Below are positions 1-64,000 of a stretch of 64,000 bases of DNA, in pieces. Source of the DNA: Hymenobacter siberiensis (lineage in GTDB: Bacteria; Bacteroidota; Bacteroidia; Cytophagales; Hymenobacteraceae); assembly GCF_018967845.1 (NCBI RefSeq), contig NZ_JAHLZZ010000001.1:2480001-2544000 (forward strand), given 5' to 3'. The position numbers were made by a program, and so were the translations under genes. Positions within the stretch are counted from its first letter, which is position 1. The number at the start of each line of letters is the position of its first letter. The notes beneath the pieces were generated by a model. The model worked only from the letters and a program-made list of their open reading frames with translations. It was not told where the DNA came from and ran no database searches.

Positions 1-344
1 ACAATGCAGTCTTCCCTACTACAGAGTATCTGCTGCGTGTGAGACATGGCAAAGTGGTTGATACCACGATACTCACAAGTGAAAGCCAATATATTGAGCC
101 AAAAAACCTTTTGTGTGATAATAAAGGTAGGCTTTGGCTATACAATTTCAGAGGAATTTGGCAAAAATCAGGTGACAAGTTGCTTAAGCGTTATTAGCAA
201 CTGCCGCCCCTACCAGCGGCCTCTGACACGCCCCGTCGCGGCGGGGGCGGAGGGGCAGCGGGAACGATGCAACCGCGCTTTGTTGGCCAGCCGCAAACTG
301 TTAGCTTCGCAGAAACGTTAGAGAATTACAAAATATGTAATCGT
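1..344. other. Leading spacer, no convincing gene
   Basis: This stretch precedes the toxin gene. Positions 1-200 are AT-richer than the rest of the window and I see no protein-like reading frame; a 91-codon frame at 46-321 has no recognisable domain and ends in repeat-derived sequence. The right part (about 201-257) is a GC-rich repeat that recurs behind the antitoxin gene. The promoter for higBA should lie here, but I cannot place it with confidence. Confidence 0.6.
225..249. repeat. GC-rich repeat, left copy flanking higBA
   Basis: Positions 225-249 match 1046-1070 at 24 of 25 bases. The core CCCCGTCGCGGCGGGG is itself an imperfect palindrome. Weaker similarity (GCCGCCCCT) extends upstream in both copies. 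The two copies bracket the toxin-antitoxin module. Confidence 0.75.
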
Positions 345-638
345 ATGGTGGTGCTGGCTAAATCGGCGGTGAAGGAAGCGGCCATTCGGTACCCTGGCTG
401 CGCCAGGGCGCTGAACGAGTGGTACGACGTGACCCGCGCCGCCAGCTGGAAGGATTTTCTGGCCGTGAAGCAGACGTATCGGAATACCGACTACGTGGCC
501 CCTGACCGGCTGGTATTTGACGTGTGCGGCAACCGCCTGCGGGTGATTACGCTGGTGCATTTCAGCACCCGCACGCTGTACATCCTGTTCATCGGCACGC
601 ACGCCGACTACGATAAACTCGACGTGAGCGCACTTTAA
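345..638 (+). CDS. higB: HigB-type mRNA-interferase toxin
   Basis: A 97-residue protein of the HigB toxin family (RelE/ParE superfamily), in which toxins cut mRNA on the ribosome. The whole length fits the family: an N-terminal helix, the ALNEWYD segment, SWKDF followed by a Tyr-rich stretch, the strand pair DRLVFDVCGNRLRVITLV, and the ending FIGTHADYDKL, which is the family signature. I chose ATG 345; an in-frame ATG at 267 would add 26 residues unlike the family. The gene for an HTH antitoxin starts 19 bases after the stop, so the pair forms a standard toxin-first higBA operon in the cytoplasm. Family assignment is firm; activity is inferred. Confidence 0.9.
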   Translation: MVVLAKSAVKEAAIRYPGCARALNEWYDVTRAASWKDFLAVKQTYRNTDYVAPDRLVFDVCGNRLRVITLVHFSTRTLYILFIGTHADYDKLDVSAL

Positions 639-657
639 TCTTATAAACCTTCTTGCT

Positions 658-1008
658 ATGACTATTCGCACCGCCACTGAATACCAAGCCGCGCTGCTGG
701 AACTGAAGCGGCTTATTACCACGGCTCCCGAGGGCGACGCGGCCATTGCGACCCTGGCCGGAGCCATTGACGACTACGAAATTCGGGCTGGCCACGGCCC
801 AGTGCGGCCTGATACGCTCATCGGCCGGCTGGAAATAGAGATGTTCAACCGCCAGCTCAACCGCAAGCAGATGGCCGAGCTGCTAGGCATCCCCGCCAGC
901 CGGTTCAGCGACTTGCTCAATGGCAAAACCAGCGTGACCATGAGTCTGGCCAAGAAGCTTCATAAGACGCTGAATATTCCGGCCGATTTTATTCTGGAGG
1001 CGGCTTAG
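658..1008 (+). CDS. higA: HigA-type XRE-family antitoxin
   Basis: A 116-residue antitoxin and probable autorepressor. The C-terminal half is an XRE-type helix-turn-helix: NRKQMAELLGIPASRFSDLL, then the recognition and stabilising helices ending at IPADFILEAA. The N-terminal half is acidic and helical, as expected for the part that wraps the toxin. It follows higB by 19 bases on the same strand and is followed by a strong hairpin terminator at 1101-1136. In this family the antitoxin represses the shared promoter upstream of higB, so expression is probably autoregulated; no operator was identified. Confidence 0.9.
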   Translation: MTIRTATEYQAALLELKRLITTAPEGDAAIATLAGAIDDYEIRAGHGPVRPDTLIGRLEIEMFNRQLNRKQMAELLGIPASRFSDLLNGKTSVTMSLAKKLHKTLNIPADFILEAA

Positions 1009-1045
1009 GCTTAGCTATTGTGCCGCCGCCCCTCCCGCCGCACCC

Positions 1046-1070
1046 GACACTCCCCGTCGCGGCGGGGGCG
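1046..1070. repeat. GC-rich repeat, right copy flanking higBA
   Basis: Direct repeat of 225-249 with one mismatch, in the same orientation, 38 bases after the higA stop. The pair could mark the borders of an inserted module or be two copies of a dispersed palindrome. Confidence 0.75.
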
Positions 1071-1100
1071 CAGGATAAGCTTCATAGTTTCAGTCAATGT

Positions 1101-1136
1101 AAAAGGTCCGTTTCCAGGGGTAGAAACGGGCCTTTT
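1101..1136. terminator. Rho-independent terminator after higBA
   Basis: A 14-base stem (1101-1114 with 1123-1136, one G-T pair) around an 8-base loop. It has four A residues on the left and four T residues on the right, so it could work in both directions: for higBA and for the minus-strand S9 peptidase gene. Confidence 0.7.
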
Positions 1137-1151
1137 CTGCTGGGTCGTTCT

Positions 1152-1276
1152 GGCGGTGCGCTTTACCCCCGGCCCCTCTCCGAAAAGGCGAGGGGAGCCT
1201 GACGATGCTCCCGAACGCTCCCCCTCTCCTTTTCGGAGAGGGGGCCGGGGGGGGGGAGGCGAACGTTCGCACCGCC
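1152..1276. repeat. Nested palindrome, CCCCTCTCC family
   Basis: Outer arms GGCGGTGCG (1152-1160) and its complement (1268-1276) enclose CCCCTCTCC-rich inner arms (1166-1198 and 1216-1252). The right outer arm overlaps the S9 peptidase stop codon at 1276-1278. A relative lies at 28003-28107. Confidence 0.75.
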
Positions 1277-4104
1277 TACAACCCGGTTCCCTTCGAGGTT
1301 TCCAAACCCCAGTTGCGGCCTTTTTCCACGGCGGGTACGCCGGTGCTAAGCCACACGGGGGCGGGTTGGCCTTTGAGGTAGTGGTCGAAGAACTGCAGCT
1401 CGCGGATGGAAATATCCTTGCGGTTTTCGCGCTTCACCAGGTTGTGGGCTTCGCCGTTGTACTGCAGCAGCCACACGGGCTTGCCCAGGCGGCGCAGGTC
1501 GGTGAACATTTCGATGCCCTGGTACCACGGCACGGCCCCGTCGGCGTCGTTCGACATGATGACCACGGGCGTCTGCACTTTGGGCAGCGAAAACAGCGGC
1601 GAGTTGCGGATGTAGAGCTCGGGCTTTTCCCATAGGGTGCCGCCGATGCGGCTCTGGGTGCGCTCGTACTGGAACTGCCGGCTCATGCCCGATTCCCAGC
1701 GGATGCCGCCGTAGGCCGAGGTCATGTTCACGACGGGCGCGCCCGCCCAGGCGGCGGCGTACATGTTGGTCTGGGTGATGAGGTAGGCCACCTGGTAGCC
1801 GCCCCAGCTCTGGCCCTGCAGGCCGAGGTGCGCGGCATCGACCCAGGTATTTTGCTTGAGCGCTTCCACGCCGGAGTTGATGTACTCCATGGCCGAAGGG
1901 CCGGGCTCGCCCACGGTGTAGCTGATGTCGGGTGTGAAAACGAGGTAGCCGTTGCTGGCAAACATGGCGACGTCGAGCCGCGAGGGCGTGGGCGCGGGCG
2001 CCTGGTAGCGGTAGAGGCCGTCCGACAGCTTCTCGTAGAAGTACGAAATCATCGGGTACTTCTTCGTGGGGTCGAAGTTTTCGGGTTTGTAGAGCACGCC
2101 GGTGGCGGCGTGGCCCTGCGGCGTGGTCCAGTGCACGAGCTCGGCCGTGAACCAGTTGTAGTCCTTTTGCTGGGCATTAATAGCGCTGAGCCTGGTTTCC
2201 TTTTGCAGGTCAGCGCTCACATACACGTCGGCCGGCTGGCTTACGCTCGATTTGGTGTAGAGGTAGCGGCGGGCGTTTTTGGCCTGCTCCACGTTCGAGT
2301 AAGCCATGGGGGCCATGGCGAGGCGCTCGGGGGCCTTGGTGCCGGCGAGGGGCTTACGGTAGTAGCCCCAGGTTTTGTCCACGTCGTTCTGCGTCAGCAG
2401 CAGTAGTTCATCCTTGGGCTCGATAAACTTCTGCTTCTCTATCGGCAGGCGGTAGCGGAAGCGCAGCTTCTGCTGGCGGCCCAGGCCGGCGGTGAAATTG
2501 CTGGCCGAGCCGGTTTTGGGGTTGATTTTCCAGATATCGTATCGGTCGTAGAGTAGTACGGCTTCGTCGTTCTTCGTCCAGGCGGCCACGCCGTAGGGCT
2601 CGGGGTCGGTGGGCGAGTCGTTCTCCTCATCGGCGAAGCTGACGCCGGTTTTTTGGGTCAGGTTCACTGTTTGGCGGGTGGCCACCGAGTAGGCAAACCA
2701 CGCCTTGGCCGCGTCGTCGTACCATAGGGCGAAGTCGCCGTGGGGCGAAATCTGGAAGCGGCTCTTGGAGGCTTTCGGGTTGATGGCCACGCGCTGGCCG
2801 GTGCGGGTAGAAACCAGGTAGGCCTGCTTGCGGGTGCTGCCTTCCCACTGCATCGACACGCGCTTGGCCGTGTCGGTGGTGGCTAGCACGTATTCGGCGT
2901 TGGTGTTGTCGGCCAGGTAGGAGTCGCGCAGGTACTCATCTTCCAGCTGCACAAACTTGTTGGCCTGCCTGGGGTAGATGACGGCCAGGTAGTTGCGCTG
3001 TAAATCCTTCTTCAACGTCTTCAGCTGCATGGGCTGCAGGTAGTCATCCTTGTAGTTCCAGATGTCGAGCTTGGCGTGCTCAAAGTCCACCAGCGTGGTA
3101 TCCTGCGGCAGCGGGTTGGGCGCGGTGCCGAAAAACAGCTTCTCGCCGTTCTCGCTGAACTGGATTTTGCCGAAGCCGCTCGGCGACCAGTTCGCCTTCA
3201 ACGCCTTGTCGCCCGGCCGCAAAACAATAGCCGCCGTGTCTTTCGTAAAGTCCGAGTAGTACAGGCCGAACGGCTTCACCAGTGCCTTTTCCGGGTGCTT
3301 TTCGGCTGCGAAAGCCAGCTGCCGGCCGGCGTCGTCAAACGCCAGGTTCTTATAGGTGCCCTTGCCGCTGCTCAGCTTCTTAAGGCTGCCTGAAGCTACA
3401 TCAACCGCATACAAACCCGACTGCACGTCCTTGCTGCCTTTGGGGGCCAGCACGGCGAAAGCCACGCGGTTGCCCGGCTTGCTCATCTGGTAGTCGGTCA
3501 CGGCCGCAAATTCGCGGGTGCGGCCGGTCAGCAGGCTGATGACCGTGAGCGGTGCGCCGGCTTTGTTAGCCCCGAGCAGGCCGTCGGTGAGTTTCTTCAG
3601 CGTGTCGGCTGGGGCGGTGGGTTTCGCCTCCTTCAGCGCCGGCTTGTTGCCCAGGAATGCCAACACGGGGGCTTTCTCAGCCAGCTGCCACGACTTCACG
3701 TTGGGGTATTTGGTGAGCTTGCCGGTTTCGAGCGCGAACACGCCCAGCGAATCCTTGGGCATATCGTCGGGCTTTTTCTTCTTGATTTTGGCCTGCCGTA
3801 CCAGCGCATAAGGCGGCTTGATGGGGAAGACCACGAACTTCGAATCGGCCGAAAACGCCGCCGAGTCGCCCCGGCTGATGCTGGCCAGCGGGCGGTTATC
3901 AAAGGTTTTCAGGTAGAGCGTGCCGTCGCCCTGCTGGGGCTTTACCTGATACAGCACGTACCGGCCGTTGGGGCTGATTTTGGCGTTGGCCACGCTCTCC
4001 CACTTGTCATAAACAGAATGGTCGAGCGGCTTTTTGGGAGCCTGTTGGGCCAGCGCGGGCAGTTGGCTGGCGAGGCCGGCAAACAGAAGTAAGTGCTTGT
4101 GCAT
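1276..4104 (-). CDS. S9 family prolyl oligopeptidase-like peptidase, exported
   Basis: A 942-residue serine peptidase of the prolyl oligopeptidase (S9) family, which cuts short peptides, often after proline or alanine. A signal peptide (MHKHLLLFAGLASQLPALAQ) predicts periplasmic or surface location. The first 650 or so residues read as a beta-propeller (WD40-like/PD40 stretches). The C-terminal alpha/beta-hydrolase carries the catalytic triad: Ser766 in GQSWGGYQ, Asp855 in NDADGAVPW and His887 in GEAHNLV. ATG 4104 is preferred because an upstream ATG at 4125 would precede the signal peptide with seven non-hydrophobic residues. A TATATTTG element lies 19 bases upstream. It may scavenge peptides; the true substrate is unknown. 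Confidence 0.92.
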   Translation of the reverse strand: MHKHLLLFAGLASQLPALAQQAPKKPLDHSVYDKWESVANAKISPNGRYVLYQVKPQQGDGTLYLKTFDNRPLASISRGDSAAFSADSKFVVFPIKPPYALVRQAKIKKKKPDDMPKDSLGVFALETGKLTKYPNVKSWQLAEKAPVLAFLGNKPALKEAKPTAPADTLKKLTDGLLGANKAGAPLTVISLLTGRTREFAAVTDYQMSKPGNRVAFAVLAPKGSKDVQSGLYAVDVASGSLKKLSSGKGTYKNLAFDDAGRQLAFAAEKHPEKALVKPFGLYYSDFTKDTAAIVLRPGDKALKANWSPSGFGKIQFSENGEKLFFGTAPNPLPQDTTLVDFEHAKLDIWNYKDDYLQPMQLKTLKKDLQRNYLAVIYPRQANKFVQLEDEYLRDSYLADNTNAEYVLATTDTAKRVSMQWEGSTRKQAYLVSTRTGQRVAINPKASKSRFQISPHGDFALWYDDAAKAWFAYSVATRQTVNLTQKTGVSFADEENDSPTDPEPYGVAAWTKNDEAVLLYDRYDIWKINPKTGSASNFTAGLGRQQKLRFRYRLPIEKQKFIEPKDELLLLTQNDVDKTWGYYRKPLAGTKAPERLAMAPMAYSNVEQAKNARRYLYTKSSVSQPADVYVSADLQKETRLSAINAQQKDYNWFTAELVHWTTPQGHAATGVLYKPENFDPTKKYPMISYFYEKLSDGLYRYQAPAPTPSRLDVAMFASNGYLVFTPDISYTVGEPGPSAMEYINSGVEALKQNTWVDAAHLGLQGQSWGGYQVAYLITQTNMYAAAWAGAPVVNMTSAYGGIRWESGMSRQFQYERTQSRIGGTLWEKPELYIRNSPLFSLPKVQTPVVIMSNDADGAVPWYQGIEMFTDLRRLGKPVWLLQYNGEAHNLVKRENRKDISIRELQFFDHYLKGQPAPVWLSTGVPAVEKGRNWGLETSKGTGL

Positions 4105-4122
4105 AGAGGGCGGGATTATGCC

Positions 4123-4130
4123 CAAATATA
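4123..4130 (-). promoter_or_regulatory. Candidate promoter -7 element for the S9 peptidase
   Basis: On the minus strand this reads TATATTTG, an exact fit to the Bacteroidota -7 consensus TAnnTTTG, 19 bases before the chosen start. I see no good -33 TTTG partner. Confidence 0.4.
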
Positions 4131-4165
4131 GCTCTGCGCTTCGCTAAGAATCCGCCCACCTAGGG

Positions 4166-4254
4166 CGTCATGCAGCGCGCAGCGAAGTATCTTTACCGCA
4201 ACCGTAATTGATTGCATTGCGCGGTAAAGATGCTTCGCTGGGCTCTGCATGACG
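4166..4254. repeat. Palindrome, GCAGCGAAGC family
   Basis: Arms of 34 bases (4166-4199 and 4221-4254) pair with few mismatches around a 21-base loop. The arms contain CGTCATGCAG and AGCGAAG, shared with copies near 14.8, 36.2 and 60.3 kb. It occupies the spacer between the amidohydrolase and S9 peptidase genes. The rest of the spacer (4255-4385) shows only a degenerate half-copy near 4330-4350. Confidence 0.85.
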
Positions 4255-4385
4255 TGCTTTTTTAGCGTCTATTCGGATAGCCCCTAAGCTTCGGACGTGT
4301 CTGAAGAGGCGAAGTCACTTTAATCGCAGAATGCTCAGGATGACAGGGTTTTGCAGGAGTTAATAGTTGCTCTCCTTCCCTGATG

Positions 4386-5789
4386 CTACTTCCCGGCGGC
4401 CACCTGCTGCAAGCGCTGCCGCAACTGCTGCAGGTCTGGCTGTGAGAGGTATTGCCCATCGGCCAGCACGCCCACAATGCGCTGGGTATTGGCAATGTCG
4501 GTCAGCGGATTGGCGCTGAGCAGCACGAGGTCGGCCAGCCGGCCGGCCTGCACGGAGCCGAAATCGGCTTGCCGCTTGAAAAATTTCGCTGGGTTGAGCG
4601 TGGCGGTTTGCAGGGCTTCAAGGGGCGTGAAACCGGCCGCCACGAAGCGCTGCAGCTCCAGGTGCAGGCTGGCCCCCGGAATCAGGTCGACGCCCGCCGG
4701 GGTGTCGGTGCCGGCCAGGAAGCCTACGTGCGCCGCGTGCAGCTTTCGCACCAAGTCGAGCTCGTGGGTGACGAAGCGGGCGCGCACCGGCAGCGGCTCG
4801 GTGTCCATGGTGCGGATGATGCTGGCCTGGGCCTTGGGCCAGCGCTGCGCCACCCAGCTGTGGCCGGCGTAAGTCAGGTCGGGGTCTTGCCCCCAAGCAA
4901 TGGAATCGACCAGCCATTGGCCCCGTTCCCAGTATAGGGTGGGGCATTGCCACACCTGCGGGTGCGCCGCCAGCACCCGGATAATGGCGGCCTCGCGGGG
5001 GGCGTTGTAAGTGGCCAGCAGCCGACCCGGCGACTTCTCCTGGCCCGCCACGTAGGCGTCTTCGGCCGTCGAGCTGGCTTCAAAAATGCCAATTAAGTGC
5101 TCGAAGGAGCGTTGGCCCGCCGTCAGGGCTTCGGTGGCGCGCACTGCGTCGGGCACGTGGCCGTCCAGGGCGAGGCCCACTTTCTTCGCTTCGGCCGCGA
5201 TGGCGAAATAGGCTTCGCGCGGCACCAGCGACTGCACCTTGATGAAGTCGACGCCCCGCGCTTTGAGGCGGTCAACCGCCTGGCGGCCATCTTCGGGCGT
5301 CGCAATGGCGATGGAGGCCTTGTAGGGCGATTTCGGCCCGTCCAGCATCGGGCCGCTCACCACCAGGCGCGGTCCCAGCCGCCGGTGCGCGGCGATATCG
5401 GCCCGCGCTTTCAGTATCGAGTCAAGCTCGCTGCCCATGTCGCGGATGCCGGTGATGCCATTGGCCAGCAGCAGGGGCAGAATAAGGTCGGTGCCAGCGG
5501 CGGCCGTGCCGTCGAAATAAACGTGGGTATGCATGTCCCAGAGCCCCGGGATGAGGTACTGGCCGGTGGCGTCGACCACCTTTCCAACCTTCGGATTGAC
5601 GCGAGCCGAAGGGCTCACCCGGGCAATGCGTTTGCCAGCAATTACCACCGTCATGTCGGGCCGGATGTTGCCCGTTGCCACGTCCACCACGTTGGCATGC
5701 ACGATGGTCAGTTGCTGGGCTTGTGCCGCGCCGGACGTGAAGAGCAGCGCAATGCAAAGCCGTTTGGAGAATCGGATGAAGGCAGGCAT
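4386..5789 (-). CDS. Exported amidohydrolase (metal-dependent hydrolase)
   Basis: A 467-residue amidohydrolase-superfamily enzyme, related by layout to the imidazolonepropionase/prolidase-like branch. A signal peptide (start MPAFIRFSKRLC, ending AAQAQ) predicts the periplasm. Residues 25-80 form the small beta-sandwich; the TIM barrel follows with the metal site His87 and His89 in DMHTHVYFD, FIKVQS (candidate bridging Lys), DGHVPDA, FEHLIG and GTDTPAG (metal Asp). The C-terminal GRLADLVLLSANPL is the family ending. ATG 5789 places the signal peptide correctly; upstream in-frame codons would add an implausible leader. The substrate, perhaps a peptide or cyclic amide, cannot be told from sequence. 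Confidence 0.88.
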   Translation of the reverse strand: MPAFIRFSKRLCIALLFTSGAAQAQQLTIVHANVVDVATGNIRPDMTVVIAGKRIARVSPSARVNPKVGKVVDATGQYLIPGLWDMHTHVYFDGTAAAGTDLILPLLLANGITGIRDMGSELDSILKARADIAAHRRLGPRLVVSGPMLDGPKSPYKASIAIATPEDGRQAVDRLKARGVDFIKVQSLVPREAYFAIAAEAKKVGLALDGHVPDAVRATEALTAGQRSFEHLIGIFEASSTAEDAYVAGQEKSPGRLLATYNAPREAAIIRVLAAHPQVWQCPTLYWERGQWLVDSIAWGQDPDLTYAGHSWVAQRWPKAQASIIRTMDTEPLPVRARFVTHELDLVRKLHAAHVGFLAGTDTPAGVDLIPGASLHLELQRFVAAGFTPLEALQTATLNPAKFFKRQADFGSVQAGRLADLVLLSANPLTDIANTQRIVGVLADGQYLSQPDLQQLRQRLQQVAAGK

Positions 5790-5906
5790 AAGAAAAACGA
5801 ATAAGTGCGGAAGCAAGCCTACTGGCTGCCTCGAAGGTAGGGCGCATAATGGCCAGTAGACTGCCCGGCCCTTGCCGGCGTCGCGGCCGTCGCTCATCCT
5901 ACCGTT

Positions 5907-8438
5907 TTACCCTTCGGCCCGCAGCACCTCCAGCGGCGAGCGCCGCAGCACGTCGCGGCTATTGAACAGGCCAATGCCCGCCGTGAGCGCCGTCACCAGC
6001 CCTGCCAGGCCCAGCAGGGGCAGCACGGCCGGCCCGAAGCTGGCTTCGAACACCCACACGGCTAGCGCCCAGGCCGCCAGCACGGCCAGCCCAATGCCGG
6101 CCAGCGCCGCCAGCAGCCCCAACAGGCCGTATTCGACCAGCGTGATGCGCAGAATCTGGGCCCGGCTGGCGCCCAGCGTACGCAGCAGCACGCTTTCGCG
6201 CACGCGCTGGTAGCGGCTGATAACCACCGAGCTGCTGAGCACCAGCAGACCCGTGAGGATGCTGAAGCCAGCCATGAAGCGAATTACAAAAGATATTTTG
6301 TCCACGATATCGTTTAGCGTAGTCAGAATCAGGCCCAGGTCGATGGCCGACACGTTGGGGAACTGTTGCACCAAGGCCTGCTCCACGCGGGCCAGCGCCG
6401 CCGTGTTGGGCGTGCGCGTGAGCACGACCTCAAACTGTGGCGCGCCTTCGAGCACCCCGGCCGGAAAAATCACCAGGAAGCTGGGCTGCACCCGGCTGCG
6501 GTCAATTTCCCGGGTGCCGCCGATGATGGTGCGCTGCGACAGGCCCTGCACGTTGAAATCGAGCGTATCGCCCAGTTTCAGCTTAACGCGCTCCAGATAG
6601 CCGCTCTCCACTGAGATGCGCGGAATTTTATCGGGACCAATGCGGGGCCGGGTTCCGGCCGTGAGCTTTTCGGAGGAGTTCAGCGAGTCGCGGAATGTGA
6701 CTCGGTACTCGCGGGTGAGGGCCCAGGCGGGAATGCCACGCGCCGTATCCTTCTTAATAATGGAGACGGATGTGCCGTTGATGGCCGTGAGGCGCATGGT
6801 CACGATGGGTACGCGCTGGAGCACGGGCAGCTTTTGCGCCGTCAGCAGTGCTTCCACCCCGGCGCGCTGCTCGGGCTGAATATCAAACAGCACGAGGTTG
6901 GCCGCCGATTTCTGGCCGGCAATCTGCACGCGGCCCAGCAGCATGGCCTGGGTGAGGAAGAGCGTGGCCAGTAGAAATGTGCCCAGTCCGATGGAGGTTA
7001 CCAGCGTGAGCGTCTGGTTTTGGGGCCGGTAGAGGTTGGCCAGGCCCTGCCGCCACACGTAGCCCCAGCCGGCGGGAAAGAAGCGGCGCACGGCCCCCAT
7101 CAGCAGGCGACCCAGCCCGGCCAGCGCCCCGAAGGCCGCCAGCAGCCCCGCTCCGAAGCCCAGCGTAAGCTTCCAGTCGCGCGTCTGGCCATAGGCGAAG
7201 GCGAGGATGAATACCCCGATGATGGCAATAACGACGAGTCGCAGCGGGTCGGGCGCGGCCGTATCGTCCTCAAACGCCGTGCGCAGCACCCGCAGCGGCG
7301 ACACCCGCCGGATGCTCAGCAGCGGCAGCAGCGCGAAGAGCACCGCCATCAACAGCCCCGTGAGCAGGCCCGTGCCAATGGCGGCCCACGAGATGCTCAC
7401 CGTAATATCCACGGGCAGGAAATCGCCCAGCACCCGCGGTAGCAACCCTTGCACGGCCGCCCCCAGCGCTGCCCCCAGCACCGCCCCGATGAAGCCGAGG
7501 CCGGTCGTTTGAATCAGATAAATTAGCAGCGCCTGCTTGCCGCTGGCACCCAGGCAGCGCAGCACGGCCACGGCGGCCAGCTTTTCGCGCACGTAGAGGT
7601 TCACGGCGCTGGCCACGCCCACGCAGCCCAGCAATAGCGCCACGAAGGCCACCAGGCTGAGGTAACGGGTTAGGTCGGCGAAGGCGCGGCCGGTGCTTTG
7701 CTGGCGGCTGGCCACGGTATCGGTGTCGATGTCGGCGGCGTCGAGGCGGGCCTGCAGGGGTTTGAGGATGGCGGCCACGTCGGTGTCCGGTGCAAACTGG
7801 TAGCTGCGGGTGTACTTCACCCGGCTGCCGCGCTGCACCAGCCCGGTGGCCGTGACCTGGCCCAGGGGCAGAAACACGGTAGGTGCCACGGCCGTGGTAA
7901 TGCCCGACTGCCCCGGCGTTTTCAGCACGCGCCCAATGATGGGCAGCACCACCTGGCCCACCTGCACCGAATCGCCGATTTTAGCGCCGAACTGCACCAG
8001 CAACGCATCATCGACCAGCGCGCCCGGCGCGGCGGTCGTATCGGCGAAGTGGATAGCGGCCGCTTTTGGCTGCACCTCCCACGCACCGTAGAAAAAGCCG
8101 CCGGAGCGCGCCCGCACCTGCGCCAGCCGTGTGCCCTTGCCCGGCCGGAACTGCACCAGCGAAGCAAACGATATTTCCCGTGTGCAGGCCGTGCCGAGCC
8201 TGGCCAGGGCCGGTTCCACCTTGGGGTCGAAGGGCTGGTTGGCGCTCAGCACCAAGTCGGCCCCGAGCAGTTCCCGCGCCTGCCCGGCAATGCTGCGGGC
8301 CAGGTTGTCGCCAAAGGAATTGATGCCCACCAGCGCCGCGATGCCCAGGATAATGCTGGCCATAAAAAGCAGCAGCCGCGCCCGGCTGCGGCGGCTGTCG
8401 CGCCACGCCATGCGGAAAAGCCAGGAAGTATTGGTCAT
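5907..8438 (-). CDS. ABC transporter permease, FtsX family (YbbP-like)
   Basis: An 843-residue inner-membrane permease with two FtsX domains, the layout of YbbP and of LolCE-type MacB-superfamily exporters. Membrane segments include one near the N-terminus (LLLFMASIILGIAALVGI), a large periplasmic region of about 200 residues, the first FtsX block (YLSLVAFVALLLGCVGVAS), several middle segments and a second FtsX block (FMAGFSILTGLLVLSSSVV) followed by RVRESVLLRTLGAS, typical of the coupling helix. ATG 8438 is chosen because it begins MTNTSWLFRMAWRD, the usual start of the family. The partner ATPase lies upstream on the same strand, separated by a 411-bp palindrome. The complex probably moves lipids or lipoproteins, or works mechanically; the substrate is unknown. 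Confidence 0.9.
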   Translation of the reverse strand: MTNTSWLFRMAWRDSRRSRARLLLFMASIILGIAALVGINSFGDNLARSIAGQARELLGADLVLSANQPFDPKVEPALARLGTACTREISFASLVQFRPGKGTRLAQVRARSGGFFYGAWEVQPKAAAIHFADTTAAPGALVDDALLVQFGAKIGDSVQVGQVVLPIIGRVLKTPGQSGITTAVAPTVFLPLGQVTATGLVQRGSRVKYTRSYQFAPDTDVAAILKPLQARLDAADIDTDTVASRQQSTGRAFADLTRYLSLVAFVALLLGCVGVASAVNLYVREKLAAVAVLRCLGASGKQALLIYLIQTTGLGFIGAVLGAALGAAVQGLLPRVLGDFLPVDITVSISWAAIGTGLLTGLLMAVLFALLPLLSIRRVSPLRVLRTAFEDDTAAPDPLRLVVIAIIGVFILAFAYGQTRDWKLTLGFGAGLLAAFGALAGLGRLLMGAVRRFFPAGWGYVWRQGLANLYRPQNQTLTLVTSIGLGTFLLATLFLTQAMLLGRVQIAGQKSAANLVLFDIQPEQRAGVEALLTAQKLPVLQRVPIVTMRLTAINGTSVSIIKKDTARGIPAWALTREYRVTFRDSLNSSEKLTAGTRPRIGPDKIPRISVESGYLERVKLKLGDTLDFNVQGLSQRTIIGGTREIDRSRVQPSFLVIFPAGVLEGAPQFEVVLTRTPNTAALARVEQALVQQFPNVSAIDLGLILTTLNDIVDKISFVIRFMAGFSILTGLLVLSSSVVISRYQRVRESVLLRTLGASRAQILRITLVEYGLLGLLAALAGIGLAVLAAWALAVWVFEASFGPAVLPLLGLAGLVTALTAGIGLFNSRDVLRRSPLEVLRAEG

Positions 8439-8454
8439 AATTTGAGAGATTAAC

Positions 8455-8865
8455 TGGCGCGAGTTTGGGCGAAGCCGTAACTCGTGCCGGACTATGGGTG
8501 GAGGCTGTGCCTCCACTGCCGCGCAGCGGCAATGCTGAGCTGCGCAGTAAGCACGGTATTCTTTTGATAGCTACAGTTTCGCTAGCCATCGTTTGAATGA
8601 AGCGACAACTACAGGCGTGGTGTAAAGCGAGTTTGTGATTCGCTACGAATGCTCCGGAGGGCAAGTTCCCCCGGGTGGCAAGTTGCAAACTCGCCTCACC
8701 GTAGGCGCGTAGTCGTCGCTTCGCTTAGACTATGGCCAGTGTGCATGCTGCTTTTGGGATAAACGGTAGCTGCTCAGGCGAGTCGTTCTGGCTGGTCGTT
8801 CTGGTGCGAGGCACAGCCTCGCCCGATTTTGGGCACGAGTTACGGCTTTGCCCAAACTCGCGCCA
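8455..8865. repeat. Giant 411-bp imperfect palindrome
   Basis: The spacer between ATPase and permease is essentially one long inverted repeat. Outer arms begin TGGCGCGAGTTTGGGC (8455 onward) and end with the complement at 8865. Second arms carry GGAGGCTGTGCCTCC and GCGAGGCACAGCC. Inner arms of about 50 bases, with AGCGACAACTAC at left and GTAGTCGTCGCT at right, continue the pairing almost to the centre. The outer sequence and second stem recur in the palindrome at 47970-48139. Confidence 0.85.
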
Positions 8866-8872
8866 GGCTGTG

Positions 8873-9550
8873 CTAATGAACTGCTTCCTCCACCACTTTA
8901 CCCCCGCGTAGCCGCAGCGTGCGCTGTGTCTTCGCAGCCAGCTCCAAATCGTGGGTTACCAGCACCAGCGTGGTGCCGGCTTCGCGGTTGAGCTCGAACA
9001 ATAAGTCCACTACTTTCTCGCTGGTGTCGGGGTCGAGGTTGCCGGTGGGCTCGTCGGCGAAGAGCACGGCGGGGCGGTTGGCGAAGGCGCGGGCCAGGCT
9101 CACGCGCTGCTGCTCGCCACCGGATAGCTGGGCGGGGTAGTGGCCAGCGCGGGCGGCCAAGCCCACGCGGTCGAGCAGGTCGAGGGCGGTTTTGGTGGCT
9201 CCGCGTTGGCCGCGCAACTCCAGCGGCACCAGCACGTTTTCGAGGGCCGTGAGGGTGGGCAGGAGCTGGAAGTTCTGGAAAATAAAGCCGACGTGCTGGT
9301 TGCGCACGGCGGCGCGCTCGTCCTCGCTCAGGTTATCGAGCTGAATATTATTCAGCCACACGCTGCCCGAAGTGGCGCGGTCCAGGCCGGCGCAAAGGCC
9401 CAGAAGCGTGGTTTTGCCCGAGCCCGAGGAGCCCACAATGGCAAAGGTGTCGCCGGCCGCCAGCTCGAAGCTGACGCCGTGGAGCACCGTGAGCGGCTGG
9501 CCGGCGCTGGGGTAGGTTTTAGTGAGGTTTTCGACGCGGAGAATGGACAT
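8873..9550 (-). CDS. ABC transporter ATP-binding protein (LolD/YbbA-like)
   Basis: A 225-residue nucleotide-binding subunit of the MacB/LolD/YbbA class. It shows Walker A GSSGSGKT (40-47), the Q-loop region FIFQNFQLLP, the ABC signature LSGGEQQR (142-149), Walker B AVLFADEP (161-168) with the class-typical GNLD, and the H-loop LVTHD (197-201). Length and motifs are complete. It lies directly upstream of an FtsX-type permease on the same strand, so the two should form one exporter, although a 411-bp palindrome separates the genes and could affect the downstream transcript. Start ATG 9550 gives the normal MSILRVENLTKTY beginning. Confidence 0.93.
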   Translation of the reverse strand: MSILRVENLTKTYPSAGQPLTVLHGVSFELAAGDTFAIVGSSGSGKTTLLGLCAGLDRATSGSVWLNNIQLDNLSEDERAAVRNQHVGFIFQNFQLLPTLTALENVLVPLELRGQRGATKTALDLLDRVGLAARAGHYPAQLSGGEQQRVSLARAFANRPAVLFADEPTGNLDPDTSEKVVDLLFELNREAGTTLVLVTHDLELAAKTQRTLRLRGGKVVEEAVH

Positions 9551-9604
9551 TGATTATGGCAGGAGGGTGTGGGAGTAGGCGGGGAGGAGGGTTGGGAGGA
9601 AAAA

Positions 9605-9750
9605 AGAACGGTCATGCTCATCTGGTGTCCGCGCAGCCGAAGCATCTCGCGTGCAGCAGTGAATCAATCGTTGGCTACGCCGACCTTCGGCTGAAAAGGG
9701 ATTAGTGGTGGCACGCGAGATGCTTCGGCTGCGCTCAGTATGACGTTCTT
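9605..9750. repeat. Nested palindrome, CGCGAGATGCTTCGGC family
   Basis: Between the divergent ATPase gene and the esterase gene. Outer arms (GAACGGTCATGC at left, GTATGACGTTCTT at right) and inner arms (AGCCGAAGCATCTCGCGTGC and its complement) pair over most of the length. Related copies lie at 25712-25808, 38218-38332 and 51347-51460. A 78-codon minus-strand frame here is a translation of the repeat, not a gene. Confidence 0.85.
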
Positions 9751-9864
9751 GTGGTTGGTCAAGCTGCTCACTACACAACCGCGCCGCCACCCGTTCGTTC
9801 CCTAAGACGTTGAAACCGCCGGCATGTTTTCCGGCTTTACGGTTTCGTGCCCCAAACGCTGCTT

Positions 9865-10551
9865 ATGAAATTCCTGCATTTGCCCTTCGCCGCCCTGCTT
9901 GGGCTGGCCCTCACCGCCTGCAACGCCGGCCCCACGGCCGAGCAGCCGGCTGCTTCAGCTACGCCGGTTGCCACTGCCCCGGCCGCAGCCAAAACGTCCA
10001 CCAAACGCCTGCTGTTCTTCGGCAACAGCCTCACCGCCGGCTACGGCGTAGAGCCTGAAGAAGCCTTCGCGGGCCTAATTGGCAATAAAATCGACTCCCT
10101 CAAACTCGGTTACGAAGTGATAAACGCCGGCCTGAGCGGCGAAACCACCGCCGGCGGCCGCAGCCGCGTGAGCTGGATTCTGAAACAGCCCGTCGACATA
10201 TTCGTGCTGGAGCTGGGCGGCAACGACGGCCTGCGCGGCCTGCCCCTCTCGGCCACCCGCGAAAACCTGCAAGGCATCATCGACACGGTGCGGCGGCGTA
10301 GCCCCGGCGCGCAAATTGTGCTGGCCGGCATGCAGATTCCGCCCAACATGGGCCAGTCCTACGCCAATGATTTCAAGGCTATTTATCAGGAAATTGCTGC
10401 CAAAAACCACCTCGTTCTCATTCCCTTCCTGCTCGAAGGCGTGGGCGGCGACCGTAGCCTGAACCAGGCCGACGGCATTCACCCCACGGCGGCCGGGCAC
10501 CGCATCGTAGCGCGCACAGTGTGGGCGGTGCTCCAGCCGCTGGTGCGGTGA
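9865..10551 (+). CDS. GDSL-family arylesterase/lysophospholipase, lipoprotein
   Basis: A 228-residue SGNH hydrolase of the TesA/arylesterase type, which cleaves acyl esters. The N-terminus is a lipoprotein signal with lipobox LTAC (Cys19), followed by an Ala/Pro/Thr linker to residue 45. Block I is FFGNSLTAGYG, with nucleophile Ser55 (GNSL in place of GDSL). Block III is GGNDGLRG. Block V is DGIHPTAAGH, with Asp203 and His206 completing the triad. ATG 9865 is preferred over a GTG 18 bases upstream because it gives a standard lipoprotein signal. The stop codon TGA is the first triplet of a palindrome. Confidence 0.92.
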   Translation: MKFLHLPFAALLGLALTACNAGPTAEQPAASATPVATAPAAAKTSTKRLLFFGNSLTAGYGVEPEEAFAGLIGNKIDSLKLGYEVINAGLSGETTAGGRSRVSWILKQPVDIFVLELGGNDGLRGLPLSATRENLQGIIDTVRRRSPGAQIVLAGMQIPPNMGQSYANDFKAIYQEIAAKNHLVLIPFLLEGVGGDRSLNQADGIHPTAAGHRIVARTVWAVLQPLVR

Positions 10552-10645
10552 GGTGTGAGATGGTGAAATGGTGAGGTTGATATGCAATTAGCGCGAGTGG
10601 TGCGGAAGAAACATCAACCTCACCACTTCACCATCTCACACCTCA
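10549..10645. repeat. Palindrome between convergent genes
   Basis: Arms of 33 bases (10549-10581 and 10613-10645), rich in GGTGAGG/GGTGAAA, enclose a 31-base loop. The first triplet is the esterase stop codon. This family is seen once in the window. It may act as a terminator for both convergent genes, although it lacks a T-run. Confidence 0.85.
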
Positions 10646-10648
10646 CTA

Positions 10649-10876
10649 CTATATCACCCGCAGGCCGTCGAGGTTCACTTCGTCGCGCAGCAGCTCCAGG
10701 TGGCGGTAGGCGAGGGGGCGGCCGGCGTCGGTACTGAGCTCGGGGAGGGCGGCGTTGGCGGCATCCAGGGTGAGCTGCGTGAGCTTGCGCTCGCCCAGGT
10801 AGATAGCCACGGGCCGGCCCAGTTGGGCATCGTGTGCGGCCAGTGCGTCGTCGATTTCGGCTAGAATGGTGCTCAT
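10649..10876 (-). CDS. Small hypothetical protein
   Basis: A 75-residue acidic protein (MSTILAEIDDALAAHDAQLG...) with no family I recognise. It is probably real: codon use resembles its neighbours, it begins with ATG, it fills the space between a palindrome and the divergent murI promoter region, and a TATATTTC sequence close to the TAnnTTTG consensus lies about 31 bases upstream on its strand. The predicted fold is mixed, with two helices flanking a short beta segment (VAIYLGERKLTQL). No signal peptide or membrane segment. Function unknown. Confidence 0.55.
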   Translation of the reverse strand: MSTILAEIDDALAAHDAQLGRPVAIYLGERKLTQLTLDAANAALPELSTDAGRPLAYRHLELLRDEVNLDGLRVI

Positions 10877-11077
10877 AGCAAAGAAAGTTGAGCGGATAAT
10901 GATGCGGAAATATAGGGTTTAGTTATCAGTAACCGTGCCCTGTGGCCCGGCAACAGGCGCTGCTGGGCGGCGATTTGGTGGGCCATCATGCCGCGTATTC
11001 TGCCCGTTGGTTCGTTGCGCGCTGCATTCGCGTCCGAAAAAGGAGAGGCTGAACGAAACCAACAATCGGCCTTCGGC

Positions 11078-11085
11078 TACCTTTG
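11078..11085 (+). promoter_or_regulatory. Candidate -7 element for murI
   Basis: TACCTTTG fits the TAnnTTTG consensus exactly, but it ends only four bases before the murI ATG. Use of it would give a nearly leaderless transcript. No -33 TTG is at a suitable distance, so this is tentative. Confidence 0.3.
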
Positions 11086-11089
11086 CCTC

Positions 11090-11938
11090 ATGACTACTGC
11101 TGCTCCCGCGCCGGCCGTTTCGGCGGCTTTGGCCGCCCGGCCCATTGGCATGTTCGACTCCGGTATTGGCGGCCTCACGGTGGCGCGGGCCGTGGCGCGC
11201 CGCCTGCCCCACGAGCAAATCGTGTACTTCGGCGATACTGCCCACCTGCCCTACGGCGATAAAAGCACGGCCGCCATTCAGGCCTATTCGGTGAAGATTT
11301 GCGACCTGCTGCTGCGCCAGAATTGCAAGCTGATTGTGATTGCCTGCAACTCGGCCTCGGCCGCCGCCTACGAGCTGGTGCGCGAGTACGTGGGGAGCAA
11401 AGCACAAGTGCTGAGTGTGATTGACCCCATTGTGGCGCACCTGGGCCAGGCCTACGCTGGCCGCCGCGTGGGCCTCATTGGCACGAAGCAGACGGTGAAC
11501 TCCAACGTATATAAGAAGAAGGTCGACGACCTGAACGCCGGCGTGGACCTGCACTCGCTGGCCACGCCGCTGCTGGTGCCCATGATTGAGGAAGGCTTCT
11601 TCAAAAACGCTATTTCCGACGACATCATTGCTGCCTACCTCAGCCAGCCCGACCTGGCTAACATCGACGCGCTGGTGCTGGCCTGCACGCATTACCCGCT
11701 GATAAAGGAGCAGATTGCCCGCTTCTACGCCGGTGGGGTCGATGTGCTGGACGCTTCCGACGTGGTGGCGGCCGATACCGAAGCCTATCTGGCCGCCCAC
11801 GGCCTGCTGGCACCCGCGTCGGAAACACCCCCGGCGCACCACTTCTATGTGTCGGATTTCACCCGCTCATTTGAGGAAAGTACGCGGATTTTCTTCGAGC
11901 AGGAAGTGCATTTAGAGCACTATCCCCTGTGGGATTAG
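11090..11938 (+). CDS. murI: Glutamate racemase
   Basis: A 282-residue cytoplasmic, cofactor-independent racemase that makes D-glutamate for peptidoglycan. All family blocks are present: IGMFDSGIGGLTV (Asp23, Ser24), YFGDTAHLPYGDKS, VIACNSASA with catalytic Cys86, and LACTHYPLI with catalytic Cys199 followed by His201. Length is normal. The start ATG 11090 gives an Ala/Pro-rich leader before the first strand; an upstream frame opening to 10988 lacks family similarity. The gene stands alone between a divergent small gene and a secreted-protein gene, so it is likely monocistronic. Confidence 0.95.
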   Translation: MTTAAPAPAVSAALAARPIGMFDSGIGGLTVARAVARRLPHEQIVYFGDTAHLPYGDKSTAAIQAYSVKICDLLLRQNCKLIVIACNSASAAAYELVREYVGSKAQVLSVIDPIVAHLGQAYAGRRVGLIGTKQTVNSNVYKKKVDDLNAGVDLHSLATPLLVPMIEEGFFKNAISDDIIAAYLSQPDLANIDALVLACTHYPLIKEQIARFYAGGVDVLDASDVVAADTEAYLAAHGLLAPASETPPAHHFYVSDFTRSFEESTRIFFEQEVHLEHYPLWD

Positions 11939-11963
11939 GATAGGCGGGCCATCAATTCATCTC

Positions 11964-11990
11964 TTGGTAACACCACCCGCGCTACCTTTG
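11964..11990 (+). promoter_or_regulatory. Candidate promoter of the T9SS-secreted protein gene
   Basis: TACCTTTG (11983-11990) is an exact TAnnTTTG -7 element, with TTG at 11964-11966 upstream. The gap of 16 bases is shorter than the usual -33/-7 spacing. It would give an mRNA leader of about 45 bases before ATG 12044. Confidence 0.45.
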
Positions 11991-12043
11991 CAGCTCAAGA
12001 GTCACTCCTTTTTTCATCTGTTCTTCACCACAACTTCCTCTTT

Positions 12044-14572
12044 ATGAAAAGACTTCTTCTCTCGCTGCTGGCGCTTATGCCGCTAGGCAGCTGGGCCCAA
12101 ACGCTTACCCAAGCCGACTTTACGGGTGTGGTAGTGCCTCAGTATCTGAGCAATGGCAACAATAGTGGCACGGCTACCTTTCCAGGCCCACGCCTGGCAG
12201 TAGCCTTCCGTGCTACGCTTACTAACCTCACCGCCAGCACGCTGTACCGCTACTACGTGCAGGCCGCTATGCAATCGGAATTCGGCGCTTCGGCTTCCGG
12301 CGCGGGCATTGTGCTGCTGGCCACGCCGGGCACCACGCCGGCCACCACTACCTATACCACGTCCAGCACGGGTAGCCTGTCTACGGCCGGCTCGTATGCC
12401 ACCTTCACCACCGACGCCACGGGCAGCTATACGGGCTGGTTTTTCTTCGTGAACTCGAACAACGCCACCCGTTTCCAGACGCCGGGCACGGTCCTGTTCC
12501 CCACCATCACGCTGGCTGCCGATGCTACTCCGGCTACCGTGGTAGCCCGTCGGGCCCTCAACCAGAGCATCACCCTGCTGGGCTTCCTGTCGGGGGCCGG
12601 GGCCACCAACGGCACCCTGCTCACCGGCTCGTCGTCGGCCACGCCCAACAACGTGGTGTTTACCTATGACAACGTAGCCGGCACCGGCCGCCCGCTGAGC
12701 GGGGCCGTGGTCGAAAGCATTGGCGTAGCCACCGGCACCACCCAAACCGGTGCCACTCCCTACACGTACAGCACCACCGGCGGCTCCTACACCACCGTGG
12801 TGCCCAACACCCTCGCCACCGGCGTGCGCCGCGTAGAGCAGCGCTCCATTGTTGATAACTCGGTGGTAGGCTGCGCTTCCAGCACCACCGGCGTATGGCC
12901 CAGCGGTGCCAATACGGTAAACCCCACCGGCGGCATCACCACGCCCCTGGTGTTCACGGCTACCGATACGCCCCTGAACACCAGCGCCTGTGGCACGGTG
13001 GCCACGGCTTCCGTCACAGCTACGCCGGCCGGCCCGCTCACGTTTGCTACCACCACCAACACGGCTTCGGCCACCCAAACGGTTACCGTTGGCGGCAGCA
13101 CCCTCACGGCCAACCTCGTCGTAACGGCTTCTACGGGCTACGAAGTAGCTTCGGCCGCCGCCGGCCCCTTCAGCGCCAGCGTATCGCTCACGCCCGCCAG
13201 CGGCGTGGTAGCTGCCACACCCGTGTATGTACGGTTGGCCAGCGCGGCCACGGCCAGCACCGTTGCCGGCACGCTCACGGTGGCCAGCACCGGCGCCACC
13301 AGCCAGACCATCACCCTGAACGGTACGGTTACGGCTGCGGCCGCCCTGCCCACCATCGCCAGCTTCACGCCCACCAGCGGCCCCGTTGGCACCACTGTTA
13401 CCGTAACCGGTACCAACTTCACCGGCGCGAGCGGTGCTACGCTCAACAGCCTGGCCGTGAACAACTTTATGGCAATGAGCGCCACGTCGGTAATGTTTGA
13501 CGTGCCCACCAACGCCACCAGTGGTGTCATTACCGTGACCACGGCAGCCGGCACGGCCACTAGCACGGGCATCTTCACGGTGACGGTTGCGGTCGTAACG
13601 CCGGTAGTTTCGGCCCTGACGCCCGGCGTACTCGTGACGGGTAGTGCCGCTACTACGCTGGTTATCACCGGCACGGGCTTCACCAGCACTTCCACGGTTA
13701 ACTTCAACGGGGTTTCGTACCCCCAGTCCACCAGCACGGCCACTTCCATTGAGGCCGTTATCCCGGCCAGCGCCCTGACCGTGGCCGGTTCCTACCCCGT
13801 GTCGGTTACGAACACGGCCGGTACGTCCAACGCCTTCACCCTGACGGTGAATAACCCCAGCACAGCTACCGCTTACGAAAATTTCGAAGCCGGTACCAAA
13901 ACGTCGTATAACGCTGCTGCCGTGGTCCTAACCAGCGGCTCCTGGACATTCTCCGATGCCCTCATCGGCACGGCCTTCAACGACCGTTCTAACGGCCTGA
14001 AATCGGCCCGCATCCGCGTCGGCTTCATCCGCATGGACTTCGACAAGCCCAACGGCGCTGGTACCGTGATTGTGAACGCCGGCTCGTTTGGCGTCGACAC
14101 TCCGGTTTCCTTCATTTTGGAAGTTTCGACCGACGGTGGCACCACCTTCACCACGGTGCCCGGCGCGCCGGCCCTGCTCACCAGCACACTCACGCGCTAC
14201 ACCTTCACGGTGAACCGGAGCGGCAACGTGCGTTTCCGCATCACGAGCACGGCCACGGTTGCTACCACGCGCATCAGCATCGATGATATCTCCATTGCCA
14301 ACTATACCGGTACGGCCACGCTGGCCAGCCAGGCGCTGCCCGGCCTGTCGGTGTTCCCGAACCCGGCGGCCGACCGTGTCACGGTAAGCCTGCCCACGGC
14401 GGGTGCTGCTACAGTTGCTCTGCGCGACCTGACCGGCCGCGTGGTGCTGGCCCCGGCCGCGCTGGGTGCCGATAAGCAATTGGTGCTGCCGACCTCGCTG
14501 GCCTCGGGCGTTTACTTGCTGGAGGTGAAGCAGGGCGGTGTGACCGCCGTGCGCCGCATCGAGAAAAACTAA
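12044..14572 (+). CDS. T9SS-secreted surface protein with IPT/TIG domains
   Basis: An 842-residue secreted protein, very rich in Thr, Ala and Ser. A signal peptide (MKRLLLSLLALMPLGSWAQ) is followed by a region to about residue 320 that I do not recognise, then a beta-rich repeat region to about 435. Two IPT/TIG (immunoglobulin-like) domains follow: PTIASFTPTSGPVGTTVTV from about 437 and PVVSALTPG from about 520. A jelly-roll-like domain (about 610-755, with FILEVSTDGGTTF and ISIDDISI) comes next. The last 75 residues are a type A T9SS sorting domain: LSVFPNPAADRV, LRDLTGRVV and LASGVYLLEVKQGG. It should be exported by Sec, passed through the outer membrane by T9SS and attached to the surface. 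Its role is unknown; adhesion or glycan binding would suit. Confidence 0.9.
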   Translation: MKRLLLSLLALMPLGSWAQTLTQADFTGVVVPQYLSNGNNSGTATFPGPRLAVAFRATLTNLTASTLYRYYVQAAMQSEFGASASGAGIVLLATPGTTPATTTYTTSSTGSLSTAGSYATFTTDATGSYTGWFFFVNSNNATRFQTPGTVLFPTITLAADATPATVVARRALNQSITLLGFLSGAGATNGTLLTGSSSATPNNVVFTYDNVAGTGRPLSGAVVESIGVATGTTQTGATPYTYSTTGGSYTTVVPNTLATGVRRVEQRSIVDNSVVGCASSTTGVWPSGANTVNPTGGITTPLVFTATDTPLNTSACGTVATASVTATPAGPLTFATTTNTASATQTVTVGGSTLTANLVVTASTGYEVASAAAGPFSASVSLTPASGVVAATPVYVRLASAATASTVAGTLTVASTGATSQTITLNGTVTAAAALPTIASFTPTSGPVGTTVTVTGTNFTGASGATLNSLAVNNFMAMSATSVMFDVPTNATSGVITVTTAAGTATSTGIFTVTVAVVTPVVSALTPGVLVTGSAATTLVITGTGFTSTSTVNFNGVSYPQSTSTATSIEAVIPASALTVAGSYPVSVTNTAGTSNAFTLTVNNPSTATAYENFEAGTKTSYNAAAVVLTSGSWTFSDALIGTAFNDRSNGLKSARIRVGFIRMDFDKPNGAGTVIVNAGSFGVDTPVSFILEVSTDGGTTFTTVPGAPALLTSTLTRYTFTVNRSGNVRFRITSTATVATTRISIDDISIANYTGTATLASQALPGLSVFPNPAADRVTVSLPTAGAATVALRDLTGRVVLAPAALGADKQLVLPTSLASGVYLLEVKQGGVTAVRRIEKN

Positions 14573-14613
14573 GCTGTGGTATCAGCTGGCCGAAGCAGGC
14601 CAGCACCAGTGAG

Positions 14614-14643
14614 AAAGCCCCCGCCCACGCGGGGGCTTTTTTT
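14614..14643 (+). terminator. Rho-independent terminator
   Basis: An 11-bp GC-rich stem (14614-14624 with 14629-14639), a 4-base loop and a seven-T run, 41 bases after the stop of the T9SS-secreted protein gene. Confidence 0.9.
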
Positions 14644-14714
14644 GTGCCGTTGCGTTGGCGGGGCCCTATGCGAATTGCTGGCGGCAGGAGGGAAGCCCGC
14701 TGGCATCGATGCCT

Positions 14715-14736
14715 GGAACGATTGCACAACTAAAAA
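14715..14736 (+). promoter_or_regulatory. GGAACGATTGC element, copy 1 (possible LacI-type operator)
   Basis: GGAACGATTGCACAACTAAAAA recurs with three changes at 15786-15807, and its core recurs near 63950. It precedes the susD fragment. Quasi-palindromic AACGATT-type sites are bound by LacI-family regulators in many sugar-use loci; that role here is inference. The remainder of the spacer 14573-14893 holds a terminator and a palindrome. Confidence 0.3.
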
Positions 14737-14804
14737 AGGCTGTTTGCTAGGCATATGATTAATAATGACAGACTTTTAGTAGCCTGATAAAAGCACACAT
14801 AGGA

Positions 14805-14887
14805 GTTGTTTAGAAAGTCACAAAAGGTCCCCGAACGGTCATGCAGCGCGCAGCGAAGCATGACCGTTCGGGGACTTTCTAAACAGC
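14805..14887. repeat. Palindrome at the susD truncation point
   Basis: Outer arms GTTTAGAAAGTC at left and GACTTTCTAAAC at right enclose CCCCGAACGGTCATGC and its complement, around a GCAGCGAAGC core. The left arm has an unpaired ACAAAAGG not matched on the right. A copy with the same bulge is at 36185-36326. The right end lies six bases before the first ATG of the susD remnant. Confidence 0.9.
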
Positions 14888-15730
14888 TTCGATATGGGCT
14901 ACTACAGCGGCCCGCTGCTGAGCGCCTCGCCCATCTACGGCAGCACCCAGGCCCAGATTCGGCCCCTGTCCACCTACTTCTACGCCTTCGACTCGACCGA
15001 TGTGCGCCGCGATATTACCCTGACTACTTACAGCATCGACGGGGCCAACAACCAGAAGGGGCTATTGCTGAGCGTCCTTACCGATGGCAAGTTCCGGCGT
15101 GACTGGCGCGTGCCCACCCTGGCCGGCACGGGCAACTGCCTGGGCTACAACTGGCCCCTCATCCGCTTCGCCGACGTGCTGCTGATGTTTGCCGAAACCG
15201 ACAACGAAATCAATAAAGGCCCCACGGCGGCGGCTGTGGCGACTCTGCGTGAAGTGCGCCAGCGCGGTTTTGGTGGCAGCACCACCCTGGGCCAGATTCC
15301 GACTCCGGCCAACCAGACCGATATGTTTAACGCCATCGCCAGTGAGCGGTTTCTGGAATTCGGGGGCGAAGGCATCCGCAAGTACGACCTGCTGCGCTGG
15401 AACCTACTCGATACCAAAATCACGGAAGCCCGCGCCAACCTTGCCAGGTTGGCGGGCGCGCAGGCTCCCTACACCTTCGTGCCCGCCAGCATGTACTACC
15501 GCGTAACCGGCGGCCAGGTGGTGTGGGCCCGCTCGTTCTACCGCCCTTCGCCGGCTGCCACGCCCACCGGCACCACTGCCGTAGCCTGGCGCACGGCCGT
15601 GACGGCCGCCCTCATCGCCAATATCGCTTCAGAGTACGCGCCTGGCAAAGGCAAGGAGCTGCTGCCCTTCCCCCAGGGCACCATCGATACGAATAAGAAT
15701 CCCGGATTTAAGCAAAATGCTGGTTATTAA
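14864..15730 (+). pseudogene. RagB/SusD family nutrient-uptake lipoprotein, 5'-truncated
   Basis: The C-terminal half of a SusD-type outer-membrane glycan-binding lipoprotein, the partner of a SusC TonB-dependent transporter. About 278 residues remain from ATG 14894, against about 500 or more in intact members. Recognisable SusD features are YNWPLIRFADVLLMFAE, LREVRQRGFGG, IASERFLEFGGEGIRKYDLLRWN and the ending LLPFPQGTIDTNKNPGFKQNAGY. The open frame runs back only to 14864, where a TGA inside the flanking palindrome closes it. No signal peptide, lipobox Cys or tetratricopeptide half is present, and no susC lies nearby. It is therefore a remnant, almost certainly non-functional, of a pectin-use locus whose other members (kdgF and a pectate-lyase gene) follow. 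Confidence 0.88.
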
Positions 15731-15785
15731 CGAGTAGGAGTGGGGTCTGCCCCCACGCCCTACTCGTCAACTACTGGCATTGTCG

Positions 15786-15807
15786 GGAACGATTGCGCAA
15801 TTAAAAA
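15786..15807 (+). promoter_or_regulatory. GGAACGATTGC element, copy 2 (possible LacI-type operator)
   Basis: GGAACGATTGCGCAATTAAAAA, 73 bases before kdgF, repeats the element at 14715-14736. Both copies have GGCAT a few bases upstream. Its position before a pectin-catabolism gene suits a sugar-responsive operator. Alternatively the two copies are direct repeats left by a rearrangement. Confidence 0.3.
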
Positions 15808-15832
15808 CCCCGCCAGCCTTGTCGACATTCCA

Positions 15833-15863
15833 AACAGGTTGGACTTTTAAGGTCCGACCTGTT
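15833..15863. repeat. Hairpin just upstream of kdgF
   Basis: A 12-bp stem (about 15833-15844 with 15852-15863, one wobble pair) and a TTTTAA-containing loop, 16 bases before the kdgF start. The GGAC-TTTTA-GTCC core resembles the GCGGACTTTTAGTCCGC palindromes elsewhere. It would fold in the mRNA leader. Confidence 0.7.
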
Positions 15864-15879
15864 CTTTTCACCCGATACC

Positions 15880-16245
15880 ATGACGCCACTATCTCCCGCC
15901 GAAACGGCGCAACCTGCTTTCGTGACTGATGCTCAGGCGGCCTGGGAAACCACCGGCCCCGGCGTGCGCCGCAAAGTGCTGGCCCACGGCCCCGGCCTGA
16001 TGCTCACCCGCGTAGCCTTCGAAACCGGGAGCATTGGGGCCCGCCACCAGCACCCGCACGCCCAACTGAGCTACGTGGAAAGCGGCGCGTTTGAATATAC
16101 CATTGGGGAAGCAACGCGCACTCTGGGCATGGGCGATAGCTGCTATGTGCCGCCCTTGGCGTGGCACAGCGTGGTGTGCACGGCGGCCGGCATCCTGGTC
16201 GACGCCTTCATGCCCCGCCGCGACGATTTCCTGAGTCAGCAGTAG
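15880..16245 (+). CDS. kdgF: KdgF-like cupin, unsaturated uronate ketonisation
   Basis: A 121-residue single-domain cupin close to KdgF, which in pectin and alginate use converts the 4,5-unsaturated galacturonate released by lyases into its linear keto form. Motif 1 is GARHQHPHAQLSYVESG, with candidate metal ligands His56, His58 and Gln62; motif 2 is GDSCYVPPLAWHS, with His96. The opening GPGVRRKVLAHGPGLMLTRVAF and ending DAFMPRRDDFL also match KdgF. No signal peptide, so it is cytoplasmic. The gene appears intact, while its neighbours (susD and the pectinesterase/pectate-lyase gene) are broken. Its TAG stop is followed at once by a GCGGACTTTTAGTCCGC palindrome. Confidence 0.85.
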   Translation: MTPLSPAETAQPAFVTDAQAAWETTGPGVRRKVLAHGPGLMLTRVAFETGSIGARHQHPHAQLSYVESGAFEYTIGEATRTLGMGDSCYVPPLAWHSVVCTAAGILVDAFMPRRDDFLSQQ

Positions 16246-16246
16246 T

Positions 16247-16263
16247 GCGGACTTTTAGTCCGC
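16247..16263. repeat. Short palindrome, GCGGACTTTTAGTCCGC
   Basis: A perfect 6-bp stem with a 5-base loop directly after the kdgF stop. It is the core unit of the longer nested palindromes at 24629, 29784 and 34739. Confidence 0.7.
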
Positions 16264-16339
16264 GTCCCTGCGCCGTGGGGTCATGCTATAACGGCGCTAC
16301 TGCCCCACAAGCTTCTGCTATCCCACCTGTTTTTTGCTG

Positions 16340-17621
16340 ATGAAAACCACCGCGCTACGCCTGCCGGGCCTGCTGTCACTACTGCTGCTGCTCAGCCTGG
16401 GTTTACAGCCGGCCCAAGCCCAGACCGTGACCGTAGCCCCAGACGGTTCCGCCGACTACCGCACCATTCAGGAAGCCATCAATAGCCTGCCGGATTTAGC
16501 TGCCAAACTGCGCACGGTGCTCATCAAAAACGGCACCTACCACGAGAAAATCTACCTCGACGGCAAGGAAAAGCTGGTGCTGAAAGGCCAGAGCGAATCT
16601 GGCGTGGTGCTGACCTACGCGCAGGCCCGCGACCTGTGGACCTGCGACGCCACCGCCGGCGACTGGGGCGTGGCCACCCTTAACCTGCGCAACAGCCCCG
16701 ATATCACCCTCGAAAACCTGAGCGTCATTAATAGCTACGGCTTCGCCGCCGCCGCCTGCACCGGCCTGCTCGATAGCAAGCACCAGAACGATGCTACCAT
16801 CGACAACGACGCGACGACCCGCGAAATCAATTACCTGGCCGAAGCTTTCCAGAAAACCCACAACCCTGCCTATCGCCAGGGCGTTGAAAACGGCATCCGC
16901 TACCTGCTCAAAATGCAGTACGCCAACGGTGGCTTTCCACAGTTTTACCCCGACCTGAGCAGCTACCACGGCGAAATTATTTATAATGACGACGCTATGA
17001 TTCGGGCCCTGACCGTGCTGCGCCAGGTAGCCCGCCAGCAGGTCCCCTTCGCCGCCCTCGACCCCGAGCTGGTGTTGCTGGCTCAGGCGGCCGTGGCCCG
17101 GGGCGTTGCCAGTATCCTGCGCATGCAGTATGTAAGCCACGGCCAGCCCACCGCCTGGGCCGCCCAATACGACCCCGTGAGCCTGCTCCCGGCCAAGGCC
17201 CGTGCCTTCGAGCTGCCCTCCCTAAGCGGCGAGGAACCGGTCAGTATCGTCCGCTTTCTCATGGACATCGAGCAGCCCACTGCTGCCGAAAAAGCCGCCA
17301 TTGAGGGGGCAGTCCAAATGGTTCGAAAAAATGAAAATACCCAACGTAGCGCTAAAGGAGATTGCTGCGCCAAAAGAGCCCAAAGGCCGCGACCGCATCA
17401 TCGTGCCCGCGCCCGGGGCCGTGCTCTGGGCCCGTTTCTACGAGCTGGGCACCAACCGGCCCATCTATGTGGGCCGCGACAGCCAGGTGCATTATCAGCT
17501 CACCGAAATCGAAAACGAGCGCCGCGCCGGCTACCTCTACGCCGGCACCTGGCCCGCTGAGTTACTGGCCAAAGACTGCCCCGCCTGGCGAAAGCGCGTG
17601 GGCGCCGCCGCGAAGAAGTAG
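16340..17621 (+). pseudogene. Pectinesterase-N / PL10 pectate lyase fusion, frameshifted
   Basis: A signal peptide (MKTTALRLPG to PAQAQ) is followed by the first 110 or so residues of a pectin methylesterase (VTVAPDGSADYRTIQEAI, KNGTYHEKI, LENLSVINSYGF). The sequence then joins directly to the later part of a PL10 pectate lyase: DATIDNDATTREINYLAEAF, MQYANGGFPQFYP, IIYNDDAMIRAL, ARAFELPSLSGEEPVSIVRF. The catalytic half of the esterase and the N-terminal part of the lyase are absent, so an internal deletion is likely. At 17315-17318 an extra base in an A run shifts the frame; the lyase continues one frame over as WFEKMKIPN, KGRDRIIVP, WARFYELGTNRPIYVGRD to the stop at 17621. The frame before the shift runs on to 17560. 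ATG 16340 is the start. Function is probably lost unless the extra base is a sequencing error. Confidence 0.85.
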
Positions 17622-17931
17622 CACATACTAGCCGCAGCGCGGCGGCAGGTTTTGTCGTAATCGGGTTTATCCGGAGGAGCGAGCCGCGTAGCGGTGACAG
17701 AGAAGCCTTGCGTTCCTGTCGCCGCGTTGGGGCTATTCCAGAGCTATTTTCAGATTCATGTACGGGATGTATAGACGCGATACTTCGCATCTCCTCGTTG
17801 AACGACTTGGATTCTACTCTAATTATTGATTAGCAATATATTGGCTGCCGAATGGACGGGTGTCGTGGGCAGCAGTAGTAGATAATGATGCTGTTTTGAC
17901 GGCATATTTTGAACCGTGCAAAAATATGATA
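17622..17931. other. Spacer between convergent genes
   Basis: 310 bases with no gene, terminator-grade hairpin or dispersed palindrome that I can see. The right part (17810-17931) is AT-rich. Confidence 0.6.
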
Positions 17932-19746
17932 CTACAATTTCTCCTCCAGCCACAGATACCCGGCGGCCAGCAGAAACAACCCAAAGAACCACCCCGCCGG
18001 CCACGGCTCCGTCACCGTAGCCTGAGTCGTTTCAGCGGCTTTCGGAGCTTGGGTTTCGTTGCTCAGTTGCGCCACGGCCTGCTGGCGCTCCTGGTACTCC
18101 GGCCCCAGCCAGGTTGTGGGCGGGTACACGTAAAAATTGTGAATGATGCGGCTCGGCCCGCGCATCTGGTGCCAGCCCGCAGTGTCAGGCCAAAACCGGG
18201 CTGTGCTCCACTCGGGTAGGCGGGTGTCTTGGCGCAGGGCCAGGCGCACCGCCGGGCCGCCGGCCAGCGCTGCCACCGTGGGCAGGGTAGTGGGAAAAGC
18301 GGCTGCCAGATGCAGCGTGAGGGGCTGTGCCGGCCGGGGCCAACGGCTGCCCGCATGCCAGGTAGCGGCGGCCGGGGCCGGCGGCACAGCGGCCGTCAGC
18401 AGCTGGTTCCAGTAGGAGGCGTAGACGGCGGTATGCCCCTGGAGGCCCCAGTGAAACGTTTCGGGTACTACCGACACCACCGCAAAGCCCAGGCCCACCC
18501 GTCGGCTGGCAGCCAGCAGCAGCTGGCGCGGCCCGATGATGAGTGCCCGCAGCGTCGGGTTGGCTTGCAACTGGGCCGGCAGCGCGGCGCGGGCCTCGCC
18601 GGGCGCGTCAGGCCAGGTGAGGGGCTGGGTGGCGACATTCGCTGGCCGGGGTTGCACCGTGAAATCGGCGCGGGCGGGCGCGGTGCGGGGCAGGGGCGCG
18701 GCTTCAGCCAGTGTGACGATGCCCAACCGGCCGGCGCGTAAGGCCGCTTGCAGGGCCTGGGTTTCGGCGGCGGAAAGGGCGCCCAGCGTGGCAGCATCGG
18801 CCACCACTACGGCATAGCGGGCCAGCAGGGCGGGCGTGAGGCGGTCGAGCGACTGGGCCGGCAGGTTCACGAAATCAGTCTGGACCAGGCCCCGGCTTAC
18901 GCTCGTGCGTAGGGCCACTGGGTAATGGGCTTCGGCCAGGTAGTTCTTCAAAAACTTGAACTCGAAGGAAGGCGTGGCGGTGAGCAGCAGCACGGCCGGC
19001 AGCGCGGGCGTGGTGATTTCGACCGGCACCGGCTCCGCCAGCAGCGGCTGGCCCGGTCGGCGTAGCTGCAATTCGTAGGTGGCCAGCCCGGCGGCTTTGG
19101 GCCGGTAGCGCAGCCGGAAAGGCCCGCCACCGGCTGGCAACCGCACCGAATCGCGCCCGGTGCCAGCAGCGTACAGCACCACCCACGCGGCGGCTGGCCG
19201 GCCGGGTGCTACCACCGTGCCTTCCAGCCGCAGCATTTCACCCAATGATGATGTTGCCGGCCAAAAAGCGGTGGCGAAGCCCTCAAACGGTGCCCCTGGG
19301 TGCAGCCGTACCGCCAGCGAATTCAGCAGCGCCAGTTCAGCGGCCGGTAGCCCGTGGCCCAGAATGTGCAGCCGATGCAGCGCCGGCCGTTGCTCGGCCA
19401 GCGTGAGCAGGCTGGCCAGCGGCCGGGCGTTGGCAGGCGGGTCGGCGTCGGCATAGGTCCAGACCGATGTGCCTGCACCCAACTGCCGGCGGAGCTGCCG
19501 CAGGGTATCGGGCGAGTAGCCGGGGGTGAGTAGAATGGCCTCGGTACGAATGGCGGTCAGGTGGCGCAGCGGCGGAAAAGCGCTGAGCCACAGCGCTGCA
19601 ACGGCGGCCAGGCTGGCCAGCACCCTGGCCATCCGCTGCCGCCGACGGGGCCGCTGCCAGGCTAGCACTAGCAGCCCGAAGACCAGCAGCAGGCAGCCCG
19701 CCAGCAGGCCAAAGTAAAGAACCGGATTCGGAGTTAAAATGGGCAA
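17932..19746 (-). CDS. Large membrane protein of the BatA/MoxR cluster, unknown function
   Basis: A 604-residue protein. Two membrane segments lie at the N-terminus (VLYFGLLAGCLLLVFGLLVLA and VLASLAAVAALWLSAF) and one at the very C-terminus (GWFFGLFLLAAGYLWLEEKL). The roughly 500 residues between should sit in the periplasm. The middle resembles the glutamine-amidotransferase-like fold found in BatA-type proteins (ALPAVLLLTATPSFEFKFLK, RYAVVVADAATLGALS, GLGFAVVSVVPETFHWGLQG), but I see no catalytic Cys, so it would be a binding fold. The start is TTG 19746, four bases after the stop of the preceding gene, so the two are probably translationally coupled. It is last in the DUF4159-MoxR-DUF58-BatA-DUF4175 series. 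Confidence 0.75.
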   Translation of the reverse strand: MPILTPNPVLYFGLLAGCLLLVFGLLVLAWQRPRRRQRMARVLASLAAVAALWLSAFPPLRHLTAIRTEAILLTPGYSPDTLRQLRRQLGAGTSVWTYADADPPANARPLASLLTLAEQRPALHRLHILGHGLPAAELALLNSLAVRLHPGAPFEGFATAFWPATSSLGEMLRLEGTVVAPGRPAAAWVVLYAAGTGRDSVRLPAGGGPFRLRYRPKAAGLATYELQLRRPGQPLLAEPVPVEITTPALPAVLLLTATPSFEFKFLKNYLAEAHYPVALRTSVSRGLVQTDFVNLPAQSLDRLTPALLARYAVVVADAATLGALSAAETQALQAALRAGRLGIVTLAEAAPLPRTAPARADFTVQPRPANVATQPLTWPDAPGEARAALPAQLQANPTLRALIIGPRQLLLAASRRVGLGFAVVSVVPETFHWGLQGHTAVYASYWNQLLTAAVPPAPAAATWHAGSRWPRPAQPLTLHLAAAFPTTLPTVAALAGGPAVRLALRQDTRLPEWSTARFWPDTAGWHQMRGPSRIIHNFYVYPPTTWLGPEYQERQQAVAQLSNETQAPKAAETTQATVTEPWPAGWFFGLFLLAAGYLWLEEKL

Positions 19747-19750
19747 CGGG

Positions 19751-22024
19751 CTAACGGCTTAAGTCCTGGAAATAACGCCGCGCCAGCCGGTCGGCAGCGG
19801 GCGGGGCGGCGGGTGCGGGAGTGGGCACGGCCAGCAGGTCGGTGAGGGCGCGGGCTACAGGTGCGCGGCTGGCTGCACGGGTGGGGCGGCCGGCGCGCAC
19901 GTCGGCTCCCAGCTCGCGTAGGGCCCGTAATGCCGGCAGGTAGAAGCCCGGGCGGGTGAGGGCCGCGCCGGATAGTACGGTGCCGGCCTGGTCAAGCAGC
20001 ACGGCATCGGCGGGGCGGGGGGGCTGGTCGTTGTCGGCCGCGGCCAGCCAGCGCAGGGCGGCGCGGATGGCCGGCTGAGTAGCCGGGGCGGGCAAGGTTT
20101 GCTGGCGCTGGGGCACGGCGGCCCCGGCCAGCTCGCCGGTGAGGCGCAGGGTGGCTTCGGGCATGGGCGGCGGGGTGAAGCCGGCTTTTTTTACGTAGGC
20201 CCGGGTCTGCTGCTGTACTTCCTTCAGCAGGCGCAGGGCGCGGTATTCGAAGGGCCGGGCCGCCGCCAGCTGGCCGGTGCGCAGGCGCAGCTCGGCGGCC
20301 CACATCTGGTCGAGCACGGCGTGGAGCTTGGCCTTCACGGCGGGCTCCAGGAAGTCGGCGGTTTCGGAGTCGTCGTGCTTGTGGATGTAGGGGTCCATCA
20401 GGGCATCGGTTTCGGCGGTGGGCGAGGCTTTGGAGGGCGAAACCGGCGCGCCGCCGTGGTCGTGGTCGTCGTGCCCGGGGGCTTCGGCGGTGGGGGAGGC
20501 GGGTGCGTCCTCGTCTTCGGCCGTGGGTGCGTGCGGGCCAGCTTCCACCCCAATCCCGGCCTCTGACTCTTCGCCCAGAAACTTGCCGTAGCGCAGGCGC
20601 AGCGTCTGCTGGTCGAAGCCGAGGTTGTTGGCCCGGTTGGCCACGGTGGCGGCATCAAGCTTCGGCTTTTCGGCCAGCAGCTTTTCGGTGTCGATGATAA
20701 TCTGACGCTGGCTGCGGAAGTAGGCGGGAGCCACTTTTACACCCATGCCCAGGTCGAGTGCCCCATCGGCCACGGCGGTATCCTGCCACTGCACGAGGTA
20801 AGAATCAGTACGAGTAGTATGGCCGTGGTTGTCGCGCGCCGTGAGGTAGAAGTAGAGCTCGTCGCCGTAAGTCAGGCCCAGTTTGGGCAGGTTGAGCAGG
20901 CTGCCCAGCGTGGCCTGCGGCCCGCCCAGGCCCGCGCTCAAATCGCGCCGCACCTCGTGGAACTTCACCGCCTCGCCCTGGCCCTGCGCCACGGTTATCA
21001 CCAGCTCGGCCCGGCTCAGACCGTAGTCATCGCGCACGGTGGCGCGGATAGAGACTTCCGGCCGCTGGCCGATGGCCGCCACCAGCGTGTAGGATTTCGG
21101 GGTTTGAATGCGCAGCACGGGCGCGAGGTCGGGCCGTACATCAATGGCGTAATCATCAGACAACGTGCCCGCGTAGCGCAGCCGGTACAGCGTGGAAGCC
21201 ATCAGCGTTTGCTCGGTGAAAAACCAGCCCGCCTGCCCGGCCACCGGCTGTAGGCGAATCCGCTGGCGCCCCAGTTCCAGCATCGGCGCTGCCGATTTGC
21301 CATTGCCGTTCACCCGCACCTGCCAGCGCACCCGCGCCTCCTGCGGGCACTGAAACGAAGGCTGCGTCGGCGCAAAAGCCGCCAGCCGGGTGTATGCGGG
21401 GGGCGTGACCAGCAGTTTTGTTTCGCTGATACGCGGCGGTGCGGCCTGCCCGGCCGCTGCCGGAGCCGGGGGCGAAAACCGCATGCTGACTGCCGCCGGT
21501 ATGGGTTGGGCCGGCTGGCTGATGGGCAGCAGGTAGCATAACGCCGCACCCAGCAATAGTCCAGCACTCAGCAGCAACGGCTTCCGAAAAGAAAATGGGA
21601 GTAGTCCCGGCCCTTCAGCAGTTAGCTGCCCTAGCTGCCCGGCTACCCGCTTGAATTGCAGTTGGCCAAGAAAAGTCAGGGTAGCCGGGTCCTGCAGCAG
21701 CAGGCCGGTGCTGTCCTGTAGTTCAGGAAATTGCCGGTCGAGCCGTTGCGCTATAACTGCGCAGTCCAGCTGACGCAGAGGCCACGCCCACCACGCCGAG
21801 GCCGTCAGCAAGCCTAATACCGCCAGCGCTATCCAAAGTGGCTGCGCGGCTGGCCAGTGATGTACTAACCCAGCCAACAGGACACCGGCGGCCAGCAGGA
21901 CTTGTAGCCCTGCGCCGGCATAGCGGCCGGCATAGCTGTTCCTGACCGCCTGAAGCTGCGCCTGGGACTTGCCCTGCTCCGGCAACCGGCTTGTTTCAAT
22001 GGAAGTAACCGTGGGCTGCGTCAT
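19751..22024 (-). CDS. DUF4175-like membrane protein
   Basis: A 757-residue protein with membrane segments near residues 35-75 and 150-170, then a long periplasmic part. The DUF4175 resemblance rests on the double N-terminal membrane hairpin followed by DCAVIAQRLDRQFPELQDS, the Pro-rich PPAYTRLA region and RATVRDDYGLSRAEL (typical of this family). Helical stretches at the C-terminal half contain IIDTEKLLAEKPKLD and VKAKLHAVLDQMWAAELRLRT. A His/Asp-rich insert, APGHDDHDHGGAP, could bind metal. Start ATG 22024 overlaps the preceding stop by four bases (ATGA), strong evidence for coupling. In this context it is probably a structural part of a MoxR-activated envelope complex. Confidence 0.75.
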   Translation of the reverse strand: MTQPTVTSIETSRLPEQGKSQAQLQAVRNSYAGRYAGAGLQVLLAAGVLLAGLVHHWPAAQPLWIALAVLGLLTASAWWAWPLRQLDCAVIAQRLDRQFPELQDSTGLLLQDPATLTFLGQLQFKRVAGQLGQLTAEGPGLLPFSFRKPLLLSAGLLLGAALCYLLPISQPAQPIPAAVSMRFSPPAPAAAGQAAPPRISETKLLVTPPAYTRLAAFAPTQPSFQCPQEARVRWQVRVNGNGKSAAPMLELGRQRIRLQPVAGQAGWFFTEQTLMASTLYRLRYAGTLSDDYAIDVRPDLAPVLRIQTPKSYTLVAAIGQRPEVSIRATVRDDYGLSRAELVITVAQGQGEAVKFHEVRRDLSAGLGGPQATLGSLLNLPKLGLTYGDELYFYLTARDNHGHTTRTDSYLVQWQDTAVADGALDLGMGVKVAPAYFRSQRQIIIDTEKLLAEKPKLDAATVANRANNLGFDQQTLRLRYGKFLGEESEAGIGVEAGPHAPTAEDEDAPASPTAEAPGHDDHDHGGAPVSPSKASPTAETDALMDPYIHKHDDSETADFLEPAVKAKLHAVLDQMWAAELRLRTGQLAAARPFEYRALRLLKEVQQQTRAYVKKAGFTPPPMPEATLRLTGELAGAAVPQRQQTLPAPATQPAIRAALRWLAAADNDQPPRPADAVLLDQAGTVLSGAALTRPGFYLPALRALRELGADVRAGRPTRAASRAPVARALTDLLAVPTPAPAAPPAADRLARRYFQDLSR

Positions 22025-23652
22025 ATTGAAGTAGGCAATGTGCTCCCGGCCCGCCGCCCTGCCAGCCAGCGCTCCAGCAAAAACAACAGCCCGGCCGCCA
22101 GTACCAGCCAGGGCCGCAAATCAGTCGTGCGCTCGCCTGCCGCCCGAATTGGAGCGGCGGTGGGCTGCATACGAGGGGCCGAGGTCAGCTGGGCGGGGTC
22201 GAGGGCACGATGGTCGAAACGACTCAGCTGCTGCTCCAGGCCCGGGTTGCGGGGATGGTAGAGGACGGCCGCAGCTTCATCGGGGGCGGCGGGCTGCAGC
22301 AGCTTCAGTAGCCGGGCCGGCATCTGCGGGTCGTCGGCCAGCTCACTCCAAGGCGGTGCGAGGCGTGTGTGCAGCTGATAAGTTGCCCCACGGCCCAGCA
22401 TCCGCCGCGAAAGCACCGGGCGGCCCCGGCCATCGGCCCACACCGTTGCGCTCCCCAAAGCCGGTGGGCGGGCACCGCGCCGAAACACCAGGCCGGCTGA
22501 GCCCGAGGCATCAGCCGCGGCGAAGCTCGCCGTGTCGGGCACGCCCGGGCCGGCGGCCTCCTGCCAGATAGTAGCTCCCTCGCGCACCGTTTGTTGCCAG
22601 TTCTGGGGCAATGCTTCGTCGGAAAGCCAGCATGTCCAGTCGGCCTGCAGCTGCCGGGGCCGGTCCGTAACCCGGCGTAGCTGCAGCGCCACGGGCAGCC
22701 CTACGGCGGCGGCGCGTACTGCCGCCTCCCAGTAGCGGGCATCGGCGGTGTATTCCGGCGTGGCGTATAGGTCAATGGTAAGCGGCGACTTCCTTACCTC
22801 AATGGCCGGGGTGGAAGCAGAAGTAGCGCCGTTGGCCGGAACCAGCCGCAGGCTTCCGCTGCCGGTTGTATCCGGCTGCAGGCGCAACGGGGCAAGTCCA
22901 GCCAGCCGAACTATCTGGCCGGTGGGCGGCAGCAGTGAGCGTTGCGGGCGGTAGGTGGTTCGGGCTTCGTTGCTGTGGCCAACCAGCAGGTGCAGGCTGT
23001 CGCCCACCAACCCGGCGGCCGCCAGCCACGCGCTGGTAGTGGTATCGGGCAGGGCCTGCCAGCTCACGGCGGCTGGCAACGGCGCGTGGCGGCCGCCAAA
23101 GTCGCGCAGCGCAGCGCTGGTGACCACAAAAACCGGCTGGCCCGCAAAGGTGGCCGCCGCCTGCTGCACCCGCGCCCAGGCCGGGCCGGAGGGCTGCCGT
23201 GCCGCTGCCGAATCGACGGCGGCGCTGGCTCGACCCGCAGCCACCGCCCGCCACGCCGCACCCGGCACCCGGGGGAAGCCCGCCGATAGCCAGCGCAGCG
23301 CATATCCCTTCCGGCGCAGCGAGTCGATGGTGGGCTTGATGCCGGCCAGCGTTGGCAGTCGGGCCGCCTCGGCGCTCAGCAGCACCACGCCCCGGCTGAT
23401 GGGCCGGGCCGTGCGCCACACCGGCCCGGCCACCGCCACGGCCAGCACCGCCAGCAGTGCCGCGCGCAACAGCAGCAGCCAGAGCTGCTCCAGCTTCAGG
23501 TTGCGCAGGCGGCGGTTGGCACCGGCGGCTAGCCAGCGCAGGCTGCCCACCGCCACTTCACGGGCGGGCCGGCGGTTCCAGAGATGAATGGCTACCGGCA
23601 CCAGCAGGCCCGTGAGGGCCAGCAGGGCGGCAGGGTGAAGAAGGGCGAACAA
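22021..23652 (-). CDS. BatA-domain membrane protein
   Basis: A 543-residue protein that starts with a BatA N-terminal domain: MFALLHPAALLALTGLLVPVAIHLWNRR, then VGSLRWLAAG and a second membrane helix (LEQLWLLLLRAALLAVLAVAVAGPVW). This is the form seen in Bacteroidota aerotolerance/MoxR clusters. The rest is a periplasmic domain with a GATase-like arrangement, and a last helix (LVLAAGLLFLLERWLAG) returns to the membrane. I see no von Willebrand MIDAS motif (DxSxS). The start is TTG 23652. The stop overlaps the next gene by four bases. The spacer to the DUF58 gene upstream is filled by an AT-rich palindrome. Confidence 0.82.
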   Translation of the reverse strand: MFALLHPAALLALTGLLVPVAIHLWNRRPAREVAVGSLRWLAAGANRRLRNLKLEQLWLLLLRAALLAVLAVAVAGPVWRTARPISRGVVLLSAEAARLPTLAGIKPTIDSLRRKGYALRWLSAGFPRVPGAAWRAVAAGRASAAVDSAAARQPSGPAWARVQQAAATFAGQPVFVVTSAALRDFGGRHAPLPAAVSWQALPDTTTSAWLAAAGLVGDSLHLLVGHSNEARTTYRPQRSLLPPTGQIVRLAGLAPLRLQPDTTGSGSLRLVPANGATSASTPAIEVRKSPLTIDLYATPEYTADARYWEAAVRAAAVGLPVALQLRRVTDRPRQLQADWTCWLSDEALPQNWQQTVREGATIWQEAAGPGVPDTASFAAADASGSAGLVFRRGARPPALGSATVWADGRGRPVLSRRMLGRGATYQLHTRLAPPWSELADDPQMPARLLKLLQPAAPDEAAAVLYHPRNPGLEQQLSRFDHRALDPAQLTSAPRMQPTAAPIRAAGERTTDLRPWLVLAAGLLFLLERWLAGRRAGSTLPTSI

Positions 23653-23657
23653 AAGGA

Positions 23658-23757
23658 GTTAAAGGTTGAGAGTTAAAAGTTAAGAGTTGAAAATTGAGAA
23701 TTTTGAGGGAAGGTCCGATACCTAGGCGGTTTTAACTTTTAACTCTCAATTTTTAAC
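23658..23757. repeat. AT-rich palindrome, GAGTTAAAAGTTAA type
   Basis: Left arm (GTTAAAGGTTGAGAGTTAAA from 23658) and right arm (TTTTAACTCTCAATTTTTAA to 23757) pair imperfectly. It is composed of GAGTTAAAAGTTAA-like units and overlaps the TAA stop (23753-23755) of the DUF58 gene. Confidence 0.75.
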
Positions 23758-24625
23758 TATTCCCGCGCCGCCTTAGAAACTCCCGCATCGCCGCATCGAG
23801 TGGCTGCGAAGTATCCAGTAAATGATAGTCGAAGCCCTGCCGCCGGGCGTTTTGGGCCGTGTCGCGCAGCCAGTTTTGCAACTGCTGTTGGTAGGCTGTC
23901 CGTTGGGTAGCGGCGTCGATTTGCAGGGTTTGGCCGGTTTCTAAGTCGCGGAAAGTGACAGCGCCCTCGTAGTTGAATTTGAGTTCGTTGTGCGCCATTA
24001 GGTGCAGTAATAGTACGTCGCCGCTGGTGGCGCGCAGGCGGGTAAGCAAGGCATTGATTTCCTGGCCTTCCTCATACAAGTCGCTCACGCACACCGTGAG
24101 GGCGCGCTGGCGGCGGGCCGTGAGAGGAGCCAGCGTTTCGGGCGCGGGGAAGCGGCCGGCAGCTTCGGCCGTTTCGAGGGCGTGGTAGAGGCGGGGCAGC
24201 TGGCGGGCATCAGCGCGGGGCGCGAGGTGGCGCAGGCCGGCGGGACTGAGGATGCTCAGGCCCACGGCATCGCCTTGCTGCGTGGCGATGTAAGCGAGCG
24301 CGCCGAGCAGTAACCGGGCGTAGTCGAGCTTGCTGAGGCCGTTATCGTCGCGGTGGTTCATGCTGGCACTGGCGTCGAGCAGCAGGTGTACGGTCAGGCT
24401 GGTATCAATTTCCGACTCGCGCAGGTAGTAGCGGTCCGAGCGGGCGGCCAGGCGCCAGTCGAGGCGGCGCAGGTCGTCGCCGGGCTGGTAGGGGCGGTAC
24501 TGGTTGAACTCCATGCCCGCGCCGTGCCGCCGGCTGGCGTGCGCGCCGTTGAGGAAGCCCTCGGCCGCCTGCCGGGCGGCGAGGGAGAGGTTGCGCAGGC
24601 CGTGCAGGAGTTCGGGAGTGAGCAT
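23753..24625 (-). CDS. DUF58 domain protein of the MoxR cluster
   Basis: A 290-residue cytoplasmic protein with a DUF58 core: EFNQYRPYQPGDDLRRLDWRL followed by YYLRESEIDTSLTVHLLLDASASM, which is a von Willebrand-like strand with a DASAS metal site. Such proteins are the usual partners of MoxR ATPases, which precede them here on the same strand. The C-terminal LRRRGNS ends at a palindrome. ATG 24625 is chosen over an in-frame ATG at 24658 because the 11 extra residues would be read from the flanking palindrome. Role: an adaptor linking the ATPase to a membrane or metal-dependent target; the target is unknown. Confidence 0.9.
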   Translation of the reverse strand: MLTPELLHGLRNLSLAARQAAEGFLNGAHASRRHGAGMEFNQYRPYQPGDDLRRLDWRLAARSDRYYLRESEIDTSLTVHLLLDASASMNHRDDNGLSKLDYARLLLGALAYIATQQGDAVGLSILSPAGLRHLAPRADARQLPRLYHALETAEAAGRFPAPETLAPLTARRQRALTVCVSDLYEEGQEINALLTRLRATSGDVLLLHLMAHNELKFNYEGAVTFRDLETGQTLQIDAATQRTAYQQQLQNWLRDTAQNARRQGFDYHLLDTSQPLDAAMREFLRRRGNS

Positions 24626-24628
24626 GTA

Positions 24629-24698
24629 GTAGCGCGGGCTTTTAGTCCGCGAGTTCAACGATAAAAAAGTTATGGTACTCGCGGACTAAAAGCCCGCG

Positions 24699-24701
<3 letters not shown>
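24629..24701. repeat. Palindrome, GCGGACTTTTAGTCCGC family
   Basis: Arms TAGCGCGGGCTTTTAGTCCG at left and the complement at right, with a loop of about 22 bases. The right arm contains the TAG stop of the MoxR gene (24699-24701). The palindrome fills the whole MoxR-DUF58 spacer. Confidence 0.9.
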
Positions 24702-25676
<975 letters not shown>

Positions 25677-25711
25677 TGGGTGTTTAAGGTCGTCTTATCA
25701 AAAACGTCATG

Positions 25712-25808
25712 CTTCATCTGGCGTCCGCGCAGCCGAAGCCTCTCTACTGCGCAAGTAATTAATTAGTATTGAGGTAGAGATGCTTCGGCTTTGCTCAGCA
25801 TGACGTGC
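25712..25808. repeat. Nested palindrome, CGCGAGATGCTTCGGC family
   Basis: Outer arms AACGTCATGC and GCATGACGT; inner arms GCAGCCGAAGCCTCT and its near complement AGATGCTTCGGCT. It lies between the DUF4159 and MoxR genes. Confidence 0.85.
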
Positions 25809-25819
25809 TTTATGATGTT

Positions 25820-26443
25820 CTAAGTCAAGGCATAAAGCAGAATATTTACCCCAAACTTCGTGTTGTCCTCAGCCAGGAAGCGCTTGTTGCGGAAGTCATA
25901 GTCCCATTCGCAGCCATAGTCTTTATTGGAGTAAAGCACGCCGATACGGTCCTTTATTTCGATGGCCTTCAAGTAGTCGTGCACGAGGTCGTCGCCCCAG
26001 CCGTTCAATTCAAAACCAGTATTGGGCGGTCCGTCTTTGAAGGTGAAAAACTGGGAATAGATGGGGTGCGTTTTGGGGATTTTCTTCAGGGCGCTGCTGC
26101 CGAAGCACTGGCGCATCTGCTCCTCGAAGGAGCGGGCGAAAAGGCCGTCGATGTCGTGGTTGCAATCATCCACGAACACGAAGCCGCCGTTGCGGACGTA
26201 TTGGATAAAGTTTTGTTTCTCCGTGCTGGAAAACTGCACCAGCCGATGCCCGCTCAGGTAGCAGAAGGGGTAGTTGAATAGCTCGGAGCTGTCCAGGGCC
26301 ACCACTTTTTCCTTGGGGTCGACGGGTACTTTGGTGTACTGCACCAGCGAGTGCAGCAGGTTGGCGGGCATGCGCTCGTCCACCGCGTCCCAGTCGCCGG
26401 AGTGGTATTTCAGGCGCACGAAAGTGAAAGCGGCAGCGGGCAT
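25820..26443 (-). CDS. DUF4159 domain protein
   Basis: A 207-residue protein that matches DUF4159 over its length: FTFVRLKYHSGDWDAVD, then FYPF-like ELFNYPFCYLSGH, GGFVFVDDCNHD, HPIYSQFF, and the C-terminal DYGCEWDYDFRNK with NILLYALT. The fold is likely a flavodoxin/GATase-like alpha/beta domain. No signal peptide is visible from ATG 26443; related proteins are often exported, so the location is uncertain. It is first in the MoxR cluster and lies between the TldE gene upstream and MoxR downstream on one strand. Function is unknown. Confidence 0.85.
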   Translation of the reverse strand: MPAAAFTFVRLKYHSGDWDAVDERMPANLLHSLVQYTKVPVDPKEKVVALDSSELFNYPFCYLSGHRLVQFSSTEKQNFIQYVRNGGFVFVDDCNHDIDGLFARSFEEQMRQCFGSSALKKIPKTHPIYSQFFTFKDGPPNTGFELNGWGDDLVHDYLKAIEIKDRIGVLYSNKDYGCEWDYDFRNKRFLAEDNTKFGVNILLYALT

Positions 26444-26523
26444 TAGGTGAAAATAGTGATAGTAGATGCGGCAGATACGCAGCTATAGTCGTGGAAAGCT
26501 GCCATAACGTTGCGCCGGCCTCA

Positions 26524-26627
26524 TGTAGCGTGGACTCTGCGAGTCCGCGAGCGAGCGTAGCGAGCATCCGGAACCCTTGTCCAATGCTCGCTACGCTCAC
26601 GCGCGGACTCGCAGAGTCCACGCTACA
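26524..26627. repeat. Nested palindrome, GTGGACTCGCAGAGTCCAC family
   Basis: Outer arms TGTAGCGTGGACTCTGCGAG and complement; inner arms GCGAGCGTAGCGAGCAT and complement; loop about 20 bases. It lies between the DUF4159 gene and TldE copy 1. Confidence 0.9.
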
Positions 26628-26630
26628 ATT

Positions 26631-27956
26631 CTAAATAGCGTCCGACAAGCTCGTGAACGTGAAATCGCGAATTTTCAGCGGGGGAATGAGGCAGCCGGCC
26701 AGGCGCTGGGGCCGGCCGATGGCCTCAATATTATTGAGCATGATAATCGGGCTTTCGTTGAAGCGCAGGTTCTTGATGGGGAATTTTATCTTTCCGTTTT
26801 CGATGTAGAACGTTCCGTCGCGTGTCAGGCCGGTGTAGAGCAGCGTCTGCGGGTCGACTTCTCGGATGTACCACAAGCGCGTGACCAGAATGCCTTTAGC
26901 GGTACTTTTGATGAGCTCGGCGGTGCTCTGGGTGCCGCCCGCCATGATGAAGCCGTTGGGGAAAGCCGTGGCGGCGACCTTGTTTTTCTCGGCCCAGAAG
27001 CGGCTGTAAAACAGATTTTTTACCACGCCTTTCTCAACCCAGGTCTGGCGTTTGGTGGGCAGGCCATCGCCGTCGAAGGCATTGCCGGGCACCTCGGCAT
27101 TCAGCGGGTCGGAGTAGATGGTTATCCGGTCATCGAACAGCTTTTCGCCCTTGCGGTTGCCGCCGCCCTTTTTGCTTAGGAAGCTGCGGCCTTCGTCGGC
27201 CTCGCGGGCGCCCATCCCGAATATCATTCCCCCCAGCAGCGAGAGGTCGTCGCCGGCCATGAGGGCGGCGGGCTCCAGAATCACGGTGTACTTGCCCGGC
27301 TCGATGGCCTTGGCGTTCACCGAGCCCAGGGCCTTGTCGGCGGCGCGCTGGGTGAGGGCTTTGGCGTTGAGCCTGGCGGGGTCCGTCACGTCGGCAATGG
27401 CGTAGCCCGAGCCGCGGCCGTCGGCCGTGCGCACCGTCACCGAAAAGTTGGTGTTGGTGGACTGCTGGTAAGCCTCCAGGCCCTTGGCGTTGCGCTTGGC
27501 CACAAACCGGGTGCCGCCATCGAGGAAGCCGGCCGACGTTAGGTTATTGGCAGCGCACAGGGCCATGCTGTCGGCTGCGGCCTGGGCGCGGGTGGTGGCC
27601 GTGAGTAGCGTGGTGGCGGTGGAGGGCGGGCTCAGGTAGGTTTGCGGGCCGAGCAGGGGCACGTATTCGGGGCTTTCGGGGGCGAGGCGGGCTATTTCCT
27701 CGGCCCGCTGCACGCAGCGGCGCAGCGTAGCGTCGTCGAACTCGTTGCAGGTGGCAATGCCGCTGCGCTTGCCGAACCGGCTTTCCACAGCCAGCGATAC
27801 GGAATCCTGGGCGCCGGCCGTGCTCACGCTGTTGCGGGCGTAGCGGATGTTGCCGGTGGTGCGTCCGTTCAGGGAAGCTTCGCACTCGTCGGCGGTGCTG
27901 TAGCTTAGGACTTTTTTGAGGAGCGTCTGGGCGTCGTCTTTGGAGAGAATGGCCAT
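26631..27956 (-). CDS. TldE/PmbA-type subunit, copy 1
   Basis: A 441-residue member of the TldD/PmbA (U62) family, of the TldE kind that lacks the metal-binding HExxxH motif. In characterised pairs TldE joins TldD to form a protease complex that threads and cuts unfolded peptides, for example microcin B17 and CcdA. Visible family features are SVSLAVESRFGKRSG at the N-terminal part, LAPESPEYVPLLGPQTYL, the central GKYTVILEP, KLFDDRITIYSDP, WVEKGVVKNLFYSRFWA and the C-terminal FPIKNLRFNESPIIMLNNIEAIG. There is no signal peptide (MAILSKDDAQTLLKK), unlike its TldD partner. It follows TldD copy 1 on the same strand after a CCCCTCTCC palindrome. Confidence 0.9.
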   Translation of the reverse strand: MAILSKDDAQTLLKKVLSYSTADECEASLNGRTTGNIRYARNSVSTAGAQDSVSLAVESRFGKRSGIATCNEFDDATLRRCVQRAEEIARLAPESPEYVPLLGPQTYLSPPSTATTLLTATTRAQAAADSMALCAANNLTSAGFLDGGTRFVAKRNAKGLEAYQQSTNTNFSVTVRTADGRGSGYAIADVTDPARLNAKALTQRAADKALGSVNAKAIEPGKYTVILEPAALMAGDDLSLLGGMIFGMGAREADEGRSFLSKKGGGNRKGEKLFDDRITIYSDPLNAEVPGNAFDGDGLPTKRQTWVEKGVVKNLFYSRFWAEKNKVAATAFPNGFIMAGGTQSTAELIKSTAKGILVTRLWYIREVDPQTLLYTGLTRDGTFYIENGKIKFPIKNLRFNESPIIMLNNIEAIGRPQRLAGCLIPPLKIRDFTFTSLSDAI

Positions 27957-28002
27957 TGGATGATTTTGCAGATAGTTTAGAGATGGGACGTTCTGGCGTT
28001 CA

Positions 28003-28107
28003 CCTCACCCCCTGACCCCCTCTCCTTGGGGAGAGGGGACACCGGTCTTGCCACTAACGGAAATTGTCAGGCTCCCCTCTCCCCAAGGAGAGGGGCCGGG
28101 GGTGAGG
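28003..28107. repeat. Palindrome, CCCCTCTCC family
   Basis: Outer arms CCTCACCCCCTGACCCCC at left and GGGGCCGGGGGTGAGG at right; inner TCTCCTTGGGGAGAGG units on both sides. It fills the TldD1-TldE1 spacer and is related to 1152-1276. Confidence 0.85.
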
Positions 28108-28115
28108 TTAGGCGG

Positions 28116-29765
28116 CTACACTTTCCGGGCCGTGTTAATCACGTTCACGCCGTTGAAGCGCGTGGTGGCCGAGCCGTGGCTCACCGACGACACCTGGGCC
28201 GGTTGGCCCTTGCCGTCGAAGAAAGTGCCGAACAGGCGGTAGTCCGACTGGTCGCACGAGCCGGCGCAGGCCCCCCAGAACTCCTGGGTGTTCGACTGGT
28301 AGGCCACGTCCTCCAACTGCTCGGTGATTTTGCCCTTCTCAATCGCAAAAAATAGCTGCCCGCCAAACTGAAAGTTGAAGCGCTGCTGGTCGATGCTGAA
28401 CGAGCCTTCTCCAGCTATGTAAATGCCTTTGTCCACGCCCTTCACCATCTCATCGGGGCTCATTTTGGCGGTACCGGGGCGCAGGCTCACGTTGGGCATG
28501 CGCTGGAACTGCACGTCTTCCCAGCTCTGCGCATAGGCGCAGCCATCCGATTCCTTCTGGCCCACGATGTGGGCCTGGTCCCTGATTTTCTGGTAATTCA
28601 CCAGCTTGCCGTCCTTGATGAGGTCCCACTCGCGGGTTTTCACGCCCTCGTCGTCGTAGCCCACGTTGCCCACCGAGCCGGGCTGTAGCTTGTCGGCCAC
28701 AATGTTCACTTCCTTCGAGCCGTAGGGCAGGTTTTTGGCCTTCCATTCCAGCGTGGCAAACGAGGTGCCCGCGTAGTTGGCCTCGTAGCCCAGCACGCGG
28801 TCGAGCTCCGTAGGGTGGCCCACGCTTTCATGAATGGTCAAACCCAGGTGGCCCGGGTCGAGCACCAAATCGAACTTGCCCGGCGTCACCGATTTCATCG
28901 TCAGCTTGGCTTTGGCCTGCTTGCCGGCCAGCGCGGCATCGGCCAGTATGTCGTAGCGCAGCTTGTAGCCGATGGTGTCGGTGCCCTGCGGGCCGCGCAC
29001 CTGCTCGGCCGCGCTGGGCGTGAGGTACTCGAAGCCCAGGCCCACCGGCGAGCTCAGTGCCTCGCGGCTGCGGAATTTGCCCGACTTGGTATCCACCGCC
29101 GTGGCGTTGAAGGTGGGCCAGAGCCGGTGCACGTCCTGGTCGATGTAAGAGCCGTCGGTGCTGGCAAAATACTTCTGCTCATTCACCTGAAACAGCGCCG
29201 AATTGATGTAGCTGGCGCCCGCATCCAGTGCGGCGGCGTTGGCGGCCAGCAGCAAATCTACCTTCTGCTTTATCGGCACCTCGAATGCGCTTTGCTGAAT
29301 GGGCGTTTTCCAGCTTACCTCGCCGTAGCCCTGCTGGGCGGCCAGCTGCACGGGCTCCTTCATCACCAGGCGGTTAGCCTTGGCAATGTTCACGGCCTCG
29401 CGGGCGGTGGCGGCTAGGTTGGCCTCCGTCACCACGCTGGTCGAGGCGAAGCCCCAGCACCCGGCCACCAGCACCCGGATGCCCACGCCGTAGCTCTCGG
29501 TGCTCACGATGTTCTGCACCTGCTTCTCGCGGGTGAAAACGTACTGGTTCAGCGAGCGGCCGATGCGCACGTCGGCGTAGTCGGCCCCGGCGGCTTTGGC
29601 GGCGTTCAGGGCCGCGTCGGCGAGGCGCTTTTTCACGGCCACGTCGGCCCCCGGCTCCAGCAGGCGGGCGGGGTCGACGGGCGTGTGGCCGAAGCCGGGG
29701 AGGCTGGGGAGGAACAGGGCCCCGGCGGCCAGGCCGGTGAGGCCCACAAAGTCGCGTCTTTTCAT
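28116..29765 (-). CDS. TldD-type metalloprotease with Tat signal, copy 1
   Basis: A 549-residue TldD, the catalytic half of the TldD/TldE zinc protease. The metal motif is HESVGH (His312, Glu313, His317) in LGLTIHESVGHPTELDRVLG. Cys500 or Cys504 in GACAGSC is the likely third ligand. The N-terminus MKRRDFVGLTGLAAGALFLP is a twin-arginine (Tat) signal, so the folded enzyme should be exported to the periplasm; E. coli TldD is cytoplasmic. It differs from copies 2 and 3 at scattered positions, for example GACAGSC here against NSCAGSC in copy 2. It is followed by TldE copy 1 on the same strand. The substrate is unknown and no peptide precursor gene is visible nearby. Confidence 0.92.
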   Translation of the reverse strand: MKRRDFVGLTGLAAGALFLPSLPGFGHTPVDPARLLEPGADVAVKKRLADAALNAAKAAGADYADVRIGRSLNQYVFTREKQVQNIVSTESYGVGIRVLVAGCWGFASTSVVTEANLAATAREAVNIAKANRLVMKEPVQLAAQQGYGEVSWKTPIQQSAFEVPIKQKVDLLLAANAAALDAGASYINSALFQVNEQKYFASTDGSYIDQDVHRLWPTFNATAVDTKSGKFRSREALSSPVGLGFEYLTPSAAEQVRGPQGTDTIGYKLRYDILADAALAGKQAKAKLTMKSVTPGKFDLVLDPGHLGLTIHESVGHPTELDRVLGYEANYAGTSFATLEWKAKNLPYGSKEVNIVADKLQPGSVGNVGYDDEGVKTREWDLIKDGKLVNYQKIRDQAHIVGQKESDGCAYAQSWEDVQFQRMPNVSLRPGTAKMSPDEMVKGVDKGIYIAGEGSFSIDQQRFNFQFGGQLFFAIEKGKITEQLEDVAYQSNTQEFWGACAGSCDQSDYRLFGTFFDGKGQPAQVSSVSHGSATTRFNGVNVINTARKV

Positions 29766-29783
29766 AGGTTGCAGAGAAAAAGA

Positions 29784-29865
29784 TGTAGCGCGGACTTTCA
29801 GTCCGCAAGTGAATGAAATAGAATTTAGGCAGCAGTTTACTCGCGGACTAAAAGTCCGCGCTACA
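29784..29865. repeat. Palindrome, GCGGACTTTTAGTCCGC family
   Basis: Arms TGTAGCGCGGACTTTCAGTC and complement, loop about 35 bases. It fills the space between the carboxypeptidase-regulatory-domain pseudogene and TldD copy 1. Confidence 0.9.
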
Positions 29866-29867
29866 AG

Positions 29868-31058
29868 CTACGGCAACATAGTGCCGAAAGCGCCCTTCTG
29901 CTCGAAGGATTTCATCACCTGTTCTTCGAGTGGGGTGCGTTTCACCACGGCGTTGTTTTGCCAGAAAGCGGGGTCGTAAGTAGTTTGCTTGATGAGTGCC
30001 AAATCGACTTCGCCGCCCTTGGCAGGGGCGTAGGTCACGCTGGCATCGGGGGTGGCGCGGCTGTTGTAGAAGTACGTGAAAGAAGAAGCCTGAATGGCGA
30101 CGTTGCGTTGCAGTGGTACAGCCAAAGATGCTCGATAATCGACCTTGATGTAAGTGAGGACGGCTGCATTTGGAGCCGGCTGAAAATCCATTTCAAACAC
30201 CGAGTGCTGGTCCTTGAGCTTCACCACCAAGCTATTGGTCTTGACGTTGACCAGGTCGGGCGTTTCAAACCGCAGGTGTAGTACTTGCCGGGTAGTTTCG
30301 TTAATAACCAAAGTTCCTTTCGCGGTAAGCGGTGCCAGCCCCGGCTTGCTCTCAAAACCGATTTCGACCAGTTGCTGACCCTCACTCTGCGTCACGCCCA
30401 GTAGCGATAGTGTGTAGAACCTGGCAGTATTCAGCCCCAGGATTCCGCGCTGTGTTAGGCTGTCGTCCTTCATATTAAAGCCAACCCTTTTGGTAAAAAC
30501 GGAGAAGTTGTTGAAGCTTATTTGCGCCTTCATCTTCTTCGCGAAGCGCCCAGTAACGATGGCGCTGCCATCCATGCCTGCATTGGTAGTGGCAGCGTCC
30601 CACACCATTTCCTGCACTTCGGTGGCATCGTTGGCAATGCGGGTAATTTGCCGATAAAAGGCCTGGCCATACATTTTTTTAGCGGTGGTGCGGCGCAACT
30701 GGCGGTAGGCTTGCGCAATCAAATCGCCGAGGTAGCTGCCCACCTGCACCTCGGGCAGCAGTACCGACGCCGGTTGCAGCCGCACCAGCAGCGGTGCGGT
30801 GGCGGCGGCTACTGCCACCGTATCGCGCCGGTGGCCCAGCTCCGATATCACCAGCCGGCCCGGTAGCGCGGCTTTCAGCTCAAACTCGCCCTCCGCGTTG
30901 CTGGTGGTGCCGGCCGTAGTGCTCAGCACCGAAATGCTGGCGTAGGGTATGGGCTGGCCGGTGGCGGCATCGAGAATTTTGCCGGTGAGGCGCGATTACG
31001 CGGCGGCCGGACGAATGATAACGGCCAGTAGCAGGCCAGCTAATAAAGTCAGCTTCAT
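29868..31058 (-). pseudogene. Carboxypeptidase-regulatory-like outer-membrane protein, nonsense codon at 21
   Basis: A Bacteroidota protein with an N-terminal CarboxypepD_reg-like domain (GKILDAATGQPIPYASISVL, then TTAGTTSNAEGEFELK) and a following domain of about 270 residues of a type often seen with TonB-dependent systems (VNVKTNSLVVKLKDQHSVFEM, VTYAPAKGGEVDL). Read from ATG 31058 the first 20 codons make a signal peptide (MKLTLLAGLLLAVIIRPAAA), but codon 21 (30996-30998) is TAA. The frame then resumes without a shift as SRLTGKILDAATG. One C-to-T change from CAA would explain it. The remaining 353-codon frame from 30929 would lack a signal. The gene lies between TldE copy 2's terminator and TldD copy 1. 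Probably a recent pseudogene; a sequencing error is possible. Confidence 0.8.
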
Positions 31059-31166
31059 TGCAGGAAGTAGGAAATGAAGCCGCAAGATAGGCGTAAGGGG
31101 TAAGTACCCAAGTGAGCAGATGCGGCGGGCGGGGCGGCGGTTGTCCGGGCCTTATCAGGAAATAAA

Positions 31167-31198
31167 AAAGCCACCAGTCGAGGTTGACTGGTGGCTTT
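31167..31198 (-). terminator. Strong terminator after the TldD/E copies 2-3 unit
   Basis: A perfect 13-bp stem (31167-31179 with 31186-31198) and a 6-base loop. On the minus strand it is followed by TTT from the flanking A run at 31164-31169. It lies 58 bases after the TldE copy 2 stop and splits the three TldD/E pairs into two units. Confidence 0.9.
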
Positions 31199-31229
31199 CA
31201 AAAAAGTGCTTCTATTACGTCAATCACGC

Positions 31230-31248
31230 GTGGACTCGCAGAGTCCAC
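31230..31248. repeat. Short palindrome, GTGGACTCGCAGAGTCCAC
   Basis: Perfect 8-bp stem, three-base loop, just downstream of the TldE copy 2 stop. It is the core unit of the palindromes at 26524 and 52444. Confidence 0.8.
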
Positions 31249-31256
31249 TATACTTT

Positions 31257-32591
31257 TTATACTGCGTCCGACAGGCTCGTGAACGTGAAGTCCCGAATCT
31301 TGAGCGGCGGTACCAAATTCCCGTTTAACCGTACCGGCTTACCGATGGCTTCCAGGTTGTTGAGCATGATGACCGGGCTTTCGTTGAAGCGGAAGTTCTT
31401 GATGGGGAACTTGATTTGGCCGTTTTCGATGTAGAACGTGCCGTCGCGGGTGAGGCCGGTGAAGAGCAGCGTCTGCGGGTCGACGGGGCGGATGTACCAC
31501 AGGCGCGTCACCAGAATGCCCTTGGCGGTGCCTTTGATGAGGTCGGCGGTGCTTTGGGTGCCGCCTTCCATAATCCAGCCGTTGGGGCGGGGCAGGTCGG
31601 GGATGCCGGCTTTCTGGGCCCAGTAGCGCGAGGCGTACAGGTTTTTCACCACGCCCTTGTCAATCCAGGTGGTGCGCTGCAGCGGGCGGCCGTCGCCGCT
31701 GAACGTCAGGTCGCTGATTTCCGGGTTCAGCGGGTCGGAGTAGATGGTAACCCGTTCATCAAACAGCTTTTCGCCCTTGCGGTTGCCGCCGCCCTTCTTG
31801 CTGAGGAAGCTGCGGCCCTCGTCGGCGTTGCGGGCATCGAGGGCACCCATGAGCGCGCCGATGAGCGAGGTGTCCACGTTCGAGAGCAGGGCATTGGGCT
31901 CCATAATCACGGTGTACTTGCCCGGCTCAATGGCCCGTGCCTTCATGGAAGCAGCAGCTTTGTCGGCGGCCACTTTGGTGAAGCGGGCCGCGTCCATCTT
32001 GCTTGAGTCGATGTAATCGCCCGAGGCGTAGCCCGAGCCGGTGCCGTCGGGCGTGCGCACCGTCACCGAAAACGTCACGTTGGACGTGCGCTGGTAGGCC
32101 TCCAGGCCCTTGGAGTTGCGCTTGGCCACGAAGCCGTGCGAATCGTCGAGGAAGCCCGCCGAGCTCAGCTTTTTCTGGTCGCAGAGCGCCATGCTGGCCC
32201 CGATTTGCGCGGCCCGGTAGTCGGGGTCGATGGCGGCGGTGGCGGCGGCGTAGGAGCGGCTGCCATCCAGGTATGTCTGCGGCCCCAGCAGCGGCATGTA
32301 CTCCGGGCTCTCGGGGGCGAGGCGGGCAATTTCCTCGGCCCGCTGCACGCAGCGGCGCAGGGTGGCTTCGTCGAACTCGTTGCAGGTGGCTACGCCGGCG
32401 CGCTTGCCAAAGCGGCTTTCCACGGCCAGCGACACGTTATCGCTAGCCCCGGCCGTGCTGATGGAGTTGCGGGCCGAGCGCACGTTGCCGCTAATGTTGC
32501 CATTGAGCGTGGCATCGCACTCATCGGCGGTGCTGAAACTGAGGACCTTTTTTAGGATTGTCTGGGCTTCGTCTTTGGAGAGAATGGCCAT
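31257..32591 (-). CDS. TldE/PmbA-type subunit, copy 2
   Basis: A 444-residue TldE-type partner with no HExxxH motif and no signal peptide (MAILSKDEAQTILKK). It shares the family landmarks of copies 1 and 3: NVSLAVESRFGKRAG, LAPESPEYMPLLGPQTYL, KGLEAYQ, GKYTVIMEPNALL, SKKGGGNRKGEKLFDERVTIYSDP, FPIKNFRFNESPVIMLNNLEAIG and the ending KIRDFTFTSLSDAV. It is closer by eye to copy 3 than to copy 1, as expected if pairs 2 and 3 arose by the most recent duplication. A four-helix-bundle gene separates it from TldD copy 2 on the same strand. Transcription should stop at the terminator at 31167-31198. Confidence 0.9.
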   Translation of the reverse strand: MAILSKDEAQTILKKVLSFSTADECDATLNGNISGNVRSARNSISTAGASDNVSLAVESRFGKRAGVATCNEFDEATLRRCVQRAEEIARLAPESPEYMPLLGPQTYLDGSRSYAAATAAIDPDYRAAQIGASMALCDQKKLSSAGFLDDSHGFVAKRNSKGLEAYQRTSNVTFSVTVRTPDGTGSGYASGDYIDSSKMDAARFTKVAADKAAASMKARAIEPGKYTVIMEPNALLSNVDTSLIGALMGALDARNADEGRSFLSKKGGGNRKGEKLFDERVTIYSDPLNPEISDLTFSGDGRPLQRTTWIDKGVVKNLYASRYWAQKAGIPDLPRPNGWIMEGGTQSTADLIKGTAKGILVTRLWYIRPVDPQTLLFTGLTRDGTFYIENGQIKFPIKNFRFNESPVIMLNNLEAIGKPVRLNGNLVPPLKIRDFTFTSLSDAV

Positions 32592-32600
32592 GATGTTTTT

Positions 32601-32653
32601 AAATGTGGAGATGTGCAGAATGGGAGAATGTGGAAATGAAGGAATGTGGGAAT
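32601..32653. repeat. AATGTGG-type array, left side of the four-helix-bundle gene
   Basis: Iterated ATGTGGAG/AATGTGGAAATG/GAATGTGGGAA units between the TldE copy 2 start and the stop of the four-helix-bundle gene. Units in inverted orientation lie on the other side of that gene (33044-33078), and the same units flank 36185-36326 in the equivalent spacer of pair 3. Confidence 0.65.
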
Positions 32654-33043
32654 TCAGGCAGCGTTGGCTTTGCTGGAAATAATGATGCGGGCCAGTAGAC
32701 GTCGGACGCTCAATAATTTGTCGTTCAAGGGTATGGGAGGCGTTGGGTAATTGGGCGCGTGCGTGCAGAGATGGAGCCAGTAGTCGGTTTCTTCAGCTTC
32801 CTTCGCAGCAATCTTGCATTTGTGTACAAAGTCAGCACGGCTTTCAGCATGTTGCGCTTCGCGCACGTTGGCTCCGACTGAAGTGCCACACCGAAGCAGC
32901 TGGCGAACCACGACGTAGCGACGAGTTGCCTCCAACTCTTCCACATAAGCCAGTACTGCTAATACCAACTCAAAGGAGAGCCGCACAACCGGATTGTCGG
33001 CCTTGGAACCATTGCCAGTCGTACCTGAATCTGCTGCTACCAT
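32654..33043 (-). CDS. Four-helix-bundle protein (23S rRNA intervening-sequence type)
   Basis: A 129-residue member of the IVP/S23 four-helix-bundle family, first known from open frames inside 23S rRNA intervening sequences and related in fold to Avd of diversity-generating retroelements. The core matches well: NPVVRLSFELVLAVLAYVEEL, YVVVRQLLRCGTSVGANVRE, AQHAESRADFVHKCKIAAKE and AEETDYWLHL, then a final helix LLSVRRLLARIIISSK. A basic surface suits RNA or nucleic-acid binding. ATG 33043 is chosen; an upstream GTG at 33073 would translate the AATGTGG repeat. The gene lies inside the TldD2-TldE2 spacer, flanked by inverted AATGTGG arrays, and there is no rRNA here. No function has been shown for free-standing members. 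Confidence 0.88.
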   Translation of the reverse strand: MVAADSGTTGNGSKADNPVVRLSFELVLAVLAYVEELEATRRYVVVRQLLRCGTSVGANVREAQHAESRADFVHKCKIAAKEAEETDYWLHLCTHAPNYPTPPIPLNDKLLSVRRLLARIIISSKANAA

Positions 33044-33078
33044 CACATTTCCCACATCAATCACATTCCCCACATTTT
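33044..33078. repeat. AATGTGG-type array, right side of the four-helix-bundle gene
   Basis: On the minus strand it reads AATGTGGGGAATGTGATTG and GATGTGGGAAATGTG; it lies between the TldD copy 2 stop and the start of the four-helix-bundle gene and is inverted relative to 32601-32653. Confidence 0.65.
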
Positions 33079-34728
33079 CTAGATTTTCCGGGCCGTGTTA
33101 ATCACGTTCACGCCATTGAAGCGCGTGGTGGCCGAGCCGTGGCTCACGGCCGAGCTCTGCGAGGGCTGGCCCTTGCCGTCGTTGAAAGCGCCGAAGAAAC
33201 GGAAGTCACTTTCGTCGCATGAGCCAGCGCAGGAGTTCCAGAATTCCTGGGTGTTGGCCTGGTAGGCCACGTCTTCGAGCATCTCGGTGATTTTGCCTTT
33301 TTCGATGGCGTAGAACACCTGCCCGCCGAACTGGAAGTTGTAGCGCTGCTGGTCGATGGAGAACGAGCCGTTGCCGGCGATGTAGATGCCCTTATCGACC
33401 TTGCTCACCATTTCATCCACGCTCATTTTGGCTTTGCCGGGCTGCAGGCTCACGTTGGGCATGCGCTGGAACTGCACATCCTGCCACGACTGCGAGTAGC
33501 AGCAGCCGTCCGATTCCTTCTGGCCCACCATGTGCGCTTGGTCCCGGATTTTCTCGTAGTCCACCAGCGTACCGTCCTTGATGAGGTCCCAGCGCTTGGT
33601 TTTCACGCCTTCGTCGTCGTAGCCCACCGCGCCCAAGGTGTTGGGCGTCACCTTATCGGCCACAATGTTCACCACTTTCGAGCCGTAGGGAATGCCCTTG
33701 GCCTTCCACTCCAGGGTGGCAAACGAGGTTCCGGCGAAGTTAGCTTCGTAGCCCAGCACGCGGTCGAGCTCCAGCGGGTGGCCCACGCTTTCGTGGATGG
33801 TGAGGCCCAGGTGGTGCGGGTCGAGCACGAGGTCGTACTTGCCGGGCGTCACCGACTTACAGGTCAGCTTCTGCTTCACCTGCTTGGCGGCCAGGGCCAC
33901 GTCTTCCAGCATGTCGTAGCTGTACTTGTAGCCGATGATGTCGGAGCCGGTGGGGCCGGCCATTTTATCGGCGGCTTTGGGCGTGAGGTACTCGTAACCC
34001 ATGCCCACGGGCGAGCTCATGGCCTGGCGCGAGCGGAACTTGCCGCTGGCCCGGTCGATGGCCGTGACGCCGAACGTGGGGTAAATCCGGTGAATGTCCT
34101 GGTCGATGTAGGAGCCGTCGGTGCTGGCAAAATACTTCTGCTCGTTCACCTGAAACAGCACCGAGTTGATGAACGACACGCCCATATCCAGGGCTTTGGC
34201 GTTCACGCCCAGCAGCAAATCCACCTTGTCCTTGATGGGCACCTCAAACGCATTCTGCTGAATGGGCGCTTTCCAGCTCACCTCGCCGTAGCCCTGCTGC
34301 GGGGCCAGCTGCACCTTTTCCTTCTGCACCTTCGAGTTGGCCTTGGCAATCTGCACGGCCAGCTGGGCGGCTTTGGCAATGCCCGCCTCGGTCACGTTGT
34401 TGGTGGAGGCGAAGCCCCAGGTGCCGTTGGCAATCACGCGGATACCCACGCCGTAGCTCTCGGTGCTGGCAATGTTCTGCACCTGCTTTTCGCGGGTGAA
34501 GATGCCCTGGTTGAGGTAGCGGCCAATGCGTACGTCGGCGTAGCTGGCGCCGGCGGCTTTGGCGGCGTTCAGGCCGGCATCGGCGAGGCGCTTTTTCATG
34601 GCTACATCGGCGCCGGGCTCCAGCAGGCGGGCGGGGTCTACCAGCGAATGGCCGAAGCCGGGCAGGCTGGGCAGGAAAAGGGCGCCGGCGGCCAGGCCGG
34701 TTAGTCCTACAAAGTCACGTCTTTTCAT
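33079..34728 (-). CDS. TldD-type metalloprotease with Tat signal, copy 2
   Basis: A 549-residue TldD with the same layout as copies 1 and 3: Tat signal MKRRDFVGLTGLAAGALFLP, metal motif in LGLTIHESVGHPLELDRVLG and the Cys-containing NSCAGSCDESDFRFFG as the likely third metal ligand. No insertions or deletions relative to the other two copies, since all three have 549 residues. By eye it is much closer to copy 3 than to copy 1. It would form a protease with TldE copy 2 downstream, or with copy 3 upstream. It ends two codons before the AATGTGG array that precedes the four-helix-bundle gene. The substrate is unknown. Confidence 0.92.
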   Translation of the reverse strand: MKRRDFVGLTGLAAGALFLPSLPGFGHSLVDPARLLEPGADVAMKKRLADAGLNAAKAAGASYADVRIGRYLNQGIFTREKQVQNIASTESYGVGIRVIANGTWGFASTNNVTEAGIAKAAQLAVQIAKANSKVQKEKVQLAPQQGYGEVSWKAPIQQNAFEVPIKDKVDLLLGVNAKALDMGVSFINSVLFQVNEQKYFASTDGSYIDQDIHRIYPTFGVTAIDRASGKFRSRQAMSSPVGMGYEYLTPKAADKMAGPTGSDIIGYKYSYDMLEDVALAAKQVKQKLTCKSVTPGKYDLVLDPHHLGLTIHESVGHPLELDRVLGYEANFAGTSFATLEWKAKGIPYGSKVVNIVADKVTPNTLGAVGYDDEGVKTKRWDLIKDGTLVDYEKIRDQAHMVGQKESDGCCYSQSWQDVQFQRMPNVSLQPGKAKMSVDEMVSKVDKGIYIAGNGSFSIDQQRYNFQFGGQVFYAIEKGKITEMLEDVAYQANTQEFWNSCAGSCDESDFRFFGAFNDGKGQPSQSSAVSHGSATTRFNGVNVINTARKI

Positions 34729-34738
34729 AAGGTGAGAG

Positions 34739-34814
34739 TAGCGCGGACTTTTAGTCCGCGAGTGGTTTGCATGGAAAAAGTCACGTTTAATGCGCGGACT
34801 AAAAGTCCACGCTA
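34739..34814. repeat. Palindrome, GCGGACTTTTAGTCCGC family
   Basis: Arms TAGCGCGGACTTTTAGTCCG at left and complement at right, with a loop of about 35 bases. It fills the spacer between TldE copy 3 and TldD copy 2. Confidence 0.9.
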
Positions 34815-34819
34815 CAAGT

Positions 34820-36139
34820 CTACACCGCGTCCGACAGGCTGGTGAAGGTGAAGTCGCGGATTTTCATGGGTGGCACCAGGCTGCCGTTCAGGCGCACGGG
34901 CTTGCCCAGCGCCTCCAGGTTGTTGAGCATAATCACCGGGCTTTCGTTGAAGCGGAAATTTTTCACCGGGAATTTAATCTGCCCGTTTTCGATGTAGAAC
35001 GTCCCGTCGCGCGTCAGGCCGGTGTAGAGCAGCGTCTGCGGGTCGACGGCCCGGATGTAGTAGAGGCGCGTGACGAGAATGCCTTTGGCGGTGCCTTTGA
35101 TGAGGTCGGCGGTGCTTTGGGTGCCGCCTTCCATAATCCAGCCGCCGGGGGGCGGAATGTCGGGGATGCCGGCTTTCTGGGCCCAGAAGCGCGAGGTGTA
35201 GAGGTTTTTCACCACGCCTTTGTCTATCCACGTCACTTTCTGCTGCGGGCGGCCGTCGCCGCTGAAAGTCAGGTCGGGCACGTCGGGGTGGGTAGGGTCG
35301 GAGTAGATGGTCACCCGCTCGTCGAAGACCTTTTCGCCCTTCTTATTGCCGCCGCCCTTCTTGCTCAGGAAGCTGCGGCCTTCGTCGGCGTTACGGGCGT
35401 CCATGGCCCCCATCATGTTATTGAGCAGGTCGATGGCCGCGGCCGGCTCCAGAATCACGGTGTATTTGCCCGGCTCAATGGCCTTGGCATTCACCGACGA
35501 AGCCGCCTTGTCGGCCGCCACCCGCGTTAGGCGGGCCGCGTCGAACCGGGCCAAATCGGTGTAGTTGGCAATGGCGTAGCCCGAGCCGGTGCCATCGGGC
35601 GTGCGCACCGAAATCGAAAAGTCGACGCTGCTCACCGGTTGGTAAGCCTCCAGGCCCTTGGAGTTGCGCTTGGCCACGAAGCCCGACGAGTCATTAAAGA
35701 AGCCGGCTGAGCTAAGTTTCTTCTGGTCGCACAGGGCCATGCTGGCCCCAATCTGCTCGGCCCGGTAGTCGGGCGTGATGGCAGCCGTGCGCGCCGCAAA
35801 CGAGCCAGGCGAGGTCAGGTAGGTTTGCGGCCCGAGCAAGGGAACGTATTCCGGGCTCTCGGGCGCGAGGCGCGCAATTTCCTCGGCCCGCTGCACGCAG
35901 CGGCGCAGCGAGGCCTCATCAAACTCGTTGCAGGTAGCGGTGCCGCTGCGCTTGCCGAAGCGCGACTGCACGGCCAGCGACACGTTCTCGGCTGCGCCCG
36001 CCGTGCTGATGGAGTTGCGGGCCGAGCGCACGTTGCCGCCGCTGGTGCCCGTGAGGGTGGCCTCGCACTCGTCGGCGGTGCTGAAGCTGAGGACTTTTTT
36101 GAGGATGGTCTGGGCTTCGGATTGGGAGAGCAGGGCCAT
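34820..36139 (-). CDS. TldE/PmbA-type subunit, copy 3
   Basis: A 439-residue TldE-type protein without the metal motif or a signal peptide (MALLSQSEAQTILKK). Shared landmarks are NVSLAVQSRFGKRSG, LAPESPEYVPLLGPQTYL, YRAEQIGASMALCDQKKLS, GKYTVILEPAAAI, GGGNKKGEKVFDERVTIYSDP, WIDKGVVKNLYTSRFWAQ and the C-terminal KIRDFTFTSLSDAV. It is slightly shorter than copies 1 and 2, mainly in the segment after GKYTVILEP. It follows TldD copy 3 on the same strand, separated by a 313-base spacer that contains a nested palindrome. Confidence 0.9.
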   Translation of the reverse strand: MALLSQSEAQTILKKVLSFSTADECEATLTGTSGGNVRSARNSISTAGAAENVSLAVQSRFGKRSGTATCNEFDEASLRRCVQRAEEIARLAPESPEYVPLLGPQTYLTSPGSFAARTAAITPDYRAEQIGASMALCDQKKLSSAGFFNDSSGFVAKRNSKGLEAYQPVSSVDFSISVRTPDGTGSGYAIANYTDLARFDAARLTRVAADKAASSVNAKAIEPGKYTVILEPAAAIDLLNNMMGAMDARNADEGRSFLSKKGGGNKKGEKVFDERVTIYSDPTHPDVPDLTFSGDGRPQQKVTWIDKGVVKNLYTSRFWAQKAGIPDIPPPGGWIMEGGTQSTADLIKGTAKGILVTRLYYIRAVDPQTLLYTGLTRDGTFYIENGQIKFPVKNFRFNESPVIMLNNLEALGKPVRLNGSLVPPMKIRDFTFTSLSDAV

Positions 36140-36184
36140 GTTTTCAGATGTGAAAATGTGTTGAATGTGGAAATGGAATAGTGG

Positions 36185-36326
36185 AGTTATTTAGAAAGTC
36201 ACAAAAGGTCCTCAAACGGTCATGCAGAGCGCAGCATCTTACTCGCATCGTTGAACGGGCCTGACGATGCGAGCAAGATGCTTCGCTGCGCTCTGCATGA
36301 CCGTTCGGGGACTTTCTAAACAGCTT
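36185..36326. repeat. Nested palindrome, GTTTAGAAAGTC / GCAGCGAAGC family
   Basis: It fills most of the 313-base TldD3-TldE3 spacer. Outer arms match those of 14805-14887, including the unpaired ACAAAAGG on the left. Inner arms add CATCTTACTCGCATCG and complement. AATGTGG-type units stand outside it in opposite orientations (about 36148-36176 and 36411-36450), as around the four-helix-bundle gene. Confidence 0.9.
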
Positions 36327-36452
36327 CAGTGGGATGAAATTGAGAATGATGCATGAGATAGGAGCAAAGCGTGGCGGCTACGGCCGCTTACTTGTAGCGT
36401 CCTGAGCGGTCCATTTTCACATTCCCCACATTCAACACATTCCCCACATTAA

Positions 36453-38102
36453 TTAAATCTTGCGGGCCGTATTAATCACGTTCACGCCATTAAACCGCGT
36501 GGTGGCCGAGCCGTGGCTTACGGCCGACACCTGGCTGGGCTGGCCCTTGCCATCAAAGAAAGACCCGAACAGCCGGTAGTCGCTTTCGTCGCAAATGGCG
36601 GCGCAGGAGTTCCAGAATTCCTGGGTGTTGGCCTGATAGGCCACGTCTTCGAGCATCTCGGTGATTTTGCCTTTTTCGATGGCGTAGAACACCTGCCCAC
36701 CGAACTGGAAGTTGTAGCGTTGCTGGTCGATGGAGTAGGAGCCGCGCCCGGCAATGTACACGCCCTTGTCTACGTCCTTAATCAACTCGTCGACGCTCAT
36801 TTTGGCTTTGCCGGGCTGCAGGCTCACGTTGGGCATTCGCTGGAACTGAACCGAGTCCCAGGAGTCGGCGTAGCAGCAGCCGTCCGATTCCTTCTGGCCC
36901 ACGATGTGCGCCTGGTCCCGGATTTTCTCGTAGTCTACCAGCGTACCTTCTTTAATGAGGTCCCAGCGCTTGGTTTTCACGCCTTCATCGTCGTAGCCCA
37001 CTGCGCCCAGCGAGCCGGGCTGCAGCTTATCGGCCACAATGTTCACCAGCTTCGAGCCGTAGGGAATGCCCTTGGCCTTCCAGTCGAGGGTGGCGAAGCT
37101 GGTGCCCGCGTAGTTGGCCTCGTAACCCAGCACGCGGTCGAGCTCCAGCGGGTGGCCCACGCTCTCGTGGATGGTGAGGCCCAGGTGGTTGGGGTCGAGC
37201 ACGAGGTCGTACTTGCCCGGCGTTACCGACTTGGCGGTCAGCTTCTGCTTCACTTGCCGGGCGGCCAGGGCGGCATCTTCCAGCATGTCGTAGCTGTTGC
37301 GGTAGCCGATGAGGCCGGTGCCGCTGGCGCCCGCAATCTTATCGGCGGCCTTGGGCGTGAGGTACTCGTAGCCCATGCCCATGGGCGAGCTCAGGGCATC
37401 GCGGCTGCGAAACTTGCCACTGGCCCGGTCTACCCCCGAAACCGAAAACGTGGGCCAGATGCGGTGCACGTCTTGGTCGATGTAGGAGCCGTCGGTGCTG
37501 GCAAAATACTTCTGCTCGTTAATCTGAAACAGGGAGGAGTTGACGAAGCTGGCGCCGTTGTCGAGGGCCTTGGCGTTAGCGGCCAGCAGCAATTCAACTT
37601 TCTGCGCCACCGGCACTTCGAAGGCGTTTTGCTGGATGGGCGTTTTCCAGCTCACCTCGCCGTAGCCTTGCTGCGGGGCCAGCAACACCTTCTCTTTCTG
37701 CACCTTGGCGTTGGCCTTGGCGATGGCTACGGCCAGCTGGGCGGCTTTGGCCAGGCTGGCCTCGGTCACGACGTTGGTGGCCGCGAAGCCCCAGGTGCCG
37801 TTGGCAATCACGCGAATGCCCACGCCGTAGCTCTCAGTGCTGGCGATGTTCTGCACCTGCTTTTCGCGGGTGAAAATGCTTTGGTTGAGGTAGCGCCCGA
37901 TGCGCACATCGGCGTAGCTGGCGCCGGCGGCTTTGGCGGCGTTCAAGGCCGCATCAGCAAGGCGTTTTTTCTGGGTGAGGTCGAGGCCGGGCTCCAGCAG
38001 GTGGGCGGGGTCAACGAGGGTGCCGCCGAAGCTGGGAAAGCCGGGGAGGAATAGGGCCCCGGCAGCCAGGCCGGATAGTCCTACAAAGTCGCGTCGTTTC
38101 AA
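36453..38102 (-). CDS. TldD-type metalloprotease with Tat signal, copy 3
   Basis: A 549-residue TldD with Tat signal MKRRDFVGLSGLAAGALFLP, metal motif in LGLTIHESVGHPLELDRVLG and NSCAAICDESDYRLFG near the C-terminus. Here the second Cys of the other copies' CAGSC (three residues apart) is kept as CAAIC. It is the first gene of the unit that includes TldE3, TldD2, the four-helix-bundle gene and TldE2, which ends at the terminator at 31167-31198. A promoter should lie in 38103-38398 but I found no clear TAnnTTTG element; that 296-base spacer is occupied by two palindromes. Confidence 0.92.
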   Translation of the reverse strand: MKRRDFVGLSGLAAGALFLPGFPSFGGTLVDPAHLLEPGLDLTQKKRLADAALNAAKAAGASYADVRIGRYLNQSIFTREKQVQNIASTESYGVGIRVIANGTWGFAATNVVTEASLAKAAQLAVAIAKANAKVQKEKVLLAPQQGYGEVSWKTPIQQNAFEVPVAQKVELLLAANAKALDNGASFVNSSLFQINEQKYFASTDGSYIDQDVHRIWPTFSVSGVDRASGKFRSRDALSSPMGMGYEYLTPKAADKIAGASGTGLIGYRNSYDMLEDAALAARQVKQKLTAKSVTPGKYDLVLDPNHLGLTIHESVGHPLELDRVLGYEANYAGTSFATLDWKAKGIPYGSKLVNIVADKLQPGSLGAVGYDDEGVKTKRWDLIKEGTLVDYEKIRDQAHIVGQKESDGCCYADSWDSVQFQRMPNVSLQPGKAKMSVDELIKDVDKGVYIAGRGSYSIDQQRYNFQFGGQVFYAIEKGKITEMLEDVAYQANTQEFWNSCAAICDESDYRLFGSFFDGKGQPSQVSAVSHGSATTRFNGVNVINTARKI

Positions 38103-38217
38103 AAGAGGGTAAGCGTTTTAGTGATGCAGGAAGCAGATTCGTAAAGATGGGACGAAATCTTAATCAAATAGACATGCAGGAGCGCGCAACGTTGCGTTGC
38201 TGGCGAAGGAAAGATAG

Positions 38218-38332
38218 AACGTCATGCCGAGCGCAGCCGAGGCATCTCGCGTGCCATAGTAACTCAATCGGGAGAACGGTCTTGATTACTGCTGCACGCG
38301 TTATGCCTCGGCTGCGCTCGGCATAACGTTCT
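38218..38332. repeat. Nested palindrome, CGCGAGATGCTTCGGC family
   Basis: Outer arms GAACGTCATGCCGAGCGCAG and complement, inner arms GAGGCATCTCGCGTGC and near complement GCACGCGTTATGCCTC. It lies in the divergent spacer between TldD copy 3 and the molybdoenzyme gene. Confidence 0.9.
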
Positions 38333-38360
38333 TTACCTTGCTGCCCATTACCGCTCACGC

Positions 38361-38379
38361 GCGGACTCGCAGAGTCCAC
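38361..38379. repeat. Short palindrome 19 bases before the molybdoenzyme start
   Basis: GCGGACTCGCAGAGTCCAC, a member of the GTGGACTCGCAGAGTCCAC family. It would fold in the mRNA leader of the following gene. Confidence 0.75.
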
Positions 38380-38398
38380 GGTACTTCCCACCCACTTC

Positions 38399-40525
38399 AT
38401 GCCCATCGAAACCCACTACCGCGCCTGCAACCTCTGCGAAGCCATCTGCGGCCTCGAAATCACCCACGAAAACGGCCGCGTCCTCAGCATTGCCGGCGAT
38501 GCGCAGGACCCCTTTAGCCGGGGCCACATCTGCCCCAAGGCCGTGGGCCTGAAGGATATTTACGAAGACCCTAACCGCCTGCGCCGCCCCCTGAAGCGCA
38601 CCGCAACCGGCTGGCAGGAGCTCGACTGGGACACCGCGTTGGATGAAGTCGCTGCTGCCCTGCGCCGGCAGCGCGACGCTCACGGCCCGCACGCCACCGC
38701 TTGGTACGCTGGCAACCCCAGCGTGCACAACTCGGGCACTCAGCTGGCCGCGCCGGGCTTCCTGCGGGCGCTGGGCTCGCGCAGCCTGTTCTCAGCCTCG
38801 TCGGTCGACCAGCTGCCGCACCACTTTGCCGCCTGGCAGCTCTACGGCCACCCGCTGCTGCTGCCGGTGCCTGACCTCGACCGCACCGACCATTGGCTCA
38901 TCCTTGGCGGCAATCCCCTGGTGAGCAACGGCAGCCTGATGACTGCGCCCGACGTGGCCAAGCGTCTGCAGGCCATTCAGGCCCGGGGTGGCAAAGTAGT
39001 CGTTATCGACCCGCGCCGTTCCGAAACCGCCGCCAAAGCCGATGCTCACCACTTCATTCGCCCCGGTACCGACGTGTTTTTACTGCTGGCGATGACGCAG
39101 GTTTTATTTGCCGAAAACCTGGTGAAACCCGGCCGGCTGGCCGACATCACGGATGGTATCGAAGCCCTGAACGCGGCCGTGGCTGAGTTTACGCCTGAGT
39201 ACGTCGGCGCCGTAACGGGCATTGCGCCGGCCGAAATCCGCACGCTGGCGCGGGAGCTGGCAGCCGCTGAGCGCGGGGTTGTTTATGGTCGGGTAGGGGT
39301 GTCGGTGCAGGAGTTTGGTGGGCTGTGCCTCTGGCTGATAAATGCCCTGAACCTGCTCACCGGCCACCTCGATGAGCCGGGCGGCTACATGTTTGCCACG
39401 CCCGCGCTCGACGTGCTGGGCAAGCCGGGCCACTACAACCGCTACGACCGGTACCGCAGCCGCGTGCGCCAGGCCCCCGAGTTCATGGGCGAGCTGCCGG
39501 TGGCCTGCCTGGCCGAGGACATGCTCACGCCCGGCGAAGGCCAGCTGCGGGCGCTGGTCACGAGCTGCGGCAACCCGGTGCTGTCCACGCCCAACGGCGG
39601 GCAGCTCGATACCGCCTTGGCCGGGCTGGAGTTCATGGTGTCCATCGACATCTACCTCAACGAAACCACCCGCCACGCCCACTACATCCTACCGCCCGCC
39701 ACCGGCCTCGAAACTGCGCACTACGATGTGAGCTTCCACGCTCTGGCCATTCGCAATACCAGCCGCTACTCCGAGCCGCTGTTTGCCAAAGACCCCGACG
39801 CGCGCTACGACTGGGAGATTTTTGAGGGCCTGCGCCAGCGCCTCGAAGCCGGCGATGCTTTCGATGCCGTTGCCGCGCCCGCCCCCGAAAATCCGGCAGC
39901 TAAAATCGACCTTGGCCTGCGCTACGGTGCCTACGGCCGCACTGGCCTCTCGCTCGATAAGCTGCGCGAAAACCCGCACGGCCTCGACCTCGGCGAGCTA
40001 CAGCCGCGCCTGCCGGCCGCACTGCGCACCGAAAATCAGCGCATCAACCTGGCCGCCCCGCTCTTCCTGGCCGACCTGGACCGCGCCCGGCGGGTGCTGG
40101 CCGCCACTCCCGTCGCAACCGCCGACCAGCTACTTCTCATCAGCCGCCGCGAGTTGCGCTCCAACAACTCGTGGATGCACAACCTGCCGCGCCTCATCAA
40201 AGGCCGCAACCGCTGCACCCTGCAAATGAACCCCGTCGATGCCGCCGCCCGCCAGCTCACCGATGGTCAGCCGGTGCGTGTGCGTTCCCGGGTGGGTACC
40301 ATCGAGCTGCCCGTCGAAATTACGTCCAGCCTCATGCCCGGCGTGGCCAGTATGCCGCATGGCTACGGCCACACCCGGCCCGGTACCCGGCTAGCCGTGG
40401 CGCAGGCCCACGCCGGAGCCAGCATCAACGACCTGACGGACGATGCTCGGCTCGATGAGCTGACGGGCAATGCGGCGCTATCGGCCGTGCCGGTGTGGGT
40501 GGAGGCAGCGCTTAATGAGGAATGA
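38399..40525 (+). CDS. Molybdopterin-dependent oxidoreductase, catalytic subunit
   Basis: A 708-residue member of the DMSO-reductase superfamily (formate dehydrogenase/nitrate reductase type). The N-terminal [4Fe-4S] site is Cys10, Cys13, Cys17 (ACNLCEAICG) and Cys45 (HICPK). Bis-MGD-binding landmarks follow: DWDTALDEVA, WLILGGNPLVSN, VVVIDPRRSETAAKAD, HFIRPGTD, and the C-terminal molybdopterin domain QLLLISRRELRSNNSWMHN with GQPVRVRSRVG. There is no Tat signal, so it is cytoplasmic. At the place where Cys or Sec ligates Mo in formate dehydrogenases the text reads SASSVDQLP, so the ligand is not Cys. No electron-transfer subunit or cofactor genes adjoin it; the substrate is unknown. Confidence 0.9.
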   Translation: MPIETHYRACNLCEAICGLEITHENGRVLSIAGDAQDPFSRGHICPKAVGLKDIYEDPNRLRRPLKRTATGWQELDWDTALDEVAAALRRQRDAHGPHATAWYAGNPSVHNSGTQLAAPGFLRALGSRSLFSASSVDQLPHHFAAWQLYGHPLLLPVPDLDRTDHWLILGGNPLVSNGSLMTAPDVAKRLQAIQARGGKVVVIDPRRSETAAKADAHHFIRPGTDVFLLLAMTQVLFAENLVKPGRLADITDGIEALNAAVAEFTPEYVGAVTGIAPAEIRTLARELAAAERGVVYGRVGVSVQEFGGLCLWLINALNLLTGHLDEPGGYMFATPALDVLGKPGHYNRYDRYRSRVRQAPEFMGELPVACLAEDMLTPGEGQLRALVTSCGNPVLSTPNGGQLDTALAGLEFMVSIDIYLNETTRHAHYILPPATGLETAHYDVSFHALAIRNTSRYSEPLFAKDPDARYDWEIFEGLRQRLEAGDAFDAVAAPAPENPAAKIDLGLRYGAYGRTGLSLDKLRENPHGLDLGELQPRLPAALRTENQRINLAAPLFLADLDRARRVLAATPVATADQLLLISRRELRSNNSWMHNLPRLIKGRNRCTLQMNPVDAAARQLTDGQPVRVRSRVGTIELPVEITSSLMPGVASMPHGYGHTRPGTRLAVAQAHAGASINDLTDDARLDELTGNAALSAVPVWVEAALNEE

Positions 40526-40571
40526 AGAATTACCCGGCTGGCAATTTCTCTTTCTTCATTGAGCAAAGCGG

Positions 40572-41378
40572 CTACTTTTTCGGCCGCCACGAAATGCTAA
40601 TGCCCGTGGCACCGTTGCCGAAGTAGGCCGGCACCATTCCGACATCGCGGCCAATGGACTTGCGGCCCCAGCGGTTGCGGTGGCTCAGGTAAGCCAAGTG
40701 GGCGGAGAAGATGCCGAAGCCAGCGCCAGCCACCACGTCGCTCTGCCAGTGCTTGTCGTTAATCATGCGCAGGGCGGCCACGCTGGTGGCAATGGTGTAC
40801 GCGCCCACACCGTACCACTGGCTCTTGTCGCGAAACTCGGTGTGTACGATACTGGCCGCCAGGAAGGCCTGCGCTGTGTGGCCCGATGGAAACGAGAGGT
40901 TGTCCTGGCCGTTGGGCCGCGTCTCATTGGCCAGGTACTTCACGGCAAACGTGGAAGCCAGCATAATGGCCTCGCCCTTGGCAATGATAAGCAGGGTGTT
41001 GATGCGGTCGTTGTGCGACTCTACGCCGGCAATGGCCACGGCGGCCAGCTCGAAGTAGGGGGCAATAATGAGCGTGTTATCAAAACCCGTGCTCACCGGC
41101 CGAAACTGCTTTTGCGTGAACTCCCGCGCACTGCGGTTGATGCCCGCATCGCCCTGCGCCGTGATGGCGCCGTAGGTTATCAGCGCGGCCGGAATAGCCA
41201 GGGCTCTGAATACCTTGCTTTTGAAAAAGGGAGCCTTCACCCCTGAAGACACACCGCCGGGGTTTTGATATTTTTCGGTAGTATCGGCTCGGGTAGGATT
41301 TACCTGGGCCTGTACCGGATGGATTGCCCCGATTAATAGTATAATGGCGGCAAAGCGGGTGATTAAAAAGGAGCGCAT
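40572..41378 (-). CDS. PAP2-family phosphatase, exported or membrane-bound
   Basis: A 268-residue acid-phosphatase-like enzyme of the PAP2 superfamily, which removes phosphate from lipids such as phosphatidate or undecaprenyl pyrophosphate. The three family motifs are present: KYLANETRP (Lys147, Arg154, Pro155), PSGH (Ser165, Gly166, His167) and RMINDKHWQSDVVAG (Arg204, His210, Asp214). A signal peptide or N-terminal helix (FLITRFAAIILLIGAIHPVQAQ) and further hydrophobic segments suggest an inner-membrane protein with a periplasmic active site. The 182-base upstream spacer is much richer in AT than the surroundings, but no exact promoter motif stands out. It converges with the molybdoenzyme gene. 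Confidence 0.92.
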   Translation of the reverse strand: MRSFLITRFAAIILLIGAIHPVQAQVNPTRADTTEKYQNPGGVSSGVKAPFFKSKVFRALAIPAALITYGAITAQGDAGINRSAREFTQKQFRPVSTGFDNTLIIAPYFELAAVAIAGVESHNDRINTLLIIAKGEAIMLASTFAVKYLANETRPNGQDNLSFPSGHTAQAFLAASIVHTEFRDKSQWYGVGAYTIATSVAALRMINDKHWQSDVVAGAGFGIFSAHLAYLSHRNRWGRKSIGRDVGMVPAYFGNGATGISISWRPKK

Positions 41379-41560
41379 GAAAAAGAAATTGGAGTCAGAT
41401 AAATTGCGGGTTCGTTCTTACGGACCTCTTAACGTAAACGTGGCATTAGTTTATGTTGAAAAATACAAATGTTTGATTTACAGATTAATTATAAAGTAAA
41501 AAAATCCTCATCGGCTTGACAGTGATTTTCAAATCGGTATGAAATCTCTAGGATAAGCTC

Positions 41561-43027
41561 CTATTCCCAGCCGCCGCCCAAGGCCCGTACCAAGGCCACG
41601 CTGGCCCCCAATAAATTGCTTTGCGCCTGGGTGAGCAGCGTGGCCGCATCGAGGGTCTGGCGGTCGGCATCCACTACCTCAAAGTAGTTGGTGAGGCCGG
41701 CTCGGTAGCGTTCCTTGGTGAGGGCGCTGGCCAGGCGGGCGGCGCGGTAGGCACGCTGGCGGGCCGCCACCTGGGCCTGGTACTGGCGCACATCGGCCTG
41801 GCTGGTTTCGGCTTCCTGAAACGCTACTAGGGCCGCCTGGCGGTAGTCGGCCACCAGTGCTTCGGCTTCGGAGCGAGCCACCTGCTCGTTGGCGCGGTTG
41901 CGGCCACCGTTGAAGACGGGAATGCTCACGCCGCCGCCCACGTAGTAGGTGTAGTTGTCGGCCACGCGGGCCAGGTCGCCGATTTTGGCACTCTGCGGGC
42001 CCAGAAAACCGTTGAGGCGCACAGTGGGCAGGCGCGTGAGCTTGGCTACATCCACGCGGGCGCTGGCGGCGGCGAGGCGACGCTCGGCCTGCTGCAAATC
42101 GGGCCGGCGGGCCAGCAGGGCCGCCGGCAGCGAAGCCGGCACCGCCGGGGCCACCAGCGGCCCGGCCTGCGGGGCCACCGCGAAACCACTGGCGGGCACG
42201 CCCAGCACCGTAGCCAGCGAGGCTTCGAGGCCCAGGCGCTGGCGGCGGGTTTCGATAACGCTGGCATCAACGTTGGCCAGCTCGGTTTCGGCGCGGTGCA
42301 CGGCAATCTCATTGTCCACGCCGGCCTGGTAGCGGGCGCGGGTCAGGTCCAGGCTGTGCTGGCGGTCGAGGCGGGCGGTATCGAGCACCAGCAGCTGCGC
42401 ATCGAGCCCGCGAAGGCCGAAATAGTAGGTCGCGGCATCGGCGGTGAGGGAGAGGAGCACGGTGCGGCGGTTGGCTTCCTGCACCTGCGCATCGGCCTCG
42501 GCGGCGCGGATGCTGCTTCGGATGCGGCCCCACACGTCGAACTCATAGCTGGCATTGATGGGAATATAATATTGGGTCTGAATCACCCCTAGGTTATTGG
42601 TAGCCACCGGAAACGGCACCGGCCGCAGCCCCGAGAGCCGCGAGCGGTACACCTGCGGGTCCACCGTCACCAGGGGCGAGCGGTAGGAGTTGGCCACCCG
42701 CACGTTGGCGCGGGCGCTTTCCACGCGGGCCAGGGCGGCTTGCAGGCTGAAGTTCTGCGCCGTGGCCTGCTGCTCCAGCGTATTGAGACCGGGGTCGTTG
42801 AAGAGCATCCACCAGCTGGCGGGCGCGGGCAGGTTGTTGACGGTGGGCGGGGCCGTGCCTGGTAGGGTGCTGCTGGCCACGGCGGCCGGCGGCGTGGCGG
42901 CCGTGGGGCTGTCGGCTGTGTTTTTCCAGGCTGCGGGGGTGGGCAGGCTGGGTGGCGCGTAGCTGGGCGGCCGCACGCAGCTGGCCAGCAGCAGGATGAG
43001 GAAGAAAGGGGAGAGGCGGAAGGTCAT
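41561..43027 (-). CDS. RND efflux outer-membrane factor, NodT/OprM type (system 1)
   Basis: A 488-residue outer-membrane channel lipoprotein, the exit duct of a tripartite RND pump. The lipobox is LLASC (Cys17) after MTFRLSPFFLILLLAS. Two outer-membrane-efflux repeats carry the typical helical signatures: LNTLEQQATAQNFSLQAALAR with VESARANVRVA in the first and LARRPDLQQAERRLAAASAR in the second. YEFDVWGRIRSSIRAAEA and the ending YRAGLTNYFEVVDADRQTL are also characteristic. It is the last gene of system 1, after the adaptor (43149-44333) and the pump (44453-47785) on the same strand. A palindrome lies between it and the adaptor gene. Confidence 0.93.
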   Translation of the reverse strand: MTFRLSPFFLILLLASCVRPPSYAPPSLPTPAAWKNTADSPTAATPPAAVASSTLPGTAPPTVNNLPAPASWWMLFNDPGLNTLEQQATAQNFSLQAALARVESARANVRVANSYRSPLVTVDPQVYRSRLSGLRPVPFPVATNNLGVIQTQYYIPINASYEFDVWGRIRSSIRAAEADAQVQEANRRTVLLSLTADAATYYFGLRGLDAQLLVLDTARLDRQHSLDLTRARYQAGVDNEIAVHRAETELANVDASVIETRRQRLGLEASLATVLGVPASGFAVAPQAGPLVAPAVPASLPAALLARRPDLQQAERRLAAASARVDVAKLTRLPTVRLNGFLGPQSAKIGDLARVADNYTYYVGGGVSIPVFNGGRNRANEQVARSEAEALVADYRQAALVAFQEAETSQADVRQYQAQVAARQRAYRAARLASALTKERYRAGLTNYFEVVDADRQTLDAATLLTQAQSNLLGASVALVRALGGGWE

Positions 43028-43039
43028 TTTTAGTTGTCA

Positions 43040-43146
43040 GTTGGCCCGGTCCGACCGCCCTAGGCGGTCCGACCGGTTGCCGTGGGGGCGGCATCGTTCT
43101 TACTTTAACCGGTCGGACCGCCTAGGGCGGTCGGACCGGGCCAACT
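43040..43146. repeat. Long palindrome, GGTCGGACCG type
   Basis: Arms of about 39 bases (43040-43078 and 43108-43146), built of CGGTCCGACCGCCCTAGGCG units that are palindromic in themselves. It fills the spacer between adaptor and outer-membrane factor of RND system 1. Confidence 0.9.
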
Positions 43147-43148
43147 TC

Positions 43149-44333
43149 CTATTTCACCGGCGACGACACGCGCGGGGCATCCGGGTCATTGGGCCGGGGC
43201 CTGGCGGGTGGGGGGCCAGCGGGCTTGGCGGGCGGGGTGAAGGCTTGGGTTTGCACGGCCTGGCCCTCGGTGAGGGTTTCGGCGGGGTTCAGTACCAGCA
43301 GCTCGCCTGCCTTCAGGCCCTGCGATACTTCGAGCTGGTTGCCGAAATCGCGGCCCGTGACGATGGGCTGGTAGTGGATTTTGCCGTCCTGCACAGTAGC
43401 CACGCGGCTTTCGGTGCCGCCGGGCACCAGGGCATTGGCCGGAATGATGACGCCGGGCGCGGTGCGTGGCAGGTAGAATTTCACCTGGGCGTAGCTGCCG
43501 GGGCGCAGCTCGCCGCGCGGGTTTGGCACCTGTACTTCGGTGAGCAAGGTGCGGGTATTGGGGTCGAGGGCCCCGGCATTGCGCACCACTTTGGCTGCGA
43601 AGGGCTTGCCCGCGAACTCCGGCACCAGGTAATCGGCTGTCATCCCGCTTTTGATGGACGGGGCGAAGTTCTGCGGTACCTGCACGTAGGCGCGCAGCTT
43701 GTCGGTCTGCTCAATCTTAAACAGCTGCGAGCCCGGCGCGTTGCTGGTGCTTACGAGGCTGCCTACTTCCACATTCCGCTGTGTGACAGTGCCGCTGAAC
43801 GGGGCCGTGATGCGCCGGAAATCCTGCTGTGCCAGCAGCTGCTGCAAAGCGGCCTGCTGCACCGAAAACTGCGATTTGGCCACGTCCAATTCCTGCTTCG
43901 AGATGGCCCCGGGCAGCGCCACGCCCACCAGGCGGTTGTAGCTGGTTTTGGCCAGGCCGAGGTTGGCGCGGGCCTGGGCTACCTGCTGGTCGAGCTCGGG
44001 CGTGGTTACTTCGGCCAGCACCTGTCCGGCGCGTACTTTCTGGCCAATATCAGCGCTCCACGACTTCACGAAGCCGTTGGCCCGGGCAAATACGAAGGTT
44101 TCGCGCAGCGACTTGGTATCGGCGGGCAGCGTGACGGTGGTGGTATCGGGCGCGGCCTTGGCCTTGGCTACGGTAACCATTGGCACGGCATCGGTCTTTT
44201 GCTGGGCTTCGGCGTTTCGGGCTTTCTCCTGCTTGTGGCGTGGCATGTAGCCGAGCAGAAAAAGCCCGCCAAATACAGCGAGGACGATTAAAATTATCAG
44301 CCAGAACCGGCCGGAGGAGTTGGAATCGGACAT
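43149..44333 (-). CDS. RND efflux periplasmic adaptor (system 1)
   Basis: A 394-residue membrane-fusion protein that links pump and outer-membrane channel. A membrane anchor at residues 11-29 (WLIILIVLAVFGGLFLLGY) is followed by the barrel-sandwich hybrid domain (RANGFVKSWSADIGQKVRAG, VLAEVTTPELDQQVAQARAN), a short helical hairpin, ITAPFSGTVTQRNVEVGSLV, a beta-barrel domain and a membrane-proximal domain (ESRVATVQDGKIHYQPIVTG). The C-terminus is a Pro-rich tail (PPAKPAGPPPARPRPNDPD). It is co-oriented with the pump and outer-membrane genes of system 1. A palindrome separates it from the pump gene. Confidence 0.93.
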   Translation of the reverse strand: MSDSNSSGRFWLIILIVLAVFGGLFLLGYMPRHKQEKARNAEAQQKTDAVPMVTVAKAKAAPDTTTVTLPADTKSLRETFVFARANGFVKSWSADIGQKVRAGQVLAEVTTPELDQQVAQARANLGLAKTSYNRLVGVALPGAISKQELDVAKSQFSVQQAALQQLLAQQDFRRITAPFSGTVTQRNVEVGSLVSTSNAPGSQLFKIEQTDKLRAYVQVPQNFAPSIKSGMTADYLVPEFAGKPFAAKVVRNAGALDPNTRTLLTEVQVPNPRGELRPGSYAQVKFYLPRTAPGVIIPANALVPGGTESRVATVQDGKIHYQPIVTGRDFGNQLEVSQGLKAGELLVLNPAETLTEGQAVQTQAFTPPAKPAGPPPARPRPNDPDAPRVSSPVK

Positions 44334-44358
44334 TATCGTTAGGTAGTATTTCTGACGG

Positions 44359-44450
44359 TTTTAGCCCGCAGAAGTCGCAGAGGTTTACGCAGAAGTCGCA
44401 GAACGTTCAGCGTCATCTGCGTAAACCTCTGCGACTTCTGCGGGCTAAAA
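44359..44450. repeat. Palindrome, GCAGAAGTCGCAGAGG type
   Basis: Arms of 35 bases (44359-44393 and 44416-44450) pair exactly around a 22-base loop and fill the spacer between pump and adaptor of RND system 1. Confidence 0.9.
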
Positions 44451-44452
44451 TT

Positions 44453-47400
44453 CTAAGCCTGCGCCGTAGCCACGGGCTTTGCTTTTTTCAGATAGGAAAA
44501 CATAATCGGCACAAAAAACAAGGTCGTTACCGTGGCCAGCATCAGCCCGCCAATCACGGCGCGGCCGAGCGGGGCATTTTGCTCGCCGCCCTCGCCCATG
44601 CCCAGCGACATGGGCAGCAGGCCGATAATCATGGCCAGGGCCGTCATCAGCACCGGGCGCAGGCGGGTGAAGCCGGCATCCAGCGCCGCATCGCGGGGGC
44701 TCAAATCGGGTTCTTCCTCGCGGCGCTCGTTGGCGAAGGTGACCAGCAGAATAGAGTTGGCCGTGGCCACGCCGATGCACATGATTGCCCCCATCAGGGC
44801 CGGTACGCTGAGCGTAGTCTGCGTCACAAACAGCATCCACAGAATGCCCGCCAGCGCGCCCGGTAGGGCGGTGATGATGATGAGTGGGTCCATCCAGCTC
44901 TGGAAATTGACCACCATCAGCAAGTACACTAATATGATGGCTCCGGCCAGGCCCAGGCCTAGCCCGGCGAAGGACGTGCGCATGGAATCGGCCTGCCCGC
45001 GCAGTGCCAGCGTGGTGCCTTTGGGTAGGGTTTTCTCCGTGTCGGCCAGAATTTTGCGGATGTCCTTACTCACGCCGCCCAGGTCGCGGCCGCTCACGCT
45101 GGCGTAGAGGTCCACGGTGCGCTGAATGTTGTAGTCCGACACCACGGCCAGCGTCTGGCTGCGGCGCAGGGTAGTGAAGTTGCTCAGCAGCTGGGACTGG
45201 TTCTGGGTGGCGCTGGTCACGCCGATATTGCCGATTTCATCGAGGGTGGAGAGGGCGCGGGGAGGCGTTTGCACGGCCACGGTGTAGCTCACGCCGGTGG
45301 CGGGGTTCAGCCACTGGTTGGGGTTGGTTTGGGTGCTGCTGCTCAGGTTCACGAGCACGTTGTTGGCAATGTCGCGCTGCGAGAGGCCGGCCTCTTGGGC
45401 CCGTACCCGGTCGATGTCGAGGCGCAGCTGGGGCTGGTCGAAGGCCTGATAGACAAAGGCATCGACCAGGCCAGGAATCTTCACGATTTTTTCCTTGATT
45501 TCGCCCACAATGCGTTGGTTGGCAGCCTTGTCGCGGCCAATCACCTGAATGTCAATCGGGGCGGGTAGGCCGAAGTTCAGGGTCTGGTTCACAATGTCGG
45601 CCGGCTGGAAGAAGATGATTAGGTCGGGGTATTGCTTGTGAATCTGACGGCGGATTTCGTTGATGTAGTCGCCCGTGGGGCCGTGCTCCTCCTTCATACT
45701 CACCAGAATCTCGCCGTCGCCGGCCCCGATGGTGGGGTTGTCGCTCAGCAGCAGGTTGATGGGGATAACCGGCAGGCCGATATTGGCTAGCACCAGGTCC
45801 AGCTCGTTGGCCGGAATCACCTGCCGAATCACGTTTTCGACCTGTCGGAAGCGCACCTCCGTCTCCTCCAGGCGGGTGCCGGTGGGCGTTCGCACGTGCA
45901 GGCGCAGCTGGCCGGCATCCACCGTCGGAAAGAAGTTCTGGCCAATGAGCGGAAACAGCCCCAGCGAGCCGATGAACAGCACCATGAACGCCACAATGAC
46001 CTTCGGACGGTTGCTCAAGGCCCATGCCAGTGCCCCACCATACCCGGCGCGGAACTTCTCAAACTGATGCTCGAAGCCCTTGTGCAGCTTCCAGACCCAG
46101 GTTTGGGTGATGGCCGAGCCGGCCTCACGCTCCGAATCGGTGATTTCGTTTTCGGCTTCTTCCTCGGCCGTGCCGCTGGGGTGGGCTTTTTCGTACTGCT
46201 CGCGGCGGATGCGCTCCAGGTCGCGCTCTACCTGGCTCACGGGCTGGCCGTTGCGCTGGTGCTGGCTGGGCAGGTCGGGCTCTTCCTGCGCGTGGTAGAT
46301 GGGTAACTCCTTGCGCAGTAGGTACATCACCAGCGTGGGCACCAGCGTCCGGCTGAGAATATAAGACGCCAGCATGGCGAAAATGACGGCCGTAGCCAGC
46401 GGCGCGAAGATGGCCGATGCCACCCCGCCCAGGAAAAACACCGGCACAAACACAATGCAGATGGCCAGCGTGGCCACCAGGGCCGGCGTCGCAATTTGCT
46501 GGGCACCATCGAGAATGCTGCGCTTCAGCAGCTTCTTCATGCCCATGTTGCGGTGGATGTTCTCGATTTCCACCGTCGCGTCATCCACCAGAATGCCCAC
46601 GGCCAGCGAGAGGCCGCCCAAGGTCATGATATTCAGGGTTTGCCCCAGAATATTCATCATAATGATGCTGACCAGAATACTGAGCGGAATACTCGTCGCG
46701 ATAATCAGCGTAGAGCGCCACGAACCCAGAAACAGCAGAATCATTAGCGCCGTGAGGGCCGCCGCAATGCAGGCTTCGATGATAACGCCCTTGATGCTGG
46801 CCCGCACGAAAAAGGACTGGTCAAACAGCAGCTTGATGTTCAGGGCCGGCGGCGCATTGGCCTGGATATTGGGCAGCGCCTTCTTGATTTTGTCGATGAT
46901 GTCGAGCGTGCTGGCCGCGCCGCTTTTCAGAATGGGGATGATGGCCGTACGGCGGCCGTTCTGGCGCACGATGTTGGTTTGCACGGCCGCGCCCTCGTGC
47001 ACGAAAGCCACGTCGCGGATGTACACCGTGGTGCCATCCACCGTCTTGATGGGCAGGTCGTTGAGCGTGGCAATGGCCTCGGGGCTGGAGTTCAGCTTCA
47101 CGTCGTACTCCCGGTCGCCGATTTTGGCCGAGCCGGCCGGAATGATAAGGTTCTGGGCCAACAGGGCCGACACTACGTCGTTGCCGCTCAGGTTTTTGCC
47201 GGCCAGCTTATCGGGGTCAAGGTCGACCATAATCTGCTTGGGCTTGCCGCCGTTCGGCAGCAGTACCGAAGCCCCCTGCACCACCGCCAGGCCGGGCCGA
47301 ATAAAGGCGTTGGCCGCGTCAAAGAGGTCCGACTCGCCCAAGGTTTCGCTACTGAGCGACGTCTGCGCAATTGGCACGTTGGAGGCCGAGTAGCGGATGA

Positions 47401-47785
47401 TGAGCGGCGGCGAAATGCCCGGCGGCAGAATGCGCAGCAGTGTCTGGGTGATGGCCGTGAGCTGGGCCACGCCGGCATCAGGGTTGGAGCCGGGCTGGAA
47501 GAACACCTTAATCAAGCCCACGCCCTTTAGGCTCTGGCTTTCCTGGTGCTCCACGTTGTTCACGGTCGTCGTAATGGCGCGCTCCACCGGCACCACGATG
47601 CGCTGGTTCATCTCCTCGGGCGAAATGCCGGAGTAGCCCCATACCACACCTACCACGGGAATCGGAATGTCGGGAAAAATATCCACTGCCATCCGCTGAA
47701 TGGTGAGCCCGCCGCCCACCAGGATTAGCAGCGCCATCACCACAAAGGTGTAGGGACGCGCCAGCGCCAGTCTAACTATCCACAT
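44453..47785 (-). CDS. RND efflux pump, AcrB-superfamily permease (system 1)
   Basis: A 1110-residue inner-membrane proton-driven pump with two copies of the RND half: the first membrane helix (ALARPYTFVVMALLILVGGG), a large periplasmic loop, helices 2-6, a second loop and helices 8-12. The helix 4 motif GILVDDATVEIENIHRN holds the proton-relay aspartates. Other landmarks are FDQSFFVRASIKGVIIE and ALPGALAGILW. An acidic cytoplasmic insert of roughly 85 residues between helices 6 and 7 (VERDLERIRREQYEKAHPSG, EEEAENEITDSEREAG) is longer than usual. It begins the pump-adaptor-outer-membrane unit of system 1 and has its own candidate promoter at 47874-47900. The substrate class cannot be told. 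Confidence 0.93.
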   Translation of the reverse strand: MWIVRLALARPYTFVVMALLILVGGGLTIQRMAVDIFPDIPIPVVGVVWGYSGISPEEMNQRIVVPVERAITTTVNNVEHQESQSLKGVGLIKVFFQPGSNPDAGVAQLTAITQTLLRILPPGISPPLIIRYSASNVPIAQTSLSSETLGESDLFDAANAFIRPGLAVVQGASVLLPNGGKPKQIMVDLDPDKLAGKNLSGNDVVSALLAQNLIIPAGSAKIGDREYDVKLNSSPEAIATLNDLPIKTVDGTTVYIRDVAFVHEGAAVQTNIVRQNGRRTAIIPILKSGAASTLDIIDKIKKALPNIQANAPPALNIKLLFDQSFFVRASIKGVIIEACIAAALTALMILLFLGSWRSTLIIATSIPLSILVSIIMMNILGQTLNIMTLGGLSLAVGILVDDATVEIENIHRNMGMKKLLKRSILDGAQQIATPALVATLAICIVFVPVFFLGGVASAIFAPLATAVIFAMLASYILSRTLVPTLVMYLLRKELPIYHAQEEPDLPSQHQRNGQPVSQVERDLERIRREQYEKAHPSGTAEEEAENEITDSEREAGSAITQTWVWKLHKGFEHQFEKFRAGYGGALAWALSNRPKVIVAFMVLFIGSLGLFPLIGQNFFPTVDAGQLRLHVRTPTGTRLEETEVRFRQVENVIRQVIPANELDLVLANIGLPVIPINLLLSDNPTIGAGDGEILVSMKEEHGPTGDYINEIRRQIHKQYPDLIIFFQPADIVNQTLNFGLPAPIDIQVIGRDKAANQRIVGEIKEKIVKIPGLVDAFVYQAFDQPQLRLDIDRVRAQEAGLSQRDIANNVLVNLSSSTQTNPNQWLNPATGVSYTVAVQTPPRALSTLDEIGNIGVTSATQNQSQLLSNFTTLRRSQTLAVVSDYNIQRTVDLYASVSGRDLGGVSKDIRKILADTEKTLPKGTTLALRGQADSMRTSFAGLGLGLAGAIILVYLLMVVNFQSWMDPLIIITALPGALAGILWMLFVTQTTLSVPALMGAIMCIGVATANSILLVTFANERREEEPDLSPRDAALDAGFTRLRPVLMTALAMIIGLLPMSLGMGEGGEQNAPLGRAVIGGLMLATVTTLFFVPIMFSYLKKAKPVATAQA

Positions 47786-47873
47786 ATCGTCCGTTTTCTA
47801 GGCCCGCCGGTGCGCCGCATCGGCTGCAAGGGCTCTTAACTCCTGCGCACGGGTCTTTGTTGAGTTGATGGCG

Positions 47874-47900
47874 CAAAATTAACCTCTTCCTCCTGCCAAA
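47874..47900 (-). promoter_or_regulatory. Candidate promoter of RND system 1
   Basis: On the minus strand TTTG (47900-47897) precedes TAATTTTG (47881-47874), an exact TAnnTTTG element. The gap of 15 bases is shorter than the usual -33/-7 spacing. It predicts an mRNA leader of about 80 bases. Confidence 0.45.
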
Positions 47901-47909
47901 GCCGCTTTC

Positions 47910-47950
47910 ATCGACGGGAAGGGGGTGTTTTATCGACGGAGGCCGTCGAT
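47910..47950. promoter_or_regulatory. ATCGACGG repeats upstream of the RND system 1 promoter
   Basis: ATCGACGG occurs at 47910-47917 and 47932-47939 (22 bases apart, about two helix turns), and the second copy forms a perfect inverted repeat with CCGTCGAT at 47943-47950. Relative to the candidate promoter they lie in the position usual for activator sites. The neighbouring OmpR-type regulator is a possible ligand; this is inference. Confidence 0.45.
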
Positions 47951-47969
47951 GTACCAAAAGCATCACTGC

Positions 47970-48139
47970 TGGCGCGAGTTTAGCGCAGCGTAACTCGTGA
48001 CTTATTGTGTGGGGGAGGCTGCGCCTCCCATAGAGCGGCCCGTTGGAACGGTGCGACCGGCTTGCCGCTGGCGCGGCCGGGGAGGCGCAGCTTCCCCATC
48101 ATGGCAAGTCACGAGTTACGCTGCGCTAAACTCGCGCCA
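47970..48139. repeat. Nested palindrome, TGGCGCGAGTTT family
   Basis: Outer arms TGGCGCGAGTTTAGCGCAGC and complement, second arms GGGGAGGCTGCGCCTCCC and GGGGAGGCGCAGCTTCCCC, loop about 40 bases. It shares its outer ends and second stem with 8455-8865. Together with the promoter region it makes up the 377-base spacer between the two RND pump genes. Confidence 0.88.
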
Positions 48140-48162
48140 GCGCGCTCGTCATAAGTTAAAGC

Positions 48163-51100
48163 TTATGCTACGAGGGGAGCGGCCTTCTGCTGGTAGCTCA
48201 GCCGCAGCAGGCTGGGCAGCACCAGCAGCAGCAGGGGCAAGGCCAGCAGCAACCCACCAATTACGGCAATGGCCAGCGGCTGGTGCAGCTGCGCGCCCGC
48301 CCCAATGCCGAGGGCCAGCGGGGCCAGCGCCGCGATGGCCGAGAGGGCCGTCATCAGCTTGGGCCGCAGGCGGGCCGCGATGGCGTAGCCCACGGCCTGC
48401 TCCACGGGGTTGCCCTCGGCCAGCACCTCGAAAAACTGCTGGAAGGTGAAAATAGCATTCTCGCCAATGATGCCCACCACCATAATCAGGCCGGTGTAGG
48501 AACCCACGTTCAGCGGCGTATTGGTGAGGTACAGCGCCAGCGAGCCGCCGGCCGGCCCCAGAATGGCAATAAGCAGAATCAGGCCCGCCGCTTTCAAATC
48601 CCGAAACAGAAACAGCGCCACCGCAAATACCAGCAAACACGCCGTGCCCAGAATGGTAAGCAGCTCCTGAAACGACTGCTGCTGCTCGGCATACGAGCCG
48701 CCGTACTGGATGAAGTAGCCGGGCGGCAGCGGCACGTCGCGCTCCAGCTTCTGGCGGATTTCGGCCATGGCCCCGCCCAGGTCGCGGCCATCGAGGCGGG
48801 CCGTAACGGCGGTCATGGCCTGGAGGTTTTCGCGTTCCAGCTCGGCGTCGCCGGGCGTCACGCGCACCGTGGCCAGCTCGTCGAGGCGGTGGCGCTGGCC
48901 GTTGGGCAGGAACACCGGCTCGGCGCGCATCTGGGCCAGGGTGGCCTGGGTGGCGTTGGGGTAGCGCATCCGGATGTTGAGCAATTGCTCGCCTTCGAGC
49001 ACGTTGCCGGCTACGGTGCCGGCCAGGTGGGTTTGCAGCTGGGTCTGGAAATCGGTGGCCGTGAGGCCATACTGGGCCAGGCGGCGCGGGTCGGGCCGCA
49101 CGTCGATGGCCGGGCCCATCCGCACGATGCCGTCGAACACATCGGCGGTGCCGGCCACGCCTTCTACCACTTTGGTTACCTGGTTGGCCAGGGCGTAGCG
49201 CTTGGTGGCATCGGGGCCGAAAACCTTTATTTCGATGGGCTGCACGGTGCTCATGAGGTCGCCCAGCATGTCGCCGATAACCTGGCCGAAGTCGATGGTG
49301 AGGGCCGGCTGAGTCGCCTCAATTTTGGTGCGGATGTCGGAAATGACTTCCTCGGTGGTGCGCTTACGGTTTGTTTTCAGGCGGATGAGGTAGTCGCCCC
49401 GGTTGGGCTCGGTGATGAAAAAGCCCATCTGGGTGCCGGTGCGGCGCGAGTAGCTGGCCACTTCCGGGACGCGTACAATGAGCTTTTCGGCCTGGCGCAG
49501 CATGCGGTCGGTTTCCTCGATGCTAGTGCCGGGCGGCGAGTTGTAGTCGAGCACAATGGCGCCTTCGTCCATATCGGGCAGGAAGCCGGTGGCCAGGCGC
49601 GGAATAATGAGCACCATGCTGCCAATGAGCACCAGAATGCCGATGATGGAGTAAGCCGGGTGCCGGATAACAGCCTTCACCCAAGGGATTTCGTGGTGGG
49701 TGGAAGCGGGTTTGCTCGTCACTTCCGGAGCCGCAGGCGTGGCGGCCAGAGCGTGCGTCTCGTCGGCGAAGTAGGTGTCGCTTTCAGGCGATTGGTCCGC
49801 CGCCGGGTAGCCGGGCGAAACAGTTACTACGTCGGCCTTGCGGCTGCGGCTCAGCAGCAGATAAATCACCGGCAGCCCCAGCCAGGCCACCAGAAACGAG
49901 CACACCAGCGCCACTACCATCGTAGTAGCCAGTACCTTAAAATACGCCCCCGCCACGCCGCCCAGCAGCGCAAACGGCAGGAAAATCACAATTGTGCTCA
50001 GGCTCGACCCAATAAGCGCCGGCAAAAGATGGTCTACCGACTTGCGCACCACCTCGCCGGGTGTAATGCCGGGGTGCTCCTCGCCCACGCGGTGCAGCTG
50101 CTCCACCATCACCACAGCATCGTCAATCATGAGGCCGATGGCAGCGGCGATGGCCCCCAGCGTCATAATATTAAACGAGTAGCCCAGACCGAAATACAGC
50201 ACCGCGATGGTGAGGGCCAGCGCCACCGGAATGGCCCCCAGAATCGTCATCGTGGCCCGGAAGGAGCGCAGAAACAGGGCCGTAACCACGAGGGCCAGCG
50301 CCAGGCCAATCCACAGCGCGTCCTGTACCGACTTCACTACTTCGGCCACAAAATCGGCCTGGTCATAGTACGGTGCCATGCGCACACCACTTGGCAGGCC
50401 CGATTTCAGGGCCGCTACTTTGGCTTTCACGCCATCGGAAACGAGCACCACGTTGGCATCGGGCTGGCGCAGGATGGAAACGAGCACGGCATCGGAGCCG
50501 TTGGCGTTGATGCGGGTGTATTCGGGCTGTTCGCCCAGGCCCACGGTGGCCACGTCGGCCAGGCGCACAATGCGGCGGCCGTCGTTGCGGAGAACGATGT
50601 TTTCGAGGTCTTCCTTCTGGATGATGGTGGCGTCTGTCACCGTGAGGTAGAGGCGACGGTAGTCGCTCAGGTAGCCGTTGCTCTGTACGAAATTGGTGGC
50701 CGTCAATGACTTGGTTATGTCGTCGGGCCCCAGGCCGAGGGCGGCCAGCTGGTCAGGCAGCAGCTGCACCTGGTATTCCTTGGTGCGTCCGCCCTGGATT
50801 TGCACCGACGACACGCCATCGACCTGCGACAAAAACGGCTTAATGGTATAGAGCGCCAGCTTGCGCAGCTCCAGCGCCGAGCGGCCCGGCGCTTCCAGCG
50901 TGTAGCCCATCACCGGTAGAATGGCCGGGTTCATGCGCTCTACGGAGATGTTGACGTTGGGCGGCAGGTCGCCCCGAATCTGGTTCAGGCGCGACTCAAT
51001 CAGCGTCTGGCTCTTGGCCACGTCCACGCCCCAGTCCAGAAACGCCGAGATTTCGCAGCTGCCCCGGCTGGTGGTGCTGCGCAGCAGCTTCAGCCCCGGC

Positions 51101-51321
51101 ACCCGCTTAATGGCGTCTTCCATGGGCTTGGTCACGGTCACCATCATGCGGTCCACAGGCTCCAAGCCGTTCTCGGCAATCACCTTCACCTTCGGAAACG
51201 TCACCTCCGGAAACAGCGCCACGTTGATGCGCCGGTAAGCCACCGTGCCCAGGGCCAGGGCCAGCGCCAGCAGCACCGCTATGGGGGCTTTGTAGGCTTG
51301 AAAGATTGAGCGGTTGGGCAT
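48163..51321 (-). CDS. RND efflux pump, AcrB/CusA-superfamily permease (system 2)
   Basis: A 1052-residue RND pump with complete two-half layout: helix 1 (APIAVLLALALALGTVAYRR), the first porter loop with FPEVTFPKVKVIAENGLEPV, helix 4 motif GLMIDDAVVMVEQLHRVG with the adjacent aspartates of the proton relay, the second loop beginning LATGFLPDMDEGAIVLDYN, and helices 8-12 (IMVVGIIGENAIFTFQQFFE). DEGAIVLD and PPGTSIEETDRML resemble the heavy-metal/CusA branch, but helix 4 has DD as in drug pumps, so the substrate class is uncertain. It follows its adaptor and outer-membrane genes, in the reverse order to system 1. Confidence 0.92.
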   Translation of the reverse strand: MPNRSIFQAYKAPIAVLLALALALGTVAYRRINVALFPEVTFPKVKVIAENGLEPVDRMMVTVTKPMEDAIKRVPGLKLLRSTTSRGSCEISAFLDWGVDVAKSQTLIESRLNQIRGDLPPNVNISVERMNPAILPVMGYTLEAPGRSALELRKLALYTIKPFLSQVDGVSSVQIQGGRTKEYQVQLLPDQLAALGLGPDDITKSLTATNFVQSNGYLSDYRRLYLTVTDATIIQKEDLENIVLRNDGRRIVRLADVATVGLGEQPEYTRINANGSDAVLVSILRQPDANVVLVSDGVKAKVAALKSGLPSGVRMAPYYDQADFVAEVVKSVQDALWIGLALALVVTALFLRSFRATMTILGAIPVALALTIAVLYFGLGYSFNIMTLGAIAAAIGLMIDDAVVMVEQLHRVGEEHPGITPGEVVRKSVDHLLPALIGSSLSTIVIFLPFALLGGVAGAYFKVLATTMVVALVCSFLVAWLGLPVIYLLLSRSRKADVVTVSPGYPAADQSPESDTYFADETHALAATPAAPEVTSKPASTHHEIPWVKAVIRHPAYSIIGILVLIGSMVLIIPRLATGFLPDMDEGAIVLDYNSPPGTSIEETDRMLRQAEKLIVRVPEVASYSRRTGTQMGFFITEPNRGDYLIRLKTNRKRTTEEVISDIRTKIEATQPALTIDFGQVIGDMLGDLMSTVQPIEIKVFGPDATKRYALANQVTKVVEGVAGTADVFDGIVRMGPAIDVRPDPRRLAQYGLTATDFQTQLQTHLAGTVAGNVLEGEQLLNIRMRYPNATQATLAQMRAEPVFLPNGQRHRLDELATVRVTPGDAELERENLQAMTAVTARLDGRDLGGAMAEIRQKLERDVPLPPGYFIQYGGSYAEQQQSFQELLTILGTACLLVFAVALFLFRDLKAAGLILLIAILGPAGGSLALYLTNTPLNVGSYTGLIMVVGIIGENAIFTFQQFFEVLAEGNPVEQAVGYAIAARLRPKLMTALSAIAALAPLALGIGAGAQLHQPLAIAVIGGLLLALPLLLLVLPSLLRLSYQQKAAPLVA

Positions 51322-51346
51322 GGGTTGTGATATTATCGAAAACCAG

Positions 51347-51460
51347 AGAACGTCATGTCGAGCGTAGCCGAGACATCTCGCGTGGGGTAGTAATCAAATC
51401 GTTGAAAAAGGAGTAGTGGCGGCACGCGAGATGCTTCGACTGCGCTCAGCATGACGTTCT
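51347..51460. repeat. Nested palindrome, CGCGAGATGCTTCGGC family
   Basis: Outer arms AGAACGTCATGTCGAGCG and near complement; inner arms GAGACATCTCGCGTG and CACGCGAGATGCTTC. It fills the spacer between adaptor and pump of RND system 2. Confidence 0.88.
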
Positions 51461-51465
51461 TTTGC

Positions 51466-52431
51466 TTACTCCTGCTCTGCCGCCACTGGCCGCGTCACCT
51501 TCACAGCCGCCGTATCATCCAGCCCAAAGTTGCCGCTGAGCAGAATTTTGTCCTTCGGATTAAAAGCAGGCGACCTGATTTCGATGTGGTCTTTTTCCTG
51601 CGCGCCCACTTTCACCGGCACTTTCACGGCCGTCGAATCATTGAGTAGCCTCATCACCCAAAACTTGGTTTGCGTTTCGTCGGTGAGTACGGCACCGCGC
51701 GGCAGGGTGCTGGCCAGGTGCGGCGCGGCCTTATCGATTTCAACCTGCACGGCCAGGTTTTCGGGCAAATCCGGAAAGGTGCCCACCGGGCGAATGGTGT
51801 AGCGCTGGGTCTGAATGCTCACGTCGGCGGTGGCCAGCACCTCGGCCACGCGGCCGTTCAGGATGCGGCCATCGGGCAGGAAAATGCGGCAGCTCTGGCC
51901 GGTATGCACGTAGCGCAGCTGGGTAACGGGCACATCGAGAATAAACCCGAAACGACTGCGGTCGTACGTGAGGCCGAGCTGCTCGCCGTCCTGCACGTAG
52001 TCGCCGGCCAGCTTATCCACGGTGGCCAGGATGCCCGCTCGCCCCGATTTTATCGGAATAATGCCACTGAATTTCAGGCGCGGGTCGCCAGTAAGCTTAT
52101 CCAGATGCAGGGTTCGCGATTCCTTGGTTTGGATGGTGAACACCGTTTGGCCGGCGCGCACTAGCTGGCCCACCACGGGCGTAGGCGGTAGCACGTAGCC
52201 GGTGGTGGTGGCCCGCAGCGCATCCTTGGCCGGAAAGGCCGATACGGCGCTCAGGCGCAATACGTCCGTCAGCGTATCCGTCTGAATGGTGCCAATGGTA
52301 ACCAGCGCTCGGGGCTTCACGGCGGGCTCATCTCTACCGTCGGCGGGTGGGGCGTCGCCGGCGCCGGCCGGGTCTTTCGAGCCGCAGGCCGCGAGGAAGG
52401 GGAGGAGCAGGAGAAATCGAAGAAGGTTCAT
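51466..52431 (-). CDS. RND efflux periplasmic adaptor, lipoprotein (system 2)
   Basis: A 321-residue adaptor anchored as a lipoprotein (MNLLRFLLLLPFLAAC, lipobox LAAC). It is shorter than the usual 350-400 residues. Core features are an N-terminal strand pair (SAFPAKDALRATTTGYVLPP), the second half of the lipoyl-like domain (SGIIPIKSGRAGILATVDKL with AGDYVQDGEQLGLTYD) and a beta-barrel (IRPVGTFPDLPENLAVQVEI). The helical hairpin is reduced to a short link (ESRTLHLDKLTGDPRLK). It lies between the outer-membrane factor and pump genes of system 2 on the same strand. Confidence 0.88.
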   Translation of the reverse strand: MNLLRFLLLLPFLAACGSKDPAGAGDAPPADGRDEPAVKPRALVTIGTIQTDTLTDVLRLSAVSAFPAKDALRATTTGYVLPPTPVVGQLVRAGQTVFTIQTKESRTLHLDKLTGDPRLKFSGIIPIKSGRAGILATVDKLAGDYVQDGEQLGLTYDRSRFGFILDVPVTQLRYVHTGQSCRIFLPDGRILNGRVAEVLATADVSIQTQRYTIRPVGTFPDLPENLAVQVEIDKAAPHLASTLPRGAVLTDETQTKFWVMRLLNDSTAVKVPVKVGAQEKDHIEIRSPAFNPKDKILLSGNFGLDDTAAVKVTRPVAAEQE

Positions 52432-52443
52432 GGAGTAAAATAA

Positions 52444-52473
52444 TGTAGCGTGGACTCGCAGAGTCCACGCTAC
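52444..52473. repeat. Palindrome, GTGGACTCGCAGAGTCCAC family
   Basis: TGTAGCGTGGACTC and complement form a 13-bp-plus stem with a short loop between adaptor and outer-membrane factor of system 2. It abuts the TAG stop (52473-52475), giving tandem TAG TAG on the minus strand. Confidence 0.88.
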
Positions 52474-53918
52474 TACTGCTCGGCCAGGTAATCGAGCGCG
52501 AACCGGCTCCTTAATTGGTCGGTCTGGGCCTGCGTCAGGCTAAACTGTAAGGTTCGGTAGCTGGTCACTAGGTTGAGGTAGTCCAGGATGGCCACGTCGC
52601 CCGTGGCCAGCTGCTGGCGGGCGGCCCCCACCAGCGCATCGGCCACCCGCAGCTGCTCCCGAATGCGGCCCAGCAGCGCGTCCGACGCCCGAATCAGGCC
52701 TTCGAGCTGCTCGTACTGCTGCCGCCGCTGCACCGTGATGAACTGGCGATAGCCGCTGCGGCTGCGCTCGCTCAGCTCGATGCGCTGGTATTGCAGCTGG
52801 CGCTGGTGGCCATCGAAAATGGGCACACTCAGCTGCAGGCCACCCCCGATGCCCAGGCTATGGGCCAGCGCCACCGGCAGGTACGACGAAGATTGCAGGC
52901 CCGCATCCACCACGGCACTCACTTTGGGGCGGTAGTTGGCATCCACGGCGCGGCGGTCGAGCAGCAGGCGCAGGCTATCGAGCGTGTATTGGCGCTGGGC
53001 AGGGGCCAGCAGGCCGGCCAGCGGGCGGTGGGTGGGTGGGTTCGGCGCTTCAATGGTGACAAAAGCCGTGTCGGCCACGCCGGCCAGGGCGCGCAGGGTG
53101 CCCAGCTCGCGGCGGTAGGCCAGCAGGTTCTGCTCCACGGTCACCTCCTGGGTGCGCACCGAAAGGTAGAAGCTCAGGTACTGCGTTTGCTTGAAAATGC
53201 CGCCGTTCACCAGCTGGCGCAGCATCTCATCCTGCCGGCGCAGCTGGGTGAGCAGCGTGCGACTGAAGCGGAGCTGGGTTTCGGCGGCGTAGGCCGTCAG
53301 GAACTGGTCGGTGATGTTGCGGCGCAAATCCAGGGCCGAGAGGCGGCCGGTATTGCGCAGCAACTGGCCCTGGTTGGCAATCAGTTGGTAGTCGTTCTGG
53401 AGCTGGAAGCGGTTGAGGATGGGCTTGACGGCTTGGGCGAAGGCCGCGTAGTTGCCGCCGTTGGAAATGGCGTTGTCGTAGCCCAGCACGCTTTCGCCCT
53501 GGCTGTTGGTAATCGAAGGATAGTAGAGCGCCGAGCCAATGCCGCCTACCTGCACGCCGTTCTGGCGGGCCCGCACGAGGCTGTCGAGGCGGTTCTGGCG
53601 CACCTGGTTGGCGGTTTCGTGCAACAGCGGGCTGCTTTGGCGGGCCACCAGCAGGAACTCATCGAGGCGGCGGGGGCTGGCGGGCACGGCGGGCACGGCC
53701 GGCGGGGGGGCGAGCACGGCCGGCGGGGGGGCGAGCACGGCCGGGCCGGTCTCGGCACGGGCCGCGCCGGCAAACAGCGTTGGCAGGCCACTCAGGGCCA
53801 GGCACCACATCAGGCAGGAAAAACGAGCAAACAACAGACGGGGGAGGATGATAAGCGCCACAAAGCTGCGGGGCAATTCTGAAGAAAATCGGCCACTTGC
53901 CGGGCTAAAGCCCCTCAT
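52473..53918 (-). CDS. TolC-family outer-membrane protein (RND system 2)
   Basis: An outer-membrane channel of the TolC family, about 481 residues from ATG 53918, or 445 from the internal ATG 53810. Visible features are the helical repeats (LRRNITDQFLTAYAAETQLRF, QEVTVEQNLLAYRRELGTL; SLGIGGGLQLSVPIFDGHQR; AIDYLNLVTSYR-like ILDYLNLVTSYRTLQFSL). The export signal is in FARFSCLMWCLALSGLPTLF followed by AGAARA. A reading frame continues upstream to 54668 but overlaps the response regulator gene on the other strand and is not protein-like there. Just after the signal is a Pro-rich linker coded by a 21-bp tandem repeat with G7 runs. It is the first gene of system 2, divergent from the regulator gene. 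Confidence 0.82.
   Translation of the reverse strand: MRGFSPASGRFSSELPRSFVALIILPRLLFARFSCLMWCLALSGLPTLFAGAARAETGPAVLAPPPAVLAPPPAVPAVPASPRRLDEFLLVARQSSPLLHETANQVRQNRLDSLVRARQNGVQVGGIGSALYYPSITNSQGESVLGYDNAISNGGNYAAFAQAVKPILNRFQLQNDYQLIANQGQLLRNTGRLSALDLRRNITDQFLTAYAAETQLRFSRTLLTQLRRQDEMLRQLVNGGIFKQTQYLSFYLSVRTQEVTVEQNLLAYRRELGTLRALAGVADTAFVTIEAPNPPTHRPLAGLLAPAQRQYTLDSLRLLLDRRAVDANYRPKVSAVVDAGLQSSSYLPVALAHSLGIGGGLQLSVPIFDGHQRQLQYQRIELSERSRSGYRQFITVQRRQQYEQLEGLIRASDALLGRIREQLRVADALVGAARQQLATGDVAILDYLNLVTSYRTLQFSLTQAQTDQLRSRFALDYLAEQ
53701..53742. repeat. 21-bp tandem repeat in the TolC gene
   Basis: Two exact 21-base units, each with a run of seven G, coding LAPPPAV twice in the linker after the signal peptide. 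A change in the number of G would shift the frame. Confidence 0.9.
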
Positions 53919-53996
53919 ACGGACAACCTCACAGAAGATATACAAACTTTGGCCCTTCCTTCGCGGCCAGGCCGTCATTCCTTTGGCCCCCAGCTC

Positions 53997-54674
53997 ATGA
54001 AAATTCTCCTTGTTGAAGACGAAGCGGCCCTGCGCACGGCCCTGCTGGCCTCGCTGAAGCAGGCGGGCTACCTGGCCGAAGCCGCGGCCGACTACGCCCA
54101 GGCCCACGAAAGAATCATGCTCTATCAGTATGATTGCATCCTGCTCGACCTGACCCTGCCCGATGGCTCCGGGCTCGACCTGCTCCGCGCCCTCAAAGCC
54201 GGGGGCTCGCCGACCGGCGTGCTCATCATCACGGCCCGCGATGCGCTCGACGACAAAATCGCGGGCCTCGACCTCGGGGCCGACGACTACCTCATCAAGC
54301 CATTTCACCTTTCCGAGCTCAATGCTCGGGTGCGGGCTATTATCCGTCGCCGCCAGTTCAACGGCCAGCAGCAAATCGTGTTCCGCGACCTGCTGGTGCT
54401 GCCCGAGCTGGCCGAAGTGCACGTGCGCGGCGAGCTCATCACCCTCACCCGCAAGGAGTACGACTTGCTGCTGTACCTGCTCGCCAACCCCGGCCGGGTG
54501 CTCACTAAGGAAGCCATTGCCGAGCACCTCTGCGGCGATGCCGTGGACGCGGCCGACTCGTTCGACTTCATCTACACCCACCTCAAAAACCTGCGCAAAA
54601 AGCTCCAGGAAAAAGGGGCCGACAATTATATCCGCACCATGTACGGCGTGGGCTACAAGCTGAGCCACGAGTAG
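53997..54674 (+). CDS. OmpR/PhoB-family response regulator
   Basis: A 225-residue DNA-binding response regulator. The receiver domain shows Asp8-Glu9 (LLVEDEA), the phospho-acceptor Asp51 (DCILLDLTLPDGSG), Thr79 (IITARD) and Lys101 (DDYLIKPF). The output domain is a winged helix (LTRKEYDLLLYLLANPGRVL, FDFIYTHLKNLRKKLQEKG and the wing IRTMYGVGYKL). ATG 53997 gives the normal MKILLVEDE start. It is divergent from RND system 2 across a 78-base gap and is followed by its sensor kinase gene 74 bases on. It probably controls the efflux genes; ATCGACGG repeats upstream of system 1 are a candidate target. Confidence 0.95.
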   Translation: MKILLVEDEAALRTALLASLKQAGYLAEAAADYAQAHERIMLYQYDCILLDLTLPDGSGLDLLRALKAGGSPTGVLIITARDALDDKIAGLDLGADDYLIKPFHLSELNARVRAIIRRRQFNGQQQIVFRDLLVLPELAEVHVRGELITLTRKEYDLLLYLLANPGRVLTKEAIAEHLCGDAVDAADSFDFIYTHLKNLRKKLQEKGADNYIRTMYGVGYKLSHE

Positions 54675-54748
54675 CCGACGATGAAAATATTCCCTCCTTG
54701 GTAAGGAGGAGAGTGGCCCGTTCTACCCCCGTTCCCTCGCTTCTTCGC

Positions 54749-56062
54749 ATGAATCTCCTCAACGCCACTACGCGCTACTACTTGTTACTGGCTCTGCTTG
54801 TGTTTGTGGGGGGCAGCCTGGGCCTGTACTACGGCATCAACTGGGCGCTGCGCACGGAGGTGGGCGAGCAGCTGGCCGACCGCCGCCAGGAGCTGCTGGC
54901 CAAAGCCCGCGCCAACGAACTGCCGCCCGTGGACCAGCTGGCCGTGCTGCTCGACATCAGCCGCATGCCCCGCCCGCTGGGCTTCCGCGATACGATACTG
55001 CTCGACCGGACCGAGAATGTGCTGGTGCCGCACCGGCAGCTCACGTTTCCGCTCACGGTGCGCGGCGAGGGGCCGGTGTGGGTATCGTTGCGCAAGTCGC
55101 TGGTGGAGGCCGAAGACTTGCTGGGCGTCGTATCGGCCCTGATGCTGAGCGTGCTGGCCCTGCTGCTTGGCGGAATGGTGGCGCTGAACCGGTGGCTGTC
55201 GGCCCGGCTCTGGGCGCCCTTCCGGCATACGCTGGCGGCCCTGCGCCAGTACGACTTGCAGCAGCACCGGCCCCTGGCGCTGCCCGCGCCCCCGGTGGCT
55301 GAATTTGCTGAGCTCAACCAGGCGTTGAACGGCTTTAGTCAGCGCCTGGTGGCTGATTATGAGAGCCTGCGGGAGTTCACGGCCAATGCCGCCCACGAAA
55401 CCCAGACGCCCCTGGCCATCATGCAGGCCCAGCTGGAGCAGCTGCTGCAAGTGCCCGCCCTGGCCGAAGACCCCGCCGTGGCGCCGCTCGTGGCCGACCT
55501 TTACGGGGCTACGCTGCGCCTCTCGCGCCTGCACCAGGCCCTGAGCCTGCTCAGTAAAATCGAAAACCGGCAGTTTGCCCAGGCTCAGCCCGTGCGCCTC
55601 GACCAGCTGCTGGCCGAGAAAATGGCCCAGCTCGAACCCCTTTTTGAAGCCCGCAAGCTGCACTACGGCCTCGATAGCAGCGTGCCCGTGGTGGTGCAGA
55701 TGCACCCCGGCCTGGCCGATTCCCTGCTGCAAAACCTGTTGCAGAATGCCGTGAAGCACAACGTGCGCGGCGGCCAGCTGGCCGTTTACCTGTCGAACAC
55801 TGAGTTGAAAGTGACCAACTCCGGCCCGACCGTGGAGGGCGACCCGGCCCGGTTCTTCGAGCGTTTCCGCAAGCACAACGCTGCTTCTGAGTCGCCGGGC
55901 CTGGGCCTGAGCATTGTGCAGCAAATATGCGGCTACTACGGCTTTGGGGTTACGTATTCGGTGGCGGAGGAAGGCACCTGCCATACCCTGCGCGTGGTGC
56001 TGAAACCGGGCGCCGAAGCCCTGCCGCAAAATGCTGAAATCAGTTTGGTGGCTACAGAATAG
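54749..56062 (+). CDS. Sensor histidine kinase
   Basis: A 437-residue inner-membrane kinase, partner of the adjacent response regulator. Membrane helices at about 11-31 (YLLLALLVFVGGSLGLYYG) and 127-147 flank a periplasmic sensor of about 95 residues. The H-box is FTANAAHETQTPLAIMQAQ (His216; HETQTPL where HELRTPL is usual). The N-box is LLQNLLQNAVKHN. The G2 region PGLGLSIVQQICGYYGF is intact, but the usual DxGxG of G1 is reduced to VTNSGPTV, as in many Bacteroidota kinases of this type. ATG 54749 is chosen over a codon 51 bases upstream, which would add a basic leader. Ligand unknown; an efflux substrate or envelope signal is likely from context. Confidence 0.93.
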   Translation: MNLLNATTRYYLLLALLVFVGGSLGLYYGINWALRTEVGEQLADRRQELLAKARANELPPVDQLAVLLDISRMPRPLGFRDTILLDRTENVLVPHRQLTFPLTVRGEGPVWVSLRKSLVEAEDLLGVVSALMLSVLALLLGGMVALNRWLSARLWAPFRHTLAALRQYDLQQHRPLALPAPPVAEFAELNQALNGFSQRLVADYESLREFTANAAHETQTPLAIMQAQLEQLLQVPALAEDPAVAPLVADLYGATLRLSRLHQALSLLSKIENRQFAQAQPVRLDQLLAEKMAQLEPLFEARKLHYGLDSSVPVVVQMHPGLADSLLQNLLQNAVKHNVRGGQLAVYLSNTELKVTNSGPTVEGDPARFFERFRKHNAASESPGLGLSIVQQICGYYGFGVTYSVAEEGTCHTLRVVLKPGAEALPQNAEISLVATE

Positions 56063-56123
56063 TCCCAGAATGGCTGTGTAAGTTTGGATAGAAGCTTATT
56101 CACCAAAACCCTTCTGCAAACCA

Positions 56124-56561
56124 TTGAAAAATGGATTTTTAACTCTTGCCATGGCCGTGCTTACCGCCGGTGCCGCCCAGGCCCAGAAAGTGGCTGCCGC
56201 GCAGGTGCCGGCCGCCGCCACCGCCACGTTCAAAAAAGTCTTCCCCACCGTGAAAGCCGTGAAGTGGGAGAAGGAGGGAGCCGACTACGAAGCCGGTTTC
56301 GACATGGGCAAAGCCGAGATGTCGGCCGTCATCACCGCCGCCGGCGTGCTCATGGAAACCGAGACGGAAATGCCCGAGGCCCAATTGCCCGCCCCGGTGC
56401 AAAAATCCCTGGCGATGAACTACAAAACCGCCAAAATCACGGAAGCCGCCAAAGTCGTGACTGCCGCTACCGGCACCACTACCTACGAAGCAGAAGTGAC
56501 CCAGAACGGCAAGCACCGCGACGTGCTTTTCAACGCCGACGGCACCGAGGTAAAGAAATAG
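56124..56561 (+). CDS. PepSY-like periplasmic protein
   Basis: A 145-residue exported protein of the PepSY-like (BLIP-like) family common in Bacteroidota. Signal peptide MKNGFLTLAMAVLTAGAAQA; then ATATFKKVFPTVKAVKWEKE, followed by DYEAGFDMGKAEMSAVITAAG (family core) and a second half-repeat ending TYEAEVTQNGKHRDVLFNADG. The start is TTG 56124; the ATG at codon 10 would cut the signal. It lies 61 bases after the kinase gene and is followed by a terminator, so it may form an operon with the two-component genes. Members near such genes are thought to sense or modulate envelope stress; the role here is inferred from position only. Confidence 0.88.
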   Translation: MKNGFLTLAMAVLTAGAAQAQKVAAAQVPAAATATFKKVFPTVKAVKWEKEGADYEAGFDMGKAEMSAVITAAGVLMETETEMPEAQLPAPVQKSLAMNYKTAKITEAAKVVTAATGTTTYEAEVTQNGKHRDVLFNADGTEVKK

Positions 56562-56586
56562 CCCGGTTGCCAAGTAGTGCCACACC

Positions 56587-56623
56587 ACAGCCCGGTTGCC
56601 TTTGCGGCGGCCGGGCTGTTTTT
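56587..56623 (+). terminator. Terminator after the PepSY-like gene
   Basis: Stem ACAGCCCGG (56587-56595) with CCGGGCTGT (56611-56619), a 15-base loop and a five-T run. Confidence 0.8.
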
Positions 56624-56761
56624 ATGCAGAATAAACCCCGCCGGATGGGGCGCGTATGCCAATGGTGAACTCTTCGGCAGCCCGGCTATCCTCATAGAAA
56701 GCACAGGTTGCGCCAGTAGCATTGCCTTTTCAATCCTCTCCCCACCAACCCCTTTTTCCGC

Positions 56762-57577
56762 ATGGCCACTCCCGACCCCCGGCGTCTCGCCAATCAAATT
56801 GCCCTCGTCACGGGGGCCAGTTCCGGCATTGGCGTGGCCGTGGCCAAGGGCCTGGCCGCCCACGGTGCCAAGGTAGTGGTGAACTATGCCCACAACCAGG
56901 AAGGGGCCAATTCTACCGTGGCCGCCATCGAGGCAGCCGGCGGTACGGCCCTGGCCATCAAGGCCGACGTGAGCCAGGAAGCCGAGGTGCAGGCCATGTT
57001 CAAGCAGGCCATCGAGCACTTCGGCACCATTCATATTGTGGTGGCCAATTCCGGTATTCAGCAGGATTCGGCTTTCATCGACATGACCCTGGCCCAGTGG
57101 CAGAAGGTGATTGACGTGAACCTGACCGGCCAGTTCCTGTGCTTGCGCGAGGCCGCCCGCGAGTTTATCCGGCGCGGCGTGCAGCCCGAAATTTCGAAAG
57201 CGGCCGGCAAAATCATCTGCATGAGCTCGGTGCACGAAGTCATTCCGTGGGCCGGGCACGTGAACTACGCGGCCAGCAAGGGCGGCATTATGCAGCTCAT
57301 GAAAAGCGTGGCCCAGGAGCTGGCCCCGCATAAAATCCGGGCCAACAGCATCGGGCCGGGCGCCATTGCCACGCCCATCAACCTCACGGCCCGCGATACC
57401 CCCGAGGAGGAAAAAGCCCTGCTCACCCTCATCCCCTACAACCGCGTGGGCGACCCCGACGACGTGGGCAACCTCGCCGCCTGGCTGGCTTCGGACGAAG
57501 CCGACTACATCACCGGCCAAACCATTTTTATGGACGGCGGCATGACCCTGTACCCGGGGTTCACGGAGGGCGGTTGA
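56762..57577 (+). CDS. SDR-family dehydrogenase, glucose 1-dehydrogenase-like
   Basis: A 271-residue short-chain dehydrogenase/reductase. The NAD(P)-binding motif is TGASSGIG (17-24), the structural motif reads ANSG (95-98) in place of NNAG, and the catalytic set is Ser155/Ser156, Tyr169 and Lys173 (YAASK). The C-terminal TLYPGFTEGG and HVNYAASKGGIMQ resemble glucose 1-dehydrogenases of this fold. VVVNYAHNQEGA after the first strand, with Asn in place of Asp, suits NADP. Soluble and cytoplasmic. It is followed 84 bases on by a large glucosidase gene on the same strand, so it may act on the sugar released; this is inference. Confidence 0.9.
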   Translation: MATPDPRRLANQIALVTGASSGIGVAVAKGLAAHGAKVVVNYAHNQEGANSTVAAIEAAGGTALAIKADVSQEAEVQAMFKQAIEHFGTIHIVVANSGIQQDSAFIDMTLAQWQKVIDVNLTGQFLCLREAAREFIRRGVQPEISKAAGKIICMSSVHEVIPWAGHVNYAASKGGIMQLMKSVAQELAPHKIRANSIGPGAIATPINLTARDTPEEEKALLTLIPYNRVGDPDDVGNLAAWLASDEADYITGQTIFMDGGMTLYPGFTEGG

Positions 57578-57660
57578 GGAAGTTTTGAGGGTTGAATGAG
57601 CCTTCAGGCACCGTTCAAACCTCAATTCAACCATCAACATTCAAAACTCAACCCTTCAAA
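57571..57660. repeat. TTGAGGGTTGAA-type inverted units
   Basis: The spacer between the dehydrogenase and glucosidase genes has GAGGGTTGAATG-like units at left and inverted ACTCAACCCTTCAA-like units at right, pairing imperfectly. It is similar in style to the AT-rich palindrome at 23658. Confidence 0.4.
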
Positions 57661-57661
57661 C

Positions 57662-60298
57662 ATGAACCCCGAACAAACCCGCCTCGCCGAAGCCAACGCC
57701 GGCACCAAGCCCTGGCGCAGGTTTGGCCCCTACGTGGCCGACCGGCAGTGGGGCACCGTGCGCGAAGACTACAGCGCCAACGGCGACGCCTGGGACTTCA
57801 CCACCCACGACCAGGCCCGCAGCCGTGCCTACCGCTGGGGCGAAGAAGCCCTGGCGGGTTTCTGCGACGACGAGCAGCGCCTCTGCTTCGGCCTGGGCCT
57901 CTGGAACGGGCAGGATGCGATACTGAAAGAGCGCCTGTTTGGGCTGAGCGGGCCGGAGGGCAACCACGGCGAAGACGTGAAAGAGGTCTATTACTACCTC
58001 GATGCCACGCCCACGCACTCCTACCAGCGCATGCTGTATAAGTACCCGCAGCACGCTTTCCCCTACGAGTGGCTGGTGCAGGAAAACGCCCGCCGCGACC
58101 GCAGCAAGCCGGAATTCGAGCTGATGGACACCGCCATTTTCCTCGAAAATTGCTACTTCGACGTGTTCGTGGAATTCGCCAAGGCCGATGCCGAGGACGT
58201 GCTCATTCAGCTCACCATTATCAACCGCGGCCCGGCCGAGGCGAAGCTGCACCTGCTGCCGCAGCTCTGGTTTCGCAATACATGGGCCTGGGGCGAAGAC
58301 GCTTACCGGCCCCACCTGGCCGCCACGCCCGACAACAACATCCACGCCGAGCACCGCGATTTGGGCGCATTCATCCTTTACTGCGACGAAGCGCCCAGCC
58401 TGCTTTTCTGCGAAAATGCCACCAACAACGGCCGCCTCTACAACGCGCCTTCCAACGAGCTTTTTTTCAAGGATGGCATCAATGATTACCTGCTCCACGG
58501 CCAGACCAACGCCGTGAACCCCGCCCGCACCGGCACCAAAGCCGCCGCCCACTACGAGCTGGCCATAGCACCGGGCGCTACCCGCCTGGTGCGCCTGCGC
58601 CTGGCCGCCCCGGAGCTGCAAAATCCCTTCGCCGATTTCGACCAGACCCTGAAGCTGCGCCTGGCCGAAGCCGACCAGTTTTACCAGGCCCTGCAATGCG
58701 ACCTGGCCAGCGCCGATGCCCGCCTGGTGCAGCGCCAGGCCTTCGCCGGCATGCTCTGGAGCAAGCAGTTCTATTATTACGACGTGGCCCGCTGGCTGGC
58801 CGGCGACCCCGCCCTGCCGCCCCCGCCGCCGGAGCGCCTCGACGGCCGCAACGGCACCGGCTGGACGCACCTCAACAACCAGCACGTCATCTCGATGCCC
58901 GATACCTGGGAATACCCCTGGTACGCGGCCTGGGACCTGGCCTTTCACTGCCTGCCGCTGGCCCAGCTCGATGCGCAATTTGCCAAGGACCAGCTGCTGC
59001 TGCTGTGCCGCGACTGGTACATGCACCCCAACGGCCAGCTGCCCGCCTACGAGTGGAAGCTGAGCGACGTGAACCCGCCCGTGCACGCCTACGCCACCTG
59101 GCGCGTGTTCAAAATGGACCAGAAAGCCCACGGCGGCCACGGCGACGTGAAGTTTCTGGAAACCATCTTCCACCGCCTGCTCATCAATTTTACCTGGTGG
59201 GTGAACCGCAAGGACCGCGACGGACGCAATATTTTCGAGGGCGGCTTTCTGGGGCTGGATAATATTGGGGTGTTCGACCGCTCGGCCCCGCTGCCCTTCG
59301 GCGGCTTCCTGGAGCAGGCCGACGGCACCGCCTGGGTGGCCATGTACGCGCTCAATATGATGCGCATCGCCCTGCAGCTCAGCCAGACCAACCCGGTGTA
59401 CCAGGACTTGGCCAGCAAGTTCTTCGAGCATTTCCTGTACATCGCCGAGGCCATGACCAACGTGGCCAACGAGCATATGGACCTCTGGGACGACGAAGAC
59501 GAGTTTTACTACGATGCCTTGAACACGCCCGACCGCGGCCATGAGCTACTGAAAGTGCGCAGCCTGGTGGGCCTGATTCCGCTTTTTGCCGTGGAGGTGA
59601 TTGACGAGGATTTGCTGGCCGGCGCACCGGAGTTTCTGGCCCGCATGAACTGGTTTCTCGATAACCGGCCCGTGCTGGCTTCGCTGGTGTCGCGCTGGCA
59701 GGAGCCCGGTAAGGGAGCCCGCCACCTGCTTTCGCTGTTGCGCGGCCACCGCGTGAAGCGGTTATTAGCCAGAATGTTGGATGAGGCCGAATTCCTCTCG
59801 CCCTACGGCATCCGCAGCCTGTCGCGCTACCATCTGGACCACCCATATATCTTCCGGGGCACCGAAACCCGGTTCACCGTCGACTACGAGCCGGCCGAGT
59901 CGCAGACCAGCCTCTTTGGGGGCAACAGCAACTGGCGCGGCCCCGTGTGGATGCCCATGAACTTCCTGCTCATCGAGTCGCTGCAACGCTTCCACCACTA
60001 CTACGGCGATGATTTCAAGGTGGAATACCCCACCAATTCCGGCCAGACCGTTACCCTGCTCGAAGTAGCCGACGCCCTCACCCAGCGCCTCACCCAGCTC
60101 TTCCTGCGCGACCCCGAAACCGGCCGCCGCACCTGCTTCGGCGACGACAAGCAGCTGCAAAACGACCCGAATTTCCGCGACTACCTCTGGTTTCACGAAT
60201 ACTTTAACGGCGAGAACGGCCACGGCCTCGGAGCCAGCCACCAAACGGGCTGGACTGGGCTGATTGCGAAGCTGTTGCAGCCGAGAAGCGGGGTGTAG
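57662..60298 (+). CDS. Large glucosidase, GH63/MGH1-like
   Basis: An 878-residue protein annotated in relatives as glucosidase, related to the (alpha/alpha)6-barrel of GH63 and mannosylglycerate hydrolase-like enzymes. The N-terminal beta-domain runs to about residue 350 (RQWGTVREDYSANGDAWDF, IINRGPAEAKLHLLPQLWFRN). The barrel follows, with FAGMLWSKQFYYYDVARWL, MPDTWEYPWYAAWDLAFHCL, QLPAYEWKLSDVNPPVHAYA (likely acid region), GFLGLDNIGVFDRS, FYYDALN and, near the end, SNWRGPVWMPMNFLLI and EYFNGENGHGLGASHQTGW (likely base region). No signal peptide from ATG 57662, so it is cytoplasmic. An upstream in-frame ATG at 57596 would translate the spacer repeat. It probably acts on imported glucosides. 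Confidence 0.88.
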   Translation: MNPEQTRLAEANAGTKPWRRFGPYVADRQWGTVREDYSANGDAWDFTTHDQARSRAYRWGEEALAGFCDDEQRLCFGLGLWNGQDAILKERLFGLSGPEGNHGEDVKEVYYYLDATPTHSYQRMLYKYPQHAFPYEWLVQENARRDRSKPEFELMDTAIFLENCYFDVFVEFAKADAEDVLIQLTIINRGPAEAKLHLLPQLWFRNTWAWGEDAYRPHLAATPDNNIHAEHRDLGAFILYCDEAPSLLFCENATNNGRLYNAPSNELFFKDGINDYLLHGQTNAVNPARTGTKAAAHYELAIAPGATRLVRLRLAAPELQNPFADFDQTLKLRLAEADQFYQALQCDLASADARLVQRQAFAGMLWSKQFYYYDVARWLAGDPALPPPPPERLDGRNGTGWTHLNNQHVISMPDTWEYPWYAAWDLAFHCLPLAQLDAQFAKDQLLLLCRDWYMHPNGQLPAYEWKLSDVNPPVHAYATWRVFKMDQKAHGGHGDVKFLETIFHRLLINFTWWVNRKDRDGRNIFEGGFLGLDNIGVFDRSAPLPFGGFLEQADGTAWVAMYALNMMRIALQLSQTNPVYQDLASKFFEHFLYIAEAMTNVANEHMDLWDDEDEFYYDALNTPDRGHELLKVRSLVGLIPLFAVEVIDEDLLAGAPEFLARMNWFLDNRPVLASLVSRWQEPGKGARHLLSLLRGHRVKRLLARMLDEAEFLSPYGIRSLSRYHLDHPYIFRGTETRFTVDYEPAESQTSLFGGNSNWRGPVWMPMNFLLIESLQRFHHYYGDDFKVEYPTNSGQTVTLLEVADALTQRLTQLFLRDPETGRRTCFGDDKQLQNDPNFRDYLWFHEYFNGENGHGLGASHQTGWTGLIAKLLQPRSGV

Positions 60299-60324
60299 TC
60301 GAAGAAGGGGGGAGCCGAAACAGA

Positions 60325-60363
60325 AAGACCGTCATGCAGAGCGCAGCGAAGCATGACGGTCTT
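60325..60363. repeat. Short palindrome, GCAGCGAAGC family
   Basis: AAGACCGTCATGC (60325-60337) pairs with GCATGACGGTCTT (60351-60363) around AGAGCGCAGCGAA, 35 bases before the cyclase-family start. It is a minimal form of the family at 4166, 14805 and 36185. Confidence 0.88.
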
Positions 60364-60397
60364 GTTCCTTCACTTTCACACAATTCCACATCCAATT

Positions 60398-61024
60398 ATG
60401 CCTATCCCTTTCCCCTGGCTCGACGCCACTACGCCCATCCACGACGGCATGGTGCACTGGCCCGATAACGCCCCTGTCCACGTCAAAAAAACGCTCAGCA
60501 TTGCCACCGGCGCGGCGGCCAACGTCACCGAAGTGTCGATGAGCGCCCACACTGGCACCCACGTCGATGCGCCGCTGCACTTCACCGCCCACGCCGGCGA
60601 CAGCACCACGCTGGACCTGGCCCGCCTGATGGGCCCGGCCCGCGTCGTAGCCATCACCAACCCCAAAAGCATCAGCCTGGCCGAAGTGCAGCACTTGGAA
60701 ATTGAGCCCGGAGCCCGCCTGCTGTTCCGCACCCGCATGTCGGATTCGGAGTGGAACGCCATGCCTTTTCAGCCCGATTTTGTAGCGCTGGACGGCGATG
60801 CGGCCGCTTTTCTGCGCGATGCGGGCGTGGTTTGCGTGGGGGTCGACTACCTGTCCGTAGGCAAAGCCGATGCCCACCACGCCCTGCTTGATGCCGGAAT
60901 TTGCGTGATTGAGGGGTTGGCTTTGCAGCACATCGCGCCTGGCGATTACGAGATGCTGTGCCTGCCGCTGAAAATTGTGGACAGCGACGGCGCGCCCGCC
61001 CGCGTGCTGTTGCGCCCTCAGTAA
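60398..61024 (+). CDS. Cyclase-family hydrolase (kynurenine formamidase-like)
   Basis: A 208-residue metal-dependent hydrolase of the cyclase family, which includes bacterial kynurenine formamidase. The signature is SAHTGTHVDAPLHF, with His51, His55, Asp57 and His61 as candidate metal and catalytic residues. FVALDGDAAAFLRDAGVVCV, VDYLSVGKADAHHALL and the ending YEMLCLPLKIVDSDGAPARV fit the family. No signal peptide: cytoplasmic. ATG 60398 is chosen, since an in-frame ATG at 60353 lies inside the palindrome. No other tryptophan-catabolism gene is nearby, so the substrate is uncertain. Confidence 0.9.
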   Translation: MPIPFPWLDATTPIHDGMVHWPDNAPVHVKKTLSIATGAAANVTEVSMSAHTGTHVDAPLHFTAHAGDSTTLDLARLMGPARVVAITNPKSISLAEVQHLEIEPGARLLFRTRMSDSEWNAMPFQPDFVALDGDAAAFLRDAGVVCVGVDYLSVGKADAHHALLDAGICVIEGLALQHIAPGDYEMLCLPLKIVDSDGAPARVLLRPQ

Positions 61025-61173
61025 CAGCCCGAAACCAGTGCGGCTAGCTTCGCCAGGGCAGTAGCCCCGTGCAGAATATTGGTGCCCGAAGCAGCCTGGC
61101 TTCGTATTTGACGTATACGGCCTGCCGCCGGCCTCCGGGCCGTGCGGCTTCGTCCATTCAGGGTACTTCGCTT

Positions 61174-61656
61174 ATGTTTTCGCGCATCTTCCGGCTTTGC
61201 TGGGCCACTACCAGCCTGCTGGCACTACACGGGCCGGCGCACGCCCAGCAAACGCCCAACAACGACGGCTTCCAGCGCCGCAACGGCCAGATGCAGGTGG
61301 TGCGCAACGGCCAGCCCCGCCCCATGACCCGCGACGCCCACCTGCCCACCGGCGCTACCGTCACCAAAGACGGCTTCGTGGTGAGCCCCACCGGCCAGCG
61401 CACCGAGCTGCGCGAGGGCCAGGGCTGCGACCTGCGCGGCCGCCCCGTAGTCATGCGCACCGCCGCCAACGGCGCGCTGTCTTTGGGCTCCGCCTCGGCT
61501 CCGGCCTCCGCTGGCAGCACCCGTGCGGTGCCCGAAGCGGCTCCTTCGCTATTAGACCAGCTATTTGGCTCGGATAACGAGGAAGGCTCCGGAAAAATAA
61601 AGTTTAAGAAGCACAAAAAGCACCATGGCAAAGGCCACGGCCACGGCGACGACTAG
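61174..61656 (+). CDS. DUF6799-domain exported protein
   Basis: A 160-residue protein with a signal peptide (MFSRIFRLCWATTSLLALHG to AHAQ) and two DUF6799-like repeats: RRNGQMQVVRNGQPRPM with LPTGATVTKDG, and VVSPTGQRTELREGQGCDLRG. The tail is His/Lys-rich (KFKKHKKHHGKGHGHGDD), which suggests metal or polyanion binding. ATG 61174 fits the signal; an open frame back to 61069 is not protein-like. A TAGCTTCG sequence near 61037, one base off the TAnnTTTG consensus, may be the promoter. Function unknown. It lies 26 bases before the WG-repeat gene and may be co-transcribed. Confidence 0.8.
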   Translation: MFSRIFRLCWATTSLLALHGPAHAQQTPNNDGFQRRNGQMQVVRNGQPRPMTRDAHLPTGATVTKDGFVVSPTGQRTELREGQGCDLRGRPVVMRTAANGALSLGSASAPASAGSTRAVPEAAPSLLDQLFGSDNEEGSGKIKFKKHKKHHGKGHGHGDD

Positions 61657-61682
61657 CGGCCAGCCGCCCATTTCAGTATTTC

Positions 61683-63809
61683 ATGGTTCATTGTTTTCTC
61701 GCTTCTCCTTTTATTGATGTGGTCCGCGCCGGGCAGTTTGCAGCCCTGCAAGCCACGCTGCTAGCCAGCCCCGGCCCCGATACCCTGCTGCTGGGCAACC
61801 TGGTGCTAGCCGACGGCACCGCCCCGCTCGATGCCGTGGTGGTGCGCCCGCACAGCATCACCGTGCTGGTATTTGCGCCCCGTGGCGGCCGGCTCAGCAT
61901 TCCCGCGCTAGGCTACGGCCGCTGGCAGCTCAATGGCGTGGCCCTCTCCGGTCCCGATGATTTCGACAATCCTTTCGAGCAGTTTCGGGAGCAGAAAGCG
62001 GCGCTGGCCGGTTGGCTCCAGCCGCGTTTCACCCCCGGGCAGGCCGATTTGAATGGCGTTTCCGGCCTCGTGCTCTTTGATGCGCTGGTTGAATTCGGCC
62101 CCGACGTAGAAGCCGCTCTCTCTGAAGCCCCGGCCGGGTTCCGCATTGCCACTAGCCCGGCCGACGTATCCGTTCTTTTACGCGACTTAGGTACGCCTGA
62201 AATCAACCTAACGGCCGCTGATATAACCGAGTGGGCCGCCGAATGGGCCGCCTTCGTGGCCAAGCCCGCCGCCCCCGAAAGTGCAGGCATGGCCAGCGAG
62301 CCGGCCAGCGCCACCCAGGCACAAGACCTGGCCCAGATGGCCACCAGCGGCAGCACCTTTCTGGGCCAGAAGGCGCGCGCCCTCTGGGGCTGGCTCGGGG
62401 CCAATGACGTGCCCGACGATGACCTACCCTACGGCTATACCGCCACCCTGAGCGCCCGCAATGAGGAAAAACAGCAGCTCGAACAGCTGCGCCAGCAAAT
62501 GCAGGCCGACCTCAGCACCCAGCTTCAGGCCCTGGAAGCCCGCGAAGCCGAGCGCGAGCGCAGCATTGCCCAGCTTCGCACCGAGCTGGCCCAGGCCCCT
62601 CCCGTAGCGGCCAAGGCCACGGCCCTCGTGTCACGCCTCGGGGCCGAAACCCGTGAAAAAGCCGCCCTCGAAGCCGAAATGCAGGCATCCCGCGACGAGC
62701 TGGCCGCCCGCAACCAGGAGCTGGATGCCAAGATTCAGCAGCTCAGTCAGCTAATCGGCCAGTTGAACGCCAGTCCGATTGCCAGCGCCTCTGCAGCTGC
62801 TGCGCCTGCTGCCGCAGTGTCGCCAGCGCCTGCTGCCGCGGTCCCCGTTACCGCTGCGCTGCCCGCCGCTGAGAACGTTGTAGAGAGCCGGAATGCCCCG
62901 GTTGCCCCGGCGATTGCCGCGGCTCCGTCGGGCATTTCAGCAGCTCCGGTTTCGGTTGGTGCGGCCCCCGTGGCAGCTCTGCCAACTGCGACTGCTGTGC
63001 GGCCATCATTGGCCGAGGGGCAGCCAGCCGTTTCCCTTGCCAATCGCCTTGCGCACCTGCGCACCCAGGCGCATGCCGCCGCCGAAGTACTGCGGCCCCG
63101 GCTGCGGCAGGCGTGGGAGTGGGGGCAAAGCCAGCCCCGCGCCATGTTGGCAGCGGCCGGTGTGGCCGTGCTCGGCCTGGGCATCTGGGGTCTGAGCCAT
63201 GCGGGCAGCGCGCCGCCCGTGCCCTTCCAGGAAAACGGCCGCTGGGGCTACGCCGACGCCAGCGGCCAGCCGGTAATTCCGGCCCAGTTCACGGCTGCCA
63301 GCCCATTTGAGAAAGGGCAGGCCGTAGTGGCGAAAGACGGCGCGTATGGCTTCGTGGATGAAAAAGGCAAGGAGATAATTCCCGCCGCCTACGACGCCCT
63401 CAATCCCTACGTCGGCGGCTACGCCCGCGCCCGGGTGGGCGATGCCTACACTTTCATCGACGAAGACGGCCAGGAATTCGACCATTATTATTTTAACGCC
63501 CTCGACTTCGCCGAAGGCCGCGCCGCCGTGCTCGACCACCGGGGCTGGCACTACATCAGCGGCCCCACCGAGCCCGATACGCCGCCCATCGCCTTAAAAG
63601 AAGCGTACTCATTTGCCGAAGGCCTGGCCCGCGTGAAGCTGCCTGATGGTTACACCTTTATCACCGCTGATTATCTCGCCGACCCCGGCCAGGGCACCAA
63701 ACCCTTCGGCCGCTATCAGCAGGCCACTGACTTTGCCAACGGCCAGGCCCGCGTGAAACAAGCCGGCCGCAGCTTCACTATCAACAAGGACGGTGAGGAA
63801 ATAAAGTGA
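61683..63809 (+). CDS. NERD-like / coiled-coil / WG-repeat membrane protein
   Basis: A 708-residue protein with an unusual layout. Residues 1-190 resemble a nuclease-related NERD domain (LDAVVVRPHSITVLVFAPRG, GRWQLNG, VSGLVLFDALVEF), though the fit is loose. A coiled coil spans about 256-360 (EEKQQLEQLRQQMQADLSTQ, EAEMQASRDELAARNQELDA). An Ala/Pro/Val-rich linker leads to one membrane helix (about 486-503, AMLAAAGVAVLGLGIWGLSH). Three or four WG repeats follow to the end (ENGRWGYADASGQPVIPAQF, DGAYGFVDEKGKEIIPAAYD, GWHYISGPTEPD). The single helix puts the WG repeats on the opposite side of the membrane from the NERD-like part, presumably outside. Function unknown. Confidence 0.75.
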   Translation: MVHCFLASPFIDVVRAGQFAALQATLLASPGPDTLLLGNLVLADGTAPLDAVVVRPHSITVLVFAPRGGRLSIPALGYGRWQLNGVALSGPDDFDNPFEQFREQKAALAGWLQPRFTPGQADLNGVSGLVLFDALVEFGPDVEAALSEAPAGFRIATSPADVSVLLRDLGTPEINLTAADITEWAAEWAAFVAKPAAPESAGMASEPASATQAQDLAQMATSGSTFLGQKARALWGWLGANDVPDDDLPYGYTATLSARNEEKQQLEQLRQQMQADLSTQLQALEAREAERERSIAQLRTELAQAPPVAAKATALVSRLGAETREKAALEAEMQASRDELAARNQELDAKIQQLSQLIGQLNASPIASASAAAAPAAAVSPAPAAAVPVTAALPAAENVVESRNAPVAPAIAAAPSGISAAPVSVGAAPVAALPTATAVRPSLAEGQPAVSLANRLAHLRTQAHAAAEVLRPRLRQAWEWGQSQPRAMLAAAGVAVLGLGIWGLSHAGSAPPVPFQENGRWGYADASGQPVIPAQFTAASPFEKGQAVVAKDGAYGFVDEKGKEIIPAAYDALNPYVGGYARARVGDAYTFIDEDGQEFDHYYFNALDFAEGRAAVLDHRGWHYISGPTEPDTPPIALKEAYSFAEGLARVKLPDGYTFITADYLADPGQGTKPFGRYQQATDFANGQARVKQAGRSFTINKDGEEIK

Positions 63810-63839
63810 AATAATCACTCCCGAAGCAGCTAAAATATT

Positions 63840-63880
63840 CAGGCGCAGGCAGGCTACCATTGGTGGTCTTCCTGCGCCTG
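63840..63880 (+). terminator. Possible terminator after the WG-repeat gene
   Basis: CAGGCGCAGG (63840-63849) pairs with CCTGCGCCTG (63871-63880) around a 21-base loop. Only a weak T-rich stretch follows, so termination is uncertain. Confidence 0.5.
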
Positions 63881-63949
63881 GTTACTTTAGGCGGATTTTC
63901 CGGGTTAAATAGGTGGCTGAATGTGAGCTACTTTGAAAATAATTTCTTC

Positions 63950-63970
63950 GGAAACGATTGCGGAATTACT
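63950..63970 (+). promoter_or_regulatory. GGAAACGATTGC element, copy 3
   Basis: GGAAACGATTGCGGAATTACT resembles the elements at 14715 and 15786. TAGCTTGC, close to a -7 element, follows near 63990 at the window edge, so this could be an operator for the next gene outside the window. Confidence 0.25.
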
Positions 63971-64000
63971 CCATATCCCACAAAACCCTTAGCTTGCACC

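Follow-up and report, generated by a model that had tools for sequence, protein, structure and literature searches.

What is a gene of the IVP (S23) family doing between two ordinary protein genes, and do the repeats on either side belong to it? Passages of PMC4990558 describe a 23S rRNA intervening sequence (IVS) of Coxiella that carries an S23/IVP reading frame and has a 28-bp stem cleaved by RNase III in vitro; rRNA IVSs with an IVP frame are termed selfish elements there, and the function of the protein is given as not known. Two scenarios may account for a copy that stands alone. First, gene and repeats could form one small element. Alternatively, the gene could have dropped into repeat hairpins that arise independently of the protein.

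The TldD2-TldE2 spacer and its facing arrays

The window, by which we mean the whole 64-kb stretch of Hymenobacter siberiensis DNA under analysis, encodes in its TldD2-TldE2 spacer a 129-residue protein (Table 1) that an earlier note had assigned to the 23S rRNA intervening-sequence family. Profile searches bear this out, both with Pfam PF05635 (E 2.1e-19, 70.1 bits against a cut-off of 33.8), which is the sole Pfam match in the protein, and with TIGR02436 (E 4.1e-21, 75.2 bits against a cut-off of 24). The nearest solved relative by sequence is PDB 2rld (E 3.4e-19); 2gsc (XCC0516), a family member that forms a homopentameric ring according to parts of PMC4990558, follows at E 0.15. The frame runs from an ATG at 33043 to a stop at 32654, and an alternative GTG-started frame opens at 33073. 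Between 28000 and 40000, every Rfam family stays below its gathering score, and the gene therefore lies outside any rRNA, as had been claimed; rather than a 23S rRNA helix, protein genes adjoin it on both sides. The names of these and other neighbors (TldD, TldE, thiolase, MFS/HlyD pump, acetyltransferase, DegT) are readings of their translations only.

Table 1. Features of the window, with positions counted from its first nucleotide
Feature	Position	Strand	Remarks
IVP / four-helix-bundle gene, 129 aa	32654..33043	-	PF05635, TIGR02436
5' (upstream) array arm of the IVP gene	33044..33078	-	AATGTGG/GATGTG units running into the IVP start codon; abuts TldD2 stop
3' (downstream) array arm of the IVP gene	32597..32653	+	AATGTGG/GATGTG units in opposite orientation; from IVP stop to just before TldE2 start
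TldD2 gene	33079..34728	-	upstream of the unit
TldE2 gene	31257..32591	-	downstream of the unit
5' array arm, TldD3-TldE3 spacer	36418..36450	-	AATGTGG-type; no gene
3' array arm, TldD3-TldE3 spacer	36147..36177	+	AATGTGG-type
REP-like palindrome	36205..36315	.	nested between the TldD3-TldE3 arms
Gene-less array hairpin, GTGAGGTGTGAGATGG units	10548..10646	.	resembles L003 arms (score 20.0; p 0.15, GTGAGGTGTGAGATGG-type units being common in the genus)
Gene-less array hairpin, AGTTAAA units	23657..23758	.	weak likeness to L001 arms (10.5, p 0.17)
REP/REPIN-like palindromes, GTCATGCAGAGCGCAGCGAAGCATC and variants	4166-4254, 9631-9734, 14824-14878, 36205-36315		recurrent in spacers
Further GTCATGCAGAGCGCAGCGAAGCATC-type REP/REPIN-like palindromes	38216-38332, 51347-51460, 60325-60363		
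Second palindrome family, GTAGCGCGGACT...AGTCCGCG	24629-24702, 29784-29865, 34738-34815, 52445-52473, 26524-26627		

The bare 7-mer AATGTGG is not enriched across the window (8 found versus 6.1 expected), and simple enrichment was dropped as a signal for lack of significance in favor of RATGTG clustering. Scanned on both strands, the 64 kb contain only four 60-nt stretches with at least three RATGTG, lying within 32573-32669 (+), 33008-33112 (-), 36110-36206 (+) and 36382-36486 (-); these are the two arms of each spacer, TldD2-TldE2 and TldD3-TldE3, on alternating strands, so that the facing AATGTGG-type arrays reported around the IVP gene stand out by this measure. TRF reports a tandem repeat at 32601-32653, within the 3' arm, and a repeat finder set to 12-nt repeats returned no inverted pair at 32000-33700. 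We also scored arms as the best local alignment between the 250 nt upstream of a gene and the reverse complement of the 250 nt downstream. The window locus scores a low 9.5, inside the background, and its same-species ortholog 15.5; the locus is thus an inverted-arm bracket by unit count, not by alignment score.

The TldD3-TldE3 spacer has the same outer arrays and a nested palindrome, as described in the earlier note, but its further proposal that the palindrome has replaced the gene is not established. REP/REPIN-like palindromes recur in the spacers of the window, which also holds a second palindrome family (Table 1). The source genome as a whole has three PF05635 genes, each between facing arrays with a unit of its own, namely AGTTAAG (L001), AATGTGG (L002, the window gene) and GTGAGGTGTGAGATGG (L003).

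Bracketing of IVP genes across genomes

We collected IVP loci from Hymenobacter-like genomes, other Bacteroidota, other phyla and plasmids, mostly as best-scoring matches rather than as a random sample, and called a locus bracketed at an arm score of at least 14. After 11 duplicate IVP genes and two loci with frames of more than 300 codons (L036, L353) were left out, 200 of the 260 distinct loci are bracketed by inverted arms, a strong enrichment of the kind that the earlier note had proposed to test for, and the remaining 60 show no arm match at this threshold. Both arms are 7-8-nt periodic arrays in 173 of the 200 bracketed loci, and G outnumbers C in the 5' arm of 163 of the 173. As controls, none of 30 glyoxalase genes is bracketed, and GIY-YIG genes are bracketed in 15 of 30 cases, none of them periodic. 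Not used in the comparison of these controls with 28 loci from the phylum of a Syntrophobacterales MAG (below) were L370, an IVP locus, as well as three GIY-YIG loci whose flanks are short.

In the genus Hymenobacter, to which two named loci that have both flanks in common with a site in these genomes point, 50 of 61 genomes have IVP matches, one to seven each and 130 in total, several of them broken by stops or frameshifts. Ninety-three loci, mostly the better-scoring ones, were taken for these matches, and 92 remained once L036, whose frame runs on, was dropped. Their median arm score is 20.25, versus 9.0 for mispaired arms and 9.5 in direct orientation; 119 neighboring ORFs have a median of 9.0 and a 95th percentile of 12.1, which 82 of the 92 IVP loci exceed. 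In the phylum, which the named loci identify as Bacteroidota, 116 of the 148 genomes sampled carry IVP genes, the richest of them 16 copies, and the 30 best loci listed have a median of 15, versus 9 mispaired and 10 in direct orientation.

The pattern extends to many phyla. Out of at least 586 confirmed loci, 80 named ones were kept, and these have a median of 16.5, versus 8.5 mispaired and 9.0 in direct orientation, and 66 control ORFs of this set give 9.5 with a 95th percentile of 13.25. High scores outside Bacteroidota come from Planctomycetales (25), Acidobacteriota (32.5), Ruminococcus (27.5), Akkermansia (23) and Nitrospirae (16.5), low ones in the same set from an alphaproteobacterial MAG (9.0) and SAR324 (9.5). 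Thirty loci from 14 genomes outside Bacteroidota, about ten of which repeat loci of the 80, reach 19.5 versus 8.5 mispaired. An IVP gene is present in 62 of 99 genomes from the phylum to which a Syntrophobacterales MAG belongs, and 28 loci there score 17.75 versus 8.5 mispaired. Eleven loci from 30 plasmid records (ten cyanobacterial, one from Azospirillum) range from 10.0 to 31.5, versus 9.0. On two of the cyanobacterial plasmids (L234, L236), array-adjoining IVP genes lie within CRISPR-cas runs, the neighbors being cas6 and cas4 in one case and cas10 and a cmr3-family gene in the other.

Approached from the arrays, a blind scan returned seven long-gap periodic arrays without a previously known IVP gene, and four of the seven contained one. 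Units differ between loci, yet the two arms of one locus match. There is no shared terminal repeat sequence, unlike in MITEs or IS elements, as the units vary by locus and mispaired arms fall to background. Overall, free-standing IVP genes usually sit between two mirror-image 7-8-nt arrays.

The GIY-YIG genes form a case of their own. The 15 of 30 small Bacteroidota loci (L382-L411, with L407 from the source genome itself) that have inverted repeats carry non-periodic ones, often REP-like, of the GTCATTCTGAGCG...GTCGAAG type, and this is a second gene-palindrome partnership, distinct from that of IVP.

Arrays with and without the gene

If IVP genes were hitchhikers dropping into the loops of array hairpins that arise without the protein, related genes at unrelated sites should have no reason to share an array unit. 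We took sites as unrelated when no flanking proteins were similar within the stretches compared. At such sites, array likeness is found in 43% of 98 IVP pairs at 60% identity or more, versus 1-2% below 40%. A stricter comparison, restricted to the 5' arm of one locus against the 3' arm of the other and excluding shared leaders, is passed by 14 of 19 pairs at 70% identity or more, versus 1% below 40%, and by 34% of the 98 pairs at 60% or more (permutation p 2e-4). The opposite-orientation control is also raised (4 of 19; pairs share loci), and part of the excess therefore comes from arms that hold both orientations. Arrays thus seem to travel with the IVP gene, which fits the mobile or mobilizable palindrome of the earlier note; a casual, unsystematic look noticed neither recent identical copies at two sites nor target-site duplications.

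Orthologous spacers include sites with neither gene nor arrays, the empty sites that the note had proposed to look for. TldE follows TldD in 25 of 30 genomes, and the 25 spacers, sorted by eye, comprise 4 with an IVP gene and AATGTGG-type arrays, 4 with an AGCTGTT hairpin, 7 with other palindromes and 10 bare ones. The AGCTGTT hairpins are gene-less and near-perfect, the bare spacers measure 3-47 nt, and the direction of change among these states is unrooted. Two TldD-TldE spacers (L205 in genome G029, L229 in genome G012) retain the arrays around the same IVP gene split over two frames, and the gene therefore seems dispensable there. Much the same spread of states is seen at the acetyltransferase-DegT spacer of 30 genomes, where an IVP gene is confined to the two same-species genomes.

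Taking the IVP-less spacers of both sites together, 7-8-nt arrays are present in 19 of 39 from IVP-bearing genomes versus 0 of 10 from IVP-less ones (p 0.004, kinship ignored). This comparison leaves out six IVP-holding spacers and five TldD loci without TldE next, and its ten spacers from IVP-less genomes represent nine genomes; among the 19 array spacers, L207 and L208 seem to carry a different repeat that is rich in C, and scoring both as array-free gives 17 of 39 versus 0 of 10. Random stretches agree weakly: without IVP they yielded no array hairpin over 280 kb and three over 480 kb, and with IVP five over 360 kb (two being IVP units), three over 104 kb and seven over 400 kb. By eye, 2 of 3 calls in IVP-less Hymenobacter-like stretches and 2-3 of 7 in IVP-bearing ones are not heptads, and we therefore take the raw contrast in hairpin density as no more than supportive. 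One array hairpin (L297) does lie in an IVP-less genome.

The hitchhiker scenario draws on the gene-less array hairpins that are common in spacers, on the TldD3-TldE3 spacer with its arrays and no gene, and on a comparison of hairpins with the IVP arms of their own genomes. Fifty-six gene-less hairpins resemble an own-genome IVP arm above chance (paired p 0.004), but 46 of them have no such match at p<=0.05; with just 10 of 56 clearly sharing a unit, they argue weakly for action in trans. Against it stand the shared units of related IVPs at unrelated sites, which have cost this scenario its place as the leading rival, and the sampled IVP-less genomes, with no array spacers and few array hairpins. 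We regard it as unlikely.

How the arms behave where the gene stays in place can be read at orthologous sites, where we compared each arm with its own partner and with partners swapped between orthologs. Own partners score higher at the MFS/HlyD site (13 loci, 20 versus 10.5), the thiolase site (9 loci, 16 versus 11.25) and a third site (6 loci, 22.75 versus 9.25). The contrast is weak at the TldD-TldE site (15 versus 11.75) and at one 8-locus site (12.75 versus 10.5), and it is reversed at one 3-locus site (21.5 versus 23.0). Since close orthologs have units in common, no more than 24 of 58 rows put the own partner first within its site; ranking the true partner among all loci, where it came out best for 36 of 92, was likewise set aside as uninformative, since unit-sharing loci compete. 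At orthologous sites, then, both arms have often turned over together. In the IVP tree, which rests on few columns and has many weak forks, most genes group by site with few relocations, and the change of units therefore looks like turnover in place rather than repeated insertion. The protein itself is under purifying selection: dN/dS has a median of 0.07 and a range of 0.03-0.46 in 18 IVP pairs from 7 sites, many at high dS. Genes with stops or run-on frames were left out of both the tree and the dN/dS estimates.

A candidate element, its arms and its relatives

Matched arms could also be kept for the sake of RNA, with RNase III cleaving a stem in the transcript and so releasing the IVP message from the operons of the host, on the model of the 23S rRNA IVS. 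The covariation of arms at orthologous sites would agree with this, as would the RNase III-cut stem of the Coxiella IVS and the position of the window gene, which is co-directional with both TldD2 and TldE2. However, arm mismatches in three sets show no excess of G-U over A-C (86 versus 74, 88 versus 96, 10 versus 9), the unit in the window folds as RNA in an ordinary way (z -0.84), and the IVP gene of L003 is antisense to both of its neighbors. Polarity tells the same way. Periodic inverted repeats are G-rich first in 142 cases versus 10, and those with gaps of at most 130 nt in 44 versus 5, whereas non-periodic inverted repeats lack such a polarity (195 versus 271). As gene-less hairpins share the polarity, it points to generation at the DNA level, and the missing wobble signature likewise favors DNA-level renewal of the arms, by slippage and copying between them. 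We therefore dropped the RNA stem as a hypothesis and hold it to be quite improbable; an action of the protein on an RNA stem of its own, which the earlier note had raised as a possibility, finds no support in the fold, the mismatches or the polarity. Least probable of all is a neutral by-product, in which a replication error makes 7-nt slippage repeats or palindromes in some lineages and IVP genes merely persist there: parts of PMC4692102 ascribe heptad over-representation in bacteria to polymerase slippage, and units do turn over between species, but the 30 glyoxalase genes all lack such brackets, the G polarity is near-fixed, and unit and gene are related together at unrelated sites.

Gene and repeats thus look like one overlooked small element, probably mobile. 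On balance we favor, without great confidence, an account in which a small palindromic element with sequence-free arms has the free-standing IVP gene as its coding portion, and in which the protein would recognize the hairpin or its periodicity and help to spread the arrays. Such an element would consist of a G-rich 7-8-nt array, a short leader, the IVP gene and the same array inverted, and would relocate as a unit. Its arms may be renewed at the DNA level by repeat slippage and by the copying of one arm into the other via a hairpin or cruciform. By analogy with RAYT/REPIN and Avd, the protein may recognize a hairpin or the 7-nt periodicity instead of a sequence and, together with a host polymerase, recombinase or reverse transcriptase, could help array hairpins to be copied or to spread, both in cis and in trans. 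Its action is the least certain part of the explanation: we infer that it moves or shapes the arrays, and we know of no catalytic function for an IVP protein.

One close parallel is the REPIN/RAYT system, in which the gene of a REP-associated tyrosine transposase is flanked by inverted repeats and gene-less palindromes occur in the same genome. Likewise, a dispersed gene-less unit matches the arms of an IVP gene in some cases. In contrast, the IVP unit has no tyrosine (HUH) transposase, its protein consisting only of the PF05635 four-helix bundle, and it has no fixed REP motif, both arms changing together. The arrays, their IVP genes and the gene-less hairpins would thus likely make up a dispersed element that resembles REPIN-RAYT but has sequence-free ends, and that was later inherited in place. 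Another possible relative is Avd, which partners a reverse transcriptase. Passages of PMC10053308 regard this accessory protein of diversity-generating retroelements as a homolog of the PF05635 four-helix bundle. The rRNA IVS shares with our loci the same protein family between inverted ends. Our loci differ from it in lying outside rRNA, in ordinary spacers and in up to 16 copies per genome, and in having as arms degenerate 7-8-nt arrays whose sequence is arbitrary and specific to the locus, and in which an RNA-level signature was not found.

Heptad repeats as such have been described before. TAACTGA repeats occur in Beggiatoaceae, Cyanobacteria and Bacteroidetes (MacGregor 2015, PMC4679880); as far as the portions of that article at hand go, they resemble ours as intergenic heptad arrays with an overlapping host range, often near start codons, but are discussed there as direct repeats for which a role in translation is suggested. 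Its main text has none of the terms 'IVP', 'S23', 'four helix' and 'intervening'. Xanthomonas GGGAATC heptads form pairs of convergent arrays close together, 70 in Xcc and 75 in Xac (Rehm 2015, PMC4692102), and are read in the corresponding passages as G-quadruplex repeats, unlike here; 'S23' and 'helix bundle' are absent from the main text. As a check on unseen cases, we looked for three GGGAATC-type units in 398 genomes that share their phylum with an alphaproteobacterial MAG. Three genomes match, two of which have one IVP gene each, both inside such heptads as facing GGGATTC/GGGAATC arms; the third has no IVP match. Heptamer arrays and rRNA IVSs were thus already known, and the excerpt of PMC10910872 names IVP only in a figure legend. 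Among the matches listed from the open-licence PMC literature searched, as far as their excerpts go, no report links free-standing IVP genes to facing heptad arrays.

A bolder version of our favored account, which we put forward as tentative and rather doubtful, is a new class of mobile element whose ends would be set by 7-nt periodicity and G-rich-first hairpin polarity rather than by sequence, with an IVP/Avd-like protein recognizing and copying any such array. That protein would generate its own arms as well as the heptad hairpins of the genome, the known TAACTGA and GGGAATC repeats perhaps among them, and slippage or reverse transcription may be a step in the process. To our knowledge, such arms are unlike the ends of known transposons. 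Free sequence combined with fixed periodicity and polarity, and arms kept matched through turnover, suggests a structure-recognizing or templated mechanism.

For the widespread PF05635 family, these results provide a concrete and testable genomic context. They may tie IVP to heptamer arrays separately reported in Cyanobacteria, Bacteroidetes, Beggiatoaceae and Xanthomonas, and they offer a way to think about the long-standing puzzle of rRNA intervening sequences.
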